DNA of 64,000 bases, from the NCBI GenBank assembly GCA_016786745.1, contig JAEUVS010000164.1, forward strand, positions 1-64,000. The letters run 5' to 3'. This stretch comes from Chitinophagaceae bacterium (GTDB lineage Bacteria > Bacteroidota > Bacteroidia > Chitinophagales > Chitinophagaceae). Every line of letters starts with the position of its first letter. Position 1 is the first letter of the stretch. The notes below the pieces were generated by a model. The model searched no databases. It was not told where the DNA came from and was given only the letters and a program-made list of their open reading frames with translations. Below are positions 1 through 64,000 of this stretch, piece after piece. The position numbers were made by a program, and so were the translations under genes.

Positions 1-34
1 TTTATTTTCAACTGCTTATCGCGAAAATTGACCG

Positions 35-1144
35 ATGAAAAAAACCCTATACTTTCTTTCCCTCGTCACAGGTGTGTTGATCTGCCAGTTTTCAAGGGCC
101 CAGTTTCGTAAATATTCAAATGAGTTTCTCAATATAGGCGCAGGCGCCCGTGGCCTCGCCATGGGTAGCGCACAGGTAGCTTCGGTTAACGACGGTAGCT
201 CCGGCTACTGGAACCCCGCCGGTCTTGTTAACGTAAAAGAACAGCCGCAACTCAATATCATGCACGCCGAATATTTCGCGGGCATCGGTAAATACGACTA
301 TGCCAGCCTGTCCTTACCCCTGAAAGACAAAAAACGTGTGCTCGGACTTTCACTTCTCCGCTTTGCCGTAGATGATATTCCCAACACGATATTTCTTGTT
401 GAGCCCGACGGAACCATCAATTTCAGCAACATTTCAAAGTTTTCTTCGGCAGACTACGCATTCCTTATGTCGTTCGCACAGGAAGTAAAGCTGAAAAAAA
501 ATAAAAAAATCAACGGCGGTATCAACGCGAAAGTCATTCACCGTAAAGCGGGTGACTTCACTACTGCATGGGGCTTCGGCTTCGACGCCGGCATCCAGAT
601 ACAGGCCGAAAAGTGGAAACTTGGTGTAGTTGCACGCGATGTGACAACCACCTTCAACGCATGGTCGTTTAATCTTACTGAGAAGATGAGGGAAGTGTTT
701 TATGTAACGAATAACGACATCCCTGTAAAATCAACTGAATTAACCGCACCCAGGGTTATCCTCGGTGGAGCATATAATTTCAAGCTGAACAAAAACCTCA
801 ACCTTCTCACTGAAGTAAATGCCGACCTCACATTCGACGGAAGAAGAAATACAGTAGTAGCATCCGATGTGCTCAGTCTCGATCCGAAATTAGGTCTCGA
901 AGTAGCCTGGAAGAATGTGTTTTTTGTGAGAGGTGGAATCAACAATTTTCAGAAAGCACTTGATGATAATGATTCAGCGAACATCAAAAAAGTTTGGATA
1001 TACCAGCCAAGCGTAGGCGCGGGTTTCCGTATTTCGAATGTGCAGATCGACTATGCGTTTACCAACCTGGCTAACCAATCGAATCCGTTATACACCCATG
1101 TTTTTTCACTAAAAGCAGATCTGAAGAAGAATAAGAAGAACTGA
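35..1144 (+). CDS. PorV/PorQ-family outer-membrane protein (PorV2-like)
   Basis: A 369-residue protein with a clear signal peptide (about residues 1-22, cleavage after SRA). The mature N-terminus carries the family signature: a Gly/Ala-rich GARGLAMGSAQVA stretch and YWNPAGL shortly after, as in PorV/LptO and other FadL-like barrels of the type IX secretion system. The rest shows alternating beta-strand character, and the length is near the roughly 390 residues of the Porphyromonas PorV. PorV shuttles secreted cargo to the sortase PorU at the outer membrane. The next gene, starting within a few bases, is a PorU-like protein, so the two probably form a two-gene unit of the PorV2/PorU2 type. The family call is firm; the choice of PorV2 over PorQ or PorV rests on the neighbour. 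Confidence 0.82.
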   Translation: MKKTLYFLSLVTGVLICQFSRAQFRKYSNEFLNIGAGARGLAMGSAQVASVNDGSSGYWNPAGLVNVKEQPQLNIMHAEYFAGIGKYDYASLSLPLKDKKRVLGLSLLRFAVDDIPNTIFLVEPDGTINFSNISKFSSADYAFLMSFAQEVKLKKNKKINGGINAKVIHRKAGDFTTAWGFGFDAGIQIQAEKWKLGVVARDVTTTFNAWSFNLTEKMREVFYVTNNDIPVKSTELTAPRVILGGAYNFKLNKNLNLLTEVNADLTFDGRRNTVVASDVLSLDPKLGLEVAWKNVFFVRGGINNFQKALDDNDSANIKKVWIYQPSVGAGFRISNVQIDYAFTNLANQSNPLYTHVFSLKADLKKNKKN

Positions 1145-1149
1145 TCCCT

Positions 1150-4100
1150 ATGACAACAACCCCGAAACCTTTAACAATGAGAAGAATTCTACCATTTTTA
1201 TTGTTTCTCCTGAGCTTGTCGGCAGCGGGCCAGTATAACAATGAATGGATCAGGAACACACAGACTTATTACAAATTCAAAGTTGTAAATAAGGGGCTTT
1301 ACCGTATTCCTAAATCAGTTTTAGACGCGGCTGGCATCGGCAATGCCGGCGCGGAATTTTTCGAACTATGGCGAAACGGAAAGCAGGTTCCTATCTACAC
1401 TTCGTCGCAATCAGGACCGCTCGCGTCGAACGGCTATATCGAATTCTGGGGCGAAGGAAACGATGGTAAACCCGATAAAGCACTCTACCGCAACGCGGCC
1501 TACCAGCACAGTTCGGAGATCAGTCTTTTCACAGACACAGCGGTATATTTTTTAAGCGTAAATACTAATCAAACCGGGTTTACTTATGTTGATCCCGGTA
1601 ACGATGTATTAAATAATTCACTGCCCGCAGAAACGTACTTCATTGATAAGGTAGCGATGTATTACCGGGATAAAATACACCCGGGATTTGCGGCAGTTGT
1701 TGGCGAATATGTTTACTCTTCTTCTTATGATAAGGGCGAATTCTGGTCGACCAACCCGATTAAGCCGGGAGCGCCGTTAACAACCGTACTCACATTGCCC
1801 AATATGTATGGCCCCGGACCCGACGCTACTTTGCGGTACGGAACAATGGGCGATGCGTTGAACCCGCGTTCGCTGAAAATTTCCGTAAACGGTAATCTTA
1901 TGCAGGATACCGTGATGGATTACTTCAACGATGTAACGGGATCGGTAAAGGTGCCTCTTGGAATGCTCGGTGCGGGCTCGGCATCTGTTCAATTCGAAAA
2001 CACATCCGCTGTGTCAACAGACAGGCTGGTGATGTCGTTTCTCGAAATTAACTACCCGCGACTTTACAATTTCAACAACCAGAAAAATGTTAAGTTCAGC
2101 CTGCCCGCTTCAGGTGCGAAATATCTTGAGATTTCAAATTTCAACTACGGATCTGTTGCCCCGGTTCTGTTCAATGTTACCACAGGTGAAAGAATTGAAG
2201 GCGACATCTCTACTCCGGGAATTGTAAAACTTGTTGTTCCCGCTGGCGGAGCAAGAGATTTTGTGCTGGTGAATATGGAGTCGTCGAATATTTCGAACGT
2301 TACCTCGTTAACGGCTAAAACATTTAAAAGATTTGCCGACGCCGCGAACCAGGGTAACTATCTCATTGTTTCAAACAAGGTGTTGTACAATGGGTCGCAT
2401 GGAAACAATCCCGTTGATGAATATAAAAACTACAGGGCGTCGGCTGCCGGAGGTGGTTACAATGTGCAGGTGGTAGATATAGATGAATTGGTTGACCAGT
2501 TCGCGTTCGGTATAAAAAAGAATCCGCTCGCCATTAAAAATTTCATTCGCTATGCGAGAGAAAAATTCTCATCGCCTATTAAATACGTATTTATTATCGG
2601 TCGCGGTATGACGTATAATGATTACCGTATCCGCGAATCGGATGGTGTTGCTGAACAATTGAACCTTGTTCCCTCATGGGGTAGCCCGGCTTCGGATAAT
2701 ATGTTAAGTTCCGCCGATGCTTCCTCACCAGTGGCCATTACTCCTATCGGACGTTTATCCGTTGTAAGAGGAAAGGAAATTGAAGATTACCTCGAAAAAA
2801 TCAGGGAGTATGAACTGGCCCAAAAAACAGCGGTACATACGCTCGCGGGAAGAGAATGGATGAAGAATGTTGTGCATGTAACAGGCTCCAGCGATCCTTA
2901 CCTCGGATCGGTGCTTTGTAACTACATGGGCGTCTACAAGCAAATTATCCAGGACACCATGTATGGTGCAAAAGTTTCAACGTTTTGTAAGGTCTCGACC
3001 AACACTGTTGAACAAATCAATAACGAAAAAATTGCCAGCCTGTTCCAGGAAGGTATAAGCATACTCACTTACTTCGGGCACTCATCGTCAACAACACTCG
3101 AGTTCAACCTCGACAACCCGCAAGCGTATTCGAACCAGGGTAAATACCCCGTGTTTTTCGTGAACGGATGTAATGCCGGTAACTTCTTTACCTACAATGC
3201 TGCCCGCCTGGCGGCGAACGAAACGCTTTCAGAAAAATTTGTGCTCGCAAAACAACGTGGTAGTATCGCCTTCGTTGCAAGTACGCACTTTGGTATTGTA
3301 AACTATCTCAATATTTATTTGAATAACCTGTATGGTACCATCGCGAATCCGGATTATGGAAAATCGCTTGGTGAAGTTGTTCGCGATGCACTCGGCGGAA
3401 TGGTAACAATTGCAGGTCCCAATGATTATTACGCGCGTTTGCATGCGGAAGAAATTACAGTGCATGGCGACCCGGCCGTAGTGATCAACGAACAGCCTAA
3501 ACCCGATTACGTACTCGAAGAACCACAGGTGCGGATCAACCCCGCGTTTATATCGGTTGCTGAAGAAAGTTTTCAGCTGAAGATAAGGGCAGTGAACCTC
3601 GGAAAATCGGTTGACGACTCAATTTATATTGAAGTGAAGCGCCAGTACCCTGATGGATCCAGTGAAGTGATTAACAGGTCGAAAATTCCAGGTATACGTT
3701 ATGCCGATTCGCTGACACTCAACATCCCGATTGTGGCTACGCGTGATAAAGGGCTCAATAAAATGACTATCGCGGTAGATGCGGATAACGTTGTTGACGA
3801 AGTTACCGAGGCGAATAACATTACTATTAAAGATGTGTTCATTTATGAAGATGAGGCGCGAACGGTGTATCCTTATAACTATGCCATCATCAACAATGCC
3901 ACCCAGAAATTGTCGGCTTCCACGGCCAATCCACTGAGCCCGAGCAAACAATATGTAATGGAACTCGATACGACAGCATTATTCAATTCTCCCCTGAAAG
4001 TGACAAAAACCACCACTACAACAGGGGGTTTGATGGAGTTTGATCCGGGTATCACTTACATCGACAAAAAAGTTTACTACTGGCGCGTTTCGCCGGTGCC

Positions 4101-6231
4101 ACAGAATAATGGAACATACATCTGGAACATGGCTTCGTTCATGTATTCGAACGGAACGAAGGAAGGTTTCAACCAGTCGCACCGTTACCAGCATGAAGCA
4201 TCGAAAACCGAGAGAATGAGTTTCAATGACCAGGGTAAATGGGTGTTCGGCACAAGAACGAACGAACTTTTTGCGAGAAACGCCACGTTCCCGAATTCAG
4301 GTAGAACCGACAACGATTTCTCGGTTGAAGTAAACGGTGTTACAAGTATCGCGAGTGCGTGTGTGGGTCAATCACTCATATTTAACGTATTCGATTCGGT
4401 TACGTTCAAGCCGTGGAAGAACGTCGATGGCAGTGGAAACAACCTTTACCTGAGTGGAAGTGGAAGCGCCAATTGTGTGCCGTCGCGTAATTACAACTTC
4501 GAATTCTCGTATATGACCCAGGAAAGCAGGAAGTATATGATGAACTTCATGGATAGCATTCCTAACGGAAGCTACGTTGTGGTTCGAAATGTGCTCAACG
4601 CCAATCCTGCGCTAAACACATATATCGATACCTGGCAGGCCGATACTGCTGATTTCGGATCCTTCAATTCTATTTATCACAGGCTTCTCGGCGCAGGATT
4701 TACGAAAATAGATTCGTTTACATCGCCGCGCTCGTTCATATTCATCTACAAAAAAGGCGGATACGATTTTGTACCGAGAATGGAAGTAAGTAAGGACCAG
4801 AACGACAGGGTAACCATTTCGGTGTCGTGTATCACACCCGACTCGCTGGGCTTTATCACTTCGCCGGTGTTTGGTCCTGCTAAGAACTGGGGACATGTGA
4901 TATGGAACGGTACAAGCGTTGAAACTGTTTCGAACGATGACCCGATGGTGGAAGTGATAGGTATAGACGCAGTGAAAAACGAGACAGTACTCTATACAAT
5001 GGATCGCAATACCCACACACTCGATCTTTCAACAGTGGACGCGGCAACTTATCCTGAAATGAAACTAAGGATGAGAAACATCGACTCGGTTTCACTGTCG
5101 CCCTATCAGCTTACCGATTGGAAGATTCACTACCAGCCGATGCCTGAAGGAGCCATTGCGCCTAACATCCTGATGAATTTTAAAGACACACTTGAAATAG
5201 GCGAACAACTCGATCTTGCGGTTGCGTTCAAAAATGTGAGCCCGCATGCGTTCGATAGCGTTGCGGTGAAGCTAAACGTACTCGACAAAAATAACGTGGC
5301 GCAGAACATTGTTGTACCAAAACAGAAACCAATAGTTTCGGGTGACACAATCGCGCTCAGGATGACGTTAGACTCGCGAAACTTCGCGGATAACAACACG
5401 CTGTTCCTCGAATTCAATCCAACAGGAAACCAGCCTGAACAATATCATTACAATAACTTCCTCTTCAAGGATTTTTATGTGAAGGTAGACAGGATGAACC
5501 CGCTGCTCGACGTAACATTCGATGGCGTGCATATCCTGAACAGGGATCTGGTTTCAGCGCGGCCGCACATCCAGATCAAGCTGAAAGATGACGCGAAATT
5601 CCTTTTACTGAATGATACCGCGCTCAGCAGCGTGCAGATCAGGCATCCTGATGGAACAATAAGAACTTATCATTTCGACAATGATACGCTCAGGTTCACG
5701 CCTGCTACAAGCTCTACCGATAACTCTGCTGTGGTGGATTTCTTCCCTGCGTTTGAGCAGCAATACAATCCTGAAGGCGACGAGTACGAACTCATCGTTA
5801 ACGGCAAGGATCGTAGCGGTAATAAGGCGGGATCGAATGAGTATCGTGTTGCATTCACCGTGATCACGAAAGCGATGATCTCAAATATGCTGAACTACCC
5901 GAATCCGTTCAGTACATCAACCGCGTTTGTATTCACGATTACAGGTAGCGAAATTCCGCAGAATATGAAGGTGCAGATATTGACCGTTACAGGTAAAATC
6001 GTGAGAGAGGTGACGAAGGAAGAACTCGGTCCGCTCCATATTGGAAGAAACATCACTGAATTCAAGTGGGATGGTACCGACCAGTTCGGCCAGAAACTTG
6101 CGAACGGTGTTTATCTCTATCGGTTTGTGACAACACTGAACGGACAACGCATGGAAAAATACAAAGCCAAAGGCGATAACACTGACATGTTCTTCAACAA
6201 TGGCTATGGAAAAATGTACCTCATGAGGTAA
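1150..6231 (+). CDS. Type IX secretion C25-family sortase-like protein (PorU2-like)
   Basis: A very large (about 1690 residues) exported protein. The ATG at 1177 (MRRILPFLLFLLSLSAAGQ) starts directly at a signal peptide and may be the true start. A C25 (gingipain-fold) peptidase domain spans roughly residues 400-780, with the likely catalytic pair His644 (YFGHSS) and Cys674 (VNGCNAG) both intact. It is followed by CARDB/Ig-like beta domains. The C-terminus has a FlgD-like or sorting-type domain starting near residue 1580 (NYPNPF). PorU is the sortase that removes the C-terminal signal from type IX cargo and attaches it to A-LPS; PorU itself is nearer 1150 residues, so the greater length suggests the PorU2 paralogue class. 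It is paired with the upstream PorV-like gene. What PorU2 does is less certain than for PorU. Confidence 0.82.
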   Translation: MTTTPKPLTMRRILPFLLFLLSLSAAGQYNNEWIRNTQTYYKFKVVNKGLYRIPKSVLDAAGIGNAGAEFFELWRNGKQVPIYTSSQSGPLASNGYIEFWGEGNDGKPDKALYRNAAYQHSSEISLFTDTAVYFLSVNTNQTGFTYVDPGNDVLNNSLPAETYFIDKVAMYYRDKIHPGFAAVVGEYVYSSSYDKGEFWSTNPIKPGAPLTTVLTLPNMYGPGPDATLRYGTMGDALNPRSLKISVNGNLMQDTVMDYFNDVTGSVKVPLGMLGAGSASVQFENTSAVSTDRLVMSFLEINYPRLYNFNNQKNVKFSLPASGAKYLEISNFNYGSVAPVLFNVTTGERIEGDISTPGIVKLVVPAGGARDFVLVNMESSNISNVTSLTAKTFKRFADAANQGNYLIVSNKVLYNGSHGNNPVDEYKNYRASAAGGGYNVQVVDIDELVDQFAFGIKKNPLAIKNFIRYAREKFSSPIKYVFIIGRGMTYNDYRIRESDGVAEQLNLVPSWGSPASDNMLSSADASSPVAITPIGRLSVVRGKEIEDYLEKIREYELAQKTAVHTLAGREWMKNVVHVTGSSDPYLGSVLCNYMGVYKQIIQDTMYGAKVSTFCKVSTNTVEQINNEKIASLFQEGISILTYFGHSSSTTLEFNLDNPQAYSNQGKYPVFFVNGCNAGNFFTYNAARLAANETLSEKFVLAKQRGSIAFVASTHFGIVNYLNIYLNNLYGTIANPDYGKSLGEVVRDALGGMVTIAGPNDYYARLHAEEITVHGDPAVVINEQPKPDYVLEEPQVRINPAFISVAEESFQLKIRAVNLGKSVDDSIYIEVKRQYPDGSSEVINRSKIPGIRYADSLTLNIPIVATRDKGLNKMTIAVDADNVVDEVTEANNITIKDVFIYEDEARTVYPYNYAIINNATQKLSASTANPLSPSKQYVMELDTTALFNSPLKVTKTTTTTGGLMEFDPGITYIDKKVYYWRVSPVPQNNGTYIWNMASFMYSNGTKEGFNQSHRYQHEASKTERMSFNDQGKWVFGTRTNELFARNATFPNSGRTDNDFSVEVNGVTSIASACVGQSLIFNVFDSVTFKPWKNVDGSGNNLYLSGSGSANCVPSRNYNFEFSYMTQESRKYMMNFMDSIPNGSYVVVRNVLNANPALNTYIDTWQADTADFGSFNSIYHRLLGAGFTKIDSFTSPRSFIFIYKKGGYDFVPRMEVSKDQNDRVTISVSCITPDSLGFITSPVFGPAKNWGHVIWNGTSVETVSNDDPMVEVIGIDAVKNETVLYTMDRNTHTLDLSTVDAATYPEMKLRMRNIDSVSLSPYQLTDWKIHYQPMPEGAIAPNILMNFKDTLEIGEQLDLAVAFKNVSPHAFDSVAVKLNVLDKNNVAQNIVVPKQKPIVSGDTIALRMTLDSRNFADNNTLFLEFNPTGNQPEQYHYNNFLFKDFYVKVDRMNPLLDVTFDGVHILNRDLVSARPHIQIKLKDDAKFLLLNDTALSSVQIRHPDGTIRTYHFDNDTLRFTPATSSTDNSAVVDFFPAFEQQYNPEGDEYELIVNGKDRSGNKAGSNEYRVAFTVITKAMISNMLNYPNPFSTSTAFVFTITGSEIPQNMKVQILTVTGKIVREVTKEELGPLHIGRNITEFKWDGTDQFGQKLANGVYLYRFVTTLNGQRMEKYKAKGDNTDMFFNNGYGKMYLMR

Positions 6232-6251
6232 ATTGCGCTGACACAACAGCG

Positions 6252-7361
6252 ATGACAATATTAAAAGGTATACGTTCTAAAGTTTTGAAAAAATTACTTT
6301 ACTGCGTGTACCTTTTTTTCATTGTATTTCTTCTTCTTGAAATATTACTTCGGATATATGATCCTTTTAAATTCAGGGTGAAGGCCAATAGGATAATTCT
6401 TCCCGGTAACATCCAGCGCGTAATAACAAACAATATTAATCCGCGACTCGATTCGGTGATTTACAATTCAAGAAATTCTTTAGGGTTCAGGGGGCCTGAT
6501 ACATCAGCGGGCTTTTCGAATCAGCTTTCAATAATTACGGTTGGAGGAAGCACCACGGCCTGCCAATTCCTGGATGATAAAAAAACATGGCCGTATCGTT
6601 TGGGCGAATACCTTAAAGGCGACTTCCCGAATCTTTGGATCAATAACGCAGGTCTCGACGGCCACAGTACTTTTGGCCACCAGGTGCTGCTTAACGATTA
6701 TATCGTAAAACTGAAACCGAAAGTGGTTATTTTCCTGACCGGCGTGAATGATATCGAAAATGATGGTCCGTCGTTCTTTGACAAGCTGCATGTAAGAAAT
6801 TCATACCCGGATCTCTTGAATTTTATCTATAACAACAGCGAAGTAGTTAGTTTAATAATCAACCTGGCGCGCGGTGCCAGGGCCCAGCGGCTGAACAATA
6901 CCACGCAGGAATGGAAAAGGCCGGGCTCGCTTGGTGAACTGATCATGAGTAAAGAACAAATTAGCGACCGCCTGCAAAAGCAGGATAAATATCTGCAGCA
7001 GTACGCTCTACGCCTTTCGCGGCTGGCAGATACATGTATCCGCAATAATATTCAACCCATATTTCTTACGCAACCAAACCTTTATGGTTTTGGTGTTGAT
7101 AGCGTAACCGGGGTAAACCTGGAAACCGCAAAGGTTGAAGAAAACATGAATGGCGGGCTGCTGCAGCAACTGCTCGAACTCTACAATGCGAGGGTCAGGC
7201 AGGTGTGCGACGAGAAGAAGGTGCCATACATAGATTTAGCCACCAAAATGCCGAAGAACAGCCTTTATTACTACGATCAGACACATTATACAAACGAGGG
7301 CGCGGAAAAGGTGGCGCAGATCGTTGAAGAGAAATTAAAGGAAATACTGGGAAGGCACTAA
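6252..7361 (+). CDS. Membrane-anchored SGNH/GDSL hydrolase-like protein
   Basis: 369 residues with one N-terminal membrane segment (about 14-32) and a periplasmic SGNH-fold domain. The blocks are visible: block I VGGSTTAC with probable nucleophile Ser100, a Gly-bearing NAGLDGHST (block II), GVND with Asn166 (block III) and DQTHY with Asp342/His345 (block V). All catalytic positions are present, so it should be an active esterase or O-acyl transferase/deacylase on an envelope glycan or lipid; the substrate cannot be read from the sequence. It starts 20 bases after the PorU2-like gene and is followed by a related but degenerate SGNH protein and a membrane glycosyltransferase, which points to surface-polysaccharide modification. 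Confidence 0.72.
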   Translation: MTILKGIRSKVLKKLLYCVYLFFIVFLLLEILLRIYDPFKFRVKANRIILPGNIQRVITNNINPRLDSVIYNSRNSLGFRGPDTSAGFSNQLSIITVGGSTTACQFLDDKKTWPYRLGEYLKGDFPNLWINNAGLDGHSTFGHQVLLNDYIVKLKPKVVIFLTGVNDIENDGPSFFDKLHVRNSYPDLLNFIYNNSEVVSLIINLARGARAQRLNNTTQEWKRPGSLGELIMSKEQISDRLQKQDKYLQQYALRLSRLADTCIRNNIQPIFLTQPNLYGFGVDSVTGVNLETAKVEENMNGGLLQQLLELYNARVRQVCDEKKVPYIDLATKMPKNSLYYYDQTHYTNEGAEKVAQIVEEKLKEILGRH

Positions 7362-7385
7362 CTTCAACAAAACGACTTCAGGAAT

Positions 7386-8591
7386 ATGAAAATGCTACGG
7401 AAAACGATTAAAGCCATCGTGGTGATCGTATTGCTAAAAGTAGTTACGCTCATACTCGACAGGTTGTCGCCTGACAGCATAATGTTTCACAGGCAATTTC
7501 TTTTTTCGTTGCAAATTCTTGTGGTCGTTTGGCTCCTGGTCAGTTTGTTGCTTTTTATTTTTAAGGCTGGCAAATCGTGGGTTGCGCGATTCCTGCCGGT
7601 GTTGATTGTGATGGCGGTGTTGGGTGTTGATATCCTGTTTTCTTTCTGGATAGAAAACCCATCCGGAATCCCGGGATTTTTGAGAAAAGAATTCAAGGAT
7701 TACTACGCGGCATTTGAACGCAATGTCATCGAATACGAACCGTGTTCGGTGTTCGACAGCACATATTCATTCAAAATCATACCGGGCCTTGCGTTCAACT
7801 ACGGAAACATTGAATACAGGAACAACTATGTAGTCAACAGCGAATCGTTGCGGGATGATGAAGGGGCGCTGATGGGGCCGCAGGTGATTTGCGTTGGCAA
7901 TGCTTACACGATAGGGGTGGGCGCCGACCAGGACAAGACATTTCCGTCATTGCTTGAAAAGGATATCAATCAGCTGGTGTTAAATACGGGTAACACATCG
8001 TACGGAACGTACCGCGAAATGAAACGCATTGCAGAAAGCGACACATCTTACCTGAAATATATTGTTGTTCAGTACTCAAAATACGATGTTTATGAAAATG
8101 CGGCTTACATCGATGGAAGACCGCCTTTTAAGGTGACGTCGGACAGCCTGTACAAAAAAGCCCGGACAGAATACAGGTGGAAGAGGGAATATTTTCCCGG
8201 CAAGTATGCGATGACGATAAGTTACAACTGGGCGAAAAAGATGGTGAACAAGCTGAGGCAGAAACGTCATTTTCTGTCGGCTGACCCCGTTGTGTCGGCG
8301 GATTATTTTCTCAAGGTACTCGACCGGTTCAAGCCGGCGCCACACGTAAAAATTATTGTTACAGAAGTGAATGATTTCAGGGATTTGAATAGTGGTTTTC
8401 TTCCGGCAGTGGACTCATTGCTGAAGAAGCCGGAATTCTCTTCACTGAGAAACATGGTTCAAACCACCAGCGTCGCTGATGTGCTGGATCGTGGCGATTA
8501 TTATATTATAGACGCGAATCTTCGCAGCTCGGGTCATCAGAAAATCGCGCGGCGCATCGCGGATATTATTCTGAAAGATTCAGCGCAATGA
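7386..8591 (+). CDS. SGNH-fold-like membrane protein with degenerate active site
   Basis: 401 residues. Three N-terminal hydrophobic segments (about residues 9-25, 37-58 and 68-90) precede a soluble domain that reads like an SGNH domain: a block-I-like VGNAYTIGVG, an NTGNTSYGT segment in the block II position and a C-terminal DANLRSSGHQK in the block V position. In block I the usual GDS is GNA, with Asn172 and Ala173 replacing Asp and the nucleophilic Ser. It is therefore probably a non-catalytic partner, or an enzyme with different chemistry. It lies 24 bases after an intact SGNH gene and overlaps the following membrane gene by the ATGA type, which suggests translational coupling of the three. 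No specific function is recognised. Confidence 0.6.
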   Translation: MKMLRKTIKAIVVIVLLKVVTLILDRLSPDSIMFHRQFLFSLQILVVVWLLVSLLLFIFKAGKSWVARFLPVLIVMAVLGVDILFSFWIENPSGIPGFLRKEFKDYYAAFERNVIEYEPCSVFDSTYSFKIIPGLAFNYGNIEYRNNYVVNSESLRDDEGALMGPQVICVGNAYTIGVGADQDKTFPSLLEKDINQLVLNTGNTSYGTYREMKRIAESDTSYLKYIVVQYSKYDVYENAAYIDGRPPFKVTSDSLYKKARTEYRWKREYFPGKYAMTISYNWAKKMVNKLRQKRHFLSADPVVSADYFLKVLDRFKPAPHVKIIVTEVNDFRDLNSGFLPAVDSLLKKPEFSSLRNMVQTTSVADVLDRGDYYIIDANLRSSGHQKIARRIADIILKDSAQ

Positions 8592-10111
8592 GAACCTACA
8601 CCAATCTTTTTAAGAACAAGCTGATCGTTCTTGCCACGTTCACTGGCGCTGCTCTTATCATTTTTGCTCCTTCTACGGGACGGATTTTTTTGTCTGACGA
8701 CTATTGCACACTGCATAACGTTGTTGAGAATAATTCTATCTGGCTCGAAACATTTTTCCGACCCATCGGCGACCTCACACTGATGTGGAGCTATAAATTA
8801 ACAGGATGGAACCCGTTTTACTTCTATCTCACCAATATTATTCTTCATGCTGTAAATAGTTTCCTGCTGTATGTTTTTTGCCTGGAATGGTTCGGGCGGG
8901 AGAGCCGGTACGTATTTTTCGCTGTTGCCGCTGGATTAATATTTCTCACCTATCCTTCGCATTCCGAACCCATATTGTGGGCGATAGGAAGGGGAGTATC
9001 CCTCGCTGTGTTTTTTTCGCTGTTGGCAATGATCACTGTGATCGGTAATATCAGAACCGATGTTAAGTATATTCTCGCAGGACTTTTATACTTTATTGCG
9101 TTAGCATGTTATGAAAGCGTGTTGCTGCTCCCGGTAATTCTATGTTTTCTGTCGCAACGCACATCGCGAAAGTTCGCCATCCGAATGGCGATCGTATTGA
9201 CAGCCGCTCTCTTTCTTCATCTTTTATTGCGTTACTATCTTACCGGTGGAATCTGGCGTGCATACAACGGGGTAATTTTCACCAAAGATCTTATTCAGTA
9301 CCTCACCACATTCTCCAAGATTCTGCTAAGGCTGTTTATTCCCCCATTCGATTATCCATTATTTTTCACCTTATGCGGCGTTGTGGTTTATGCTATTTTG
9401 ACGGTGGTACTTTACAACAACCGCAAACGCTTCGAGAGCGACCGATTATTTACAAACACGTTATTATTGGTAGTGACAGGGTTGCTGTCAACGATCCTGG
9501 TGGCGTTGTCGTTTGGTTTGAGCACGCGCACGTCGGAGGGCGACAGGCTCATGTATTTTCCTTCTGTATTTTACTCCATTCTTTTATCATTTTTAACCGT
9601 ACGCCTTATTTATACATTGAGATGGTCGTTGCTGGCGGTAGTGTTGATTGTTGTTGTGCAATCGGCCTTCCTTGTAATAAACCAGGGGAATTGGAACCGG
9701 GCATCGGAAATGGCGGCGAAAGTACTGAACGGTGTTGCGCGGCATCCGCAAAGGCCGTTATACATCATCAATATGCCGTCCGATTATTATGGAGCATATG
9801 TTTTCCGGAATTGTTTGCCCGAGGCGCTTTCTCATTATGGTATGGACACGTCGGGTGTAAGGATTGTGAATATTCTTCGGTCCGCCGAAATGGAAATACG
9901 AAAAATTCCGATTGCGCCTGAAACGAAGGGAGTTCGGACATTCATCTGGCCGGAAACACTGCTTGAAGTAAGAAGGGATTCTGTGATATCGATGACACTC
10001 GGGTCCGATTCTGCGATAGCAGTGAATGTTCCGGCATCGTCGTTTCTGTACTGGAACAACAACGATCTTGTTCCGCTAATGAAAACGTCGGCTGTTCCGG
10101 CGCCGCAATAA
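8588..10111 (+). CDS. Polytopic membrane protein, probable GT-C-type glycosyltransferase
   Basis: 507 residues with around ten hydrophobic helices. The first outside loop carries Asp37-Asp38 (SDDYCTLH), the acidic pair expected in GT-C enzymes that use polyprenyl-phosphate sugars. Further on are FRPIGDLT and YPSHSEPILWAIGR, the latter resembling the conserved HPxHxE...GR segment of TMTC/PMT-like proteins. The C-terminal ~130 residues are a soluble periplasmic domain. It probably transfers a sugar to an envelope glycan or protein on the periplasmic side. It overlaps the previous gene by four bases. Family-level placement is inferred from topology and motifs; acceptor and donor are unknown. Confidence 0.5.
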   Translation: MRTYTNLFKNKLIVLATFTGAALIIFAPSTGRIFLSDDYCTLHNVVENNSIWLETFFRPIGDLTLMWSYKLTGWNPFYFYLTNIILHAVNSFLLYVFCLEWFGRESRYVFFAVAAGLIFLTYPSHSEPILWAIGRGVSLAVFFSLLAMITVIGNIRTDVKYILAGLLYFIALACYESVLLLPVILCFLSQRTSRKFAIRMAIVLTAALFLHLLLRYYLTGGIWRAYNGVIFTKDLIQYLTTFSKILLRLFIPPFDYPLFFTLCGVVVYAILTVVLYNNRKRFESDRLFTNTLLLVVTGLLSTILVALSFGLSTRTSEGDRLMYFPSVFYSILLSFLTVRLIYTLRWSLLAVVLIVVVQSAFLVINQGNWNRASEMAAKVLNGVARHPQRPLYIINMPSDYYGAYVFRNCLPEALSHYGMDTSGVRIVNILRSAEMEIRKIPIAPETKGVRTFIWPETLLEVRRDSVISMTLGSDSAIAVNVPASSFLYWNNNDLVPLMKTSAVPAPQ

Positions 10112-10122
10112 ATATCCGGATA

Positions 10123-10710
10123 TTACTTCAGGGAAATGGTTCTCTGGATATATTTTCCGATCATATCAAACTCCAGGTTCACTTTGCCGCCTGCTTTTAC
10201 ATTTTTAATATTGGTGTGCTCGTAGGTGTACGGAATGATCGCGACGGTAAAGCCGGTGCCGGTTACGTTATAACAGGTGAGACTTATCCCGTTAACGCAT
10301 ATTGACCCTTTCTCAATCACGAGTGGTGCGAATGATGGGAGAAAGCTGAATTGGTATTCCCAACTGCCGTTTTTTGACTCGACGCTGGTGCAAATGCCGG
10401 GGGTGTCGACATGTCCCTGCACGATGTGCCCGTCGAGGCGGCCATTGAGCTGCATACATCTTTCGAGGTTTACCAGGTCGCCCACGCGCCACTCGCCGAG
10501 GTTTGTTTTCCCGAGAGTTTCCTGTACAGCGGTTACCCGGTGCTGGTTATTGGCGGCCTGTTCTACGGTAAGGCAGGCCCCGTTGTGAGACAGGCTCTGG
10601 TCGGTTTTGAGTTCATGGGAGATAGGCGAGGAAATCCAGAAAATCCGGCCCGATCCCTCTTCTGTAATAGATTCTACTTTGCCCGTGGCCTCGATAATGC
10701 CTGTAAACAT
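10123..10710 (-). CDS. ribE: Riboflavin synthase, alpha subunit
   Basis: 195 residues beginning with the diagnostic MFTGIIEATG. Two tandem lumazine-binding domains are visible: residues 1 to about 90 and about 95-190, the second including GISLTCYNVTGTGFTVAIIP. The enzyme dismutates two 6,7-dimethyl-8-ribityllumazine molecules to riboflavin plus the pyrimidinedione precursor, in the cytosol, as a trimer. Size is normal for the family (about 200). It is convergent with the upstream membrane gene (11-base gap) and divergent from rpsU, with a 78-base shared upstream region. No FMN riboswitch is visible in that short gap. Other rib genes are not in the window. Confidence 0.95.
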   Translation of the reverse strand: MFTGIIEATGKVESITEEGSGRIFWISSPISHELKTDQSLSHNGACLTVEQAANNQHRVTAVQETLGKTNLGEWRVGDLVNLERCMQLNGRLDGHIVQGHVDTPGICTSVESKNGSWEYQFSFLPSFAPLVIEKGSICVNGISLTCYNVTGTGFTVAIIPYTYEHTNIKNVKAGGKVNLEFDMIGKYIQRTISLK

Positions 10711-10746
10711 GCTTACAAAAATGAGGGAAATTTGATTAAAGTTTAT

Positions 10747-10754
10747 TATCTTTG
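10747..10754 (+). promoter_or_regulatory. Bacteroidota -7 element for rpsU
   Basis: TATCTTTG, matching the TAnnTTTG -7 consensus, 34 bases before the rpsU start. No TTTG is seen at the expected -33 distance. It lies in the divergent rpsU/riboflavin synthase gap. Confidence 0.55.
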
Positions 10755-10788
10755 CAATCCCGAAAAAATTAAAAGGGGTAATTAAAGT

Positions 10789-10986
10789 ATGCTGATCATT
10801 GATTCAAAAGATTGCGAAAACATTGACAAAGCGCTGAAAAAGTATAAGAAGAAGTTTGAAAAAGCAAAGATCCTGTTGCAGTTGAGGGAGCGTCAGTCAT
10901 TCACCAAGCCGTCTGTAAGACGCAGGGGCCAGGTGTTGAAGGCAATATACAAGCAGAAAGTGGCCAGCGGGGAGATCGAAGTTTAA
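10789..10986 (+). CDS. rpsU: 30S ribosomal protein S21
   Basis: 65 residues, Lys/Arg-rich, with the family pattern of an acidic N-terminal part, a long basic helix (KKYKKKFEKAKIL) and LRERQSFTKPSVRRR. S21 is a late-assembling small-subunit protein near the anti-Shine-Dalgarno end of 16S rRNA. Bacteroidota S21 is known to help sequester the anti-SD, which fits the weak SD use in this window. A strong hairpin terminator follows at 11019. The neighbourhood with a Xer recombinase, a hibernation factor, tRNAs and tuf is the usual Bacteroidota arrangement. Confidence 0.95.
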   Translation: MLIIDSKDCENIDKALKKYKKKFEKAKILLQLRERQSFTKPSVRRRGQVLKAIYKQKVASGEIEV

Positions 10987-11018
10987 TAATCTGTATTACA
11001 AATGTGTTATAATATTTG

Positions 11019-11046
11019 AAGGCTACCGGAAGGTGGCCTTTTGTTT
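11019..11046 (+). terminator. Rho-independent terminator after rpsU
   Basis: A 9-bp stem AAGGCTACC / GGTGGCCTT (one G-U pair) with a GGAA tetraloop, followed by TTGTTTTG. It separates rpsU from the recombinase gene 41 bases downstream. Confidence 0.75.
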
Positions 11047-11086
11047 TGCCCGATGTTGCGGATAATGCTAAATTCACAGGGCATTT

Positions 11087-11989
11087 ATGCAGAGAATCCT
11101 TTCATCCGAGATTGCCTCCTTTACCGAATACCTGAAATTCGAAAAAAGGTATTCGGCACACACCGTAAGGTCGTACCACGACGATCTTCTACAATTCCAG
11201 GATCATATAGAATCGGTTTTTGGCCCTATGAAGCCTGCGGATATCACGCCGGCGATCATAAGGAGCTGGCTGGCTTCACTTAAGTCGGACAAACTGAGCT
11301 CGAGAAGCATCAACAGGAAGATATCTACGCTGAAATCCTTCTTTAAACACGCTATCAGAACGGGAACGCTGAAAAAGAACCCGCTGACGGGCGTTGTATC
11401 GCCAAAAATGTCGAAGAGGCTGCCGGCATTTGTGGAAGAAAAAGACATGAAAACGTTGTTCGGGCATGTGGAATTTACCGACGACTGGAACGGGTATACG
11501 GGCAGGCTGGCGCTGGCAATGCTTTATGAGCTTGGACTGCGCCTGTCGGAGCTTATAAACTGCAAAATTTCGCAGGTTGACTTTGCTAATAAGCATATAA
11601 AGGTGTTGGGTAAGGGGAACAAGGAACGGATTATACCGGCGGGATCGCGTTTACTGGCAGATATCAAAGAATATATTCATAAGAAGGCCGCGGAATTTGA
11701 GAAATACGACCGTATTTACCTGCTGGTAAACGACAAGGGGAAGAAACTATATCCGAAATACATCTACCGGTTGACGACGAAATATCTGCCGGAGGTTACT
11801 ACTATCAAAAAGAAAAGTCCGCACGTATTGCGGCACAGTTTCGCGACACATTTAATGAACAATGGGGCAGAGCTGAACGCCGTGAAGGAGTTGCTTGGGC
11901 ATGCGAGTCTTGCCGCGACGCAGGTGTATACACACAACACGATTGAGAAGTTAAAAAGCGTGTATAAAAATGCCCATCCGAGAGCGTGA
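11087..11989 (+). CDS. xerC: Tyrosine recombinase of the XerC/XerD type
   Basis: 300 residues, a standard length for XerC/XerD. The N-terminal SAM-like core-binding domain is about residues 1-90. The catalytic domain has the full set: Arg152 (ELGLRLSEL), His246 and Arg249 (HVLRHSFATHL), His272 (LLGHAS) and nucleophile Tyr281 (TQVYTHN). It acts on dif to resolve chromosome dimers with a partner Xer protein. The conserved place between rpsU and the hibernation factor argues for a housekeeping enzyme, not a phage or transposon integrase. XerC rather than XerD is a guess from synteny. Confidence 0.88.
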   Translation: MQRILSSEIASFTEYLKFEKRYSAHTVRSYHDDLLQFQDHIESVFGPMKPADITPAIIRSWLASLKSDKLSSRSINRKISTLKSFFKHAIRTGTLKKNPLTGVVSPKMSKRLPAFVEEKDMKTLFGHVEFTDDWNGYTGRLALAMLYELGLRLSELINCKISQVDFANKHIKVLGKGNKERIIPAGSRLLADIKEYIHKKAAEFEKYDRIYLLVNDKGKKLYPKYIYRLTTKYLPEVTTIKKKSPHVLRHSFATHLMNNGAELNAVKELLGHASLAATQVYTHNTIEKLKSVYKNAHPRA

Positions 11990-12117
11990 AAAAACATCGT
12001 GAAAACTGATAAAAATCAGTTGGTGAATTTTGACAAACCAGGGTTGGTGTTGTATCTTCATAAGCCCACGTGGAAGTTCTTTCAATTATTGTTTCACTGT
12101 TTAAAATTAGAGATGCT

Positions 12118-12417
12118 ATGAACGTAAACATTCAAACTGTGAGGTTCAATCCGGACGTGAGATTAACAGAGTACGTTAACCGAAAATTGGACAAGCTTCA
12201 GACATTTCATGACAGAATAATTAAAGTAGATGTATTTCTGAAATTAGACAACGTAGTACACACGATAAAAGATAAAATCGCGGAGATCAGGGTACAAATT
12301 CCGAGGTACCAGTTCTTTGTAAAAGCATCATCAAAATCCTTTGAAGAATCGTTCGACAATGCGTTGGAATCACTCGTCAACCAGATAAAAAGAAAAAAAG
12401 AAAAGCAAATTGCTTAG
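12118..12417 (+). CDS. hpf: Ribosome hibernation factor / HPF-RaiA family protein
   Basis: 99 residues from the ATG at 12118 (MNVNIQTVRFNP). An upstream in-frame start at 12070 would add 16 residues that do not fit the family. The fold signature is clear: VRFNPDVRLTEYVNRKLDKL, then VFLKLDN, then a basic C-terminal helix SLVNQIKRKKEKQ. This is the short HPF/YfiA form without the C-terminal dimerisation domain. It binds the decoding region of the 30S subunit and stabilises idle ribosomes in stationary phase. It is followed at once by a strong terminator, and upstream lies the Xer gene. Confidence 0.9.
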   Translation: MNVNIQTVRFNPDVRLTEYVNRKLDKLQTFHDRIIKVDVFLKLDNVVHTIKDKIAEIRVQIPRYQFFVKASSKSFEESFDNALESLVNQIKRKKEKQIA

Positions 12418-12420
12418 ATA

Positions 12421-12450
12421 AAAAAACCTCCTCCCCGGAGGTTTTTTACT
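12421..12450 (+). terminator. Strong hairpin terminator after hpf
   Basis: AAAAAACCTCC-tcccc-GGAGGTTTTTT, an A-tract/stem/T-tract arrangement that could act in both directions. It insulates the tRNA-tuf operon from the gene upstream. Confidence 0.85.
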
Positions 12451-12507
12451 TTAACAAAGGCCGTTAAAAAATTCTTTTTCAAAATTTTTCGATTTAACAA
12501 ATTCGTT

Positions 12508-12515
12508 TACCTTTG
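12508..12515 (+). promoter_or_regulatory. Bacteroidota -7 element for the tRNA-tuf operon
   Basis: TACCTTTG fits TAnnTTTG and lies 87 bases before tRNA-Thr. The expected -33 position is T-rich (ATTTTTC) without an exact TTTG. Confidence 0.55.
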
Positions 12516-12602
12516 CCTTCCCAAAAAATCCGGGGTAACTTTGATTTTGTTGGGGAGTTCTTTAAAGATTTGGGCGTCAATTTTTTACTCAAACAAAAAA
12601 TT

Positions 12603-12675
12603 GCCAGAGTAGCTCAGTTGGTAGAGCAGCTGATTTGTAATCAGCTGGTCGGGGGTTCGAGTCCCTTCTCTGGCT
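12603..12675 (+). tRNA. tRNA-Thr (TGT)
   Basis: 73-nt cloverleaf: acceptor GCCAGAG/CTCTGGC, D arm GCTCAGTTGGTAGAGC, anticodon arm GCTGA-TTTGTAA-TCAGC with anticodon TGT, T arm GGGGG-TTCGAGT-CCC. CCA is not encoded. Confidence 0.95.
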
Positions 12676-12684
12676 CTGGGTGAA

Positions 12685-12767
12685 GGGCAAGTAGCCAAGT
12701 GGCCAACGGCAACAGACTGTAAATCTGTCCTCTTCGGAGTTCGGTGGTTCGAATCCATCCTTGCCCA
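12685..12767 (+). tRNA. tRNA-Tyr (GTA)
   Basis: 83-nt class II tRNA with a long variable arm (CCTCTTCGGAG region). Acceptor GGGCAAG/CTTGCCC, anticodon arm ACAGA-CTGTAAA-TCTGT, anticodon GTA. Confidence 0.95.
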
Positions 12768-12802
12768 CTCGGTTGAAACAGTTCTTGTATATTTTTTATA
12801 AC

Positions 12803-12875
12803 GCGGGAGTAGCTCAGTTGGTAGAGCGACAGCCTTCCAAGCTGTAGGTCGCGGGTTCGAACCTCGTCTCCCGCT
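12803..12875 (+). tRNA. tRNA-Gly (TCC)
   Basis: 73 nt; acceptor GCGGGAG/CTCCCGC, anticodon arm ACAGC-CTTCCAA-GCTGT with anticodon TCC, T loop TTCGAAC. Confidence 0.95.
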
Positions 12876-12902
12876 CTCTTCCAGGTGAATTGCTGCCGGA
12901 GC

Positions 12903-12974
<72 letters not shown>

Positions 12975-13042
12975 CAAGAAAATAGAAAGAGAAACAGAAA
13001 GAGAAAGATTAAATATAACACCCACTATTAAAAACACATATA

Positions 13043-14230
13043 ATGTCAAAAGAGACTTTTAAGAGGGACAAACCACACGTTAACGTTGGTACCATTGGTC
13101 ACGTTGACCACGGAAAAACTACTTTGACTGCGGCTATCACAAGCATTCTTGCTTCAAGGGGTATGGCGCAGGCAAAAAAATACGATGAAATCGATGCCGC
13201 TCCTGAAGAGAAGGAGAGAGGTATCACCATCAACACCGCTCACGTTGAGTATCAGACGGCAAACCGTCACTACGCTCACGTTGACTGTCCTGGTCACGCT
13301 GACTATGTGAAGAACATGATCACGGGTGCAGCCCAGATGGACGGCGCTATTCTCGTAGTTGCCGCCACAGATGGTCCTATGCCGCAAACAAAAGAACACA
13401 TCCTTCTTGCGCGCCAGGTGGGTGTACCACGCATCGTGGTGTTCATGAACAAGGTTGACCTCGTTGATGACGCCGAGCTGCTGGAACTCGTTGAAATGGA
13501 AATCCGCGAATTACTTACATCATACGGTTTCGATGGCGACAATACGCCAATCATCAAAGGTTCTGCTACCGGCGCCCTCGCTGGTGAAGACAAGTGGGTG
13601 AAGGCAATCGATGAACTCATGGAAGCAGTAGACACTTACATTCCGCTGCCTCCGCGCCCGGTTGATCAGCCATTCCTGATGAGTGTCGAAGACGTATTCT
13701 CTATCACAGGTCGTGGTACAGTTGCTACCGGACGTATCGAAAGAGGCCGCATTAAAGTGGGTGAGGCTATCGAAATCGTGGGTCTCCAGGAAACGCCGCT
13801 CAGCTCTACCGTAACAGGTGTTGAGATGTTTCGTAAACTCCTCGACCAGGGTGAAGCTGGCGATAACGCAGGTCTTCTCCTTCGTGGTATTGAAAAGAAC
13901 CAGGTGCGCAGGGGTATGGTACTTTGCAAACCCGGATCTATCACCCCGCACACAGAATTTAAAGGCGAAGTATACGTTCTTAGCAAGGAAGAAGGCGGAC
14001 GTCACACTCCGTTCTTCAACAAATACCGTCCCCAGTTCTATTTCCGTACAACAGACGTTACAGGAGAAGTTGAACTGAACGCGGGTACTGAAATGGTGAT
14101 GCCTGGTGATAACACCAACCTTACTGTGAAGCTCATCCAGCCTATCGCGATGGAAAAAGGTCTTAAGTTCGCGATTCGTGAAGGTGGCCGTACAGTAGGT
14201 GCAGGACAGGTAACCGAGATTCTGAAATAA
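13043..14230 (+). CDS. tuf: Elongation factor Tu
   Basis: 395 residues, full length. The GTPase domain has GHVDHGKTT near residue 18, the switch segment [17 protein letters not shown] and NKVD. Domains 2 and 3 follow, ending [14 protein letters not shown]. It delivers aminoacyl-tRNA to the ribosomal A site. It is cotranscribed in all likelihood with the four tRNAs upstream (68 bases after tRNA-Thr GGT), the classical tRNA-tuf arrangement. tRNA-Trp, secE and nusG follow in the same direction. Confidence 0.98.
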
Positions 14231-14275
14231 GGAATCATTTGCGCCGCTTTAAGGCAGGCTTTACAAATGATTGTC

Positions 14276-14283
14276 TATATTTG
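14276..14283 (+). promoter_or_regulatory. Possible -7 element before tRNA-Trp/secE/nusG
   Basis: TATATTTG fits TAnnTTTG, 76 bases before tRNA-Trp, but no TTTG lies at the right distance upstream. A hairpin at 14293-14328 lies between this site and the tRNA. Confidence 0.35.
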
Positions 14284-14292
14284 CACATATTT

Positions 14293-14328
14293 CTAAAAGC
14301 TGTTTCGCCCCCGCGGAATAGCTTTTAG
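14293..14328 (+). other. Hairpin between tuf and tRNA-Trp
   Basis: Perfect 9-bp inverted repeat CTAAAAGCT / AGCTTTTAG around an 18-nt GC-rich loop (TGTTTCGCCCCCGCGGAAT-like). No long T-tract follows, so it is a weak terminator, attenuator or processing signal and not a standard terminator. Confidence 0.5.
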
Positions 14329-14351
14329 CTTTCTTAAGGCATTAGTTCTTT

Positions 14352-14422
14352 ACGGGCATAGTTCAATGGTAGAATAGAGGTCTCCAAAACCTTTGATCAG
14401 GGTTCGAATCCTTGTGCCCGTG
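14352..14422 (+). tRNA. tRNA-Trp (CCA)
   Basis: 71 nt; acceptor ACGGGCA/TGCCCGT with discriminator G, short D arm GTTCAATGGTAGAAT, anticodon arm GAGGT-CTCCAAA-ACCTT with anticodon CCA. It sits between tuf and secE, as in many bacteria. Confidence 0.93.
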
Positions 14423-14448
14423 CAGCGTAATAGAAAAAATCAAACCGG

Positions 14449-14643
14449 ATGAACAAGGTAACAACATATTTGAGGGAGTCGTACAGGGAACTGCTCGAGA
14501 AAGTGAGTTGGCCCTCATGGACGCAGCTCCAGCAATCCACGCTGATCGTGCTCGTCGCGACCCTCATTATTACAGGCATCGTATGGGCGATGGACCTCGT
14601 GGCGCAATCGGGCCTGAAATTAATTTACTCATTCTTTGCATAA
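14449..14643 (+). CDS. secE: Preprotein translocase subunit SecE
   Basis: 64 residues: an amphipathic N-terminal helix with YRELLEKVSWPSWTQLQQ (the conserved WP...T signature) and one membrane helix (about 31-60). This is the short single-span form found outside the gammaproteobacteria. It clamps SecY in the protein-conducting channel. Its stop codon overlaps the nusG start (TAATG). Its place 26 bases after tRNA-Trp and before nusG confirms the assignment. Confidence 0.95.
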   Translation: MNKVTTYLRESYRELLEKVSWPSWTQLQQSTLIVLVATLIITGIVWAMDLVAQSGLKLIYSFFA

Positions 14644-15233
14644 TGGAAAATCAAGCAATACAAAAGGAGCAGGAGGCAGCACCACAAAAGGAAACAAAGT
14701 GGTATGTACTGCGCGTGGTGAGTGGCAAAGAACGCAAAGTGAAAGAATATCTTGACAAAGAAATTTCACGCGGCGGCTGGGGCGAAGTAGTGAAGCAGGT
14801 ATTTCTTCCTGTAGAGAAAGTGTACAAGGTGCAGAACGGAAAAAAAGTAATGCGCGAAAGAAACTACTATCCCGGTTATGTAATGATAGAGGTAATCGAA
14901 GGAAAATTATCCGACGACCTTCGCGATGCTATAAAGAACACCACCAATGTTATTCATTTCCTCGGAAAAGATGATCCCATCGCACTGCGTAAAGCTGAAG
15001 TAAATAAAATGCTCGGCAAAATGGACGAGATGGCCGAAGCAGGCGGCGTGAGCATGAGCGAACCATTCATCGTTGGAGAAACGATAAAGATCATCGAAGG
15101 ACCATTTAACGACTTCAATGGAATTATCGAAGAAGTAAACGATGAAAAGAAGAAATTGAAAGTAACAGTAAAAATATTCGGACGTTCAACACCTGTTGAA
15201 CTCAATTATATGCAGGTGGAAAAACTTGCGTAG
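14643..15233 (+). CDS. nusG: Transcription termination/antitermination protein NusG
   Basis: 196 residues from the ATG at 14643, which overlaps the secE stop codon; a longer in-frame reading through secE is not credible. The N-terminal NGN domain begins KWYVLRVVSGKERKVKEYL and contains YYPGYVMIEV. The C-terminal KOW domain begins near PFIVGETIKIIEGPFNDF. NusG binds the RNA polymerase clamp to suppress pausing and couples it to ribosomes or Rho. It ends just before a terminator at 15269, so here it is separated from rplK, unlike in many bacteria. Confidence 0.96.
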   Translation: MENQAIQKEQEAAPQKETKWYVLRVVSGKERKVKEYLDKEISRGGWGEVVKQVFLPVEKVYKVQNGKKVMRERNYYPGYVMIEVIEGKLSDDLRDAIKNTTNVIHFLGKDDPIALRKAEVNKMLGKMDEMAEAGGVSMSEPFIVGETIKIIEGPFNDFNGIIEEVNDEKKKLKVTVKIFGRSTPVELNYMQVEKLA

Positions 15234-15268
15234 ATAAAAGCTAATCGCCGGGAGCGATACTTAAAACA

Positions 15269-15304
15269 AAAGCCTCCAGATTTTTATCGGGAGGCTTTTT
15301 TATT
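15269..15304 (+). terminator. Terminator after nusG
   Basis: Stem AAGCCTCC / GGGAGGCTT with an AGATTTTTATC loop and a following T-tract (TTTTTTATTTT). It also lies just beyond the 3' end of the convergent H1-like gene. Confidence 0.85.
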
Positions 15305-15317
15305 TTGAATGGCTGCT

Positions 15318-15749
15318 TTATTCATTGTCGCTTGTGCCACCTGGCTGGCTTATGGGAGCTTCCCAGGCTGAAGGTTCACTTACAGGAGCAGAAGCTGGCG
15401 CGCTTTCAGCGGGTCTTGCTGCGGGAGCTCTTTTAGCTGCTTTTTTCCTGGCTGCTTTTTTAGGAGCTGCTTTCTTCTTCGCTGCTTTTTTTGGAGCAGC
15501 TTTCCTGGCAGCTTTTTTCGCAGATTTTTTGGCAGCTTTTTTAGCTGCTTTTTTCTTCGGTGCTGCTCTTCTCTTCGCGGCTTTTTTAGCCCCTCCCTTA
15601 CGTGCACCTCTTTTGGCTGTTTTTTTCGCAGCTTTTTTCGCTGCTTTCTTTTTACCGCCTTTTTTTGCAGCGGATTTGCGGGCTCCACCAGTTCTGCGAG
15701 ATGATTTTTTAGCGGCTTTTTTAGCAGACTTTTTCTTTGCTTTGGCCAT
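15318..15749 (-). CDS. Histone-H1-like Lys/Ala-rich DNA-binding protein
   Basis: 143 residues composed almost entirely of K, A, R, P, S and G for the first about 110, in irregular AAKK/KKAAKK/APKK repeats like the C-terminal tail of eukaryotic H1 and bacterial H1-like proteins (Hc1/AlgP/KAP types). The final about 30 residues (from AESAPASAPV) lack lysine and are mildly acidic. Such proteins bind DNA non-specifically and compact it. It is encoded opposite to, and inside, the nusG-rplK interval, with its own upstream region of about 200 bases shared divergently with rplK. The long Ala/Leu/Phe-rich reading frame on the other strand is a composition artefact. Confidence 0.8.
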   Translation of the reverse strand: MAKAKKKSAKKAAKKSSRRTGGARKSAAKKGGKKKAAKKAAKKTAKRGARKGGAKKAAKRRAAPKKKAAKKAAKKSAKKAARKAAPKKAAKKKAAPKKAARKKAAKRAPAARPAESAPASAPVSEPSAWEAPISQPGGTSDNE

Positions 15750-15861
15750 AACTAGGATGTGTTTTTGTTATTGGAAAATTTATTGTGTTAGTAAAACATA
15801 AACTTAAGTAAAAGCTACGTAGAATAATTTAAAAAATAAAAATCTTATAAAATAATTTCAC

Positions 15862-15869
15862 TATCTTTG
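15862..15869 (+). promoter_or_regulatory. Bacteroidota -7 element for rplKAJL
   Basis: TATCTTTG, matching TAnnTTTG, 86 bases before rplK. The upstream stretch is AT-rich with no exact TTTG. Confidence 0.55.
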
Positions 15870-15874
15870 CGACC

Positions 15875-15932
15875 CCCAAATAAGAAGTAATATTCTGTTT
15901 GAGTTTGGGAGTTCCGGATTAAAGGCCGGAAC
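15875..15932 (+). promoter_or_regulatory. Structured leader of the rplKAJL operon
   Basis: Two possible stems: CCCAAA (15875-15880) with TTTGGG (15904-15909), and the perfect 7-bp GTTCCGG (15911-15917) / CCGGAAC (15926-15932). In Escherichia coli, L1 represses its operon by binding the L11 leader; this leader is a candidate for the same, but the L1 site itself was not identified. Confidence 0.4.
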
Positions 15933-15954
15933 GCTAACACCAAAAACAAAAATT

Positions 15955-16401
15955 ATGGCAAAAGAAATCAGCGGCTTTGTTAAGCTGCAGGTGAAAGGAG
16001 GCCAGGCAAATCCTGCGCCCCCGGTTGGTCCGGCTCTAGGTTCGAAGGGTGTGAACATAATGGAATTCTGCAAACAGTTCAACGCCCGCACTCAGGATAA
16101 GCCCGGCAAAGTACTCCCGGTAGTCATCACCGTTTATTCAGACAAGTCTTTCGATTTTATCATTAAAACAGCTCCCGCTGCCGTTCAGCTGCTCGAAGCC
16201 GCGAAACTGCAGGGTGGTTCCAAAGAACCTAACCGCAGTAAAGTAGGTAAGGTTAACTGGCAACAGGTTGAAGCGATCGCTAAAGACAAAATGAGCGATC
16301 TGAACTGCTTCACCATAGAAAGCGCCATGAAAATGGTCGCCGGAACCGCACGTAGCATGGGCATCACCGTTGAAGGCGACGCTCCGTGGGACAAAAACTA
16401 A
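15955..16401 (+). CDS. rplK: 50S ribosomal protein L11
   Basis: 148 residues. The N-terminal domain shows [34 protein letters not shown], given here only as the start [16 protein letters not shown]. The C-terminal rRNA-binding domain has [23 protein letters not shown] and [13 protein letters not shown]11 forms the GTPase-associated stalk base with L10 and L12 and binds 23S rRNA. It is the first gene of rplKAJL and follows a structured leader. The spacing to rplA is 27 bases. Confidence 0.98.
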
Positions 16402-16428
16402 AATTGTTAAGGATAAAATTGAACGACA

Positions 16429-17121
16429 ATGAAACTTCCTAAAAAAAGAAAAGCGGTAGAATCTAAAGTTGACAGGAATAAGGTTTATTCCCTGAAAGAA
16501 GCTTCCACCCTGGTAAAGGATGTGAATACAACAAAGTTTGATGCTTCCGTGGATCTGCATATACGCCTCGGCGTTGACCCGAAAAAAGCCGACCAGGCTA
16601 TCAGGGGAACAGTAAGCCTTCCACATGGAACCGGTAAAACCAAAAGAGTTCTTGTTCTCTGCACCCCCGATAAGGAAGCAGAAGCAAAATCCGCAGGTGC
16701 AGACTATGTAGGACTTGATGAATTTGTTCAGAAAATAGAAGGCGGATGGGTAGATGTAGACGTGATCGTGGCAACACCTTCAGTGATGCCAAAGATTGGT
16801 AAGCTCGGTAAAATCCTCGGCCCGCGTAACCTGATGCCTAACCCGAAAACAGGTACCGTAACAAACGACGTTGCAGCTGCTGTTAACGAAGTGAAAGGCG
16901 GTAAAATCGCGTTTAAGGTCGACAAGGCAGGAATCATTCACGCGTCAATCGGCCGTGTGAGTTTCACACCTGAAAAAATTACCGAGAACAGCCACGAGCT
17001 CATCAACGCTATTGTAAAGGCTAAGCCATCATCGGCGAAAGGTACTTACCTGAAAAGCGTTTACATGGCCAGTTCTATGAGCCCCGGCATCGCTGTTGAC
17101 ACGAAAACATTAATGAACTGA
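16429..17121 (+). CDS. rplA: 50S ribosomal protein L1
   Basis: 230 residues, full length. Signatures: [29 protein letters not shown], and the inserted domain with [20 protein letters not shown]. It ends with VDTKTLMN. L1 forms the mobile stalk at the E site and in many bacteria represses its own operon. It lies between rplK and rplJ, with only 14 bases to rplJ, so there is no room for a separate L10-type leader there. Confidence 0.98.
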
Positions 17122-17135
17122 TCAAACTATTTGTC

Positions 17136-17675
17136 ATGACCAAGCAAGAAAAAAATGAAGTAATTGACGTGCTGAAGGAAAAATTCGGACAGTACAACAA
17201 CTTCTATATAACAGATACAGAATCGCTCACCGTTGAACAGGTGAACAAACTGCGTGGCATTTGCTTCAGCAAGAAAGTAGAAATGAAGGTGGCCAAGAAC
17301 ACGCTCATCAAAAAAGCGCTCGAAGCCATCAACAACGACCGTTTTGCAAACGTGTATGAGTCGCTTCACGGCGTAACAGCTCTTCTGTTTTCTGAAAACC
17401 CGAAAGAACCCGCTCTTATCATCAGCAATTTCCGTAAGGAAGGTGGCGACAAGATGGAGAAACCCGTCTTAAAAGCAGCTTTCATTGACGGTGATGTATA
17501 TGCGGGCGACAACCAGCTGAAAGCGTTAACTACTCTTAAGAGCAAGAACGATCTTATCGGCGAAATCATCGGGTTGCTTCAATCGCCGGCGAAGAATGTT
17601 ATCAGCGGCCTGAATGCCGGTGCAAAGCTCGCAGGATTGGTGAAAGCCTTGGAAGAAAGAGCAGCGAAAGCATAA
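17136..17675 (+). CDS. rplJ: 50S ribosomal protein L10
   Basis: 179 residues. The N-terminal rRNA-binding domain includes NNFYITDTESLTVEQVNKLR and VKNTLIKKAL-like KVAKNTLIKKALEAI. The C-terminal helix that docks L7/L12 dimers is LVKALEERAAKA. It follows rplA closely. An unusually long, structured 159-base gap containing a palindromic repeat separates it from rplL. Confidence 0.97.
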   Translation: MTKQEKNEVIDVLKEKFGQYNNFYITDTESLTVEQVNKLRGICFSKKVEMKVAKNTLIKKALEAINNDRFANVYESLHGVTALLFSENPKEPALIISNFRKEGGDKMEKPVLKAAFIDGDVYAGDNQLKALTTLKSKNDLIGEIIGLLQSPAKNVISGLNAGAKLAGLVKALEERAAKA

Positions 17676-17676
17676 C

Positions 17677-17734
17677 ACGTGAAGCGTGAAACGTGAGGCG
17701 ATATCGCTTCACACTTCACGCCTCACGCATCACG
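17677..17734. repeat. GTGARGC-type palindromic repeat, copy 1 (rplJ-rplL gap)
   Basis: Direct heptads CGTGAAGCGTGAAACGTGAGGC on the left face their reverse complements (GCTTCACACTTCACGCCTCACG) on the right, centred on GATATC. The transcript could fold into a long hairpin. Similar sequence occurs at 28786, 48740, 59772 and in variant form at 61509. Confidence 0.8.
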
Positions 17735-17744
17735 ATAAACGCCC

Positions 17745-17825
17745 CGCCCGGAGGGCAAATCCTGGCAATTTTTTTAAACCATCCGACGGATCCGCCAATT
17801 AAGCGGGCGTGAAGCCGGAAAAAAT
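17745..17825 (+). other. Further structured leader before rplL
   Basis: After the repeat, the gap holds GCCC-gga-GGGC, TCC-gac-GGA and CCGCC-aattaa-GCGGG short inverted repeats and a run of seven T. It could modulate rplL expression relative to rplJ, giving the extra L7/L12 copies that the stalk requires. Confidence 0.35.
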
Positions 17826-17834
17826 TAAAACAAC

Positions 17835-18218
17835 ATGGCAGATTTAAAAGCATTCGCAGAACAGTTGGTTAACCTGACTGTAAAAGAAGTAAACGAACTC
17901 GCAACAATTCTTAAAGACGAGTACGGCATCGAGCCCGCTGCTGCTGCAGTGGCTGTTGCTGCTGGTGGTGGTGCCGCTGCAGGCGCTGCTCCCGCTGCTG
18001 AAGAAAAAACTGCGTTCAACGTAGTTCTGAAAAGCGGTGGAGCTAACAAGCTCAACGTAGTGAAGATTGTAAAAGATCTCACCGGTCTCGGACTGAAAGA
18101 AGCTAAAGACCTCGTTGACCAGGCTCCAAAGCCAATCAAGGAAGGTGTTAGCAAAGCAGATGCTGATGCAATGGTAGCTAAGCTGAAAGAAGCTGGCGCC
18201 GATGTGGAAATTCAGTAA
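17835..18218 (+). CDS. rplL: 50S ribosomal protein L7/L12
   Basis: 127 residues: N-terminal dimerisation domain (about 1-35), an Ala/Gly-rich hinge ([20 protein letters not shown]) and a C-terminal factor-binding domain from [21 protein letters not shown] to the end, with [20 protein letters not shown]. It recruits and activates translational GTPases as a multi-copy stalk protein. A strong terminator follows at 18253, so readthrough into rpoB, standard in many bacteria, is unlikely here. Confidence 0.98.
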
Positions 18219-18252
18219 TCAGCGGTTAACCAACGTTCATCATTTTATTTTT

Positions 18253-18280
18253 AAAGACCTCCTTCGGGAGGTCTTTTTTT
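18253..18280 (+). terminator. Terminator after rplL
   Basis: AAAGACCTCC-ttc-GGGAGGTCTTTTTTT, a strong stem with a T-tract. It ends the ribosomal protein operon before the ROK gene. Confidence 0.9.
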
Positions 18281-18376
18281 ATGAATCAAGTTTACTGTTA
18301 ATCAAAGTTGTGCGGCAATGGCGCACTTATTAAAAAAATATTTTTTTGAAAATTGAGTACTTTTTAAGTTATTTTA

Positions 18377-18395
18377 TTAACCCAATAGAGGTTAA
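18377..18395. promoter_or_regulatory. Candidate operator upstream of the ROK gene
   Basis: Perfect inverted repeat TTAACC-cccaatagag-type spacing: TTAACC (18377-18382) and GGTTAA (18390-18395) with a 7-nt spacer, 15 bases before the start codon. Autoregulation by the ROK protein is inference. Confidence 0.3.
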
Positions 18396-18410
18396 TTCAA
18401 AACTAACTGT

Positions 18411-19697
18411 ATGCCCCAATCGCGAGGAAACAAGCGGCTTGAGAAGATTTTCTCCAATACTTCGGCTAAACAACGGATTGGCATAAAACGGATCATCAGC
18501 AATCTCTTCTATCACACCACTCATTCTAACCTCGAATTAAGCAAGATCACAGAATTCAGCATACCCACGGTATCTGCCCTGCTCGACACACTTATCGACA
18601 GTAACCTGGTGCAACCTACCGGCCAGGGTAGTTCGAGCGGTGGCCGCAAACCACAGCAATACGGGCTAAGCAAAACCTTCGGTTATATAGTGGCGGTTTA
18701 CATCGATCAATACTACACCCACCTGGCCATTCTTTCGCTTACGCGTCAGCATGTGGTTGAACCACGCATTATAAACCTCAATCTCTACGAAAATAAAAAC
18801 GGCACCTCTATTCTTTGCGAGTCTGTAAAACAGTTTGTCGATGATTCAAAGATCGATAAGGATGAGATCATCGGGGTGGGTGTGGGAATGCCGGGATTGA
18901 TAGATGTGAAGAAAGGACTCAACCATACATTTTTCCAGGATGCGGATAACGGTATCAGGCAGCTGTTGTCGGAAAAGCTTTCCCTGCCCGTGTTTATTGA
19001 AAACGACTCGAATGTTCTCGCGCTCGGCGAAACAAAATTCGGTTTCGCCAAGTACAGCCAGAATGTTTTGGTAGTAAATGCGAGTTGGGGTGTTGGATTG
19101 GGTATGGTGTTGAATGGCGAGTTGTTTCATGGGCATGCGGGCTTCGCGGGTGAGTTCAGCCATATTCCATTAAACGAAAATGGAATCCTGTGTTCCTGCG
19201 GCAAGCAGGGATGCCTCGAAACAGAATGTTCGGCCACAGCGCTCGCGCGGCTGGCGAAAGAAGGAATAAGGAATGGAAAGATGAGTTCGCTCTCGAACAT
19301 GCGCGATGAAGACCTAGAAAAACTGGAAGCGGAGCTGGTAATAGAAGCCGCGAATAACGGCGATCAGTATTCCGTACAGATACTATGGCAGATTGGATAC
19401 AATTTAGGCAAAGGACTCGCCAGTCTCATTCACCTGTTAAATCCGGAAGTGATTGTAGTGAGCGGTCGTTTGGCAAAAGCAAATAAATATATTCTTACCC
19501 CTATCGAACATAGCCTCAACAAGTACTCTATACCCCGCTTAAGGAGGAGCACGCACGTGGTGATCTCCGAATTAAGTAAGGAGGCAGGCTTTATGGGATG
19601 TGCATCCCTTGTTATTGAAAACGTATTTGGTCACACCCGCGAACGGTTCATCCCGTCTGGCTCGTCCGTGCCGACAGGATTGCTCCGTGTAAACTAA
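18411..19697 (+). CDS. ROK-family (NagC/XylR-like) transcriptional regulator
   Basis: 428 residues. An N-terminal winged helix-turn-helix (about residues 30-85: LSKITEFSIPTVSALLDTLI then GGRKPQQYGLS) precedes a ROK domain. The sugar-kinase-like part has VGVGMPGLID, and the structural zinc site is His251 with Cys261, Cys263 and Cys268 (CSCGKQGCLE), followed by a glycine-rich DGDSI-equivalent region. It is thus a sugar-sensing repressor or activator. The divergence from its ribosomal neighbours and the tandem susC/susD downstream (57-base gap) suggest that it controls that pair. The sugar is not evident. Confidence 0.88.
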   Translation: MPQSRGNKRLEKIFSNTSAKQRIGIKRIISNLFYHTTHSNLELSKITEFSIPTVSALLDTLIDSNLVQPTGQGSSSGGRKPQQYGLSKTFGYIVAVYIDQYYTHLAILSLTRQHVVEPRIINLNLYENKNGTSILCESVKQFVDDSKIDKDEIIGVGVGMPGLIDVKKGLNHTFFQDADNGIRQLLSEKLSLPVFIENDSNVLALGETKFGFAKYSQNVLVVNASWGVGLGMVLNGELFHGHAGFAGEFSHIPLNENGILCSCGKQGCLETECSATALARLAKEGIRNGKMSSLSNMRDEDLEKLEAELVIEAANNGDQYSVQILWQIGYNLGKGLASLIHLLNPEVIVVSGRLAKANKYILTPIEHSLNKYSIPRLRRSTHVVISELSKEAGFMGCASLVIENVFGHTRERFIPSGSSVPTGLLRVN

Positions 19698-19754
19698 ACT
19701 TAGCCGATAGAAGAGACGATTCATCATTTATTGTAAACCAACCAAAACTTCGAC

Positions 19755-22700
19755 ATGAAAAAGCAAATTCGAATTAGCATCGCTTTGCTCTTATCCTTGT
19801 TCGTGTCACTGGTTTCCGTTGCTCAGGAGAAAAAGACAGTCAGCGGAACAGTAAGCGACAGTAAGGGCTCTGCGTTGCAAGGTGCAGCGATCACTGAAAA
19901 GGGCACCTCAAACACAGTTGTTTCGGACGCAGCAGGTGCATTCAGGATCTCTGTTGCTCCGCGTGCAACACTACAGGTGACGTTTGTAGGTTTCCAAACA
20001 CGCGAGATCGCGGTTGGAGAAGCCGGAAGCTACTCTGTACAGCTATCGGAAAGCCAGAATACACTTGAGGAAGTGGTAGTCACTTCCCTTGGTATCAGCA
20101 GGGAACAAAAAGCATTGGGATATGCCGTGAGCACGGTAAAAGCAGAACAGCTTACACAAGCCGGAACTCCCAATTTCGCTACCGCATTGTATGGTAAAGC
20201 GCCCGGTGTAAGAATCGGTACAACTCCCGGTGGAGCAACAAGCGCTGTAAACATCACTATCCGTGGCGTGAACTCGATCACCGGAAAAAATCAGCCGCTC
20301 ATTGTACTTGATGGTGTTCCCATCCGTGACGGTGAAGTGAGAAACAACGACTACTGGGGCGACCAGCGTCTTCGCGGAAACGGATTACTCGATCTTAACC
20401 CGGAAGATATTGAAAGCATCACCATCCTGAAAGGTGCATCTGCTGCCGCATTGTACGGATCGGAAGCAGTGAATGGTGTGGTATTGGTAACCACAAAGAG
20501 TGGTAAAGGCAAAAAAGGATTTAACCTCGATGTTACCGCCAACTACAGCAGGGATGAAGTAGCCTATCTTCCGAGATATCAGAACGTGAGAGGACCCGGC
20601 GCGCCACTGCATGTTTCAAATGGTGGTCAGAATGAAGACGGGTTTGTTTATGTTGACACCGATGGCGATGGCACCCCTGAAACAAGAGGTGTGGGTGGCT
20701 TTACCATCAACTTCGGTCCTAAGTTCGACGGACAGCCTACTCTAACATGGGATGGGAAAGTGAGACCATATGTTGCACAGGAAGACAACTACAAGGGTCT
20801 GTTCAGGGCCGCAAACAATTCCAGCATTACTGCTGCGATTTCACAGGGTTCGGAAAATTCCAGCCTGAGATTTTCACTCACGAGGCAAACTAACCAGGGT
20901 GTGAGCCTTGGAGCGGAAAACCAAAAGAACATCGCGAACCTGAATACAAGCTTCAAACTTGGCAAACGCGTTACCACCGACCTGATGGTGAACTTCATCA
21001 ATCAGAATACGAAAAACCGTCCTTACTCAATCGACCGTATGATCAACAACTTTACCGGTATGATGGGCAGGTTCGATAATTCCGATTGGTATCTCGACAA
21101 ATACAAATCAAGTCTCGGTTATCGTTTCACTACCGGCACTGAGCAAAGCTTAACTCCTGATGAAAATATTATCTACAATGGATTCAGGGCCGATATAGCC
21201 GACTACGTATGGAGAGTAAAGGAACATCATGAAGAAGAAAAGAGCAACCGTGTAATCGCGAGCCTTACCAACACATGGCAGATAGTAGACGCTCTTCGTT
21301 TAAGAACGAGGATCGCAACTGACTTCACTTCGATGAAAACAGAAATCCGCCAGGCAACAGAAGCTCCGCTTGCATTCCGCAATTCAGGTTACTTTGGTCT
21401 CAACAATTATAACAGCACGCTTGTTTACGGAGATGCGTTGTTGACATACTCGAAGTTTATCACTCCTGATATCGAACTGAACGTGATGGGAGGTTATACT
21501 GCCACCAAACAGAATGATGCGAACCTGACGTCAGGAACAAGAACAGGATTGAGCGTGGAAAACTGGTTCGATCTTAAAGCTTCCGTGGATCTTCCCACAG
21601 TTAACTCTACAAGATTGAATCTTGTAAAAGATGCGTTCCTCGGAACAATCAATGCGAACTACAAAGACTTTCTGTTTGTAGAAGGTACCCTTCGTCGCGA
21701 CCGGACTTCTGTAATGAATCCGAAAGACAACGCGTTCGTATATCCTTCTGTTAACTCGAGTTTGATCCTTAGCGAAGCGTTCAATCTTCCTTCCGTGTTT
21801 ACTTATGCCAAGATCAGGGGATCATGGGGAATCGTGGGTAACTACCCCGACATCTACGCCGCTAACATAGCATATGACCAGAACACACTCGGCGTCCAGG
21901 AAACAGGCGGACGTCCCGTATTGTACACCACTATTTCTCCAACATTCGGAAACGATGGTATCAGGCCCGAAGAAAAACATGAGTTTGAATTTGGTCTTGA
22001 AACACGCCTGTTCTCTAACAGGATGGGTGTAGAGGTTTCTTACTACAATGCACAGATCAGGGATCAGATACTTCCGCTCACCATTCCTTCAAGCGCAGGT
22101 GCTACTTCAGTACTCACCAACATCGGAACACTGCGTAACAAAGGCGTGGAAATAGCTATCAATGGAACACCTGTTCAGTCGGGCAATTTCAAATGGGATG
22201 TTGCGATCAACTTCGCAAAAAACGTGAACGTTGTTGAAAAGCTTGCGACAGGTTCAAATGAACTGTTGCATGCCGACTACGACGGAAACGCTGCGCAGTT
22301 GAAATCTGTAATCGGCCAGGCAATGGGTGATTTTTATATTCACCCGGTTGCCAGGAATGAAAAAGGCGAAGCTATCATAGAAGATATCGGGTTAAACAAA
22401 CTCGCCGATACACTTGTGAGGGCAGGTAACACCATGCCGAAAATGGTTGGCGGTATTTCCAACACATTTGCTTACAAAAACTTTTCACTTGACGTAATGG
22501 TAGACTTCAGGCTTGGCGGATATGTAATGCCAACAGGTATCAACTGGATGATCAGCCGCGGTCTGCTTGAAGAAAGTTTGAAATACATGGATGCTGAAAG
22601 CGGAGGTTTGAGATATTATGTTGATGGTTCAGGCAAAGGCGTTCAGACATCCGGCGACCAGGGACCGAATGGTGAAAAAGTATTCAATGATGGTATGCTG

Positions 22701-23078
22701 ATACCTGGTGTAACACAGGATGGAAATCCAAACACTAATGTTATATCACAGGCCTTCTACTACTGGAACGTTTACAACTGGGGTGGTCCTCAGTACAGCT
22801 ATTCACGTTACGAGTTGTACGTTCAGAAGAATTCTTATGTGAAGATGAGGGAGCTTGCGTTGAACTACAACCTGCCTACAAAACTTGCAGCAAAAATCGG
22901 CGCGAAGAGACTTCAGTTGTCTGTATTCGGAAGAAACCTTTTCTATATCTACAGAACAATAAAGGATATGGACGCTGAACAAACAACAGCAGGTTCAAGA
23001 TGGTTCCAGAACGTAAATAATGCAGGAACAAATCCATCTACCAGGAGCTATGGTGTGATGCTGAGAACCAGTTTCTGA
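19755..23078 (+). CDS. SusC/RagA-family TonB-linked outer-membrane transporter
   Basis: 1107 residues. Signal peptide 1-23, then a carboxypeptidase-D-like regulatory domain (about 28-108, beginning KTVSGTVSDSKGSALQGAAI). The SusC motif EEVVVTSLGISREQKALGYAV leads into the plug domain (LYGKAPGVRI, GVNSITGKNQPLIVLDGVPI, LKGASAAALYGSEAVNGVVL), and a long beta-barrel ends SYGVMLRTSF. It imports a bulky ligand, classically an oligosaccharide, capped by SusD. No glycoside hydrolase, protease or anti-sigma factor accompanies it, so the ligand is unknown. It is placed unusually between rplL and rpoB. Confidence 0.95.
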   Translation: MKKQIRISIALLLSLFVSLVSVAQEKKTVSGTVSDSKGSALQGAAITEKGTSNTVVSDAAGAFRISVAPRATLQVTFVGFQTREIAVGEAGSYSVQLSESQNTLEEVVVTSLGISREQKALGYAVSTVKAEQLTQAGTPNFATALYGKAPGVRIGTTPGGATSAVNITIRGVNSITGKNQPLIVLDGVPIRDGEVRNNDYWGDQRLRGNGLLDLNPEDIESITILKGASAAALYGSEAVNGVVLVTTKSGKGKKGFNLDVTANYSRDEVAYLPRYQNVRGPGAPLHVSNGGQNEDGFVYVDTDGDGTPETRGVGGFTINFGPKFDGQPTLTWDGKVRPYVAQEDNYKGLFRAANNSSITAAISQGSENSSLRFSLTRQTNQGVSLGAENQKNIANLNTSFKLGKRVTTDLMVNFINQNTKNRPYSIDRMINNFTGMMGRFDNSDWYLDKYKSSLGYRFTTGTEQSLTPDENIIYNGFRADIADYVWRVKEHHEEEKSNRVIASLTNTWQIVDALRLRTRIATDFTSMKTEIRQATEAPLAFRNSGYFGLNNYNSTLVYGDALLTYSKFITPDIELNVMGGYTATKQNDANLTSGTRTGLSVENWFDLKASVDLPTVNSTRLNLVKDAFLGTINANYKDFLFVEGTLRRDRTSVMNPKDNAFVYPSVNSSLILSEAFNLPSVFTYAKIRGSWGIVGNYPDIYAANIAYDQNTLGVQETGGRPVLYTTISPTFGNDGIRPEEKHEFEFGLETRLFSNRMGVEVSYYNAQIRDQILPLTIPSSAGATSVLTNIGTLRNKGVEIAINGTPVQSGNFKWDVAINFAKNVNVVEKLATGSNELLHADYDGNAAQLKSVIGQAMGDFYIHPVARNEKGEAIIEDIGLNKLADTLVRAGNTMPKMVGGISNTFAYKNFSLDVMVDFRLGGYVMPTGINWMISRGLLEESLKYMDAESGGLRYYVDGSGKGVQTSGDQGPNGEKVFNDGMLIPGVTQDGNPNTNVISQAFYYWNVYNWGGPQYSYSRYELYVQKNSYVKMRELALNYNLPTKLAAKIGAKRLQLSVFGRNLFYIYRTIKDMDAEQTTAGSRWFQNVNNAGTNPSTRSYGVMLRTSF

Positions 23079-23105
23079 TAATTGTAACACTATTAAAAAA
23101 TAAGT

Positions 23106-24683
23106 ATGAAAAAGATATTATTTCTTGCGGTAGTGCTTACAGGGTTTACGGCCTGCCAAAAGTCGGATTTCGAGGAGAACTATGCGGACCCTGGCAAGAT
23201 AGCTACCACGAACGTTGAAAAACAGTTTACAGGAATGATCGTAACAAACAGGGAGTACGTTGTTCCGTCTTACTGGAATTATTTCGTAGTGTTGAGAACA
23301 TCAATTAACCGTTATGTTCAGGCAGTGGGTTGGGAAAATGGCGCCAACCAGTACATACCGCCCGCAGCCGGCGTGAGCGACAGGTGGAACAACTACTATA
23401 ATTTTCTCGCGCAGTTCCGTGAGCTGGAGAAAGTTTACAATGCGTTGCCCGCTGAATCGCAGGCACAGAACCGCATATTCATGATCGCGGCTACCGTTTA
23501 TTTCTACGATCACACACAGAAAGTGATAGATCTCCATGGTGATATTCCGTGGACAGCAGCAGGAAAACTAAGCACTAACGGTGGTGACTATGCGAACTCC
23601 TACCCCGCGTACGACAGGGCGCAGGACATTTACACTAAAATGCTCGACGATCTGAAAGGAATAGCCGCGGAGTTGAATACTATCGAAGTGCCTGCCGGTA
23701 TCTTCGCTGGCTTCAAAACGCAGGATCTGATCAATAAGGGAGATAATGAAAAATGGAAGAGGTATGTAAACTCTTTGAGATTAAGAATGCTCATGAGGGT
23801 TTCTGATGCGACTGATTTTTCTGCAAGAGCCGCAAGTGAAATTGCCGAGATACTTGGTAATCCGTCGCAGTATCCGCTGGTAACGGAAAACAGCCAGAAT
23901 ATTCAGATCAACATTTTCGATTTGAACTCTGCCATCAACTCGCAGGGTTTTCAATCTGGTCTTGAAGACTGGAACGGAAACATAGCGGGTGCAGAAATGA
24001 TTGATCATATGAAGGCAAGCGCCGATCCGAGGCTGCCGGCTATTTTCGAACCGGGAGCAAATGCGGCCGGTGAATTTACCGGTCTCGACCAGATGCTTAC
24101 CGGCGCCAACCAGGCTTCCCTGATCGCCGGTGGAACAATCGCTATTTACAATCGTTCTACGATCAGCAGGAACGACTTTTTCCCCGGTATGCTTATCAAC
24201 GCTGCGGAAATTAGCTTCTATCTCTCCGAATATTATTTGAAGAATGGAGATGATGCGGCTGCCAAAACAGCTTATGAAAACGGTATTCGCCAGTCGACCG
24301 ACTTTTATTATTGGGTAAGAACGCTTACAAATGATAACACTTCGCCGGCCCTCGACCCGCTTGATCCCGCTGATGTAGACGCATATATCGCGAGTCCTGG
24401 GGTTGACTGGGATGCTGCGGCAGATGATGACGCGAAGCTGAAGCTTATTGCTACTGAAAAATGGATCAACTACAATGTGATTCAACCGCTTGAAAGCTGG
24501 TCGGAGCTCAGGAGGCTTGATAAGCTCGACTTTGACTTCGAAATTGATAATTCAAGTGCACAGCAGCAACCGCCCACCCGGTGGTTCTACCCGGGAAGCG
24601 AGTCGACCTACAATTCCCAGAACTATGAAGCTGTAAGATCATCCGACAACCTGACGACCCGGTTGTTTTGGGATGTTCAATAA
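23106..24683 (+). CDS. SusD/RagB-family outer-membrane lipoprotein
   Basis: 525 residues with a lipoprotein signal (lipobox TAC, lipidated Cys17 followed by QKSD, a non-retained, surface-export-like context). The body has the helical TPR features of SusD-like proteins of the SusD-like_2 type, including VDLHGDIPW-like IDLHGDIPWTAAGK, WKRYVNSLRLRMLMRVSD, and a C-terminal TRWFYPGSESTYN. It caps the SusC barrel and binds ligand. It starts 27 bases after susC and is followed by a terminator, so the two (perhaps with the ROK gene) form one unit. Confidence 0.93.
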   Translation: MKKILFLAVVLTGFTACQKSDFEENYADPGKIATTNVEKQFTGMIVTNREYVVPSYWNYFVVLRTSINRYVQAVGWENGANQYIPPAAGVSDRWNNYYNFLAQFRELEKVYNALPAESQAQNRIFMIAATVYFYDHTQKVIDLHGDIPWTAAGKLSTNGGDYANSYPAYDRAQDIYTKMLDDLKGIAAELNTIEVPAGIFAGFKTQDLINKGDNEKWKRYVNSLRLRMLMRVSDATDFSARAASEIAEILGNPSQYPLVTENSQNIQINIFDLNSAINSQGFQSGLEDWNGNIAGAEMIDHMKASADPRLPAIFEPGANAAGEFTGLDQMLTGANQASLIAGGTIAIYNRSTISRNDFFPGMLINAAEISFYLSEYYLKNGDDAAAKTAYENGIRQSTDFYYWVRTLTNDNTSPALDPLDPADVDAYIASPGVDWDAAADDDAKLKLIATEKWINYNVIQPLESWSELRRLDKLDFDFEIDNSSAQQQPPTRWFYPGSESTYNSQNYEAVRSSDNLTTRLFWDVQ

Positions 24684-24737
24684 AATCGTGTTTTGGTGCC
24701 GGTAACGGCATAGGTGTATGATAAAAATCACATATGT

Positions 24738-24770
24738 AAAAAGCTGCTTCTGAGATGGGGCAGCTTTTTG
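24738..24770 (+). terminator. Terminator after susD
   Basis: AAAAAGCTGC-ttctgagatgg-GGCAGCTTTTTG; a clear stem and short T-tract, isolating the ROK/SusCD block from rpoB. Confidence 0.8.
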
Positions 24771-24788
24771 TTATTTTCGCTACAATTG

Positions 24789-24818
24789 TTTGTTTTTCAT
24801 GGGAATTCCTTACCTTTG
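24789..24818 (+). promoter_or_regulatory. rpoBC promoter
   Basis: TTTG (24789-24792), 18 bases, TACCTTTG (24811-24818): a near-perfect Bacteroidota -33/-7 promoter. It gives rpoBC its own transcription, 164 bases upstream of the start codon. Confidence 0.75.
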
Positions 24819-24894
24819 CCGTCCGAATTTCTCAAAAAAAATTGTAGACGTAAGTTATCAACGATCGTAATAACATAGCTTACTGAATTGTATT

Positions 24895-24931
24895 ACAGGG
24901 AATTAGTTACTGGTTCCCCTGTGATATTTTT
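24895..24931 (+). promoter_or_regulatory. Possible attenuator hairpin in the rpoB leader
   Basis: ACAGGGAA (24895-24902) can pair with TTCCCCTGT (24914-24922) with one bulged base, and is followed by GATATTTTTCTG. It resembles a weak terminator in the 5' leader, suggesting conditional control of rpoBC. No ligand or protein site is recognised. Confidence 0.35.
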
Positions 24932-24981
24932 CTGTCTATACGGGTTTTGATGTTCGAACAATTAAACCGGATTTAAAACAT

Positions 24982-27900
24982 ATGTCTTCAACCAAATTGC
25001 AAAACAGGGTCAACTTCGGAAAAACAAAAAACCTGGCTGAAGCTCCTGATCTTCTTGAAGTCCAGATCCAGTCTTTCAAAGAATTCTTCCAGCTAGAAAC
25101 TACTCCGGACAAGCGTAACATCGAAGGATTGTTTAAGGTGTTCAAGGAAAATTTTCCTATCACGGACACCCGCAACATTTTCATGTTGGAATTTCTTGAC
25201 TACTTCATTGATCCGCCCCGCTACACTATCGAAGAGTGTATGGAGCGCGGTCTCACATACGCTGTTCCTCTTAAAGCAAAGCTCAGGCTGAGCTGTAACG
25301 ATGAGGAGCATGTCGACTTCCAGACCATCGTACAGGATGTGTTCCTCGGAAACATCCCTTACATGACACCGAGAGGTACGTTTGTGATAAACGGTGCTGA
25401 ACGTGTAGTGGTATCACAGCTACACCGTTCACCAGGTGTGTTCTTCGGGCAGTCTATCCACCCGAACGGTACTAAAATCTACTCTGCCCGCGTGATTCCT
25501 TTTAAAGGCGCATGGATGGAGTTCGCTACCGATATCAACAACGTGATGTACGCGTATATCGACCGTAAGAAGAAATTCCCGGTTACAACGCTGCTCCGTT
25601 CCATCGGCTACGAAACAGATAAAGATATCCTTGAACTCTTCGGCATGGCCGACGAAGTAAAGGCTGAAAAGAAGGCGCTTCAGAAATACCTCGGCAAACG
25701 CCTCGCTGCCCGCGTTCTCAGAACATGGGTAGAAGACTTTGTGGATGAAGATACCGGTGAAGTAGTATCAATAGAACGTAATGAAATCGTTCTCGAACGC
25801 GACACCATCCTCGACGAAGAAGCAGTGGAAATGATCTCTGAAATGGACGTGAAAAGCGTTTTCATTCAGAAAGAAGATGTGGGTGGCGACTACGCGATTA
25901 TCTACAACACGCTTAACAAGGATACTTCGAACTCTGAGCTGGAAGCGGTTCAGCATATCTACCGCCAGCTCCGTGGCGCAGATGCTCCCGATAACGAAAC
26001 AGCAAGAGGCATCATCGATAAATTATTCTTCTCCGACAAACGTTATGACCTCGGGGAAGTGGGACGTTACAAGATCAACCGCAAGCTGAACCTGAACTAT
26101 CCCATCGAACAAAAAACATTAACTAAGGAAGATATCATCGAGATCATCAAGTATCTCGTTCGTCTTACCAACGGAAAAGCAGAAATAGATGATATCGATC
26201 ACCTGAGCAACCGCCGCGTACGTACAGTGGGCGAGCAACTGTATGCCCAGTTTGGCGTTGGTCTCGCCCGTATGGCGAGAACAATCCGCGAAAGAATGAA
26301 TGTGCGCGATAACGAAGTGTTCACCCCGGTTGACCTGATCAACGCGAGAACACTTTCGTCTGTGATCAACTCGTTCTTCGGTACATCACAGCTTTCACAG
26401 TTCCTCGATCAAACCAACCCGCTGAGCGAAATCACGCATAAACGTCGTATTTCAGCGCTCGGGCCCGGTGGTCTGAGCCGTGAAAGAGCCGGTTTCGAGG
26501 TGCGCGACGTACACTATTCTCACTATGGACGTCTCTGTACTATTGAAACGCCTGAGGGACCAAACATCGGTCTTATCTCTACACTTTGCGTTCACGCGAA
26601 GATCAATGAGATGGGCTTCATAGAAACTCCGTATCACAAAGTGAACGAAGGAAAAGTTGAGTTGAAAAAACTTACGTTCCTCAGCGCTGAAGAAGAAGAC
26701 ATCGCGAAGATCGCGCAGGCAAGCGCGCCGCTTAACGAAAAAGGCGAGTTCGCTGAAGATAAGGTAAGCTCACGTCAAACAGGTGACTTCCCGATTCTTG
26801 AAAGAAACGAAGTGGAATTCATGGACGTGGCGCCGAACCAGATCGTTGGTCTTAGCGCATCTCTCATTCCGTTCCTCGAACACGATGATGCCAACCGTGC
26901 GCTGATGGGATCGAACATGCAACGCCAGGCAGTGCCGCTTATCCGCCCGGAACAACCGATTGTAGGTACCGGCCTGGAAGCAAAGGCCGCACGCGACGCA
27001 CGTGTGCAGATTCTCGCAGAAGGCGACGGTATAGTTGAATATGTAGATGGAAAAGAAATTCATGTTCGCTACGACAGAACAGAGGCCGACAGGCTCGTAA
27101 GCTTTGAAGACGATTTACAGATGTACAACCTGACCAAGTTTATAAAAACAAACCAGGAAACCTGCATCAACCACAGCCCCGCTGTAAAGAAAGGACAACG
27201 CGTAAAGAAAGGCGATTTCCTTACCGAAGGTTATGCGGTGCAGAAAGGTGAAGTGGCGCTCGGACGTAACCTGCAGGTGGCATTCATGCCGTGGAAGGGT
27301 TACAACTTCGAGGATGCTATCGTGATCAATGAAAAGGTTGTTAGCCAGGATTTGTTTACATCGGTACACATTTCAGAATATGAACTGGAGGTTCGCGATA
27401 CCAAGCTCGGTGAAGAAGAACTTACACCTGATATTCCGAACGTTTCTGAAGAGGCCACAAAAGACCTCGATGAAAACGGAATTATCAGGCTCGGCGCAGC
27501 TATCAAGGAAGGGGATATTCTTATTGGTAAGATCACCCCTAAAGGTGAAAGCGATCCGACTCCTGAAGAAAAATTGTTACGCGCCATCTTCGGTGATAAA
27601 GCCGGTGATGCAAAAGACGCTTCACTGAAAGCTCCGAACGGGGTGGAAGGTGTGGTGATAGGAAAGAAACTTTTCCAGAGAGCGAAGAAAGATAAGAACG
27701 CGAAAATCCGCGAGAAAGCATCTCTCGAAAAACTGGAAAAAATTCATGAAAGAAATGTTGAAGAGCTGAGAGAACTGTTGCTGAATAAACTTCAGACACT
27801 TCTTAAAGACAAACCATCAGCCGGTGTTACCAATAACTTCGGCGAAATGCAGATCGGAAAAGGAGCGAAGTTCAACGCGAAGAATCTTTCTACCATCGAC

Positions 27901-28785
27901 TACCAGAACGTTAACCCGCTCGGTTGGACAGGCGAAGAAAAGATCGACAGCCAGATTAACACGCTTCTTCACAACTTCAACATCAAGTATAACGAAGAAC
28001 TCGGCCGCTACAAAAGAGAGAAGTTCAACATCTCTATCGGCGACGAATTACCTGCAGGTGTATTGAAGCTTGCAAAAGTGTATATCGCCGTGAAGAGAAA
28101 GCTGAAAGTGGGTGATAAGATGGCGGGCCGTCACGGTAACAAGGGTATCGTTGCGAAGATTGTGCGTGCTGAAGATATGCCGTTCCTTGCCGATGGTACC
28201 CCGGTTGACATTGTGCTTAATCCGCTCGGTGTACCCAGCCGTATGAACCTCGGGCAGATTTACGAAACTGTTCTCGGCTGGGCCGGTCTCAAGCTCGGTG
28301 TGAAATTCGCGACACCAATCTTCGACGGCGCTACTGTTGAAGAGATCGCGGATAACATCGCTAAAGCGAACCTGCCTACATTCGGTCATACTTACCTGTT
28401 CGACGGTGAAACCGGTGAGCAGTTCCACCAGAAAGCAACGGTGGGGGTAATCTACATGATTAAACTGCACCACATGGTCGACGATAAGATGCACGCACGT
28501 TCTATCGGGCCGTACAGTCTCATCACACAACAGCCTCTCGGTGGTAAAGCACAGTTTGGTGGACAGCGTTTTGGTGAGATGGAAGTTTGGGCACTCGAAG
28601 CATACGGTGCATCAAATATCCTGCAGGAGTTGCTTACGCTTAAATCGGATGATATTATCGGCCGCGCGAAAACTTACGAGTCGATCGTGAAAGGTGATAA
28701 CATCCCGAGAGCAGGCATACCTGAATCGTTTAACGTGTTAGTGCATGAGTTGAGAGGTTTGGGTCTTGATCTGAAATTTGAATAA
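24982..28785 (+). CDS. rpoB: DNA-directed RNA polymerase subunit beta
   Basis: 1267 residues, full length for Bacteroidota. It contains the rifampicin-pocket region [25 protein letters not shown], quoted only as [16 protein letters not shown], then [21 protein letters not shown], and the catalytic-centre region [17 protein letters not shown]. The C-terminus includes [15 protein letters not shown]. The wild-type-like Ser/Asp/His residues of the rifampicin pocket appear intact, so no resistance substitution is apparent. It has its own promoter and leader; a 97-base gap with a palindromic repeat separates it from rpoC. Confidence 0.98.
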
Positions 28786-28844
28786 CGTGATGCGTGATTC
28801 GTGAGGCGTGAGTCGACTAATCGCATCACGCTTCATGCTTCACG
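28786..28844. repeat. GTGARGC-type palindromic repeat, copy 2 (rpoB-rpoC gap)
   Basis: CGTGATGCGTGATTCGTGAGGCGTGAG on the left, then TCGACTAATCG, then CATCACGCTTCATGCTTCACG on the right. It begins at the base after the rpoB stop codon and must be transcribed within the rpoBC message. Confidence 0.8.
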
Positions 28845-28882
28845 GGAAACATCAGAAAAATAAAAATTAGAAAAAACTCCAC

Positions 28883-31800
28883 ATGGCAATTAAAAAGGAA
28901 AATCGTCCAAGAGCCACATTTTCTAAGATCACAATCGGGTTGGCATCACCCGACTCCATACTGGAACGCAGCTATGGAGAGGTGCTGAAACCCGAAACAA
29001 TTAACTACCGTACCTACAAGCCGGAAAGAGACGGCTTGTTCTGCGAGCGCATTTTTGGTCCCGTAAAAGACTATGAATGTGCGTGCGGTAAATACAAACG
29101 TATCCGTTACAAAGGCATCGTGTGCGACCGCTGCGGTGTTGAAGTAACCGAGAAAAAAGTTCGCCGCGAGCGCATGGGTCACATCAAGCTTGTTGTGCCT
29201 ATCGTTCATATCTGGTACTTCAAAAGCCTTCCTAATAAGATCGGTTACCTGCTCGGAATGAGCTCCAAGAAAATGGAGAGCATCGTGTATTATGAAAGAT
29301 ACGTGGTGATACAGGCTGGTATCCGTGAGGATAAAAATCTGAAAAGAGGTGATCTTCTTACAGAAGAAGAATATCTCGAAATTTTAGAAAACCTTCCGAA
29401 AGATAACCAGTACCTGCCCGATGATGATCCGCAGAAATTCATCGCGAAGATGGGCGCTGAATCAGTGCACGACCTGCTTGCAAGAATCGACCTCGACCAA
29501 TTGTCGTTCGATCTTCGTAACGCTGCAGCTACTGAAACATCACAGCAGAGAAAGGCCGACGCGCTTAAGCGTCTCAGCATCGTGGAATCTTTCCGCGAAG
29601 CAAATACAAGAATCACAAACCGTCCTGAATGGATGGTAATGCAATATATACCCGTTATTCCACCCGAGCTTCGTCCGCTTGTACCTCTTGATGGCGGCCG
29701 TTTCGCTTCTTCGGATCTTAACGACCTGTACAGAAGGGTAATCATCAGGAATAACAGGTTGAAAAGATTGTTGGAGATCAAAGCTCCCGAGGTGATCCTG
29801 CGTAACGAAAAACGTATGCTGCAGGAAGCTGTTGACTCGCTGTTCGACAACTCAAGAAAATCGAACGCGGTTAAAGCTGAAGGTGGACGCGCTTTGAAAT
29901 CTCTCTCCGATGTGCTGAAAGGTAAACAGGGTCGTTTCCGCCAGAACCTCCTGGGTAAACGTGTTGACTACTCCGGCCGTTCGGTTATCGTTGTGGGTCC
30001 TGAATTGAAATTGCACGAATGCGGTCTGCCAAAAGATATGGCTGCCGAATTGTTCAAACCATTTATCATCCGCAAGCTCATCGAAAGAGGTATAGTGAAA
30101 ACAGTGAAGAGCGCGAGAAAGCTGGTTGATAAAAAAGAAGCGATCGTTTGGGATATCCTCGAAAATATTCTCAAGGGACACCCGGTTCTTCTTAACCGTG
30201 CCCCGACACTTCACCGTTTGTCCATCCAGGCCTTTCAGCCGAAACTTATCGAAGGTAAAGCGATACAGCTCCACCCCCTGGTGTGCGCAGCATTCAACGC
30301 CGACTTCGATGGTGACCAGATGGCGGTACACGTACCGTTGAGCAACGCTGCTGTGCTCGAAGCACAGTTGCTGATGCTCGCGTCGCATAACATTCTTAAC
30401 CCGCAAAACGGTACACCAATCACCCTCCCTTCACAGGACATGGTGTTGGGCCTGTACTACATCACCAAGGGAAAAAGAACAACGGACAAAGAAACGGTTC
30501 GCGGAGAAGGAAAACATTTTTATTCCGCCGAGGAAGTAATCATCGCCTACAATGAGGGCCGGATCGACCTCCACGCGTTTATAAAAGTAAAAGTTGGTGT
30601 ACGTCAAAACGACGGCACACTCAAGAGCAAGCTCATCGAAACAACTGTTGGCCGTGTAATCTTTAACCAGTCGGTTCCTAAAGAAGTGGGTTACATCAAT
30701 GCACTTCTTACCAAGAAGAACCTCAGGGAAATTATCGGCGACATCATCCACATCACCAACGTTCCGAAAACTGCGAAATTTCTCGACGATATCAAGCAGC
30801 TCGGATTCAGAACAGCGTTCCAGGGTGGATTGTCGTTCAATATCAACGACCTTATCATCCCGTCTATCAAGGATGAAGTACTCGACAACGCGAAAGCTGA
30901 AGTTGATGAAGTGTGGGACAACTACAACATGGGTCTCATCACCAACAACGAACGTTACAACCAGATAGTAGATATCTGGTCGAGGGTAGATACTCGTATT
31001 ACTGAAACGCTAATCCGCGAATTGAGCTCCGACAAACAGGGCTTCAACTCTGTGTATATGATGCTCGACTCAGGCGCGCGTGGTTCGAAACAGCAGATCA
31101 AACAGCTGTGCGGAATCAGGGGACTGATGGCAAAACCGAGAAAGAGTGGTTCGAGCGGAAGTGAAATCATCGAAAACCCGATCCTTTCGAACTTTAAAGG
31201 CGGACTGAACGTATTGGATTACTTCATCTCAACTCACGGTGCCCGTAAAGGTCTTGCTGATACCGCTCTTAAAACAGCGGATGCCGGTTACCTCACACGC
31301 CGTCTCGTTGACGTTGCACAGGATGTGGTGATCACAGAAGAGGATTGCGGAACACTCCGTGGTATTGCAATCGCAGCATTAAAAGATAATGAAGAAGTAG
31401 TAGAACCATTGTTAGACAGGATAGTGGGTCGTACTTCATTGCATAATATTTACAACCCTTCGAACGATGAAGCGATCGTTGAAGCTGGTGAAGAAATTAC
31501 TGAAGACATCGCGAAGGTGATTGAAGAGTCAGGAATAGAAACTGTTGAAATCCGCTCGGTGCTCACCTGCGAAAGCAAGAGAGGTGTTTGCGTAAAATGC
31601 TATGGTAAAAACCTTGCAACAGGTAACATGGCACAGAGAGGTGACGCAGTAGGTATCATCGCTGCACAAAGTATCGGTGAGCCTGGAACACAGCTTACAC
31701 TGCGTACGTTCCACGTGGGTGGTGTTGCGGGTTCCGCTTCTGTTGAGTCATCACTTATCGCCAAGTTCGATGGCACCGTTCAGTTCGACGGTTTGCGTAC

Positions 31801-33175
31801 TGTAACTGCTGAAAACCCCGAAGGCGACAAGATCCAGGTGGTAATCGGCCGTACGGGAGAGCTTAGAATTATCGATGTGAAGAATGACCGTCTTCTCATC
31901 ACCAACAACGTGCCTTACGGTTCTACGCTGATGGTGAAAGACGGACAGGAGGTGAAGAAAGGTGACGTGATCTGCACATGGGATCCGTTCAACAACGTTG
32001 TTGTTGCGGAAATCGGTGGCCAGATAAAATTCGAAAACGTTATCGAAGGTGTTACGTTCAGGGAAGAAGCTGACGAACAAACAGGTCACCGCGAAAAAGT
32101 GGTTATCGAAACGAAAGATAAAACGAAGATACCTACACTCATTGTTGAAGGCAAGGATGTGAAGATGTACAACCTCCCGGTTGGCTCGCACATTGTTGTT
32201 GAAGAAGCAGAAGATGTAAGAGCCGGACAGGTGCTCGTGAAGATTCCGCGTACGCTTCGTATGCAGAGGGATATCACAGGAGGTCTGCCCCGTGTGACTG
32301 AACTGTTCGAAGCAAGAAATCCGGGTAACCCCGCGATCGTTTGTGAAATCGATGGTGTGGTTTCATTCGGCGCTATCAAGCGTGGTAACAGGGAAATTGT
32401 GGTAGAAGCGAAAGATGGTGTGGTGAAGAAATACCTCGTTCCGCTGACCCGCCAGATCCTTGTTCAGGATGGTGACTTCATCAAAGCAGGCGCTCCGTTA
32501 AGTGACGGACAGGTTGCCCCGGGAGATATTCTTTCAATCAAAGGACCTTTCGCTGTACAGGAATATGTGGTGAATGAAATCCAGGAAGTTTACCGCTTAC
32601 AGGGTGTGAAGATTAACGACAAGCACATTGAAGTGATCGTTAGACAGATGATGAAGAAAGTTGAAATCGTTGATCCGGGAGATACAAGGTTCCTCGAGGA
32701 GGATCTGGAAGACAGGTTCGACTTCAACGAGGAGAACGATTGGATATTCGATAAGAAGGTGATTACAGACGCGGGCGAAAGCACCAAGCTGAAAGCTGGT
32801 CAGATCGTGAGTCTCCGCGAAATCCGTGAAGAGAATTCGGTTCTTCGCCGTTCAGATAAAAAGCCCGTTGAGTTCCGCGATGCTAACTCCGCAACATCAC
32901 ACCCGGTGTTGTTGGGTATCACAAAAGCATCTCTCGGCACACAGAGCTGGATATCCGCGGCTTCGTTCCAGGAAACAACGAAAGTGTTGTCATCTGCAGC
33001 CATACAGGGTAAAACAGATGAAATGCTTGGATTGAAAGAGAACGTAATCACTGGTCACCCAATACCTGCGGGTACCGGTTTGAGAGAGTTTGACAATATG
33101 ATCGTAGGAAGCAAAGAAGAATACGAACTGTTGCAAACTACCCGCGAAGCGATGAGTTTCGACGAAGAAGAATAG
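28883..33175 (+). CDS. rpoC: DNA-directed RNA polymerase subunit beta'
   Basis: 1430 residues. The N-terminal zinc finger has [20 protein letters not shown]; the catalytic Mg site is NADFDGDQM with Asp474, Asp476 and Asp478; the bridge-helix/trigger-loop region has [19 protein letters not shown] and [18 protein letters not shown]. The second zinc site is [13 protein letters not shown]. It ends in a Glu-rich tail. It is followed by a terminator at 33207 that ends the RNA polymerase operon. Confidence 0.98.
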
Positions 33176-33206
33176 TAATATCTTAACGATTAAATAGTTA
33201 TCTTAC

Positions 33207-33239
33207 AAGTAGGAAGCTGAACACTTCCTACTTTTTTTT
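33207..33239 (+). terminator. Terminator after rpoC
   Basis: AAGTAGGAAG-ctgaaca-CTTCCTACTT followed by TTTTTTTG. It ends only three bases before the next start codon. Confidence 0.88.
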
Positions 33240-33242
33240 GAC

Positions 33243-33842
33243 ATGCGCAATATTTCGACGTATTTAAGCATACTGGCGTTACTGGGTGTCGGAGGGTTGT
33301 ATTATCTGCATTTTTCGGGTCAAAAGAAATCCGGCGCTCATAGGGTAAGTAGTGTAAAAACCGGAAACGGCAACTTCCGCATCGCCTATTTTGATATCGA
33401 CTCGCTCCAGGAAAAGTATGAATACTTTAAAGACGCTTCAGGACAGCTGAAAACTAAAGAGTCGCAACTGGAGGAACAGATAAACGCACTTCAGAACTCG
33501 TACCAGAAACGGTTGAAGGAATTGCAGGAAAAAAGCGCCACGATGACCCAATCGGAAGGAGAGGCGGCCGAGCGTGAAGTTTCGCAGATGAACCAGAAGT
33601 TTCAGCAACGCCAGATGGCCATGGAGCAGGATTTGAAAAAGCACCAGATGGATGTGATGACAGACGTGCGGAATAAAATTGAAAACTATCTGAAGGAGTA
33701 CAATAAAGAGAAAGGATACGCATTTATTCTTTCGTACCAGCCCGGGTTTATGCTTTATTACCGGGATTCAGTTTACGATATTACAGATGATGTAATACAG
33801 GGGTTGAATGAACAGTATAAGAAGGAGAAAGAGAAGAAATAA
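33243..33842 (+). CDS. OmpH/Skp-family periplasmic chaperone
   Basis: 199 residues. An N-terminal hydrophobic segment (about 6-26) without a clear cleavage site suggests a signal anchor. The Skp core follows: FRIAYFDIDSLQEKYEYFKD, then a long coiled coil (about 60-150; EEQINALQNSYQKRLKELQE) and a C-terminal strand region with YAFILSYQPGFMLYY. Skp-like proteins hold unfolded outer-membrane proteins during transit. The start codon sits directly after the rpoC terminator with almost no leader, so translation must rely on readthrough transcripts or a promoter inside rpoC. Confidence 0.85.
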   Translation: MRNISTYLSILALLGVGGLYYLHFSGQKKSGAHRVSSVKTGNGNFRIAYFDIDSLQEKYEYFKDASGQLKTKESQLEEQINALQNSYQKRLKELQEKSATMTQSEGEAAEREVSQMNQKFQQRQMAMEQDLKKHQMDVMTDVRNKIENYLKEYNKEKGYAFILSYQPGFMLYYRDSVYDITDDVIQGLNEQYKKEKEKK

Positions 33843-33868
33843 ATTTATTACTTTCTTATAAATATTCT

Positions 33869-35302
33869 ATGACTGAACAAACCTCGTTCAAACCCACGCT
33901 GGGGCTGCTTGATGCCACTATGATTGTTGCCGGTTCCATGATTGGTTCCGGTATTTTTATTGTCAGCACCGAAATGACAACGTATGTTGGCTCGGCCGGA
34001 TGGCTCATCTTTGCCTGGGTGCTCACCGGGGGTCTTACGCTAACCGCCGCTGTCAGTTATGGTGAGCTGAGCTCGATGTTCCCTAAAGCAGGCGGACAAT
34101 ACGTTTACCTCCGTGAGGCATTCAACCCAATGACGGGCTTCCTTTATGGCTGGAGCCTGTTTTCTGTTATTCAAACCGGAACTATTGCCGCAGTGGGTGT
34201 GGCGTTTTCGAAATTCGCCGCGTATATCTTTCCGTCGCTGGGCGCCGATGTTATTTTGGTTAATCTCGGTTTTACTGATATCTCGGTAGCGGAAGTGGTA
34301 GCGATCATCCTGGTAATATTTCTCACTTACGTAAATACGAAAGGAGTAGAGGTGGGCAAGGTGGTGCAGACAAGCTTCACGATCACAAAACTGCTTTCTC
34401 TATTCGGGTTGATTCTTTTCGGTTTCATACTTGCATCAAGTTCGGAAACGTGGAGCAGCAACTGGGAAAATGCCTGGGAGCCGCGGCATTGGCTTCCATC
34501 AACGGATCCTTCGAATGCTGGTGCAGGTTCATGGGAACAGGTTATCGGCTTTACCATTGTTCCATTATTCGCAAGTGCACTCGTAGGCTCGTTATTTTCG
34601 AGCGATGCATGGAACAACGTTACTTTCATTGCAGGTGAAATAAAGAAGCCCGAAAGAAATATTGGTCTTAGTCTTTTCCTCGGCACACTTATCGTGTCAA
34701 TAATCTACGTTGCTGCGAACCTGATGTACCTGAGCGTACTTGATCTCCAGGAAATAGCTACTGCGAAAGATGGCCGTGTTTCTCTTGCTGCCTCTTTGAA
34801 AATTTTCGGTAATGCAGGGACGGTGGTCATAGCAGTAATGATCATGGTTTCGACTTTCGGCTGCAACAATGGCCTGATACTTTCCGGCGCGAGAGTTTAC
34901 TATACGATGGCGAAAGATGGATTGTTCTTCAAAAAAACGGGAACACTCAACAAAAAAGGAGTGCCGGAGTTCGCGCTTTGGATCCAATGTTTGTGGACAT
35001 GCTTATTAGTTTTAAGTGGAGCCTATTATGAATTGCTCACGTATGTGGTGTTTGTGGTGTTGATATTTTACGGGCTTACGCTAATCGGAATCTTCAGGCT
35101 GAGAAAAAAGAGGCCAGACCTTGCACGTCCGTATAAGGCGTGGGGCTATCCGCTTCTTCCAATATTATACTGCATAACCGCATTTCTTATCTGCACTGCG
35201 CTGTTTCTTTATCAGCGCGACCAAACCTGGCCGGGCGCATTGATTGTTTTACTGGGCATACCTTTATATTATCTTGCGGTTGCCGGCAGGAACAAAAAAT
35301 AA
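33869..35302 (+). CDS. APC-superfamily amino acid permease
   Basis: 477 residues with about 12 membrane helices. The first helix holds the substrate-backbone motif GSMIGSGIFI (near residue 24), and YGELSSMFPKAGGQYVYLREAF follows, quoted here as SSMFPKAGGQYVYLREAF. This pattern belongs to the amino acid/polyamine/organocation family, closest in feel to LAT-like exchangers. Substrate is not assignable. It lies 27 bases after the OmpH gene and 5 bases before the heptose kinase gene. Confidence 0.9.
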   Translation: MTEQTSFKPTLGLLDATMIVAGSMIGSGIFIVSTEMTTYVGSAGWLIFAWVLTGGLTLTAAVSYGELSSMFPKAGGQYVYLREAFNPMTGFLYGWSLFSVIQTGTIAAVGVAFSKFAAYIFPSLGADVILVNLGFTDISVAEVVAIILVIFLTYVNTKGVEVGKVVQTSFTITKLLSLFGLILFGFILASSSETWSSNWENAWEPRHWLPSTDPSNAGAGSWEQVIGFTIVPLFASALVGSLFSSDAWNNVTFIAGEIKKPERNIGLSLFLGTLIVSIIYVAANLMYLSVLDLQEIATAKDGRVSLAASLKIFGNAGTVVIAVMIMVSTFGCNNGLILSGARVYYTMAKDGLFFKKTGTLNKKGVPEFALWIQCLWTCLLVLSGAYYELLTYVVFVVLIFYGLTLIGIFRLRKKRPDLARPYKAWGYPLLPILYCITAFLICTALFLYQRDQTWPGALIVLLGIPLYYLAVAGRNKK

Positions 35303-35307
35303 AGAGT

Positions 35308-36312
35308 ATGGCCAATGTGAATTTCGACGAACTGTTTGATCGTTTCAATGGAATGAAAATAGGGGTGATCGGCGATGTGATGCTCGACACATACTGGTGG
35401 GGTCACGTTGAACGCATTTCTCCCGAGGCGCCTGTACCCGTGGTAGCGTTAGACAGAAAAGAGTACAGGATAGGAGGAGCGGGTAACGTGGCGCTGAATC
35501 TATCCTGCCTCAGCGCAGATGTGTCTATTTTATCTGTGATAGGGAACGACGACGACGGCTCATCACTCACAAAATTGTTTACCGGCAACAACATCGGTAC
35601 AAAATATCTTCTCAGGAAAAATTCTCGTATCACTACCAGCAAGTCGAGAATAATCAGCCGCAACCAGCAAATGATGCGTCTCGACTCCGAAATAACTCAT
35701 GACCTTTCGGATGAAGACGAAGCCGCACTGCTGAAAGCAGTCGAACAGTATATTACTAAAGAAAAGCCGCAGGCGCTGATTCTGGAAGATTACAACAAAG
35801 GCGTTCTTACTGAAAATGTCATTACGAAAGTGATAGAATTATGCCGTAAGCACAATGTGATTACCACAGTGGATCCGAAAAGAAAAAATTTCCTCTCTTA
35901 CCAGGGTGTTGACATTTTCAAGCCGAATATGAAAGAAGTGAAGGAAGGACTTAACCTCCTCATTGACGACATCAACAAAAATGTGCTCGATCTGATTCAT
36001 CAGAAGCTTGAAGCGAAATTGAAACACGCGGTTTCATTTATTACTCTTTCGGAGAAAGGCGTGTACTACAACCAAAACGAAAAAAGCAGGATCGTTCCTT
36101 CGCATGTCCGCAATATCGCCGATGTGTCGGGTGCCGGCGACACAGTTATCGCTGTGGCGTCACTGTTATATGCGGCAACGCGTAATGTTGACCTGATGGC
36201 TGAAGTGGCAAATATTGCAGGGGGGCTCGTATGCGAGGAAGTGGGTACCGTGGCCATCAATAAAAACCAGCTGCTGGAAGAGTGCAAGTTGTTACTCGCT
36301 AACAATGAATAA
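35308..36312 (+). CDS. rfaE1: D-glycero-beta-D-manno-heptose-7-phosphate kinase (RfaE1/HldA type)
   Basis: 334 residues from the ATG at 35308; in-frame sequence upstream lies inside the permease gene. It is a PfkB/ribokinase-fold kinase: GAGNVALNLSCLSADVSILS near the N-terminus and DVSGAGDTVIAV with the catalytic Asp near residue 277. HPERISPEAPVPV-like VERISPEAPVPVV is typical of RfaE/HldE. The C-terminal adenylyltransferase domain of bifunctional HldE is absent, so a separate HldC is expected elsewhere. It acts in ADP-heptose synthesis for LPS core or S-layer glycan. Confidence 0.9.
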   Translation: MANVNFDELFDRFNGMKIGVIGDVMLDTYWWGHVERISPEAPVPVVALDRKEYRIGGAGNVALNLSCLSADVSILSVIGNDDDGSSLTKLFTGNNIGTKYLLRKNSRITTSKSRIISRNQQMMRLDSEITHDLSDEDEAALLKAVEQYITKEKPQALILEDYNKGVLTENVITKVIELCRKHNVITTVDPKRKNFLSYQGVDIFKPNMKEVKEGLNLLIDDINKNVLDLIHQKLEAKLKHAVSFITLSEKGVYYNQNEKSRIVPSHVRNIADVSGAGDTVIAVASLLYAATRNVDLMAEVANIAGGLVCEEVGTVAINKNQLLEECKLLLANNE

Positions 36313-36404
36313 TGTTCGATGAATATTGTTCAAGGTATTCGTTTAATTATTGGAAAATCTACGAGTTTAAAATAGGTAAATTCGGCCTCAAAGATCCTTT
36401 AATT

Positions 36405-36456
36405 GTCATCCCGAACCGACGCGAAGCGTCGCGTGAGGAATCGGCGGAGAAGCACT
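36405..36456. repeat. GTCATCCCGA-type dispersed repeat, copy 1
   Basis: GTCATCCCGAACCGACGCGAAGCGTCGCGTGAGGAATCGGCGGAG region, containing the stem GACGC-gaa-GCGTC. Related copies are at 46968 and 60910. It sits 15 bases before the isoaspartyl peptidase gene. Confidence 0.75.
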
Positions 36457-36470
36457 AAACAGATTATTTC

Positions 36471-37418
36471 ATGGGCAGATTTACTTTGGTAATTCATGGC
36501 GGCGCCGGAACAATTCTCAAATCAGATATGACGCCCGAACTCGAGCAGGCCTATGCGCAGGCTCTCGGCGAAGGCCTTGAAGCTGGCTACGGCGTACTCG
36601 AAGAAGGAGGCTCAGCGATAAATGCAGTGAAAGCAGCGATCGTTATTCTCGAAGACAATATTCTTTTCAACGCGGCCCGCGGCTCAGTTTTTACCAAAAA
36701 AGGTTTACAGGAAATGGATGCGGCCATTATGGATGGCTCTACGCTTGCTGCAGGCGCTATCACAGGTGTACGCAACGTGCGGAATCCTATCGAGCTGGCT
36801 ATGGAAGTGATGCGAAACAGCAACCACGTTTTTCTCAGTGGAAAAGGCGCGGGCGATTATGCAATTAAACAGGGCATCAAGCTCGAACCCGATGAATATT
36901 TCTTTTCACAGTTCCGCTATAACCAGTGGAGAGCAATCAGGGATTCCGATACATACTCACTTGACCATACACACCAGGAGCTCGAGGAACTGATGAAAGA
37001 TAAAAAATTCGGCACCGTTGGTGCGGTAGCATGCGATCAGCAGGGAAACATCGCTGCCGCTACCAGCACCGGTGGTATGACCAATAAAAAATACGGCAGG
37101 ATAGGAGACAGCCCTATCATAGGCGCCGGCACCTACGCCAACAATAAAACATGCGGCATTTCATGCACCGGGCACGGTGAAATGTTCATCAGAACAGTAG
37201 CGGCACATACTGTGAGCTGCCTCATGGAGTTTAAAGGTTACACACTACAGCAGGCTTGCGAGGATGTTGTATTGCAACGCCTCGTTGAAATCAAGGGCGA
37301 AGGAGGCATGATCGGTGTTGATAAAGACGGCAACCATGCCATGGTTTTTAACAGCGCAGGCATGTATCGTGCATTTCGCAGCAGCGACGGCTCGAGCGAC
37401 ATTGCCATATACAGCTGA
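36471..37418 (+). CDS. Isoaspartyl peptidase / plant-type L-asparaginase (Ntn hydrolase)
   Basis: 315 residues starting FTLVIHGGAGTI, the family hallmark. The autocleavage site is before Thr182 in KKFGTVGAVACD, which becomes the N-terminal nucleophile of the beta subunit. The following GGMTNKKYGRIGDSPIIGAGTYA and TGHGE supply substrate-binding residues. It has no signal peptide, so it is probably cytoplasmic, unlike the periplasmic IaaA-like and flavobacterial glycosylasparaginase types. It hydrolyses beta-aspartyl dipeptides and asparagine. The downstream rnz gene begins after 18 bases. Confidence 0.9.
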   Translation: MGRFTLVIHGGAGTILKSDMTPELEQAYAQALGEGLEAGYGVLEEGGSAINAVKAAIVILEDNILFNAARGSVFTKKGLQEMDAAIMDGSTLAAGAITGVRNVRNPIELAMEVMRNSNHVFLSGKGAGDYAIKQGIKLEPDEYFFSQFRYNQWRAIRDSDTYSLDHTHQELEELMKDKKFGTVGAVACDQQGNIAAATSTGGMTNKKYGRIGDSPIIGAGTYANNKTCGISCTGHGEMFIRTVAAHTVSCLMEFKGYTLQQACEDVVLQRLVEIKGEGGMIGVDKDGNHAMVFNSAGMYRAFRSSDGSSDIAIYS

Positions 37419-37436
37419 GATCGTTAACTTTACTCA

Positions 37437-38339
37437 ATGCTCGGTGTTACTATCCTTGGAAATAATTCAGCTCTTCCCGCGTTCGACCGTCATCCCACTG
37501 CCCAGGTTGTAACCCTCGACGATCACCTGTTTCTTGTAGACTGTGGTGAAGGCACACAGGTTCAACTTTCGAAATATAAAATCAGGTGGGGAAGGATCAA
37601 CTATATTTTCATTTCACACCTTCATGGCGACCATTATTTTGGCCTGCCGGGCTTCATTCATACAATGGGATTGTTAAACCGTGAAAACGATCTCCATCTT
37701 TTCGGTCCCGCTCCCTTAAAAGAAATTCTCGAATTGCAGATGCGCGCCGCTGGCACCTCACTTCCGTTTACTCTTCATTTCTATGCGCTGCAGGGCGAAG
37801 GGGAGCTCGTTAAAACAGACAAATTCCGCGTTTCATGTTTTCTTACCAAACATCGCGTTCCCTGCTGGGGATTTAAGTTCGAACAGGTAAAGGCTCCCAG
37901 GAGAATCAACATTGAAAAAGCAAGGATTCACAATGTTCCCGCTGTTTTTTTCGACAGGCTGAAAGCTGGTGATGATTTTATTACCGGCAACGGCAAGGTG
38001 ATTAAAAACGCCATTGTTACTGATCCCGCTCCCAAACCAAAGTCTTATGCGTTCTGCGCCGATAACCAGTACCACGATGAAATGATTTCAAAAGTATCGG
38101 GTGTGGATATTCTTTATCATGAGGCTACCTATCTCAAGGATCTTGCGGAGCGTGCCGCTTCGCGGTTTCATGCTACAACGCACCAGGCAGCGCTCACCGC
38201 AAAACATGCGAATGTGAAAAGGCTGCTCATTGGCCATTTCAGCTCGAAATATGATAAGCTTGAAATTTTTGAGCAGGAAGCGAAAGAGGTATTTCCTGCT
38301 ACGGAAATTGCGCTGGAAGGAGCTACCTATTTTGTGTAA
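37437..38339 (+). CDS. rnz: Ribonuclease Z
   Basis: 300 residues, metallo-beta-lactamase fold. It begins VTILGNNSALPAF and contains HLHGDHYFGLPGF (the HxHxDH zinc site), with further metal residues around AFCADNQY and LYHEATY, then HATTHQAALTAK and LIGHFSSKY. The length fits the short elaC-type RNase Z that trims tRNA 3' ends. The tRNAs in this window do not encode CCA, so they need such processing. Its 3' end overlaps the convergent dapA gene by 17 bases. Confidence 0.93.
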   Translation: MLGVTILGNNSALPAFDRHPTAQVVTLDDHLFLVDCGEGTQVQLSKYKIRWGRINYIFISHLHGDHYFGLPGFIHTMGLLNRENDLHLFGPAPLKEILELQMRAAGTSLPFTLHFYALQGEGELVKTDKFRVSCFLTKHRVPCWGFKFEQVKAPRRINIEKARIHNVPAVFFDRLKAGDDFITGNGKVIKNAIVTDPAPKPKSYAFCADNQYHDEMISKVSGVDILYHEATYLKDLAERAASRFHATTHQAALTAKHANVKRLLIGHFSSKYDKLEIFEQEAKEVFPATEIALEGATYFV

Positions 38340-39240
38340 GAACAGGTTTTTGTTTCTTCGAGCGTTGCAGGTAATCCCTTACTCTTTTCATCACCTCGTT
38401 GCTTAATGGAACCAGCGGCATCCTCAAATAATTTTCTATTAATCCCTCTTCGGCAAGAAACGCTTTTACCCCGGCAGGATTATTCTCAACAAATAAAATA
38501 TCGTATCCTTCAATCAATTCATCGTTGAGCTCTTTGGCCAAAGCAAAATCACCTTTCAAACACGCTCTCACCATGTCGGAGAAGCGTTGCGGAAAGCAAT
38601 TCGCAGCTACACTGATCACTCCATCCATTCCACACGCCATTTGCGGCAACGCCAGCGCATCGTCACCACTTACCACCATAAATTCTTCAGGGCAATCGCG
38701 CAGAATCTGCATGCACTGCGCCATATCGCCACTTGCTTCTTTGATGCCGGCTATATTATCTACCTCATTTGCGAGACGCAAAGTGGTTGCTGCAGACATA
38801 TTTCTTCCCGTTCTCCCGGGAACGTTATAAAGTATAACCGGTTTTGGAGAAACTTCAGCGAGCGCTTTATAGTGCTGGAAAATTCCTTCCTGCGAAGGTT
38901 TATTGTAATACGGGCTCGCGCTCAGTATAGCCACGGCTTCGTCGAGCGGAAAATTTTCAAGGTCGTTGATGAGGTCGGCCGTATCGTTGCCGCCAATTCC
39001 AACCACCACTGGAACACGGTTGCGCGCCCTATCGTAAGTAAAACGGATGATTTCCGACTTTTCCTTGTTCGTCAAAACCGGTGTTTCACCGGTTGTTCCG
39101 AGTGTAACAAGGTATTCAACTCCTCCCTCGATCACAAAGTCTATCACTTTGCCCAGGGAGTCAAGATCTATCGTTCCCCTGCTGTTGAGCGGCGTCACAA
39201 GCGCTACTCCCGTTCCACGCAACGTTTCCCGTAATGACAT
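38323..39240 (-). CDS. dapA: 4-hydroxy-tetrahydrodipicolinate synthase
   Basis: 305 residues. The class I aldolase-fold signatures are visible: GTGVALVTPL at the start, TLGTTGETPVLTNKEK, YYNKPSQEGIFQHYKAL, YNVPGRTGRN and GIKEASGD with the Schiff-base lysine. It condenses pyruvate and aspartate semialdehyde in the lysine/diaminopimelate path. It follows accA on the same strand after 9 bases, so they likely form an operon, and it overlaps rnz at its 3' end. Confidence 0.95.
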   Translation of the reverse strand: MSLRETLRGTGVALVTPLNSRGTIDLDSLGKVIDFVIEGGVEYLVTLGTTGETPVLTNKEKSEIIRFTYDRARNRVPVVVGIGGNDTADLINDLENFPLDEAVAILSASPYYNKPSQEGIFQHYKALAEVSPKPVILYNVPGRTGRNMSAATTLRLANEVDNIAGIKEASGDMAQCMQILRDCPEEFMVVSGDDALALPQMACGMDGVISVAANCFPQRFSDMVRACLKGDFALAKELNDELIEGYDILFVENNPAGVKAFLAEEGLIENYLRMPLVPLSNEVMKRVRDYLQRSKKQKPVLTQNR

Positions 39241-39249
39241 TTAATTAAA

Positions 39250-40275
39250 TTAATATTGGTTTGATTGATCGTTTTCCTGCGTAACCGGCTCCTGTTTTGG
39301 CTCCGGCATTTCATCCCAGAATCCCATCACACTGAATTTTTCTATGCGCTTTTCGATTCTTGTTTGCGGATCCATCGCCAGTAGTTCCCTTATCGCTTCT
39401 TTTAGATGAGGCTTCAGGTTACCCGCTGCTTCATCATAGTTCCAGTGCGCCCCTCCTGATGGCTCGGGAATAATCTTATCTATTAACCCGAAGCTGTACA
39501 TATTGTCGGGAGTAAGCTTCAACTGTTCCGCCGCCTTTTCTTTCTGCTCCCATGATCTCCATAAAATTGAGCTGCAGTTTTCAGGAGAGATAACGGTGTA
39601 CCACGAGTTCTCGAGCATAAACACCCTGTCGCCGATGCCAATGCCTAATGCGCCACCCGATGCGCCCTCACCAATGATTACACAAACAACCGGCACTTTC
39701 AATCTCATCATCTCATAAATATTCCTTGCTATTGCTTCTCCCTGTCCGCGCTCTTCAGCTTCAAGGCCGGGATATGCGCCCGGTGTATCAATAAGCGTAA
39801 CTACAGGTTTATTGAACTTTTCGGCAAGCTTCATCAACCGCAGCGCTTTCCTGTAGCCTTCAGGATTGGCCATCCCGAAATTACGCAGCTGCCTCATCTT
39901 TGTGTTGCTTCCCTTCTGTTGTCCTATCACCATCACCGTTTGCCCGTCGAGCGAAGCAAATCCTCCCACCATTGCCTTGTCGTCCCTCACATTCCTGTCG
40001 CCGAACAGCTCAACAAAATCCGTAAACATTTTCTCAATATACTTTTTAGTATATGGTCTGTCGGGATGACGACTAAGCTGAACTTTCTGCCATGGAGTAA
40101 GTTGCGAGGTGATTTCGCGCCGTTTCTCAACTATCTGCTGTTCCAGTTTGCGTATCGAGTCGGTTAGATCAACCTTGTTTTTTTCAGCCGATGCTTTCAG
40201 CTTTTCAATATCCTCAAAAAGGTCTCTTATCGGCTTCTCAAAATCAAGGAACTGCCTGTTTTTATCCTGGGGCAT
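39250..40275 (-). CDS. accA: Acetyl-CoA carboxylase carboxyltransferase subunit alpha
   Basis: 341 residues. The start [20 protein letters not shown], the coiled N-terminus, [17 protein letters not shown], and the crotonase-like core with [19 protein letters not shown] and [17 protein letters not shown] are all typical. With AccD it transfers the carboxyl group from biotin to acetyl-CoA, the first step of fatty-acid synthesis. Length is slightly above the usual 315-320 because of a Gln/Glu-rich tail. It is upstream of dapA and divergent from the dioxygenase-like gene. Confidence 0.96.
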
Positions 40276-40328
40276 ATAGCAAAGTAATAATTTATAAAAT
40301 TAAGAATAAAAAGTCATTCCTTTGATTC

Positions 40329-41279
40329 ATGGATAAACTGATCACTGGTATTCATCATATTACGGCCCTGGCTTCAGACGCTCAGCACAATATTGATTTT
40401 TATTGTGGAGTATTAGGTTTGAGGCTGGTAAAAAAAACGGTCAACTTCGACGCGCCCGAAGTGTACCATTTTTACTACGGTGATGAAATCGGTCAGCCCG
40501 GTACCATACTAACTTTTTTTCCCTACCAGGGATTATCAGGCGGGCGACATGGCAAAGGAATGTTAAACACCACAAGTTTTTCGCTTGCATCATCATCATT
40601 GGGATTTTGGGAAGAGAGATTAAAAAAGTTTGGCGTAAACTACAAAGGACCTTCAGACAGGTTTGAAGAAACGGTACTCTATTTTGAAGATGGTGATGGT
40701 CTTGGTCTCGAACTAATTTTCAGCGACAAAGATCAGCGTCCCGGTTTCACATACGGACATATTCCTGCCGAACATTCCATAAAAGGATTTTACGGCGCTG
40801 AGTTGTGGGTAGAAGGCTACGAAAAATCAGCCGCGTTACTCACCGAACAGATGGATCATGTTGCTATTGCTGAGAAGGGTAACCGCTTTCGCTACGCGGC
40901 AAAAGATGCACCCGGTCACTACATCGACCTGGTATGCATGCCTGATTCGCTTAGAGGATTGAGCGGCGCAGGAACCGTTCACCATATCGCATTCAGTACA
41001 CCTGACGCACAAACACAGCTCGATGCGCGCGTAAGGATATCGCAGCGAATGCTTAACCCGACACCCGTGCTCGACAGGAGTTATTTCACGTCAATTTATT
41101 TCCGCGAACCAGGAGGAATTCTCTTCGAAATTGCAACGGCCGGACCAGGGTTTATGATTGACGAAAAGAAGGAAGAACTCGGAACTTCGCTTAAGCTCCC
41201 GAACCAGTATGAGGCTTACCGCGAACAGATAGAAAAAACAGTTGTGCCGATAAATCTTAACTTTGAGAAATACAGGTAA
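40329..41279 (+). CDS. Ring-cleaving dioxygenase-like VOC protein (MhqO/MhqA family)
   Basis: 316 residues with two VOC halves. The first begins GIHHITALASDAQHNIDFY (His9/His10), the second VHHIAFSTPDAQTQ. A late Glu in GGILFEIATAGPGF completes a plausible 2-His-1-Glu metal site. This is the pattern of the MhqO/YkcA/YdfO ring-cleaving dioxygenase group, which helps bacteria tolerate quinones and catechols. The stop overlaps the next start (TAATG), coupling it to an MhqD-like esterase. Confidence 0.78.
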   Translation: MDKLITGIHHITALASDAQHNIDFYCGVLGLRLVKKTVNFDAPEVYHFYYGDEIGQPGTILTFFPYQGLSGGRHGKGMLNTTSFSLASSSLGFWEERLKKFGVNYKGPSDRFEETVLYFEDGDGLGLELIFSDKDQRPGFTYGHIPAEHSIKGFYGAELWVEGYEKSAALLTEQMDHVAIAEKGNRFRYAAKDAPGHYIDLVCMPDSLRGLSGAGTVHHIAFSTPDAQTQLDARVRISQRMLNPTPVLDRSYFTSIYFREPGGILFEIATAGPGFMIDEKKEELGTSLKLPNQYEAYREQIEKTVVPINLNFEKYR

Positions 41280-41899
41280 TGCATCAGAAGCATGTGATGG
41301 TTAAAGGAAAGAAGCTGGGAGAAGCAGACAAGGTGCTGATAATGATTCATGGCCGTGGAGCGAGTGCAGAAAGTATTTTGTCACTTGCGGATTACCTGAA
41401 TGTGAATGATTATACGCTGCTTGCGCCGGAAGCTACAGGTAACACCTGGTATCCTTATTCTTTCCTCGCGCCACCGTTTAATAATGAACCCTGGTTGTCG
41501 TCCGCACTCGATATTCTTGGCGAAATCCTCGAGGACGTAAATAACAGCGGAATCAGGAGCGACAATACATACTTTCTCGGCTTTTCGCAGGGAGCCTGCC
41601 TTACACTCGAATTTGTTGCGAGAAATGCGCAGCGCTTCGGTGGAGTTGCAGCATTTACAGGTGGCCTGATAGGCGACAGGGTGTATGAAGATAACTATGC
41701 CGGTGATTTCGGAATGACGCCGGTGTTTATTGGCTCCAGTGATCCCGATGCACACATTCCCGTCGCAAGGGTGCATGAAACAACAACCATCCTGAAGAAA
41801 CTGAATGCGAATGTTACCGAGAAAATATATCCAAATATGGGGCACACCGTGAGTGAAGATGAAATTGAGATTGTAAATAGTACTATTTTCACGGTGTAA
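41279..41899 (+). CDS. Alpha/beta-hydrolase (phospholipase/carboxylesterase, MhqD-like)
   Basis: 206 residues. The catalytic triad can be read: Ser103 in FLGFSQGA, Asp in SSDPDAHIP, His in NMGHTVSEDE. IMIHGRGASAES supplies the oxyanion region. The size and motifs match the small carboxylesterase/YpfH group that includes MhqD. Overlap with the preceding MhqO-like gene suggests one job for both. It has no signal peptide, so it should be cytoplasmic. The substrate is inferred from the pairing only. Confidence 0.8.
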   Translation: MHQKHVMVKGKKLGEADKVLIMIHGRGASAESILSLADYLNVNDYTLLAPEATGNTWYPYSFLAPPFNNEPWLSSALDILGEILEDVNNSGIRSDNTYFLGFSQGACLTLEFVARNAQRFGGVAAFTGGLIGDRVYEDNYAGDFGMTPVFIGSSDPDAHIPVARVHETTTILKKLNANVTEKIYPNMGHTVSEDEIEIVNSTIFTV

Positions 41900-42003
41900 A
41901 ACCAACGCAAGTCTTACCGCTTATCCATCGCTTTGCTTTTAAACGTTATCCGTCTCTCATTACTTTATCCGTTGGACTTACACCAATAAAATTTATTTAT
42001 CAC

Positions 42004-42228
42004 ATGACTGAAAGAGTGATGAATGAAAAAGTCTACAACAGGATTAAGGCTGTACTTGCAGAAGAACGAAAAACTAACATGTGGCTTGCAGAGAAATTGC
42101 AAATGAGCCCTAACACCGTATCTAAGTGGTGCACCAACCAGATGCAACCGACCATTGAAACATTGTTCCGGATTGCCGGCGTGCTGGATGTGGAAGCGCG
42201 TGATCTGCTGGTGTCGTCCAGGAAGTAA
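42004..42228 (+). CDS. Small XRE-family HTH protein
   Basis: 74 residues that consist of little but one HTH_3-type domain: MWLAEKLQMSPNTVSKWCTNQMQPTIETLFRIA, quoted in part as LAEKLQMSPNTVSKWCTN. A second ATG at 42019 is possible. It is clearly paralogous to the small XRE protein at 63104, sharing the NxxxNRI..VLAE, WLAEKL, WC.N.MQP.IETL and DLL.SS positions. It is monocistronic in appearance. Targets are unknown. Three TTATCC hexamers (41921, 41946 and 41965) lie upstream. Confidence 0.8.
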   Translation: MTERVMNEKVYNRIKAVLAEERKTNMWLAEKLQMSPNTVSKWCTNQMQPTIETLFRIAGVLDVEARDLLVSSRK

Positions 42229-42371
42229 CCGCGCATCGCAACCAAAGCCGCGCACGTTCCAGGCACATGGATAGGGTGTAATTAATTTGCTGTCTGCCAA
42301 CTCCTACAGACGCCCAACGGGTATGTCTTTTGATGTATCAAACTTTATTCTTCACGAATAAAGGCAACGAT

Positions 42372-42902
42372 ATGTCAATAGCATGGAAGGCAGATCCTGC
42401 ACACACGGAAATACAGTTTAAAGTTAAACATCTGATGATCACTACCGTAACAGGTTATTTCAGAAAGTTTGACCTTGAAGTGGTTACTGAAACTGAAGAT
42501 TTCAACTCCACTACATCCATCAATTTCACGGCCGATTCCAGCTCAATTGACACAAATAATGCCCAGCGTGATACTCACCTGAAATCCGGCGATTTTTTCA
42601 ATGCGGAAAAATATGGCCGGATCCAGTTTACAGGAACACGATATGAGGCACTGAACGACAAGGCCACGCTCCAGGGTAACCTTACCATAAGAGGCATCAC
42701 CAAGCCCATCACCCTTGATGTAAACTTTGCCGGAACCGTTGTAGATCCTTATGGTCAGAAAAAAGCCGGATTTGCTGTTACCGGCCGAATAAGCCGTAAA
42801 GAATTTGAACTGAAATGGAATGCCGTTACCGAAGCAGGAAGTGTAGTGGTATCCGATGAAGTAAGAATCGTTGCGGATATACAACTGATACAGCAACAAT
42901 AA
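42372..42902 (+). CDS. YceI-family lipocalin-like protein
   Basis: 176 residues from the ATG at 42372 (MSIAWKADPAHTEIQFKVKH); starts at 42330/42333 add residues with no family support. It has the YceI beta-barrel pattern: DPAHTEIQFKVKHLMI, INFTADSSSIDTNNAQRDTHLKS, and GNLTIRGITKPITLDV. YceI proteins bind long isoprenoids; here there is no signal peptide, so it would be cytosolic, as is common in Bacteroidota. It is a paralogue of the gene at 58450. A hairpin follows at 42948. Confidence 0.9.
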   Translation: MSIAWKADPAHTEIQFKVKHLMITTVTGYFRKFDLEVVTETEDFNSTTSINFTADSSSIDTNNAQRDTHLKSGDFFNAEKYGRIQFTGTRYEALNDKATLQGNLTIRGITKPITLDVNFAGTVVDPYGQKKAGFAVTGRISRKEFELKWNAVTEAGSVVVSDEVRIVADIQLIQQQ

Positions 42903-42947
42903 CGTATTTCTCTATATCTTCAGGAAGCAGACCAGATCATCACACTC

Positions 42948-42968
42948 AAACCGCTTGGCGGTTTTAAA
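42948..42968 (+). terminator. Probable terminator after the YceI gene
   Basis: AAACCGC-ttg-GCGGTTT followed by TAAATT. Short stem with a weak T-tract. Confidence 0.5.
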
Positions 42969-43005
42969 TTCAGCGCTGCGCACTTAACGCTTTAATTTTT
43001 GCCGT

Positions 43006-43857
43006 ATGACATTTGGAATGAATTCCTTCCTGTTCGTATCTCCATTCACGAACGACAGCCTTCATCTCATAAAAAAAATCAAAGCCTGGGGTTTCGACTC
43101 GATAGAACTTCCCATTGAAGATGTTAGTCATGTTGACGCCAAAGTGATCAAAAAGGCGCTTGATGACAACGGAATTATATGCGGTTCTGTTTGCGGTGCA
43201 ATGGGACCCGACAGAGATCTACGCGGCACAAAACAGCAGCAGCAAACGGCAATTGACTATCTTAAAGGATTAATGGATATAATGGCGGAAATAAATTCGC
43301 CTGTGCTCGTTGGTCCGTTGTATTCCGCTGTGGGCCGGGCAGATGCGAAAACGGATGATGAATTTAAAAAGCAGTGGCACCTTGTAGTGAATAATATGAA
43401 GGAGGTTGCAGTGCATGCTAAACAGCGAAAAGTGAAACTCGCGGTGGAACCGCTGAACCGCTATGAAACTGATTTTATCAATACATGTGCGCAGGTAATG
43501 CAGTTGGTGAAGGATGTAGGAGGAGATGAGATGGGAGTGCTGCTCGATACCTATCACATGAATATCGAAGAAAAAAACTCGGCTGATGCCATCCGGCTCG
43601 CCGGCGACAGGTTATATCATTTTCATGCATGCGGCTGCGATCGCGGAACGCCGGGTAATGATCATATCAACTGGAAGAGTATTGTTGAGGCGTTGAGAGA
43701 GATAAAATATGATCGCAGCGCGGTGATTGAATCGTTTACAACTGATGTGAAGGTGATAGCGAAGGCTGCTTCTATCTGGCGCCAGTTTGAACCTTCGCAG
43801 GAAGATATTGCCGTGAAGGGATTGAAATTTTTGAAAGAGGCTTTCGGCAGGCGATGA
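43006..43857 (+). CDS. Sugar epimerase of the DTE/allulose-3-epimerase type (TIM barrel)
   Basis: 283 residues, xylose-isomerase-like TIM barrel. Catalytic and metal residues of the D-tagatose/D-psicose 3-epimerase group can be read: Glu in LAVEPLNRYE, Asp/His in VLLDTYHMNIEE, HACGCDRGTPGNDHINW (family HxxxNxRGxxGxxHxxW) and final Glu in AVIESF. It should epimerise a ketose at C3 or a related sugar. The genes downstream act on oxidised sugars, so an altered substrate such as a keto-sugar is possible. 71 bases separate it from the next gene. Confidence 0.78.
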   Translation: MTFGMNSFLFVSPFTNDSLHLIKKIKAWGFDSIELPIEDVSHVDAKVIKKALDDNGIICGSVCGAMGPDRDLRGTKQQQQTAIDYLKGLMDIMAEINSPVLVGPLYSAVGRADAKTDDEFKKQWHLVVNNMKEVAVHAKQRKVKLAVEPLNRYETDFINTCAQVMQLVKDVGGDEMGVLLDTYHMNIEEKNSADAIRLAGDRLYHFHACGCDRGTPGNDHINWKSIVEALREIKYDRSAVIESFTTDVKVIAKAASIWRQFEPSQEDIAVKGLKFLKEAFGRR

Positions 43858-43928
43858 GCCCAGCGGAGCTACGTCCGCCGCAGGCGAAATTTATTAAAGC
43901 GGCAACCAATAAATGAACCGTTCTAACA

Positions 43929-46900
43929 ATGAAAAATATATTTTATTTTCTTTTCTCTTTTTTTCTTTTTTCTTGCAGCGACAGCACAAATAATAATTTT
44001 TCAAACTCAACAGACACCTTATCCGAAGAACAACGCCACCTGGCGCAAAACGCACTGAAAAGCCTGAAAATAACCGATGGCCTTTCAGTAAACATGATGG
44101 CCTCGGAACCCGTACTCCGCAACCCGACAAATATTGACGTGGACGACCGCGGAAGAATCTGGGTAACAGAAGCATTCAACTATCGCCCGTTCCGGAACAC
44201 CACCACTACTCCTGAAGGCGACAGAATACTTATCCTCGAAGATAAAGACGGCGACGGCGTGGCCGAATCGCACAAGGTATTCTACCAGGGTCCTGAAATC
44301 AACGCACCACTTGGCATCTGTATCGTCGACGATAAAGTAATCGTTTCCCAAAGCCCGTTCGTGTGGGCATTTTATGATGACAACCACGACGACAGCGCAG
44401 ACAGAAAAGAAGTGATTTTCCAGGGCATAGCCGGTGAACAACATGATCACGGCATGCACGCATTCATCGCAGGACCCGACGGTAAACTCTATTTCAATTT
44501 TGGTAATGCCGGGGAAACACTGCGCGACAAAAACAATAAACCCGTAATGGACCAATACGGCGATTCTATTGGTTCACACAAATACAAACAGGGGCAGGTT
44601 TTTCGCTGCGATCCCGATGGATCGAATGTTGAACGGCTCGGTCATAACTTCCGTAACAACTACGAAGTGGCAGTAGATAGCTACGGTACAATGTGGCAAA
44701 GCGATAACGATGATGATGGTAACAGGGGAGTGCGCATCAACTACGTAATGGAATTTGGAAATTTTGGATACACCGATGAAATGACAGGCGCGCCATGGCA
44801 GGCCAACAGGATAAATATAGAAGACTCTATTCCTTATCGCCATTGGCATCTTAATGATCCTGGCGTTGTGCCGAACCTGCTGCAAACCGGCGCCGGTTCT
44901 CCTACCGGAATGGTTGTTTATGAAGGAACACTTTTACCTGAGAGATTCAGGAACCAGGTTATCCATTGCGAACCCGGGCAAAATGTTGTCCGCGCATATC
45001 CAGTTGAAAAGGATGGTGCAGGTTACAAAGCTTCAATAGAAAATATTCTAACCGGCGAAAAAGACCAGTGGTTCAGACCCTCCGATGTATGCGTTGCGCC
45101 TGATGGTTCACTGATCGTTGCCGACTGGTACGATCCGGTTGTTGGTGGTCATGACGCGCGCGACAAAGAAAGCGGTCGCATATACCGTATTGCTCCCGAC
45201 GGTGCGTCGTATAAAATTCCTGTGTTCGACTATGCAACTCCCGAAGGCGCGGTGAAGGCATTGCAAAATCCAAATCTTGTAGTAAGGAGAAAAGCATGGA
45301 TCGCGCTTCAGCAAATGGGTATTAAGGCTGTTCCTGAACTCGAAAAACTCTGGTCGTCGAAAGAAAGCGACCGGATGCGCGCACGTGCATTCTGGGCGCT
45401 CGCGAAAATGGAGGGCGGATCGAAATATATTGATGCTGCAATAAAAGATAATAATCCCGATGTGCGAATTGCGGGTATCCGTGCGGCACGTGAGTTGAAT
45501 GCGAACGTGATTGGAGTAGTTAAATCGTTGATGAACGATAAAGATCCACAGGTAAGAAGAGAATGCATCATCGCATTGCATCGGAATAAATCACCTGAGG
45601 CTGCGTCGTTGTGGGTTACTCTCGCCGACCAGTACGATGGAAAAGATCGTTGGTATCTCGAAGCCTTGGGTATCGGTGCTGCTCATCAATGGGATGATTT
45701 TTTTGGTGCATATCTGGCAAAGCATCCCTATCCGCTCCAAACTGCACAAGGTCGTGATATAGTGTGGCGTTCGCGCAGCGATAAAAGCCTTCCGTTCCTG
45801 GTTTCGCTTGCAAGCGATGTAACTGTCGACATCAAATCAAGACTCAGGTATTTCCGTGCGTTCGATTTTAACACCGGTCAGAAAAAAACCGAAGCGTTGT
45901 TGAATATGATCGCCGCTAATAAAACGAACGATCCGCAACTGAACGCAGTGCTGTTGCAGGCCCTGGATGAAAAAGTGGTTCAGCGTACACCCGTAGCCAG
46001 GGCCGCGCTGAACAGCGTGGTTAAGTCGGCGTATGGTTCAAAAACCTACATCGACCTCACGGATAAATATGAGCTGAAACAGGAAGCGCCGCAACTGTTG
46101 GCAATGGCGATTAACAATCCAACAGACAAACTTGCACCCGATGCTATCAATCTTATTTTCGAATTTGATAAAGGGAATTTGATATTATCTGTTTTGAAGG
46201 GCAATGATTACGCAAAGACGACCGCACTGCTTACAGCAATGGGCAATTCAGGCGAATGGGCGGGAATGAAGATGATGGAAAACATTGCGCAAAGCAAAAA
46301 ATATCCCGATTCGATACGCATTACTGCTTTAAAGAACTTAGGAAAAAGCTGGGGCGGTGGTGATATGATAAATGGCCTGATCCAGGCGGATAGACTTCCT
46401 TCTAACCTGATTCAACCGGCGCTTGAAGGCATAGAAGGTGGCCCGCAAAAAAATCTCGTGATAGACGCGAAGCAGCATTTGTCTAAAAACAGCGGGCAGC
46501 CAAAAGAATCTTTCGATCGGGAGGCTGTTCTCGCGTTAAATGGTAATGCTTCGAATGGTGCGACTGTATTCAAAAATAATTGCGCAATTTGTCATAGGGT
46601 GAAAAATGAAGGCACTGATTTTGGTCCGGCCCTTTCAGAAATTGGAACAAAGCTTCCGAAAGATGCATTGCTTGATGCGATTGTAGAGCCTTCATCGGGA
46701 ATTAGTTTTGGATTTGAAACTACGGAGCTGCAGCTGAAGAATGGCTCGTCACAACAGGGCCTTCTTGCAGAAAAAACAAATACAGAGATTGGCCTGAAGC
46801 TGCCTGGAGGAACGGTTAATAAGGTGAAGACAGGAGATGTTAAAGTGATGAAAGTGTTACCTGTTTCGATGATGCCGGATTTACATGAAACAATGTCGAA

Positions 46901-46952
46901 GCAGGAACTGGCAGACTTACTCGCATATCTTGGAAATTTAAAGAGAAAATAA
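43929..46952 (+). CDS. PVC-type membrane-bound dehydrogenase/c-type cytochrome lipoprotein
   Basis: 1007 residues. Lipoprotein signal with Cys16 (LFSCSDS). An NHL/PQQ-like beta-propeller (about residues 50-420) has VDDRGRIWVTEAFNYRPF and GEQHDHGMHAF; HEAT repeats (about 440-850) follow; and a C-terminal cytochrome c domain has Cys885-x-x-Cys888-His889 (NCAICHRV) and the axial Met probably in VSMMPDL. This is the domain order of 'PVC-type heme-binding CxxCH' proteins, thought to oxidise sugars or glycosides. It sits upstream of ThuA and SDR genes and near a GMC dehydrogenase, to which it may supply electron transfer. Confidence 0.88.
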   Translation: MKNIFYFLFSFFLFSCSDSTNNNFSNSTDTLSEEQRHLAQNALKSLKITDGLSVNMMASEPVLRNPTNIDVDDRGRIWVTEAFNYRPFRNTTTTPEGDRILILEDKDGDGVAESHKVFYQGPEINAPLGICIVDDKVIVSQSPFVWAFYDDNHDDSADRKEVIFQGIAGEQHDHGMHAFIAGPDGKLYFNFGNAGETLRDKNNKPVMDQYGDSIGSHKYKQGQVFRCDPDGSNVERLGHNFRNNYEVAVDSYGTMWQSDNDDDGNRGVRINYVMEFGNFGYTDEMTGAPWQANRINIEDSIPYRHWHLNDPGVVPNLLQTGAGSPTGMVVYEGTLLPERFRNQVIHCEPGQNVVRAYPVEKDGAGYKASIENILTGEKDQWFRPSDVCVAPDGSLIVADWYDPVVGGHDARDKESGRIYRIAPDGASYKIPVFDYATPEGAVKALQNPNLVVRRKAWIALQQMGIKAVPELEKLWSSKESDRMRARAFWALAKMEGGSKYIDAAIKDNNPDVRIAGIRAARELNANVIGVVKSLMNDKDPQVRRECIIALHRNKSPEAASLWVTLADQYDGKDRWYLEALGIGAAHQWDDFFGAYLAKHPYPLQTAQGRDIVWRSRSDKSLPFLVSLASDVTVDIKSRLRYFRAFDFNTGQKKTEALLNMIAANKTNDPQLNAVLLQALDEKVVQRTPVARAALNSVVKSAYGSKTYIDLTDKYELKQEAPQLLAMAINNPTDKLAPDAINLIFEFDKGNLILSVLKGNDYAKTTALLTAMGNSGEWAGMKMMENIAQSKKYPDSIRITALKNLGKSWGGGDMINGLIQADRLPSNLIQPALEGIEGGPQKNLVIDAKQHLSKNSGQPKESFDREAVLALNGNASNGATVFKNNCAICHRVKNEGTDFGPALSEIGTKLPKDALLDAIVEPSSGISFGFETTELQLKNGSSQQGLLAEKTNTEIGLKLPGGTVNKVKTGDVKVMKVLPVSMMPDLHETMSKQELADLLAYLGNLKRK

Positions 46953-46967
46953 CCGGCATGGTTCACT

Positions 46968-47020
46968 GTCTTCCCGAACCGGGGCGAAGCCCTGTGTGAG
47001 GGATCGGCGGTGAAACACAG
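46968..47020. repeat. GTCATCCCGA-type dispersed repeat, copy 2
   Basis: GTCTTCCCGAACCGGGGCGAAGCCCTGTGTGAGGGATCGGCGG region, with stem GGGGC-gaa-GCCCT. It lies between the PVC-type gene and thuA. Confidence 0.75.
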
Positions 47021-47046
47021 CTGGCGATAAATAAGAAATATTTACG

Positions 47047-47967
47047 ATGAGAAAATGTCTGTTACTGATTTCTATTTTTTGTTTTTATATTTCCTGTTCT
47101 ACAACACTCCAGAATGAGAAAGAGAAACAGGAAGAGAGCGATACTGTGGTAAAAAAGAAAATCGTTTTAATACCCGGCAATGATAGCCACGGAGTGGGCG
47201 AACACGAACATCTCGGCGGCTGCCAGCTACTCGCAAAATTGCTGAACGAAAATGTTGCCGGCGTGAACGCTGTTGTCACAGAACAGGGTTGGCCAAAAGA
47301 CACCACCATTCTCAACGACGCCGATGCGATTGTAATGTATTCTGATGGTGGTGAGGGCCACATGGTGATTCCACACATGGCACACATCGACAGCCTGATG
47401 AAGAAAGGTGTGGGCCTGGTAAATCTTCACTACGCTGTTGAAATACCGAAAGGCGAGAATGGAGAGAAATTTCTTCAATGGGTTGGTGGATATTTCGAAG
47501 CCAACTGGTCGGTAAATCCGCATTGGACCGCCCACTTCGATTCACTTCCGGATCATCCCATCACGCATGGGGTTAAACCTTTTGCTGCAAACGATGAATG
47601 GTATTATCACATGCGTTTTGTTGAGAATGATAACAATCTCGTTTCCATACTGAGAAAACTGCCGCCAGACTCAAGCCTAACCCGTCCCGATGGACCCCAC
47701 GAAGGAAATCCCGAAGTGAGGAAAGCTGTATTAGAAGAAAAGCAACCGCAAACTGTTGCCTGGGCCTACACACGACCGAATGGCGGCAGAGGATTTGGAT
47801 TTACAGGGGCACATGTACACAGAAACTGGATGAACGATGATTTCCGTAAACTTGTGCTAAACGCCATTGTGTGGGCCGCTAAAATTGAAGTGCCGGAAAA
47901 TGGTGTTCCATCTAAAACTCCGACAGAGCAGGAGATGGTTGCCCTGCAAAAGAAGGGGAAAGAATAA
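47047..47967 (+). CDS. ThuA-domain lipoprotein
   Basis: 306 residues. Lipoprotein signal with Cys17 (FYISCST). The class-I-glutamine-amidotransferase-like ThuA fold begins KIVLIPGNDSHGVGEHEH and includes VMYSDGGEGHMV, GLVNLHYAVEIP, DEWYYHMRF and AWAYTRPNGGRGFGFTGAHVH, quoted as RPNGGRGFGFTGAHVH. ThuA proteins act on trehalose-derived 3-keto sugars in rhizobia. In Bacteroidota, secreted ThuA proteins with PVC-type cytochromes and isomerases are common. The SDR gene starts 9 bases later. Confidence 0.88.
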   Translation: MRKCLLLISIFCFYISCSTTLQNEKEKQEESDTVVKKKIVLIPGNDSHGVGEHEHLGGCQLLAKLLNENVAGVNAVVTEQGWPKDTTILNDADAIVMYSDGGEGHMVIPHMAHIDSLMKKGVGLVNLHYAVEIPKGENGEKFLQWVGGYFEANWSVNPHWTAHFDSLPDHPITHGVKPFAANDEWYYHMRFVENDNNLVSILRKLPPDSSLTRPDGPHEGNPEVRKAVLEEKQPQTVAWAYTRPNGGRGFGFTGAHVHRNWMNDDFRKLVLNAIVWAAKIEVPENGVPSKTPTEQEMVALQKKGKE

Positions 47968-47976
47968 TTTTTTCTC

Positions 47977-48744
47977 ATGCGTTTATATAACAGGTCGGTT
48001 ATTGTTACAGGAAGCAGTACCGGTATCGGTAAAGCAATTGCTATCCGGTGTGTGGAAGAAGGAGCAAACGTAGTAATCACCGGTCTCGAAAAAAATGATT
48101 GCGAGGAAGTTTATAAAACTATTGGCGCCGAAAAAAGTACGCTTGTAATTGGCGATGTTACCGAGGAAGCCATTCAACAGGAAATTGTTGAAGCAGCGGT
48201 TAAAAAGTTTGGCAGGCTCGATGCGCTGATTAATAATGCTGCATGGATCACCTCATCGAATATTCATACCACTGATGACGCTTTTCTCAAGAAAGTGCTC
48301 GACATAAATTTAGTCGCGCCGCTTTCACTGATTAAGCTTGCGTTGCCTCATCTCTCCAAATCAAAAGGTTGTGTTGTAAATATCGGTTCCGTTAATGCCT
48401 ATTGCGGGGAACCCAATTTACTTGCGTACAGTATATCGAAAGGGGGATTGATGACGATGAGCAGGAACCTCGGTGATACGTTGTTCAGGGAAAACGGCGT
48501 GCGTGTTAACCAGGTTAATCCCGGATGGATTCTCACTGAACGCGAGATTATTCGCAAGCGTGAGCAGGGAATGAAGGAAAACTGGTATGAAGATTTACCT
48601 CCTGAATTTGCGCCCGCGGGACGATTAATTCTACCAGAAGAAATTGCTGACGCGGTTATTTATTTTCTTGATGGCTCTGCCAGCGGCCAGATTTTAGACG
48701 TTGCCCAATATCCGTATATAGGACGAAATCTGCCGAAATCGTGA
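47977..48744 (+). CDS. Short-chain dehydrogenase/reductase
   Basis: 255 residues. The classical SDR motifs are TGSSTGIGKAIA (cofactor), NNAA, NIGSVNA with the catalytic Ser and YSISKGG (Tyr-x3-Lys), then VNPGWI. It has no signal peptide. The Arg-containing N-terminal pattern does not decide NAD or NADP. It follows thuA by 9 bases and is probably in the same transcript. Reduction of a 3-keto sugar made upstream is a reasonable but unproven role. Confidence 0.88.
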   Translation: MRLYNRSVIVTGSSTGIGKAIAIRCVEEGANVVITGLEKNDCEEVYKTIGAEKSTLVIGDVTEEAIQQEIVEAAVKKFGRLDALINNAAWITSSNIHTTDDAFLKKVLDINLVAPLSLIKLALPHLSKSKGCVVNIGSVNAYCGEPNLLAYSISKGGLMTMSRNLGDTLFRENGVRVNQVNPGWILTEREIIRKREQGMKENWYEDLPPEFAPAGRLILPEEIADAVIYFLDGSASGQILDVAQYPYIGRNLPKS

Positions 48745-48787
48745 AGCGTGAGGCGTGAAGCGTGAATTTGAATTTGACGCCTCACGA
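48740..48787. repeat. GTGARGC-type palindromic repeat, copy 3
   Basis: CGTGAAGCGTGAGGCGTGAAGCGTGAATTTGAATTTGACGCCTCACGA, overlapping the last codon of the SDR gene and lying between two convergent genes. It may work as a bidirectional terminator. Confidence 0.8.
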
Positions 48788-49450
48788 TTTATCGTAACTA
48801 ATACACTCCTTCAACTCCTTCTCCGAATAGGCCAGGTTATATTGCTTCAACACCTCCGGCGGAACGCCATTCCATTGATTAGGACGATTTCCTACAAAAC
48901 CCACATCATCATACCCAATCTTCGTCGTATAAAAACCAGTAACAGTAAGGTTCCTCATCAAATTAAAAAACGCCACACCCTGCCGGTGCTCAGGTTTCGC
49001 CTTTTTCGGGTAAGCAATCAGGTCAACCATTTCTATCTGTTGCTTCTCAGAACAATCTTTGAAAGGCTTCTCATACCTCTTCATACACTCGAGGTCGAGC
49101 CAGCGAAGTCCACCACGCATCGGCGTCTGGTGACCCGGCATATCTTTCACAATAAATTCAATGAAGTCCGCAACCTTCGCGTCTGAAGCGCTGCCGCTTA
49201 CTTCATCTTTAGGAATAATGATATCGGCAAGCACCACGATTGTTGCCATTTCGTGGTCATTGAAAAATTTTGCGTCCTGTAATGCCTTGTTGTAAGGAAT
49301 CTCTTCCGCCATGCGGTCTTCATTACCTGCGGTGGGAGCAGCGCCCTTGTCGGCTGCACCTTTCTTGTCATCCGTTTTACATGCTTCAAGCAATGTGCCG
49401 GCTGTTACTGAGCCAATTACAAGGGCTTTTATCGAGTCTCTTCTATCCAT
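48782..49450 (-). CDS. Gluconate 2-dehydrogenase subunit 3 family protein (dehydrogenase small subunit)
   Basis: 222 residues. The N-terminus MDRRDSIKALVIGSVTAGTLLEAC contains a twin-arginine-like RRDSIK and a lipobox ending at Cys24, which points to a Tat-exported lipoprotein. The body has FFNDHEMATIVVLADIIIPKDEVSG and FNLMRNLTVTGFYTTKIG, quoted in part, as in gluconate-2-dehydrogenase subunit 3. It is the small subunit partner of the GMC protein 16 bases upstream on the same strand. In related glucoside 3-dehydrogenases, this subunit carries the catalytic subunit through the Tat system. Confidence 0.86.
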   Translation of the reverse strand: MDRRDSIKALVIGSVTAGTLLEACKTDDKKGAADKGAAPTAGNEDRMAEEIPYNKALQDAKFFNDHEMATIVVLADIIIPKDEVSGSASDAKVADFIEFIVKDMPGHQTPMRGGLRWLDLECMKRYEKPFKDCSEKQQIEMVDLIAYPKKAKPEHRQGVAFFNLMRNLTVTGFYTTKIGYDDVGFVGNRPNQWNGVPPEVLKQYNLAYSEKELKECISYDKS

Positions 49451-49466
49451 AAAAGATACTTTAAGA

Positions 49467-51206
49467 TCAGATGTTTTGTTTTTTCATTTCATCAACAATA
49501 TGCTCGCTCGTACGCATAGAGAGAGCAAGAATGGTCCACGTAATGTTCTTATCCGCCTGCGACGTAAACACACTACCATCGGCACAATATAAATTTTTGC
49601 AGTCGTGGGCCTGGCCCCATTCATTAAGCGGTGATGTTTTCTTGTCTTTGCCCATACGCACCGTTCCCGCTTCGTGAATGATATTACCGGGAGGATTTAG
49701 TCCCCACATATTTTTTTCGTCATCATCTCCACCCCACGTAACCTCACCGCCGAGATTATGAAAGATTTCTTTGAATGTTTCTTTCATGTGTTTCGCCTGC
49801 TTGATCTCGTAGTCGGAGTGTTTAACATTAAACCGAAGAACGGGTATGCCATATTTGTCAACCACATTTGGATCTATTTCACAATAGTTATCTATGCTCG
49901 CCACAGCTTCACCACGACCCGCCATGCCAATTTGTGCACCGTAGAAAAAGCGAACATCTTCTTTCAGCGATTTTCCATATCCACCGGCTTCTTTCTGCAC
50001 ATCGTGAACTTTGTACTTTCCGTTTATACTTTCCATTCCGAAGCCGAATCCATACATCGGCATATCCATACCTCCACCATATTCTATGTGATATCCTCGA
50101 GGGAAATCGAGCTTCTTATTGTCGAGCCACCACGGTGTATACACGTGCATTCCACCTACGCCGTCTTCATTGAACCGTTTGCGGTCGAACAGGGCCGGAA
50201 CAAATCCTGCCATCGACGCGCCCGTAGAATCATGCAGATATTTTCCTACAGCGTTGCTGGTGTTCGCGAGCCCATTCGGATGCCGCGCCGATTTTGAATT
50301 CAACAAAAGTCGCGCAGTCTCGCAGGTGCTTGCGGCGAGTACCACTACCTTACCGAACACCTGGTATTCCTGCAGGTCGTTTTTGTCTACATAAGAAACT
50401 CCCGTAGCAAGTCCTTCATTATTCGTGAGCACTTCTCTCGCCATAGCATTCGTTACGAGGTCGAGGTTGCCCGTTTTTAATGCAGGTATAACAAGTACAG
50501 AAGAAGAGGAGAAGTCGGCGTACACCTTGCATGAGCGACCGCACTGGCTGCAATAGAAGCAGGCGCCTCTTTCATCGTTGATGGCTTTCGTCAATATCGA
50601 GAGCCTTGAAGGAATAACCGGGATACCTATTTGCTGGCCGGCTTTTTTAAGGAACATCTCATGCAATCTTGGCCTCGGGGGAGGCAGGAAGAGACCATCC
50701 GGATCGTTCGGCAGTCCCTCATTTGTACCAAAAACCCCGATCAGCTGGTCAATTTTGTCGTAATAGGGCTTAATATCATTATATGAAATAGGCCAGTCTT
50801 CACCGAGGCCATCAATGCTTTTCCTTTTAAAATCATCCGGACCAAAGCGCAGCGAAATTCTTCCCCAGTGGTTGGTACGTCCACCCAGCATCCTGGCTCT
50901 CCACCAGTCCCATTGCGTTCCCTCTGTTGTTGTGAAAGGCTCGCCATCTATCTGCCATCCCCACCACGATCCGTCAAAGTCGCCAAAAGGCCTGAACTTT
51001 GTGCTCGCGCCGCGTCTTGGCGATTCCCAGGCGTTTTTCAACTGCGACGAATGCTTGGCCGGATCGAACATGGGCCCGGCTTCCAGCAGGCAAACTTTTA
51101 ATCCTGCTTTAGACATAACATAAGCTGCCATTCCTCCGCCCGCGCCGGAACCAACAATTATGGCATCATATTTTTTTGTCTGTTTTTTAATCTGCAACTC
51201 TCCCAT
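49467..51206 (-). CDS. GMC-family oxidoreductase, probable sugar/glucoside dehydrogenase catalytic subunit
   Basis: 579 residues. The FAD Rossmann motif is AIIVGSGAGGGMAAYVMS near residue 15, with MLGGRTNHWGRIS and the C-terminal CADGSVFTSQADKNITWTIL. Four cysteines (Cys216, Cys219, Cys222, Cys226; CFYCSQCGRSC) resemble the Fe-S site of FAD-dependent glucose dehydrogenase. It has no signal peptide, and is likely exported with its Tat-bearing small subunit encoded downstream. It should oxidise a sugar or glycoside C-OH with electrons going to a periplasmic cytochrome. It is divergent from the beta-CASP gene. Confidence 0.88.
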   Translation of the reverse strand: MGELQIKKQTKKYDAIIVGSGAGGGMAAYVMSKAGLKVCLLEAGPMFDPAKHSSQLKNAWESPRRGASTKFRPFGDFDGSWWGWQIDGEPFTTTEGTQWDWWRARMLGGRTNHWGRISLRFGPDDFKRKSIDGLGEDWPISYNDIKPYYDKIDQLIGVFGTNEGLPNDPDGLFLPPPRPRLHEMFLKKAGQQIGIPVIPSRLSILTKAINDERGACFYCSQCGRSCKVYADFSSSSVLVIPALKTGNLDLVTNAMAREVLTNNEGLATGVSYVDKNDLQEYQVFGKVVVLAASTCETARLLLNSKSARHPNGLANTSNAVGKYLHDSTGASMAGFVPALFDRKRFNEDGVGGMHVYTPWWLDNKKLDFPRGYHIEYGGGMDMPMYGFGFGMESINGKYKVHDVQKEAGGYGKSLKEDVRFFYGAQIGMAGRGEAVASIDNYCEIDPNVVDKYGIPVLRFNVKHSDYEIKQAKHMKETFKEIFHNLGGEVTWGGDDDEKNMWGLNPPGNIIHEAGTVRMGKDKKTSPLNEWGQAHDCKNLYCADGSVFTSQADKNITWTILALSMRTSEHIVDEMKKQNI

Positions 51207-51317
51207 ATAACTTTTTTATCTGGCCCCCGCGGCCTGTGAGAAATGAAAATAAATTAGATGCGAAATTCGTTAGGAAAACAAATTTGGCTCAAGATAACAA
51301 TAGAATAAATTAAAATA

Positions 51318-52727
51318 ATGAAAATCTCCTTTCACGGCGCGGCCAGGGTGGTAACCGGTTCCAAGCATTTACTTCATATCAATCCTAACAAAAAAGTATT
51401 ACTCGATTGCGGTATGTTCCAGGGAATGGGCCAGGATACGATACAGCTCAATTCACATTGGGGCTTCGAGCCTCGCGAAATCGATCATCTTATCCTTTCT
51501 CATGCACATATTGATCACATCGGCCTCGTGCCAAAACTCATAAAAGATGGCTATGCAGGCAAAATTTATTGTACGCCCGCCACAGCCAGCCTGGCTAAAT
51601 TGCTATTGCTCGATTCAGCGCGTATACAGGAAGCAGACGCAAAGTATGTAAACAAGCAACGGGATAAACAGGGTCGTGAACATGTAGAACCGCTTTATAC
51701 AGAAGAAGAAGCTGTGGCCGTTTTTTCTCTTTTTGAAACCATTCCCTACCACGAACATTTTAAAATAGACAACCAACTTGAACTGATGTTTACCGACGCG
51801 GGCCACATTCTTGGAAGCGCCGCAGTAAATCTTGTTGTAAAGGAAAATGGAAAGAAACGATCAATCACTTTCAGTGGTGATGTTGGAAGATACAGGGATA
51901 TGATACTGCGTTCGCCCGAGATTTTTCCGCAAGCCGATTTTATTATACTCGAATCAACATATGGCGACAAGTTGCACGAGTTGGTAACAGTGGCGTCCGA
52001 CAAATTACTCACGCATATTGTCGAAACATGTATCGACAGAAAGGGTAAGCTGGTAATACCCGCGTTCAGCCTCGGCCGCACGCAGGAAATATTATACATG
52101 CTCAACCAGCTCGAAATTGAAAAAAGATTGCCGCAATTAAATTATTATGTAGATAGCCCGTTATCTATTAAAATAACCGAAATGGTTAAAAGATACCCGG
52201 ACCATTTCAACGCAAATGTGCAGACCCTGTTAAAAAACGACAAAGATGTGTTCGACTTTAAGGGATTGCAATACCTTGACAGCGTAGAAGAGTCCATGGC
52301 GCTGAACGATTCGAACGATCCATGCGTGATCATTTCATCGTCGGGTATGGCCGAAGCGGGAAGGGTGCGGCATCATATTGCGCACAACGTGGAAGACGCA
52401 CGTAACACTATCCTGATGACAGGTTACTGTGAACCGGAATCACTCGGCGGGCGATTAAAAACAAAACCCGACGAAGTGGGCATATTTGGTAAACGTTTTA
52501 AAGTGCGCGCACAGATTGCAGAAATAACAAGCCTGAGCGCACATGGTGATTATGAAGATCTGTGTCAGTGGCTGGCATGCCAGTCGCCTCAAGACATTAA
52601 AAAATTGTTTCTTGTACATGGCGAGTACGATGTTCAGCAGCGCTTTAAAGACAGGCTGCTGCGCAAGGGTTTCGACGATGTACACATTCCATCGCTTCAC
52701 GAAGAAGTTGGATTGGGAATTGCCTAA
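51318..52727 (+). CDS. Beta-CASP metallo-beta-lactamase-fold RNase-like protein
   Basis: 469 residues. The zinc motif His62-x-His64-x-Asp66-His67 (SHAHIDHIGL), FTDAGHILGSAAV and SGDVGRY give the MBL part. A beta-CASP domain (about 180-330) has IPAFSLGRTQEILYML. The C-terminal RNA-specificity motif is SAHGDYEDL. It is related to Ysh1/CPSF73-like bacterial enzymes and to TTHA0252, so exo- or endonuclease activity on RNA is expected. The next gene begins 12 bases downstream. Confidence 0.9.
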   Translation: MKISFHGAARVVTGSKHLLHINPNKKVLLDCGMFQGMGQDTIQLNSHWGFEPREIDHLILSHAHIDHIGLVPKLIKDGYAGKIYCTPATASLAKLLLLDSARIQEADAKYVNKQRDKQGREHVEPLYTEEEAVAVFSLFETIPYHEHFKIDNQLELMFTDAGHILGSAAVNLVVKENGKKRSITFSGDVGRYRDMILRSPEIFPQADFIILESTYGDKLHELVTVASDKLLTHIVETCIDRKGKLVIPAFSLGRTQEILYMLNQLEIEKRLPQLNYYVDSPLSIKITEMVKRYPDHFNANVQTLLKNDKDVFDFKGLQYLDSVEESMALNDSNDPCVIISSSGMAEAGRVRHHIAHNVEDARNTILMTGYCEPESLGGRLKTKPDEVGIFGKRFKVRAQIAEITSLSAHGDYEDLCQWLACQSPQDIKKLFLVHGEYDVQQRFKDRLLRKGFDDVHIPSLHEEVGLGIA

Positions 52728-52739
52728 TGAAAATAGTCT

Positions 52740-53489
52740 ATGACGACCACTAAAGATTTTACACCCGTAGGGTCGAAGCAGGAAGCGGAATTCCTTGAAG
52801 GCCCACGGTCGCGATTAAAAGAAGTAGGTTTTTTGATCAAAGTGATGGCTGAGTTTATATATGGATTCAGAAAGCTGCACTTTACAGGTCCCTGCGTAAC
52901 CGTTTTTGGATCCGCCCGTTTCAAGGAAGAGCACCCGTATTATATTCTCTCGCGCAACATGGGGCAGGAGATAGCCAAGCTTGGCTTTACCGTGATCACC
53001 GGAGGCGGTCCCGGCATTATGGAAGCTGCCAACCGCGGCGCCAAAGATGTTGGAGGGCGTTCGATTGGATGTAACATCATCCTGCCCAGGGAACAGTCGC
53101 CTAACAAATACCTCGACAAATGGGTAGACTTCGACTTTTTCTTTGTTAGAAAAACGTTGCTTAGCAAATACTCTTATGCTTTTGTCGTGCTGCCCGGCGG
53201 CTACGGCACGTTAGATGAATTTTTCGAGGCGCTCACGCTTATCCAGACCGGAAAATTTCAAAAGTTCCCGATAGTGCTCATGGGTAAAGACTACCACGCC
53301 GATTTGTATAGTTACCTGCAGCGGTTGGTCGAAGAAAAGACCATCGATCCCGCCGACCTCGACCTGTTTCTCTTCACCGACTCAATTGAAGAAGCAATCG
53401 GGCACATCACCAAACACGCGATTGAAGGATTTGGTCTGAAAAAAAGAAAGAAAATGAAATCAAGAAAAATTCTTGGAGAATGGGGATAG
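52740..53489 (+). CDS. LOG-family / TIGR00730 Rossmann-fold protein
   Basis: 249 residues. The signature PGGYGTLDEFFEALTLIQ (from about residue 152) is present, as is FGSARFKEEHPYY and ITGGGPGIMEAANRGAKD. The PGGxGTxxE motif marks cytokinin riboside-5'-monophosphate phosphoribohydrolases and related bacterial nucleotide N-glycosidases. It probably cleaves purine or pyrimidine nucleoside monophosphates. The C-terminus is a Lys-rich tail. It is cotranscribed with the beta-CASP gene and precedes a sugar-mutarotase gene. Confidence 0.9.
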   Translation: MTTTKDFTPVGSKQEAEFLEGPRSRLKEVGFLIKVMAEFIYGFRKLHFTGPCVTVFGSARFKEEHPYYILSRNMGQEIAKLGFTVITGGGPGIMEAANRGAKDVGGRSIGCNIILPREQSPNKYLDKWVDFDFFFVRKTLLSKYSYAFVVLPGGYGTLDEFFEALTLIQTGKFQKFPIVLMGKDYHADLYSYLQRLVEEKTIDPADLDLFLFTDSIEEAIGHITKHAIEGFGLKKRKKMKSRKILGEWG

Positions 53490-53518
53490 TGCGTAATTTT
53501 TAGTCCTTAATTTTATTG

Positions 53519-53863
53519 ATGTCCTCTTACACGCGGTATTGCTTCGCCCTCGATCTTAAAGACGATCCGGTAAGGATCGCTGAATACGAAAAGCATCATG
53601 AAAATGTGTGGCCCGAAGTGCGCGAGGGTTTTGCGCGGGCAGGTATCATAGATGTGCAGCTTTACAGAACGGGTACAAGATTGTTCATGATTCTCGATAC
53701 CGAAGAAGGTTTTTCGTTTGAGAAAAAGAAAGAAATTGACGATGCGGATCCTGTCATCAGGAAATGGGAGGCATTAATGTCGTCGTACCAGCAACCACTT
53801 CCATGGGCCCCTCCCGGCGAAAGATGGATTTCGATGAAACCGATTTTCAAGCTTAACAAATAA
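53519..53863 (+). CDS. L-rhamnose mutarotase (RhaM family)
   Basis: 114 residues from the ATG at 53519. It carries the family pattern: RYCFALDLKDDPVRIAEYEKHH with the catalytic-type His, NVWPEVREGFARAG, VQLYRTGTRLFMILDTEEGF, all in the expected order. It interconverts anomers of rhamnose or fucose. The FucP-like transporter starts 3 bases downstream, so the pair probably handles uptake of L-fucose or L-rhamnose. The catabolic isomerase, kinase and aldolase are not in the window. Confidence 0.85.
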   Translation: MSSYTRYCFALDLKDDPVRIAEYEKHHENVWPEVREGFARAGIIDVQLYRTGTRLFMILDTEEGFSFEKKKEIDDADPVIRKWEALMSSYQQPLPWAPPGERWISMKPIFKLNK

Positions 53864-53866
53864 AAT

Positions 53867-55105
53867 ATGGCTTTAGCAGGCGGATCTTCAGTTACCGTTC
53901 AACCCGGTCAGTCGAAACAATCCGGATATATGATTCCGTTGATTCTTGTTACCAGTTTGTTTTTTCTGTGGGGGTTGGCGTATGGTTTTTTGGACGTGCT
54001 GAATAAACATTTCCAGGAAACGTTGAATATTACGAAGAGCCGCTCACTATTGCTGCAGGCCGCGTACTTCGGGGCGTATTTTGTTGCCGCATGGCCGGCA
54101 GGTATGTTTATGAATAAGTATGGATACAAGAAAGGTATTATTCTTGGCCTGCTTTTATATACCACCGGCGCTTTTCTGTTTTATCCTGCTGCACAGCTAA
54201 CGAGTTTTGAGTTTTTCCTTTTCGCATTATTTGTGATTGCATCGGGATTGGCGTGTCTCGAAACCGCGGCCAATCCGTATATAACCGTTCTCGGGCCCCC
54301 GGAAACAGGATCATTTCGATTAAATCTTTCGCAGTGTTTCAACGGCGTTGGCGCATTTTCCGGCCCTCTTATCGCTGCAAGTTTATTCTTTGGCGAGGGT
54401 AGAAATTCAGGTGGTGAACTTGAAAGTGTAAAAATGGTTTACATCGTCATCGGCGTTGTGGTGCTGGTTGTGGCTGGACTTTTTGTTCGCACACCTCTTC
54501 CAGAAATAAAAGAAAGCGAACTCACATCAACGCAGTCGCAAGATAAAAAGCCGCTAATTAAACATTCACATTTTGTTCACGGTGTTGTCGCACAGTTTTT
54601 TTACGTAGCGGGACAAGTGGGTATCGCGGCGTTATTTATCAATTACTGCACCGAGAGTGGCCTGGGTATTACCAATGAGGTCGCATCATACCTGTTGTCG
54701 GTTAGCCTGATGCTTTTTACGATCGGGCGCTTTGCGGGAACGGCACTCATGCGAAAAATTGCGCCAAACAAATTGCTCGCTGCCTATGCCGTATTCAATG
54801 TGATTTTCTGCTTAGTGGTGGCGTTTGTACATGGATGGGTATCTATATACTCTTTAATGGCAATTTTCTTTTTTCAGTCGATTATGTTTCCAACCATATT
54901 TGCTCTTGGAATAAAAGATCTCGGACATCATACAAAAAAAGGATCTTCGGTTCTTATTATGTCGATTGTTGGCGGTGCAATAATGCCGGTAATAATGGGC
55001 TTAGTCGTACTGAAATTTTCCACCGCCATTTCCTACCTGGTTCCCATGGTAGGATTTATTCATATAGCCTGGTATGGATGGAGAGGTTACCGGGTTAAAA
55101 CTTGA
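53867..55105 (+). CDS. fucP: FucP-family sugar:H+ symporter
   Basis: 412 residues, major-facilitator fold with 12 hydrophobic helices. The start region FFLWGLAYGFLDVLNKHFQE and AAYFGAYFVAAWPAGMFMNKYG is typical of the FHS/FucP family, as are AANPYITVLGPPETGSFRLN. It moves L-fucose or a related sugar with protons across the inner membrane. It forms a two-gene unit with the rhamnose-mutarotase homologue. The substrate could be another sugar, because this family includes glucose and galactose transporters. Confidence 0.82.
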   Translation: MALAGGSSVTVQPGQSKQSGYMIPLILVTSLFFLWGLAYGFLDVLNKHFQETLNITKSRSLLLQAAYFGAYFVAAWPAGMFMNKYGYKKGIILGLLLYTTGAFLFYPAAQLTSFEFFLFALFVIASGLACLETAANPYITVLGPPETGSFRLNLSQCFNGVGAFSGPLIAASLFFGEGRNSGGELESVKMVYIVIGVVVLVVAGLFVRTPLPEIKESELTSTQSQDKKPLIKHSHFVHGVVAQFFYVAGQVGIAALFINYCTESGLGITNEVASYLLSVSLMLFTIGRFAGTALMRKIAPNKLLAAYAVFNVIFCLVVAFVHGWVSIYSLMAIFFFQSIMFPTIFALGIKDLGHHTKKGSSVLIMSIVGGAIMPVIMGLVVLKFSTAISYLVPMVGFIHIAWYGWRGYRVKT

Positions 55106-55113
55106 TTTTTTAT

Positions 55114-56553
55114 CTATTCTGCTATTATCTTGATAAGCGTTCCCGACGCCAGGTGATCCTTTAATTGCATCCCATTCAACACTGCCATCTCTTCATACCG
55201 TTTCTCCGGAACATTATAAGCCTTTAATGCCTCCTGAAAAGTAGAAGCCTTGCTAACAGTCTTTACCCTCACCCGTTGCGGTTTCTTATTCAACTTCGAC
55301 GGATCAGAGAGGGGTCCGAAACTTTTCATCGTATTGCTAAACGAAGCAGCATACGCATCAAAATCCGCAAGCGCAGAAACCCCAATAATGTGGTAGATGT
55401 TATTATTGTACTGGATAAAATAAGATAGCGTACGTAATGTTTGCTGCTCCGATTTCTGATCAGCCACCATTGCCAACGCAGTGAGTCCATTCACTTTTAC
55501 TTCCTGGCTTTGCACCGCCGTCAGATTATATTGCTTAAGTGTTGCGCTCGCGGCTTCCTGCAGATTCGCGCCTTTGGCGAGTGTAAGCATCATCATTGCC
55601 TTACCATCTTTAGGCGCCATCTGGAAGGCAGTTGGTGAATTGATGTATTGCCAGTTCTGCGGAATAGGAAATTGCAGTTTAAGCACCGGGTGGTAGAATG
55701 CATTATTCTCAACATATCCCTGCGCAGGGTCTTCTCCATAAATCAATCCTTCAATTCTCTTCAAATACGAATTCCTGTTCTCCATTGGATTCGTAAGTTT
55801 CAACTTCGCCTTCCATTCTTTCGCAAGCTTCGAAACCGTCACATTTCTGTCTGCCGGATTCGGATGAGTAGAAAGAAAATCAGGGAGCTCGTCTGATCCA
55901 CTTGCCTGCGACTGCCTTGCGAGCGTATTGAAAAAGCCCGCCATGTATTCGGCGTCGTAATTGATCTTCGAAGAATACTCAACACCGAGCCTGTCGGATT
56001 CGCGTTCCGCATCTCTTCCGAATTTCAATAACAGTAGTCCCACTCCCTGCGAAGCTGTTTCAGCAAACTGCGCAAGATCCGGGGCAATGATCACACCAGC
56101 GATGATGCCTATCTGCCCCAGCATCTGGTTACGTTGCTGAATCACGGAGTGACGCGCAGCAATGTGACCAATTTCATGTCCCAATACACCCGCAAATTCG
56201 GCTTCGTTATTGAAATGCGCCATGATGCCTCTTGTGAAATATACATATCCACCAGGCACCGCGAACGCGTTTATGATATCTGAATCTACAATCCTGAATT
56301 GGTAGTCGAGATTGGGGCGGTGCGAGATTGCCGCCATCTGTTTTCCCTTTTCGTTGATGAACTTCTGCAATGACGAATCGGGATATAAACCGTATTGCGC
56401 TATGATTTCAGGATCGGCCGATTTTCCCATTTCTATTTCCTGCGCTTCCGACATCAGTACTAATTGCCGGTTACCGGTAACAGGATTTTTTGCGCATTCT
56501 CCAAGCGAAAACATGCACGCTATGAATGCCAGGGACTTAGTGAATTTTGTCAT
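55114..56553 (-). CDS. M48-family metalloprotease lipoprotein with C-terminal domain
   Basis: 479 residues. Lipobox SLGEC (Cys20) after a signal peptide. The zinc site is His126-Glu127-x-x-His130 (LGHEIGHIAARHS), with the third ligand Glu in DAERESDRLGVEY. It is a BepA-like outer-membrane-associated protease. The C-terminal half (from about residue 280) has another fold, and the last about 50 residues (TFQEALKAYNVPEKRYEEMA) resemble a LysM-like segment. It should degrade misassembled outer-membrane proteins. It is convergent with fucP, with an 8-base gap. Confidence 0.88.
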   Translation of the reverse strand: MTKFTKSLAFIACMFSLGECAKNPVTGNRQLVLMSEAQEIEMGKSADPEIIAQYGLYPDSSLQKFINEKGKQMAAISHRPNLDYQFRIVDSDIINAFAVPGGYVYFTRGIMAHFNNEAEFAGVLGHEIGHIAARHSVIQQRNQMLGQIGIIAGVIIAPDLAQFAETASQGVGLLLLKFGRDAERESDRLGVEYSSKINYDAEYMAGFFNTLARQSQASGSDELPDFLSTHPNPADRNVTVSKLAKEWKAKLKLTNPMENRNSYLKRIEGLIYGEDPAQGYVENNAFYHPVLKLQFPIPQNWQYINSPTAFQMAPKDGKAMMMLTLAKGANLQEAASATLKQYNLTAVQSQEVKVNGLTALAMVADQKSEQQTLRTLSYFIQYNNNIYHIIGVSALADFDAYAASFSNTMKSFGPLSDPSKLNKKPQRVRVKTVSKASTFQEALKAYNVPEKRYEEMAVLNGMQLKDHLASGTLIKIIAE

Positions 56554-56690
56554 GATTTTCGGGGTATTTGCAAGGGCAAAACCGCGCGTAATTTACGCTT
56601 AAACATCAAGTAAAATCTGCTAAAATCTACTATATGATTCGCGTGCCTTATATGCTATTTTGCCACAGTTGTTAATGAAAAAAGCGTACC

Positions 56691-58328
56691 ATGCGAACAT
56701 TTTTAATCGTTGTGGGGCTGGTTTTTTCTGCAGTATCCTATGCTCAAAATGAACCGTTTACCAAGCGGGTGGTTGCCACTGGCTTTAATTCCGCGTGGGA
56801 GGTGGTATATGGCCCGAACGACTCCCTGTGGGTGACTGAAAACAGGAATTACACTATCCAGCGCGTAAATATTGCCAATGGTAATAAAACGCAGCTGATA
56901 GATATCAAAGCTACTGACGGCACTATTAATCTGCCTTCTACCGGTCAGCAGGCGCAGGGTGGATTAATGGGTATGGCGCTTCATCCAAATCTTTATTCAT
57001 CCGATCCCGCTGTAAGGGCGCTGAAGCCATGGGTGTATGTAGTGTATGTATACAGGAGAAACTCCTGCCCGGGTACACAAACATCATGTGTATTTACCAC
57101 TAAAATTGTCCGCTATACTTATTCCGGGAACTCACTCACAAGTCCGCTAATCATTTTAGACAATATTCCCGGTAGTAACGACCATAATTCAGGAAGATTG
57201 GTTTTAAGCCCCGTTATGGAATCGGGACAATACCGTTTATATTATACATTGGGCGACATGGGTTCAGGCCGTGATAAAAACCTGACGAGAACGCAAAATT
57301 CTCTTAACCTGAATTCACTGGAAGGGAAAGTGATTCGATTAAATTCAGAAGACGATGGCGATGCCGGCGCAGATGCATGGGTGCCCGATGATAATCCATT
57401 TTACAACAGTTCATCTATCACCGCGCGCGACTATGTTTATTCATATGGTCACCGAAATCCGCAGGGACTTGCCTGGGGCTACAATGGTTCGGGATATTCC
57501 CTGTATAGTTCTGAACAAATGGACAAAACGGACGATGAGGTAAATCTTATCCAGGCCGGGAGAAATTACGGATGGGATTCGGTTGCTGGTTACTGTGATG
57601 ACAACGTGAATGGTACGAGAATCGGTCAAACGCTAAGCGCAAATGAAAGTTCGTACTGCACTGCACATGCGGAACATACGGAACCGTTATATACTTTATA
57701 TACAGCAACTGCCGCCGAGGTAGCTACGATGCCTGTAAGTAACTCTCTGTGGCCCACGGCTGCGCTTTCGAGCATTGATCACTATGCCCTGGGAATTATC
57801 CCGGGTTGGAATTATTCTGTGCTGGTTTCTCCATTGAAAGAAAACCTGGTGTATCGTTTACAATTAAATGCAAACGGAACCGCTGTTGTTGGAGACACGA
57901 TTTCGTATTTCAGGGGAGATGGTAACAGGGTGAGAAGAATTCGTGTGGCTCCTGATGGAATGAGGTTTTATGTTGCGCGTGATGTTGGCGCTTCTGCCAA
58001 TGGCGGAGCAATTATGGAATACAGATATGATGGTGTGCTGTTGAAACGTGATACGCTTCCACGCTTACAGCGACAGAATATTTTTAAACAATTGACGCTG
58101 CATCCTAATCCTGCCGGCAATATTGTGACGATAGATTATCCGCGATCTTTTGCGAAGCCCGCTGTTGTTGAACTATATACTATAGATGGTGTCCGTGTAA
58201 TGGGGGAGCGAAGTTTCAATTCGCAGGTGGCGTTACACATTGGCCATCTTCGTACGGGAGTGTATCTTGTTAAGATTACTAACGGTGTTGGGCAGTTGCT
58301 CCAGGTAAGAAAACTCATCAAAAAATAG
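56691..58328 (+). CDS. PQQ-dependent-type sugar dehydrogenase with type IX sorting domain
   Basis: 545 residues. Signal peptide 1-19. The six-bladed glucose/sorbosone dehydrogenase fold is indicated by AWEVVYGPNDSLWVTE, GLMGMALHP, NDHNSGRL, GHRNPQGLAWG and DDEVNLIQAGRNYGWD. The C-terminal about 80 residues, from HPNPAGNIVTIDYP to LVKITNGVGQ, form a type A sorting domain for the type IX system. The enzyme is therefore likely exposed on the surface or secreted after processing by a PorU-type sortase. It oxidises a sugar and passes electrons to an external acceptor. Reading is supported by family motifs; substrate unknown. Confidence 0.86.
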   Translation: MRTFLIVVGLVFSAVSYAQNEPFTKRVVATGFNSAWEVVYGPNDSLWVTENRNYTIQRVNIANGNKTQLIDIKATDGTINLPSTGQQAQGGLMGMALHPNLYSSDPAVRALKPWVYVVYVYRRNSCPGTQTSCVFTTKIVRYTYSGNSLTSPLIILDNIPGSNDHNSGRLVLSPVMESGQYRLYYTLGDMGSGRDKNLTRTQNSLNLNSLEGKVIRLNSEDDGDAGADAWVPDDNPFYNSSSITARDYVYSYGHRNPQGLAWGYNGSGYSLYSSEQMDKTDDEVNLIQAGRNYGWDSVAGYCDDNVNGTRIGQTLSANESSYCTAHAEHTEPLYTLYTATAAEVATMPVSNSLWPTAALSSIDHYALGIIPGWNYSVLVSPLKENLVYRLQLNANGTAVVGDTISYFRGDGNRVRRIRVAPDGMRFYVARDVGASANGGAIMEYRYDGVLLKRDTLPRLQRQNIFKQLTLHPNPAGNIVTIDYPRSFAKPAVVELYTIDGVRVMGERSFNSQVALHIGHLRTGVYLVKITNGVGQLLQVRKLIKK

Positions 58329-58360
58329 CAGTTCCTGGGGTCATTTAAAAAACAAATCCA

Positions 58361-58391
58361 AAAAATAAAAAACCCCCGTTTTCCGGGGGTC
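58361..58391 (-). terminator. Terminator for the reverse-strand YceI gene
   Basis: Read on the reverse strand: ACCCCCGG-aaaa-CGGGGGTT followed by TTTTATTTTTT. On the forward strand the same hairpin lacks a T-tract. Confidence 0.8.
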
Positions 58392-58449
58392 AACAAAAAC
58401 CCATCTTAAAACAAAACTCATCCCTAAACAAAACCTTTCTAAAAAAAAT

Positions 58450-59010
58450 TTAAGCAGCCACTGCTTCCTGTACCGCCTGTTTCACCAGCTCAACATCTCC
58501 CCATATTTTAATTTCTTCTCCGAGCGCCACTCCACCTGTTTCCAAAACAGGATTGTATGATACGCCGAAATCATGGCGGTTAATCTTGCCTGAAAGAGAG
58601 AAGCCCGCACGCGAACCACCCCACGGATCTTTTGTTACTCCACCGAATTCAAGCTTAAGCTCAACTGGCTTTGTAGTTTCTTTAATAGTGAGATCACCGA
58701 CGAGAGTAAAATTCTCATCGTCTACTTTCTCGATACGCGACGACTTAAATGTGAGGTAGGGAAATTTTGCCACTTCAAAGAAGTCTGCATTCCGGAGGTG
58801 TTCGTCACGTTGTGAATTGTGGGTACTGATAGAATCCACTTCGATTTTCACATTTACATTGGCTGTAGTGAAATTGTCGCCCTCCGTTTCAGCGGTGATG
58901 TCTACTTTACCGAATGTACCTGAAACATTAGTGATCATGAGATGCCTGATTTTAAAGCCGATCTCGCTGTGTGTAGGGTCGATGACCCATTTGGTTTTTG
59001 ACGTGCTCAT
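58450..59010 (-). CDS. YceI-family protein
   Basis: 186 residues. It begins TKWVIDPTHSEIGFKIRHLMI and contains VEVDSISTHNSQRDEHLRN, VGDLTIKETTKPVELKLEFGG and ISY-like GVSYNPVLETGGVALGEEIK, all classical for YceI. It has no signal peptide. It is a paralogue of the gene at 42372. It lies downstream of a TetR gene on the same strand, with an 11-bp palindrome 41 bases before its start that is identical to one ahead of tetR. Regulation by that TetR protein is the obvious proposal. Confidence 0.92.
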   Translation of the reverse strand: MSTSKTKWVIDPTHSEIGFKIRHLMITNVSGTFGKVDITAETEGDNFTTANVNVKIEVDSISTHNSQRDEHLRNADFFEVAKFPYLTFKSSRIEKVDDENFTLVGDLTIKETTKPVELKLEFGGVTKDPWGGSRAGFSLSGKINRHDFGVSYNPVLETGGVALGEEIKIWGDVELVKQAVQEAVAA

Positions 59011-59050
59011 TTTTGATGTTTTAACTTTGAAGTAATATCATTATAAATAC

Positions 59051-59061
59051 TAACAGTGTTA
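59051..59061. promoter_or_regulatory. TetR-type operator upstream of the YceI gene
   Basis: TAACAGTGTTA, a perfect palindrome about a central G. It is identical to the site at 59695. It lies between the YceI start and the tetR stop, positioned between a possible TTTG -33 element and the -7 region on the reverse strand. Confidence 0.65.
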
Positions 59062-59080
59062 ACTAATAGGGCAAAAAAAT

Positions 59081-59683
59081 TTAGACTTTAATGCCGGAGA
59101 TAAATGCCTTGATAAAGTCCTGTATTACCAGCTGGTTCAGCTCCTGTTTCGCCTGGTTATGGTTCATCATATTTATGGATATTAACCCGTGCAGCATCGA
59201 CCAGAAGGTATGCAGCTTCAGCATGTCATCGGCTTCATGGTTGTTGCTCGCTGTAATAAGGCCTTTAATGGGTTCCAGGACAAGATCCGTGAAGGTGGCC
59301 AGTTCCGGGACCTTATTCACGGTATCGCACGACGGCAAGCCGAGACCGTACATCACCTGGTAAATCGCTTTATTATCGAAGGCGAACTCCCAATAGGAGA
59401 AGGCCATGGCTTCTATCTGCTTTTCCGGGTCGCTATAACGCTTTTTGGCTTTGGCCATCTCATCGCTGAGGAGGCCGAATCCCTGTTTGGTGAATTCAAG
59501 GAGTATGGCTTCTTTGTTTTCGAAGTGGTCGTAGATTACGGGTACGCTGTATTCTATCGCGTCGGCTATGCGGCGGATAGAGAGGGCCTGCCAGCCTTCT
59601 TCCTGGACGATCTTCCAGGCCGCCTGCAGTATAGAGGCTCTAACCTCTTCCTTTTGCCTTATTTTCCTTTCCGCTATACCCAT
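59081..59683 (-). CDS. TetR/AcrR-family transcriptional regulator
   Basis: 200 residues. The N-terminal HTH is clear: RASILQAAWKIVQEEGWQAL, then SIRRIADAIEYSVPVIYDHFENKEAIL, a textbook TetR domain. The C-terminal ligand domain contains FDNKAIYQVMYGL and LKLHTFWSMLHGLISINMM, similar to TetR_C_33-type regulators. An operator-like TAACAGTGTTA lies just ahead of its own start, overlapping the transcription start, and a second lies ahead of the YceI gene, so it probably represses both. Confidence 0.9.
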   Translation of the reverse strand: MGIAERKIRQKEEVRASILQAAWKIVQEEGWQALSIRRIADAIEYSVPVIYDHFENKEAILLEFTKQGFGLLSDEMAKAKKRYSDPEKQIEAMAFSYWEFAFDNKAIYQVMYGLGLPSCDTVNKVPELATFTDLVLEPIKGLITASNNHEADDMLKLHTFWSMLHGLISINMMNHNQAKQELNQLVIQDFIKAFISGIKV

Positions 59684-59694
59684 AGTATAAAATC

Positions 59695-59705
59695 TAACAG
59701 TGTTA
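59695..59705. promoter_or_regulatory. TetR-type operator upstream of tetR, with promoter
   Basis: TAACAGTGTTA (extended CTAACAGTGTTAG, 59694-59706). On the reverse strand a promoter TTTG-21 bases-TATATTTG ends just before it, so a bound dimer would sit on the transcription start, 12 bases before the tetR start codon. Confidence 0.7.
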
Positions 59706-59771
59706 GCAAATATAATATGATTTTAGACCGGTTTCCAAATAATTCCCGGACATTAACAAATCTTTGAAACT

Positions 59772-59798
59772 TTCACGCTTCACGCCTCACGCTTCACG
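59772..59798. repeat. GTGARGC-type repeat, copy 4
   Basis: TTCACGCTTCACGCCTCACGCTTCACG, one arm of the family in reverse orientation with no matching facing arm nearby. Confidence 0.7.
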
Positions 59799-59887
59799 AT
59801 TCCTATCGGCATAATAATTGAAATAGCACATATCCGAGAATTCGAGGTCCCTGAATATGAAACAATTATTACGCTACCCTTTCCTCA

Positions 59888-59918
59888 TTTGCATTTGTGT
59901 TAAAGTTTTATATCTTTA
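59888..59918 (+). promoter_or_regulatory. Possible promoter for the WecG-type gene
   Basis: TTTG (59888-59891), 19 bases, TATCTTTA (59911-59918), one base off the -7 consensus. It would give a leader of about 220 bases that contains the 30-bp tandem repeats. Confidence 0.35.
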
Positions 59919-60003
59919 CCTCCGCGTACGAGTTCGCATAGCTCTGCGCTCCTCTCGTTTAGATTCAATCCTAGTTTTAGAGAAAAGACCAACTTCTTCC
60001 ACC

Positions 60004-60107
60004 ATCCTTACGAAGGCTGTTCGTTATTCCCCAATCCTACCGAAGGCTGTTTGTTATCTCCCGATCCTACCGAAGGCTATCTGTAATTCCCTATTCCTAC
60101 CGAAGAA
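60004..60107. repeat. 30-bp tandem repeat, about 3.5 copies
   Basis: Units at 60004, 60034, 60064 and a partial at 60094. The consensus is ATCCTACCGAAGGCTGTTTG followed by TTATTCCCCN. There are no spacers, so it is not a CRISPR array. A reading frame passes through it (10-residue ILPKAVCYLP-type repeats) but has no other support. The gap 59707-60146 holds no convincing gene. Confidence 0.85.
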
Positions 60108-60146
60108 GCATTTAATCAGTTACCCGGTCATTAATCTAAACACCAT

Positions 60147-60905
60147 ATGCAAGCAGTTTCTCAGCCAAGAGTTGATATCCTAGGAACACCCATTGACAAT
60201 ATGACGATGCAGCAGACGCTGAACCTCATTGAAAATGCGATCGAGACGAAGAAGAGTGTGAGCCACACAGTGGTAAATGCAGGAAAGATAGTTCTCATGC
60301 ACCAGGATGCTCAGCTTAAACAAAGTGTTGTAACTGCTGACATTATTAACGCAGACGGTCAGGGTGTTGTTTGGGCCTCAAGAATTCTTGGCCAACCTAT
60401 TGTTGAAAGAGTAACAGGGATTGACCTGATGGACAATCTCGTGGCACTCGCGTACCGTAAGAAATACAAAATATTTTTCTTCGGAGCCAAAGATGTAGTG
60501 CTCAACAAAGTGATCGAGCATTACTCAAATAAATATTCTCCCGACATCGTTGCCGGATACCGCAACGGTTATTTCAAAAAATCAGACGAGCGTTCCATTG
60601 CACAGCAAATTGCCGACAGCGGCGCGCAGATGCTTTTCGTGGCCATCACCTCTCCGATAAAGGAAAATTTCCTTTACGAAAACCGCGATCTTCTGCAGCA
60701 CGTGAATTTCACTATGGGTGTTGGCGGTAGCTTCGATGTTATCGCTGGTCATGTTAAACGCGCTCCTCTCTGGATGCAGCATTCCGGCCTGGAGTGGGCT
60801 TACCGCGTGTACCAGGAGCCGAAACGTATGTTCAAACGTTACATGGTTGGTAACTGGAAGTTCATGACACTGGTGCTACGCTACAGGTTCAACCTCGCGA
60901 AGTGA
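60147..60905 (+). CDS. WecG/TagA/CpsF-family glycosyltransferase
   Basis: 252 residues, GT26 family. Motifs: VDILGTPIDNMTMQQTLNLI, HTVVNAGKIVLMHQD, ADIINADGQGVVWASRILG and VTGIDLMDNLV, followed by FFFGAKDVVLNKV and GVGGSFDVIAGHVKRAP, then LEWAYRVYQEPKRMFKRY. It transfers an N-acetylmannosamine- or N-acetylmannosaminuronate-like sugar to a lipid-linked intermediate in surface-glycan assembly. The usual C-terminal about 20 residues are present. It is isolated from other glycan genes here. Confidence 0.93.
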   Translation: MQAVSQPRVDILGTPIDNMTMQQTLNLIENAIETKKSVSHTVVNAGKIVLMHQDAQLKQSVVTADIINADGQGVVWASRILGQPIVERVTGIDLMDNLVALAYRKKYKIFFFGAKDVVLNKVIEHYSNKYSPDIVAGYRNGYFKKSDERSIAQQIADSGAQMLFVAITSPIKENFLYENRDLLQHVNFTMGVGGSFDVIAGHVKRAPLWMQHSGLEWAYRVYQEPKRMFKRYMVGNWKFMTLVLRYRFNLAK

Positions 60906-60909
60906 CGAA

Positions 60910-60972
60910 GTCATCCCGAGCCCATTCGGCTTACGCCTCAGGGTAAACTCCGCGAGGGATCGGCAGAGAAAC
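60910..60972. repeat. GTCATCCCGA-type dispersed repeat, copy 3
   Basis: GTCATCCCGAGCCCATTCGGCTTACGCCTCAGGGTAAACTCCGCGAGGGATCGGCAGAG region; the start and the GAGGGATCGGC end match copies 1 and 2, with a longer middle. Confidence 0.7.
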
Positions 60973-60981
60973 AATTTAATC

Positions 60982-61013
60982 ATCCGGATCTGCATGCAGG
61001 TCCGGATTTTTTG
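60982..61013 (+). terminator. Terminator after the WecG-type gene
   Basis: ATCCGGATCTGCATGCAGGTCCGGAT is a near-perfect palindrome, followed by TTTTTTG. Confidence 0.85.
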
Positions 61014-61084
61014 TGTCGTAAATCACCCGGTTAAAGTCACCATTACCCCCCGTTACTCTAATTCTTCATAGGTATGTTTGTGCT

Positions 61085-61507
61085 ATGGAAAAAGTAAATT
61101 TCATGGACACAAAAATATTTGTGAACCTGCCGGTGAAGGATCTCGAGAAGTCGGTAAATTTTTTCAGGAAACTCGGCTTTTACTTCAACCCTCAATTTAC
61201 TGATGAAAAAGGTACGTGCATGGTTATTGGTGAAGACATATTTGTAATGCTGCTGGTAGAAGAATATTTCAAAACATTTACGAAGAAACAGGTGTATGAT
61301 GCTACAAAAGGTACAGAGGTGATTCTGGCACTGTCTGCCGAAAGCAGGGAAAGGGTAGATGAGATTGTGCAGAAAGCGACTGATGCCGGAGGTACTACAC
61401 CAAACCATAAACAGGATTTGGGATTTATGTATGGCTGGGGTTTCGAGGATTTGGATGGACATATGTGGGAGGTAATTTATATGGATCCTTCAGAGATTGA
61501 GAATTAA
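61085..61507 (+). CDS. VOC-family (glyoxalase-like) protein
   Basis: 140 residues from 61085, or 134 from the ATG at 61103 (MDTKIFVNLP). A single VOC module: KIFVNLPVKDLEKSVNFFRKLGF and YGWGFEDLDGHMWEVIYMDP at the C-terminus. These are the predicted-lactoylglutathione-lyase type found widely in Bacteroidota. The metal residues are not complete by eye, so catalysis is uncertain. It is monocistronic, with a GATTGAC-rich repeat following. Confidence 0.85.
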   Translation: MEKVNFMDTKIFVNLPVKDLEKSVNFFRKLGFYFNPQFTDEKGTCMVIGEDIFVMLLVEEYFKTFTKKQVYDATKGTEVILALSAESRERVDEIVQKATDAGGTTPNHKQDLGFMYGWGFEDLDGHMWEVIYMDPSEIEN

Positions 61508-61508
61508 A

Positions 61509-61541
61509 ACGATTTCACGATTGACGATTGACGATTCACGA
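61509..61541. repeat. Variant of the GTGARGC repeat (GATTGAC units)
   Basis: ACGATTTCACGATTGACGATTGACGATTCACGA; direct ACGATTS units of about 7-9 bases, reminiscent of the other copies with CACGATT flanks. It covers the upstream TTG start option of the MnmD gene. Confidence 0.45.
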
Positions 61542-61551
61542 ACTTCGTTCC

Positions 61552-62214
61552 GTGCAAAACAAACTAATCGTCACCGCCGACGGCTCCCATACGGTCATCA
61601 ATAAAGATCTAAACGTTTCCTATCACTCCATGCATGGAGCGATCCAGGAATCGAAACACATATTTATCGATGCAGGTCTCAATTATAAACAAAAGAAAAA
61701 AATAAATATTCTCGAGGTCGGCTTCGGAACAGGACTAAATGCACTACTCACATTAATAGAATCAAAAAATGATCGTTCTGAGATTATATATGAGGCTATT
61801 GAACTACATCCTTTGGACGACCTATGCATATCTTCGCTCAATTATTTGTCCCTTTTGAATGCCGGGCAGCTGCGCGACAAATTTCTCAGCATGCATTTAT
61901 CTCCTGCGTCGGCAGCGACTAAAATCTCAGACCATTTTCATTTGAAAAAAATCTACGGCGACATCCGTTCTATTCAACTTTCTTCCAGTTACGATCTCAT
62001 CTACTTCGATCCCTTCGACCCTGTTGCACAACCGGAGTTATGGTCGGTTGATATCTTTAAAAAAATATATGATTCGACTAATGACGGTGGTGTTCTTGTA
62101 ACTTATTCGAGTAAAGGTGCTGTACGTCGCGCAATGGAAGCTGCGGGATTTAAAATCGAAAAATTACCTGGTCCCCGGGGAAAAAGAGAGATCGTGAGAG
62201 CAACGAAAAATTGA
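61552..62214 (+). CDS. mnmD: tRNA 5-(aminomethyl)-2-thiouridine methyltransferase MnmD
   Basis: 220 residues from the GTG at 61552 (VQNKLIVTADGSHTVINKDL); a longer form from the TTG at 61528 would begin inside a repeat and is less likely. The SAM-binding motif is ILEVGFGTGLNALLTLIES, and the catalytic region DLIYFDPFDPVAQPELWS fits MnmD. The FAD-dependent MnmC1 domain is absent, so it is the stand-alone methyltransferase. It makes mnm5(s2)U34 in the anticodon of certain tRNAs. Confidence 0.85.
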   Translation: MQNKLIVTADGSHTVINKDLNVSYHSMHGAIQESKHIFIDAGLNYKQKKKINILEVGFGTGLNALLTLIESKNDRSEIIYEAIELHPLDDLCISSLNYLSLLNAGQLRDKFLSMHLSPASAATKISDHFHLKKIYGDIRSIQLSSSYDLIYFDPFDPVAQPELWSVDIFKKIYDSTNDGGVLVTYSSKGAVRRAMEAAGFKIEKLPGPRGKREIVRATKN

Positions 62215-62369
62215 GCTGGTAAAACTTTCGTTATTTGGTTGTCAGTTTTTACATGGATTATTTTAGCTATTCAACTGATATCAAACAACATATACCTAAA
62301 ATTGCACTTTTAATTTGATTTATATCAAATATCAAACTTAATTATAATAATTAGCACGATTTTTAGGCA

Positions 62370-62669
62370 ATGCATTGGTACAAAACTAGTTGGATGCTGC
62401 TATTCCGGTGTAAGTTCAATGAGGGTGAACTTGCGTCCCTGAAAAATTATTTACCTGCGAAGGAGTATTGTTTGGTTGGTGGTCCCGGTGAGGATGAGTA
62501 CTATGGGGTGATGGGAGAGGGCTTGCACGACAAACTTATGGACATTTTATCGGGAGAAACTTTAGAAATGCTTGAGTATATAGATGATTCGGAAATCCGG
62601 GAGGTTTTAAAAAGTAATAGGCCTACCGAGAAAATAGGTAATCATCTTTTGTTAGAAAGTTATCAATAG
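62370..62669 (+). CDS. Hypothetical protein
   Basis: 99 residues, no recognised family. It is acidic, with no signal peptide or membrane segment. An aromatic start (MHWYKTSWMLLF), a Gly-rich turn in GGPGEDEYYGVMGEGL, and a helical middle (LHDKLMDILSGETLEML) are visible. It follows an AT-rich 155-base gap, and precedes the tRNA-Asp gene. Codon use is AT-leaning relative to neighbours. It could be a recent acquisition or a fast-evolving small protein; its reality as a gene is likely but not proven. Confidence 0.55.
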   Translation: MHWYKTSWMLLFRCKFNEGELASLKNYLPAKEYCLVGGPGEDEYYGVMGEGLHDKLMDILSGETLEMLEYIDDSEIREVLKSNRPTEKIGNHLLLESYQ

Positions 62670-62710
62670 AGTTTTACTGGAAAACTTCTTTGTCTAACGA
62701 TCAATAAATC

Positions 62711-62741
62711 TTGGGTTAAAGAAATCTCTCCCTTATCTTTG
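62711..62741 (+). promoter_or_regulatory. tRNA-Asp promoter
   Basis: TTG (62711-62713), 20 bases, TATCTTTG (62734-62741), a clean Bacteroidota promoter 36 bases before the tRNA. Confidence 0.75.
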
Positions 62742-62777
62742 CCGTCCATTTGCCGGGTATGTGAATGCCAGGCGGAA

Positions 62778-62851
62778 GGATCGGTAGTTCAGTTGGTTAG
62801 AATGCCGCCCTGTCACGGCGGAGGTCGCGGGTTCGAGTCCCGTCCGGTCCG
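62778..62851 (+). tRNA. tRNA-Asp (GTC)
   Basis: 74 nt; acceptor GGATCGG/CCGGTCC with discriminator G, anticodon arm CCGCC-CTGTCAC-GGCGG with anticodon GTC, T arm GCGGG-TTCGAGT-CCCGT. A strong hairpin follows within 20 bases. It is the last core gene before an AT-rich stretch. Confidence 0.95.
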
Positions 62852-62865
62852 CTTTCTTCAAGATA

Positions 62866-62890
62866 AAGACCCGCTCTGGTAGCGGGTCTT
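62866..62890 (+). terminator. Terminator after tRNA-Asp
   Basis: AAGACCCGCT-ctggt-AGCGGGTCTT, a perfect 10-bp stem, followed by GTCGTTTCC. The T-tract is weak, but its position fits a tRNA terminator. Confidence 0.7.
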
Positions 62891-63077
62891 GTCGTTTCCG
62901 GTCTATTTTTCGGTCTATCTACGACCATGTTTATGGCTAAGTCTTTAAAATGTATATTTAGTTCAAGGCTCTATTTCTACCATTTGGTAACTAAGAAAGT
63001 TTAAAGTCGACTAGATGACTTCAAATTGAAGCTCCAAGGAGTGAATAAAACATCATAAAGTGTTAATATTAATTAAA

Positions 63078-63096
63078 TATATTTGCGTATAACGCA
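63078..63096 (+). promoter_or_regulatory. Promoter -7 element and palindromic operator for the terminal XRE gene
   Basis: TATATTTG (63078-63085) overlaps TGCGT-ATA-ACGCA (63084-63096), a perfect 5-bp inverted repeat on a 3-nt spacer. The start codon is 7 bases later. The layout suits autorepression by the XRE protein. Confidence 0.5.
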
Positions 63097-63103
63097 GATT
63101 TTT

Positions 63104-63319
63104 ATGCCTAAAAATGAGATAAATCGGATAAGAGTTGTTTTAGCAGAAAAAGGTATAACTAATAAGTGGTTAGCAGAAAAACTTAATAAAAACCAAACAA
63201 CAATATCCAGATGGTGCAACAATGACATGCAGCCATCGATAGAGACTCTTCTGGAAATTGCAAATGTACTTACTGTCGACATAAAGGATTTACTGTGGTC
63301 CTCAAAATCTGAAAAATGA
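63104..63319 (+). CDS. Small XRE-family HTH regulator
   Basis: 71 residues from the ATG at 63104 (MPKNEINRIRVVLAEKGI); a TTG at 63083 would run through the operator. It is nearly all HTH_3 domain: KWLAEKLNKNQTTISRWCNN, DMQPSIETLLEIANVL, DIKDLLWSS. It shares the WLAEKL...WC.N.MQP.IETL pattern with the protein at 42004. The stop overlaps the next start (ATGA), so it is coupled to the downstream ORF and likely controls it. Confidence 0.82.
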   Translation: MPKNEINRIRVVLAEKGITNKWLAEKLNKNQTTISRWCNNDMQPSIETLLEIANVLTVDIKDLLWSSKSEK

Positions 63320-64000
63320 TAGAAGGAAACGACAATATTTTTGAGTCAATTGGTAATCTATTAGACAATTTAATGGAGGGGGAAAAATATGAAACCCTGC
63401 CACCTAGGTCTACTAAGGATTTAGATGCACCATTTGTTTCCAACGAGGAACTTGAAGCACTAGATCAAGATATTTATGGAGAAAAAAAAACAAATGAAAA
63501 AGGTGAAGCTAATTCCAGATCAATCTCTACCCCAATACTAGAACAGCGTAAGAGAATCAAGATTGAACCTCCTTCACCAGAAAAAGTAGCCGGAATCAAT
63601 ATTGTAGGGATAAGTGGTGATAATAATAGAATTATTACACCCTCTTTTCATATAATTTTAGCGAGAGCTGCTATAGTCGATTTCAGATATACAAAAGGAT
63701 TCGATAAGCCATATTTTTATAAAAAACAAAAGGATATATCTTCAGTCTTAATTATTGACAATAATATTTTTGAGGATTCTCATAAGATATATACCAATAA
63801 CACTCTTGTTGAAAAAGGGAAAAGGGTGCCTGTGATGGATGCGATCAAAAATTTTGATGGCAAGCCTTTTCGCTTCAGGTATAACCATGAGTCAATTAAA
63901 TCATCACCCGCTTCGCATTCTTTGGGGCTAGGAGTAAAGCTTCAACATACATTAGAGCTTAGCACTTTGGAAGAGATTGATTTTGAGAATAAGGAAACAG
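63316..64000 (+). CDS. Unidentified accessory protein, 3' end outside the window
   Basis: A reading frame from the ATG at 63316, overlapping the XRE stop by four bases, stays open for 228 codons to the window edge. The N-terminal about 90 residues are acidic and low in hydrophobic content (LPPRSTKDLDAPFVSNEELE). From about residue 92 a folded domain begins: VAGINIVGISGDNNRIITPSF then HIILARAAIVDFRYTKGF, then VLIIDNNIFEDS. The strand/helix pattern loosely recalls the start of NurA-type nuclease domains, but the expected Asp of the DGS motif is not clearly in place. It has no signal peptide. AT-rich codon use differs from the core genes. Function cannot be assigned. Confidence 0.6.
   Translation, partial: MIEGNDNIFESIGNLLDNLMEGEKYETLPPRSTKDLDAPFVSNEELEALDQDIYGEKKTNEKGEANSRSISTPILEQRKRIKIEPPSPEKVAGINIVGISGDNNRIITPSFHIILARAAIVDFRYTKGFDKPYFYKKQKDISSVLIIDNNIFEDSHKIYTNNTLVEKGKRVPVMDAIKNFDGKPFRFRYNHESIKSSPASHSLGLGVKLQHTLELSTLEEIDFENKET

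Follow-up and report, generated by a model that had tools for sequence, protein, structure and literature searches.

A palindromic operator conserved beside a clade of TetR-family genes in Bacteroidota and a predicted autorepressor circuit for a YceI-family lipocalin

A TetR-family regulator and a YceI-family lipocalin encoded side by side in a Chitinophagaceae bacterium very probably form a local autorepressor circuit, in which the TetR protein is predicted from sequence comparison to control both tetR and yceI through the palindrome TAACRNYGTTA. The two genes lie in a stretch of 64,000 nucleotides, the whole of which is referred to here as the window. Such control of both genes had been claimed in an earlier note on this DNA, and the claim is strengthened by an operator that is kept at the same promoter position beside a clade of TetR genes in dozens of species. 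The operator, its position, the clade, the classes of its target genes and a cysteine conserved in the regulator were established directly. In relatives, the same switch serves drug pumps and detoxifying enzymes, which suggests an alarm for chemical stress more than simple lipid sensing.

The operator pair and its promoters

In the window, tetR comes first and yceI follows 70 bp behind, both on the minus strand. The features concerned are the following.

59736–59739, minus strand: −33 TTTG of tetR, with a spacing of 21 bases to the −7 box, read from the sequence
59707–59714, minus strand: −7 box TATATTTG of tetR
59695–59705, no strand assigned: operator O1 of tetR, TAACAGTGTTA (minus-strand reading CTAACACTGTTAG), separated from the −7 box by one base
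59081–59683, minus strand: tetR, predicted TetR-family repressor of 200 aa (TetR_N PF00440 and TetR_C_33 PF13305), with Cys119 in the ligand domain
59073–59079, minus strand: T-tract 5′ of the yceI operator, kept in the target promoters of relatives
59051–59061, no strand assigned: operator O1 of yceI, TAACAGTGTTA, an exact match
59033–59043, no strand assigned: putative second operator O2 of yceI, weaker than O1 and 18 bp past it (minus-strand reading TAATGATATTA), with six of the eight fixed bases
58450–59010, minus strand: yceI, YceI-family lipocalin of 186 aa with domain and PDB matches and without an apparent signal peptide

The minus-strand tetR promoter reads TTTG-N21-TATATTTG and the operator begins one base later, which agrees with the description of a palindrome adjoining a TTTG-N21 promoter in the earlier note. 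The identical 11-bp palindromes reported there before tetR and yceI are both exact copies of TAACAGTGTTA, placed 11 bases before the tetR ATG and 40 bases before yceI, and a search of the whole window found no further exact copy. At yceI, O1 has the T-tract on one side and an AT-rich, TATAAT-like stretch on the other. When up to two mismatches are allowed, 19 near-matches are found in the window against 15.5 expected, i.e., at chance level, and weight is therefore given to the exact copies only.

The search for further sites that the earlier note had proposed, and the many random copies that it had held to speak against an operator, were followed up in the organism's own assembly (G000, 4.75 Mb, 168 contigs), where exact TAACAGTGTTA occurs at four places: the tetR and yceI sites and two more, which lie within a sensor-kinase-like and an aminotransferase-like ORF (ORF names assigned by eye). 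The exact palindrome thus stands at no other promoter of the genome, and this check does not refute the operator. The relaxed form TAACRNYGTTA occurs at 21 places against 32 for a reversed control and is thus not enriched genome-wide, an observation that favors the view that the two palindromes are a product of chance or sites of a different factor. Seventeen of the 21 places fall inside ORFs (delimited by length, not annotation), two are the tetR/yceI pair, one precedes a paralogous tetR and one is intergenic; a wider TAACRNYGTTA regulon in this genome was rejected, given the 17 places inside ORFs. The double site TAACRNYGTTA-N7-TA-N7-TA argues against a chance pair, since its two matches in the genome are the tetR and yceI promoters (reversed control, one match). 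Among 195 genomes of the family, the same pattern was matched in 83 with a reversed control of similar order (totals not summed), so it defines no regulon outside the organism's own genome.

The intergenic copy, GCTAACAGCGTTAGG at L159:3001–3011 (G000 C33:7316–7326), has flanks that match the 13-bp form and is followed by a DUF4249-like gene and then a thioredoxin-reductase-like gene (names by eye). It was rejected as a regulon member because it is absent from all 29 of the other homologous loci inspected (one of which, L197, is a fragment with an upstream region that was not really read), and we treat it as a chance or species-specific occurrence.

Conservation of the operator and exchange of target genes among relatives

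A search of 99 related genomes found TetR relatives in 59; nearly all of the relatives with more than about 40% identity have TAACNNNGTTA in front of tetR, and in most of them it precedes the next gene as well. A scan of GTDB genomes yielded 80 TetR-clade loci at 49–73% identity, many from Chitinophagaceae and others from genera that include Pontibacter, Pedobacter, Mucilaginibacter, Spirosoma, and Dyadobacter. Counts over these 80 loci exclude copies from the related-genome search; L091, L095, L132, and L134 are on the same contigs as G012, G032, G005, and G058. TAACRNYGTTA stands before tetR in 78 of the 80 loci, the two without it being L121 and L133 (a stricter script gave 76/80; the second script allows for mis-called starts, and the first mis-chose the start in L137 and L141). 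Of 567 regions upstream of other ORFs in these loci, 4 contain the same form. Within 260 bp 3′ of tetR, between tetR and the next gene, it is present in 57 of the 78 loci with enough sequence; the 21 without an exact site there include 11 of the Pedobacter DoxX group and three YceI-led loci (L079, L080, and L098). Of 13 loci from relatives at about 30% identity, four (L026, L028, L029, and L037) keep TAACNNNGTTA in front of both tetR and the gene that follows it.

Conservation across the clade, set against the background frequency, bears out the statement in the earlier note that two identical sites are unlikely by chance and leads us to reject a chance origin of the pair; an explanation by coincidence or by sites of a different factor is altogether improbable. 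Judged by this conservation, TAACAGTGTTA is almost certainly the operator of the window TetR.

Of 78 tetR promoters in the clade loci, 66 have TAnnTTTG immediately adjacent to the operator. It follows the operator in none of the 50 target promoters checked (four classes), which leaves the steric picture at the targets incomplete. The target promoters (n = 57, window included) display a degenerate copy, TAAYANTGTTA, at +18, in which T and A are found in 98% and 88% at the start and in 89% and 84% at the end. The match at this offset averages 5.84 of 8 fixed bases, with 3.67 for the next best offset and a median of 2.35 for the other offsets. Weaker echoes at the tetR promoters are found at −18 (4.72) and +18 (3.67), the former partly accounted for by its overlap with the −7 box. 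The 18-bp copy may thus accommodate a second dimer per promoter. The T-tract lies 12–17 bases 5′ of the operator in the 57 target promoters; in relatives, it is almost invariant and comes right after the tetR stop codon.

The gene next to tetR varies among the 80 loci: it encodes the MFP of an RND pump in 25, a YceI protein in 20, a nitroreductase in eight, and a DsbA-like protein in five, with fewer cases of FMN reductase, pirin, and DoxX, and no lipid-metabolism gene is among the identified target classes. In a tree of 98 rows, the RND label requires 4 changes and the detox label 8, compared with shuffled means of 29.0 and 31.9. The window TetR falls in the detox part, near the Pontibacter YceI loci and L077. 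A paralogue in the same genome (C51, 49% identity) falls in the RND part and precedes an MFP-RND-OEP operon, with TAACAGCGTTA in front of the tetR paralogue; the pump gene is not preceded by an exact site. Since the tree is a quick one (28 of 94 inner branches starred, 34 drawn open, L056 a long branch), no direction of target exchange is claimed. Rows L086, L136, L137, and L149 are unlabelled, their downstream genes being unreadable; labels were set by hand as RND for L100, L111, and L156, detox for L144, and dox for L088. L047 was dropped because the ORF script found no tetR; L016 stands for that genome in alignments A1 and A2 and is absent from the tree. TetR residues 34–58 are nearly invariant in the clade, and the C51 paralogue differs little there, which makes cross-talk plausible; the yceI-linked and pump-linked paralogues, whose recognition helices hardly differ, may cross-regulate.

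Several loci have compositions of their own. In loci of Pedobacter relatives (L104, L110, L112, L113, L115, L117–L119, L129, L143, and L147), TetR is paired with a DoxX-like gene, followed in most by genes for an LEA_2-type protein and a PIG-L deacetylase-like protein (Pfam checked in L104 only); the operator is kept at tetR, and the next gene is without an exact one. Four loci (L096, L102, L105, and L116) contain two or three YceI genes each, for secreted as well as leaderless forms, plus a DsbA-like gene, and three of these clusters include a 131-aa membrane-like protein, of which the L102 copy is without a Pfam match.

The proteins, the likely signal and the proposed mechanism

The TetR protein contains an N-terminal helix-turn-helix domain (PF00440, E 1.1e-12, 48 bits against a cut-off of 24) and the C-terminal domain PF13305 (36.3 bits against a gathering score of 26.8). 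No NCBIfam equivalog scores above its cut-off, and no NemR-named model is among the 15 NCBIfam hits. An AlphaFold2 model (pLDDT 91.3, pTM 0.85) predicts an all-helical, two-domain fold, with a best match at Z 18.9 (rmsd 4.2, 188 residues). The nearest solved folds include acyl-CoA-binding FadR and FasR and multidrug-binding QacR, whose drug complexes match the model at Z 15.1–15.7 (rmsd 3.0–3.7, 177–182 residues); with matches spread over acyl-CoA, drug, and other ligands, the fold leaves the ligand undecided.

The YceI protein starts with MSTSKTKWVIDPTHSE, directly at its domain (PF04264, E 1.4e-46, 159 bits against 23.7), and it matches 1wub and other PDB entries; the phmmer hits include 5w37, annotated as ‘Polyisoprenoid-binding protein’, and the window YceI is close to solved proteins of this kind. 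Its score against the equivalog NF002994 (PRK03757), 132.4 bits, lies below the cut-off of 232. A simple motif was located in 26 of the relatives' leading YceI proteins, 20 of which have a Met within 12 residues of it; the count is rough, as two of the 20 (L092 and L097) look like cut secreted forms, two more leading proteins (L096 and L141) are without the motif, and secreted forms also exist. The genome contains four YceI genes. A second one in the window, at about 42372–42902 on the plus strand, is preceded by a small helix-turn-helix gene (about 42005–42229, by eye); no exact operator was found near it.

In the earlier note, the TetR protein was supposed to sense a lipid-like ligand and to release a YceI lipid-binding protein; on this reading, the ligand would be a fatty acid, an acyl-CoA, or a polyisoprenoid, and YceI a lipid carrier. 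That YceI-family barrels hold polyisoprenoids, and that FadR, FasR, and PfmR turn up among the folds closest to TetR and among its weak sequence relatives, is in keeping with it. However, FadR and FasR score 32 and 34.8 bits, far below their cut-offs of 200 and 330, and sister loci place the same repressor and operator before RND pumps, nitroreductases, DsbA-like oxidoreductases, FMN reductases, and pirins, with no lipid-metabolism class. The claim of a lipid-like ligand thus goes unsupported, and we regard it as unlikely.

The second line of evidence on the signal is a cysteine at position 118 or 119 in all 82 clade proteins (the 80 loci, the window, and the paralogue): Cys119 in 76, including each of the 39 labelled detox proteins, and Cys118 in the other six. 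None of the 13 relatives at about 30% identity has a cysteine at either position; as the operator also occurs in Cys-less relatives, DNA recognition is independent of the cysteine. In the model, Cys119 is predicted to begin a short helix (119–124) between helices 105–111 and 126–145, in a stretch with pLDDT of about 70–79. Varied detoxification and pump targets, along with an almost fixed cysteine, make a toxic or reactive compound a better fit than a lipid.

RND-linked members of the clade also have the conserved cysteine, which could be structural. It would be so in a multidrug sensor like QacR or AcrR, which binds hydrophobic drugs non-covalently and for which YceI would be a drug sink in the place of a pump. 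The operator shared with RND-linked relatives, the paralogue before a pump operon, the QacR–drug complexes matched by the predicted fold, and antibiotic capture by YceI, as reported in PMC5350466, lend this reading some weight; the invariance of a cysteine at 118/119 and the recurring reductase and oxidoreductase targets are left unexplained by it, and we consider it possible but rather doubtful.

Our proposed mechanism starts from a dimeric TetR repressor that would bind TAACRNYGTTA; we infer DNA binding, and repression rather than activation. At the tetR promoter, the operator abuts the −7 box and would cover the expected transcription start, while at the yceI promoter the weaker copy 18 bp past O1 could hold a second dimer. 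With no signal present, the repressor would keep both its own gene (autoregulation) and the target gene off. The inducer, a toxic compound of hydrophobic or electrophilic nature (e.g., a quinone, a nitroaromatic, or an antibiotic), would enter the C-terminal domain and perhaps react with, or bind near, Cys119, thereby releasing the repressor; YceI would then rise and sequester the compound or shield isoprenoid and quinone lipids. YceI lipocalins are reported to capture antibiotics (PMC5350466) and to contribute to the detoxification of peroxyl radicals, with ubiquinone-8 or other isoprenoids bound in several of them (PMC9113575), which fits a protective role.

More tentatively, and at somewhat less than an even chance, we propose a Bacteroidota-wide thiol-switch regulon, in which the TetR clade, defined by Cys118/119 and by TAACRNYGTTA with its weak tandem copy at 18 bp, would sense electrophiles or quinones and switch interchangeable defences. 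These would comprise YceI, a DsbA-like oxidoreductase, nitroreductase, FMN reductase, pirin, DoxX, or an RND pump; YceI would then be a chemical-stress rather than a lipid-transport protein, and the two paralogues of the window genome may cross-regulate. The mechanism seems ordinary and the clade regulon undescribed: no account of the TAACRNYGTTA operator or of this regulon was found in a literature search that mostly lay outside subscription papers. YceI proteins occur commonly, and what they do is a matter of debate; one operator that trades YceI against drug pumps and reductases is a direct genetic hint of a part for YceI in the chemical-stress defence of Bacteroidota, and the yceI promoter–operator pair offers a ready means for finding the inducer.

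Comparison with known regulators and lipocalins

The predicted circuit resembles local repressors of the AcrR, TtgR, and QacR type in that a regulator lies beside its target, with a palindromic operator over the promoters and, as the sequence suggests, autoregulation; close relatives of the window TetR precede MFP-RND-OEP operons, and the QacR fold matches. It differs in having a YceI lipocalin as its target where those repressors have a pump, and in its operator sequence, which we take to be distinct from those of AcrR and QacR. Acyl-CoA-responsive regulators (FadR, FasR, and BkaR) share the fold class and a weak sequence similarity with the window TetR, which nevertheless falls far below the curated cut-offs and has neighbouring genes that are not of fatty-acid metabolism.

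Electrophile sensors such as NemR of E. coli and those of the QsrR/YodB type have a cysteine in the sensing domain and act on nitroreductase and FMN/quinone reductase targets. The window clade likewise combines a cysteine in the ligand domain, with a putative sensing role for Cys119, and nitroreductase and FMN reductase targets, whereas its operator and target set are different. Unlike BcnA of Burkholderia cenocepacia, a secreted protein with a link to a cytochrome b561 gene, the window YceI shows no apparent signal peptide and has its link to a TetR; it nonetheless belongs, with BcnA and LcoA, to the YceI-family lipocalins, which PMC5350466 and PMC9113575 tie to antibiotic capture and oxidative-lipid stress.

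Follow-up and report, generated by a model that had tools for sequence, protein, structure and literature searches.

An operon lying between tRNA-Asp and accA in a 4.75-Mb Bacteroidota genome is, in our judgement, probably a horizontally acquired defence module, autoregulated by an XRE-type protein and directed against invading elements. This reading is based on its gene content and operon layout, on the conservation of a NurA-HerA-methyltransferase gene trio in seven loci, on the foreign composition of the DNA, and on gene neighborhoods of a defence type. The window that we analyzed comprises positions 1-64,000 of a 69,290-bp contig (C78), and the locus continues past its end.

Organization of the locus

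The features of the locus are listed in Table 1. The first four genes (XRE, NurA, HerA, methyltransferase) are translationally coupled or touching: XRE and NurA overlap by ATGA, with the TGA lying over the ATG at 63316, NurA and HerA share TAATG, and HerA and the methyltransferase overlap by another ATGA. A terminator lies between the deaminase-HATPase gene and accA.

Table 1. Positions of features at and around the operon (contig numbering, which is also that of the window up to 64000).
Feature	Position	Strand	Basis or remark
tRNA-Asp (GTC)	62778..62852	+	ARAGORN; proximal insert boundary
Hairpin terminator 3' of tRNA-Asp	62862..62895	+	RNA fold of 62853-62910: -18.8 kcal/mol, z -3.7
Putative promoter/operator box upstream of XRE start codon	63076..63096	+	TAnnTTTG-like presumed -7 element overlapping palindrome TGCGTATAACGCA (63084-63096)
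XRE/Cro-type regulator, 71 aa from ATG	63104..63319	+	Pfam HTH_26 E=4.6e-12, HTH_3 E=9e-12
NurA-family protein, 437 aa	63316..64629 (window ends at 64000)	+	homologues with Pfam NurA matches; fold match to NurA structures
HerA-type ATPase, 603 aa	64629-66440, past window	+	DUF87 above cut-off
HTH-methyltransferase, 298 aa	66437-67333, past window	+	predicted fold and HTH segment
Deaminase-HATPase, 423 aa	67482-68753, past window	+	RibD/dCMP-like deaminase fused to HATPase_c_4
Degenerate tRNA-Asp 3' end (candidate)	68928-68943, past window		13/16 match
accA start	69215, past window		contig ends inside gene

Much of this arrangement had been anticipated from the window alone. The original prediction placed a hairpin after tRNA-Asp, in agreement with both the ARAGORN call and the RNA fold, and described a 71-residue XRE protein overlapping a long ORF by ATGA, as is found here. 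That ORF was called truncated, but it is cut by the window edge only and is complete on the contig; the HerA/FtsK-like ATPase predicted to follow it is indeed the next gene.

A conserved gene trio in Bacteroidota and Ignavibacteria

The NurA, HerA and methyltransferase genes occur in the same order in seven independent loci from Bacteroidota and Ignavibacteria: the window locus itself (L003), a Sphingobacteriales MAG of the same family as the window (L037), an Ignavibacteria MAG (L045), Moheibacter (L052), Bacteroidota MAGs (L054 and L055), and a member of the window's order (L072). Identities to the window proteins are 35-54% for NurA, 54-68% for HerA, and 51-66% for the methyltransferase, in a sample that is small and biased because these loci were found partly with patterns of this family. 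The HerA of L037 is 84% identical to that of Moheibacter and 68% identical to that of the window, which argues for patchy descent. At L054, the operon is accompanied by the PADLOC candidate PDC-M38AB, a tyrosine-recombinase remnant and two HTH_17 genes; at L052, an IS1 transposase lies beside it.

An XRE gene precedes the trio in five of the seven loci, the copies directly upstream in L037, L052, L054, and L055 being 63-81% identical to that of the window (tblastn), and three of the five have the palindromic operator in common. The operator that had been proposed for the XRE gene, TGCGTATAACGCA, matches once in the window, where 0.06 occurrences are expected with up to one mismatch. It overlaps a TAnnTTTG-like element which, from general knowledge of Bacteroidota promoters, we take to be a -7 element. 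The box TTTGYGTWWWACGC lies just 5' of the XRE start in L003, L037, and L055, is absent from every other unrelated locus fetched, and has diverged versions (read by eye) in L052 and L054. We infer that the box at the XRE start serves as a promoter/operator for autorepression, with TTTGCGTATAACGC as the candidate site at which XRE would repress.

The NurA-like protein and its altered motif I

On its own, the 437-aa protein has no match in Pfam, NCBIfam, or PADLOC. A three-row alignment, searched against the genomes of GTDB species, found its relatives, and its identity as a NurA-family member rests on these orthologues: Pfam NurA (PF09376) is above the curated cut-off in those of L054 (E 8.7e-9), L055 (3.2e-10) and L072 (3.9e-9), to which the window protein is 35-39% identical across nearly its whole length. 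A Foldseek search with an AlphaFold2 model of the complete ORF (mean pLDDT 63.5, higher in the core, with an unreliable stretch of 77 residues at the N terminus) returned NurA structures as all of its best seven matches (7f6d, 1zup, 9x1n, 9x1m, 2ygk, 9x1l, and 3tai), the best E being 1.3e-7 (7f6d) and the TM-scores a modest 0.27-0.41. The model core, which ranks NurA structures first, is thus predicted to adopt the RNase H-like NurA fold. PDB sequence searches with NurA alignments gave nothing relevant. The weak NurA resemblance guessed at in the original prediction has in this way been substantiated by two routes, orthologues and structure, and the protein is a NurA homologue, a statement about ancestry rather than about nuclease activity.

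That prediction did not foresee the state of the catalytic motif I. It reads GIDGS in L054, L055, and L072, and the Asp is absent from the other four of the seven NurA proteins, including that of the window (GISGD in the window, GISGT in L037, GIVGA in L052, and GIAGN in L045). Misalignment is an unlikely cause, because the alignment is ungapped at motif I. An SKR motif nearby, which we infer to be the equivalent of the published catalytic Lys, is altered to S-S/T-K in the four Asp-less proteins, and a tree of the three concatenated trio proteins parts Asp-keeping from Asp-less groups with support of 1.0. Published mutants include Sulfolobus NurA D58A, in which nuclease activity on linear DNA is gone and circular-DNA nicking is kept (PMC4641729), and Thermococcus D49A (PMC12977600) and Deinococcus D53A (PMC9960219), both of which abolish activity. 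With the motif-I Asp replaced, NurA-type exonuclease activity has probably been lost in this lineage; the proteins themselves are still conserved, as is their coupling to HerA.

The HerA-type ATPase

The ATPase matches DUF87 above the Pfam cut-off. In PADLOC, it matches mad8 (1.6e-20, 71.9 bits, residues 200-547) and HerA (3.8e-16), and it scores 50.8 bits with the NCBIfam anti-phage HerA model, whose cut-off is 800. Walker A (GESGSGKT), Walker B (YVFFDEAHQ), and the Gln sensor (STQ) are invariant in the HerA alignment, and among solved structures the DUF87/HerA ATPases 8yho, 8xau, and 8j4u are nearest in sequence. The protein may be a DNA translocase of the hexameric kind.

An exchangeable fourth gene

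The gene 3' of the trio differs among loci. In five it encodes Schlafen SLFN_AlbA_2, joined in each of the four complete copies by HATPase_c_4 (the L054 copy leaves the contig end); in L072 the slot holds a putAbiC-like gene, and in the window locus a RibD/dCMP-like deaminase fused to HATPase_c_4. A DUF5131 gene, phage Gp37/Gp68-like, lies between the methyltransferase and AlbA_2 genes in two of the five (L037 13718-14500 and L052 13051-13809), and its L052 copy matches the PADLOC candidates PDC-M41B/M30B. Five further genomes of the phylum contain full-length relatives of the window deaminase-HATPase, with 43-52% identity. Three of the four neighborhoods read for these relatives are restriction-modification (R-M) loci: one of type I with hsdM, hsdS, SIR2, and hsdR (L066), one of type I with an AAA_13 protein (L067), and one of type IIG (L065). 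Proteins of the Schlafen-HATPase-wHTH type are known from the literature as BREX-linked backup effectors (PMC12839542). Given these R-M contexts and BREX-linked proteins, the fourth gene belongs with defence accessories of a type already known, its catalytic domain having been swapped in the window locus.

The neighborhoods (R-M loci, PDC-M38, and the integrase remnant), as analyzed here, support a role in defence. Such a role had been suggested originally from the layout at the window edge, and it gains in part from gene contents and contexts of a defence kind, namely R-M loci, PDC-M38AB, and putAbiC.

Three smaller observations concern this part of the operon. In L065, L066, and L067 the deaminase-HATPase_c_4 family sits inside type I or type IIG R-M loci and may be an R-M accessory effector not yet catalogued. 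The methyltransferase and deaminase genes of the window locus are separated by a 148-bp gap (L003 5334-5481) that contains a short coding-looking remnant, LYVEILLPKKAEYAIRKSR, the gap in other loci being of a few bases; this may mark an effector replacement. In L052, a further Schlafen AlbA_2 gene, carrying an ORF6C domain as a fusion, follows directly downstream of the operon (15345-16427).

The methyltransferase and a proposed mechanism

The 298-aa methyltransferase is predicted to combine an N-terminal Myb/SANT-like segment with a class I SAM-methyltransferase fold. Its motif IV reads DLDTCGS and not (N/D/S)PP(Y/F), the DNA amino-methylase motif, and it has no DNA-methylase match in Pfam. 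Five of six members match RNA cap guanine-N2 methyltransferases (PF09445) below the threshold, and there is a match to archaeal Trm1 with 2.7 A rmsd over 133 columns; both hint at an enzyme closer to guanine-N2 RNA methylases, perhaps Trm1-like. Only generic methyltransferases were matched when the model was compared with viral structures, and an IMG/VR scan with the methyltransferase alignment found no relative.

We propose that the HerA-type hexameric ATPase and its NurA-type partner would form a DNA-translocating complex that engages invading DNA, presumably that of phages or plasmids. The HTH-methyltransferase would provide recognition or self-marking of nucleic acid, and the interchangeable fourth gene would act as an effector that either does the damage or provides a backup for it. 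If NurA exonuclease activity is lost in this lineage, the effector gene or another site would have to cut or kill.

One form that such defence could take is R-M-like: the methyltransferase would mark host DNA at a sequence that its Myb-like HTH recognizes, and DNA lacking the mark would be destroyed by HerA-NurA. We regard this sub-case as possible but doubtful. It accords with a methyltransferase fold joined to an N-terminal HTH and with strict linkage to HerA-NurA (seven of seven loci), but self-marking of this type is uncertain because motif IV lacks the DNA amino-methylase form and the best leads are instead guanine-N2 RNA methylases; the NurA nuclease motif, moreover, is gone in four loci and kept in three. 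More tentative still is our suggestion that, in the clade that includes this genome, the HerA motor works with a catalytically dead NurA serving as scaffold or sensor. Destruction would then fall to the exchangeable HATPase-linked effector (a Schlafen RNase elsewhere, a deaminase here), under the control of an HTH-methyltransferase with motifs that suggest guanine-N2 or RNA-type substrates and not classical DNA methylation. Such a defence architecture would be previously undescribed.

In archaea, NurA-HerA takes part in end resection (PMC12977600, PMC4641729), and the fold matches are to those proteins, so that the genes could instead form a DNA repair operon in which NurA-HerA resects double-strand breaks, with the remaining genes as accessories. 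This we consider unlikely. The distribution is very patchy and the composition foreign; apparent XRE autoregulation, swapping of partners, and R-M and Abi contexts all fit a repair operon poorly, and the Asp that resection requires is missing from four of the seven loci.

Relationship to known systems

The operon resembles DUF4297-HerA and SIR2-HerA (Nezha) in placing a HerA-type ATPase beside a dedicated nuclease or effector. The partner in those systems is DUF4297 or SIR2, whereas here it is NurA-like, and the operon adds an HTH-methyltransferase, XRE, and a swappable effector. No operon gene matches DUF4297 or SIR2, and with a different partner we rejected membership of either system. With the archaeal and Deinococcus NurA-HerA resection complex it has in common the adjacent NurA and HerA genes and the NurA fold (7f6d, 9x1m, and 2ygk), but it differs by its sporadic, mobile spread, its linked methyltransferase and effector, and the Asp loss in four of seven loci.

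MADS (the methylation-associated defence system) likewise contains a methyltransferase, and mad8 is the best PADLOC match of our HerA. Only one of eight mad components is recognized, however: of the mad1-mad8 gene set HerA alone gives a convincing resemblance (to mad8), the methyltransferase does not match mad2, and there is no kinase or other mad gene, so membership of MADS was rejected. Plain R-M membership was rejected as well. The slot gene in five loci, SLFN_AlbA_2, accompanied by HATPase_c_4 wherever the copy is complete, is like the BREX Schlafen-HATPase-wHTH proteins (PMC12839542); the window slot differs in having a RibD/dCMP-like deaminase in place of the Schlafen domain, an architecture found also inside R-M loci.

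Neither the NurA nor the methyltransferase component has a model in PADLOC v2, which gave no system-level match that fits the operon, and a search of open-access journal papers returned no description of a NurA-HerA-methyltransferase defence operon. These comparisons suggest that the operon is of the HerA-nuclease defence type, with a NurA-like partner, in a new combination. Bacterial immune machines built from a HerA ATPase and a dedicated nuclease form a growing class, and what NurA-HerA does biologically in bacteria has been called uncertain (PMC9960219); the operon would set NurA-HerA in a defence context and adds a conserved methyltransferase to it. Orthologous operons with intact and with eroded NurA active sites offer a natural comparison which, if the defence reading is true, would test whether motor or nuclease does the immune work. 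The deaminase-HATPase effector, for its part, appears to shuttle between R-M loci and the operon.

Composition and insertion site

Past tRNA-Asp, composition and codon use turn AT-rich, as the original prediction had it: GC content is 36.9% in the insert versus 45.8% in window positions 1-62777, and the four long ORFs of the insert have GC z values of -3.5 to -7.0 and codon-score z values of -3.2 to -4.3. NurA is present in one of 196 other genomes of the family, being absent from the two same-genus genomes sampled (G082 and G160), and HerA in one of 338 other genomes of the order. The predicted island edge therefore stands as regards foreign composition and lineage restriction, but the complete insert has no integrase between tRNA-Asp and accA, and the only candidate for a far repeat of the tRNA end, GAACCGTCGGGTCCGC at contig 68928, matches at 13 of 16 positions. 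This candidate is followed by a hairpin (-17.1 kcal/mol) with a T-run; when that interval was simulated 2000 times, 13 matches were reached once, the tRNA as a whole gave no significant local alignment, and the insert contains no single long perfect repeat of the tRNA-Asp end. In the same-genus genome G082, the tRNA-Asp 3' end is repeated perfectly over 27 bp at a distance of 14 kb downstream, which is consistent with use of tRNA-Asp as an integration site in this group. The insert is likely an old, immobilized island with an unproven att repeat.

Comparison with relatives, by which the island had been said to be testable, also favors insertion. tRNA-Asp and accA are normally divergent neighbors: this is so in the seven relatives with both genes on the fetched piece, directly in six and with one gene between them in the seventh (G082). 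Here they are 6.4 kb apart and the tRNA is directed toward accA, an arrangement suggesting that insertion came with an inversion or other rearrangement.

The tRNA-adjacent position and the integrase remnant in L054 might also be expected of a module that stabilizes or transfers an integrative element, with HerA/FtsK as a segregation or conjugation motor, since plasmids too use ATPases of this group for segregation and transfer (PMC10853773). We hold this to be improbable, as the complete insert has no relaxase, mating-pair, or partition gene, and as no related HerA was found beyond the Walker B region in 72,556 plasmids or in an IMG/VR scan with the HerA alignment, plasmid and phage searches giving at best weak matches around that region. 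That these are ordinary lineage-specific core genes, AT-rich through expression level and not transfer, is very improbable: accA is immediately next and a perfect att repeat is missing, but composition is 3.5-7 SD off and the reading is contradicted by the differences among relatives at this site, both in the absence of NurA from the same-genus genomes and in the neighboring of tRNA-Asp and accA.

The foreign stretch that carries the probable defence operon may start to the left of the tRNA. A TTG-start MnmC-like methyltransferase gene upstream of tRNA-Asp (window 61528-62214) has GC and codon z values of -2.9 each, and a search of three same-genus genomes did not find it; between it and tRNA-Asp lies a 99-aa ORF of no Pfam family (62370-62669). 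In G082, the 14-kb segment from tRNA-Asp to its 27-bp copy (L038 2592-16527), with no obvious integrase, holds hybrid two-component, SusC/SusD-like, and glycosidase-like genes, as judged by eye.
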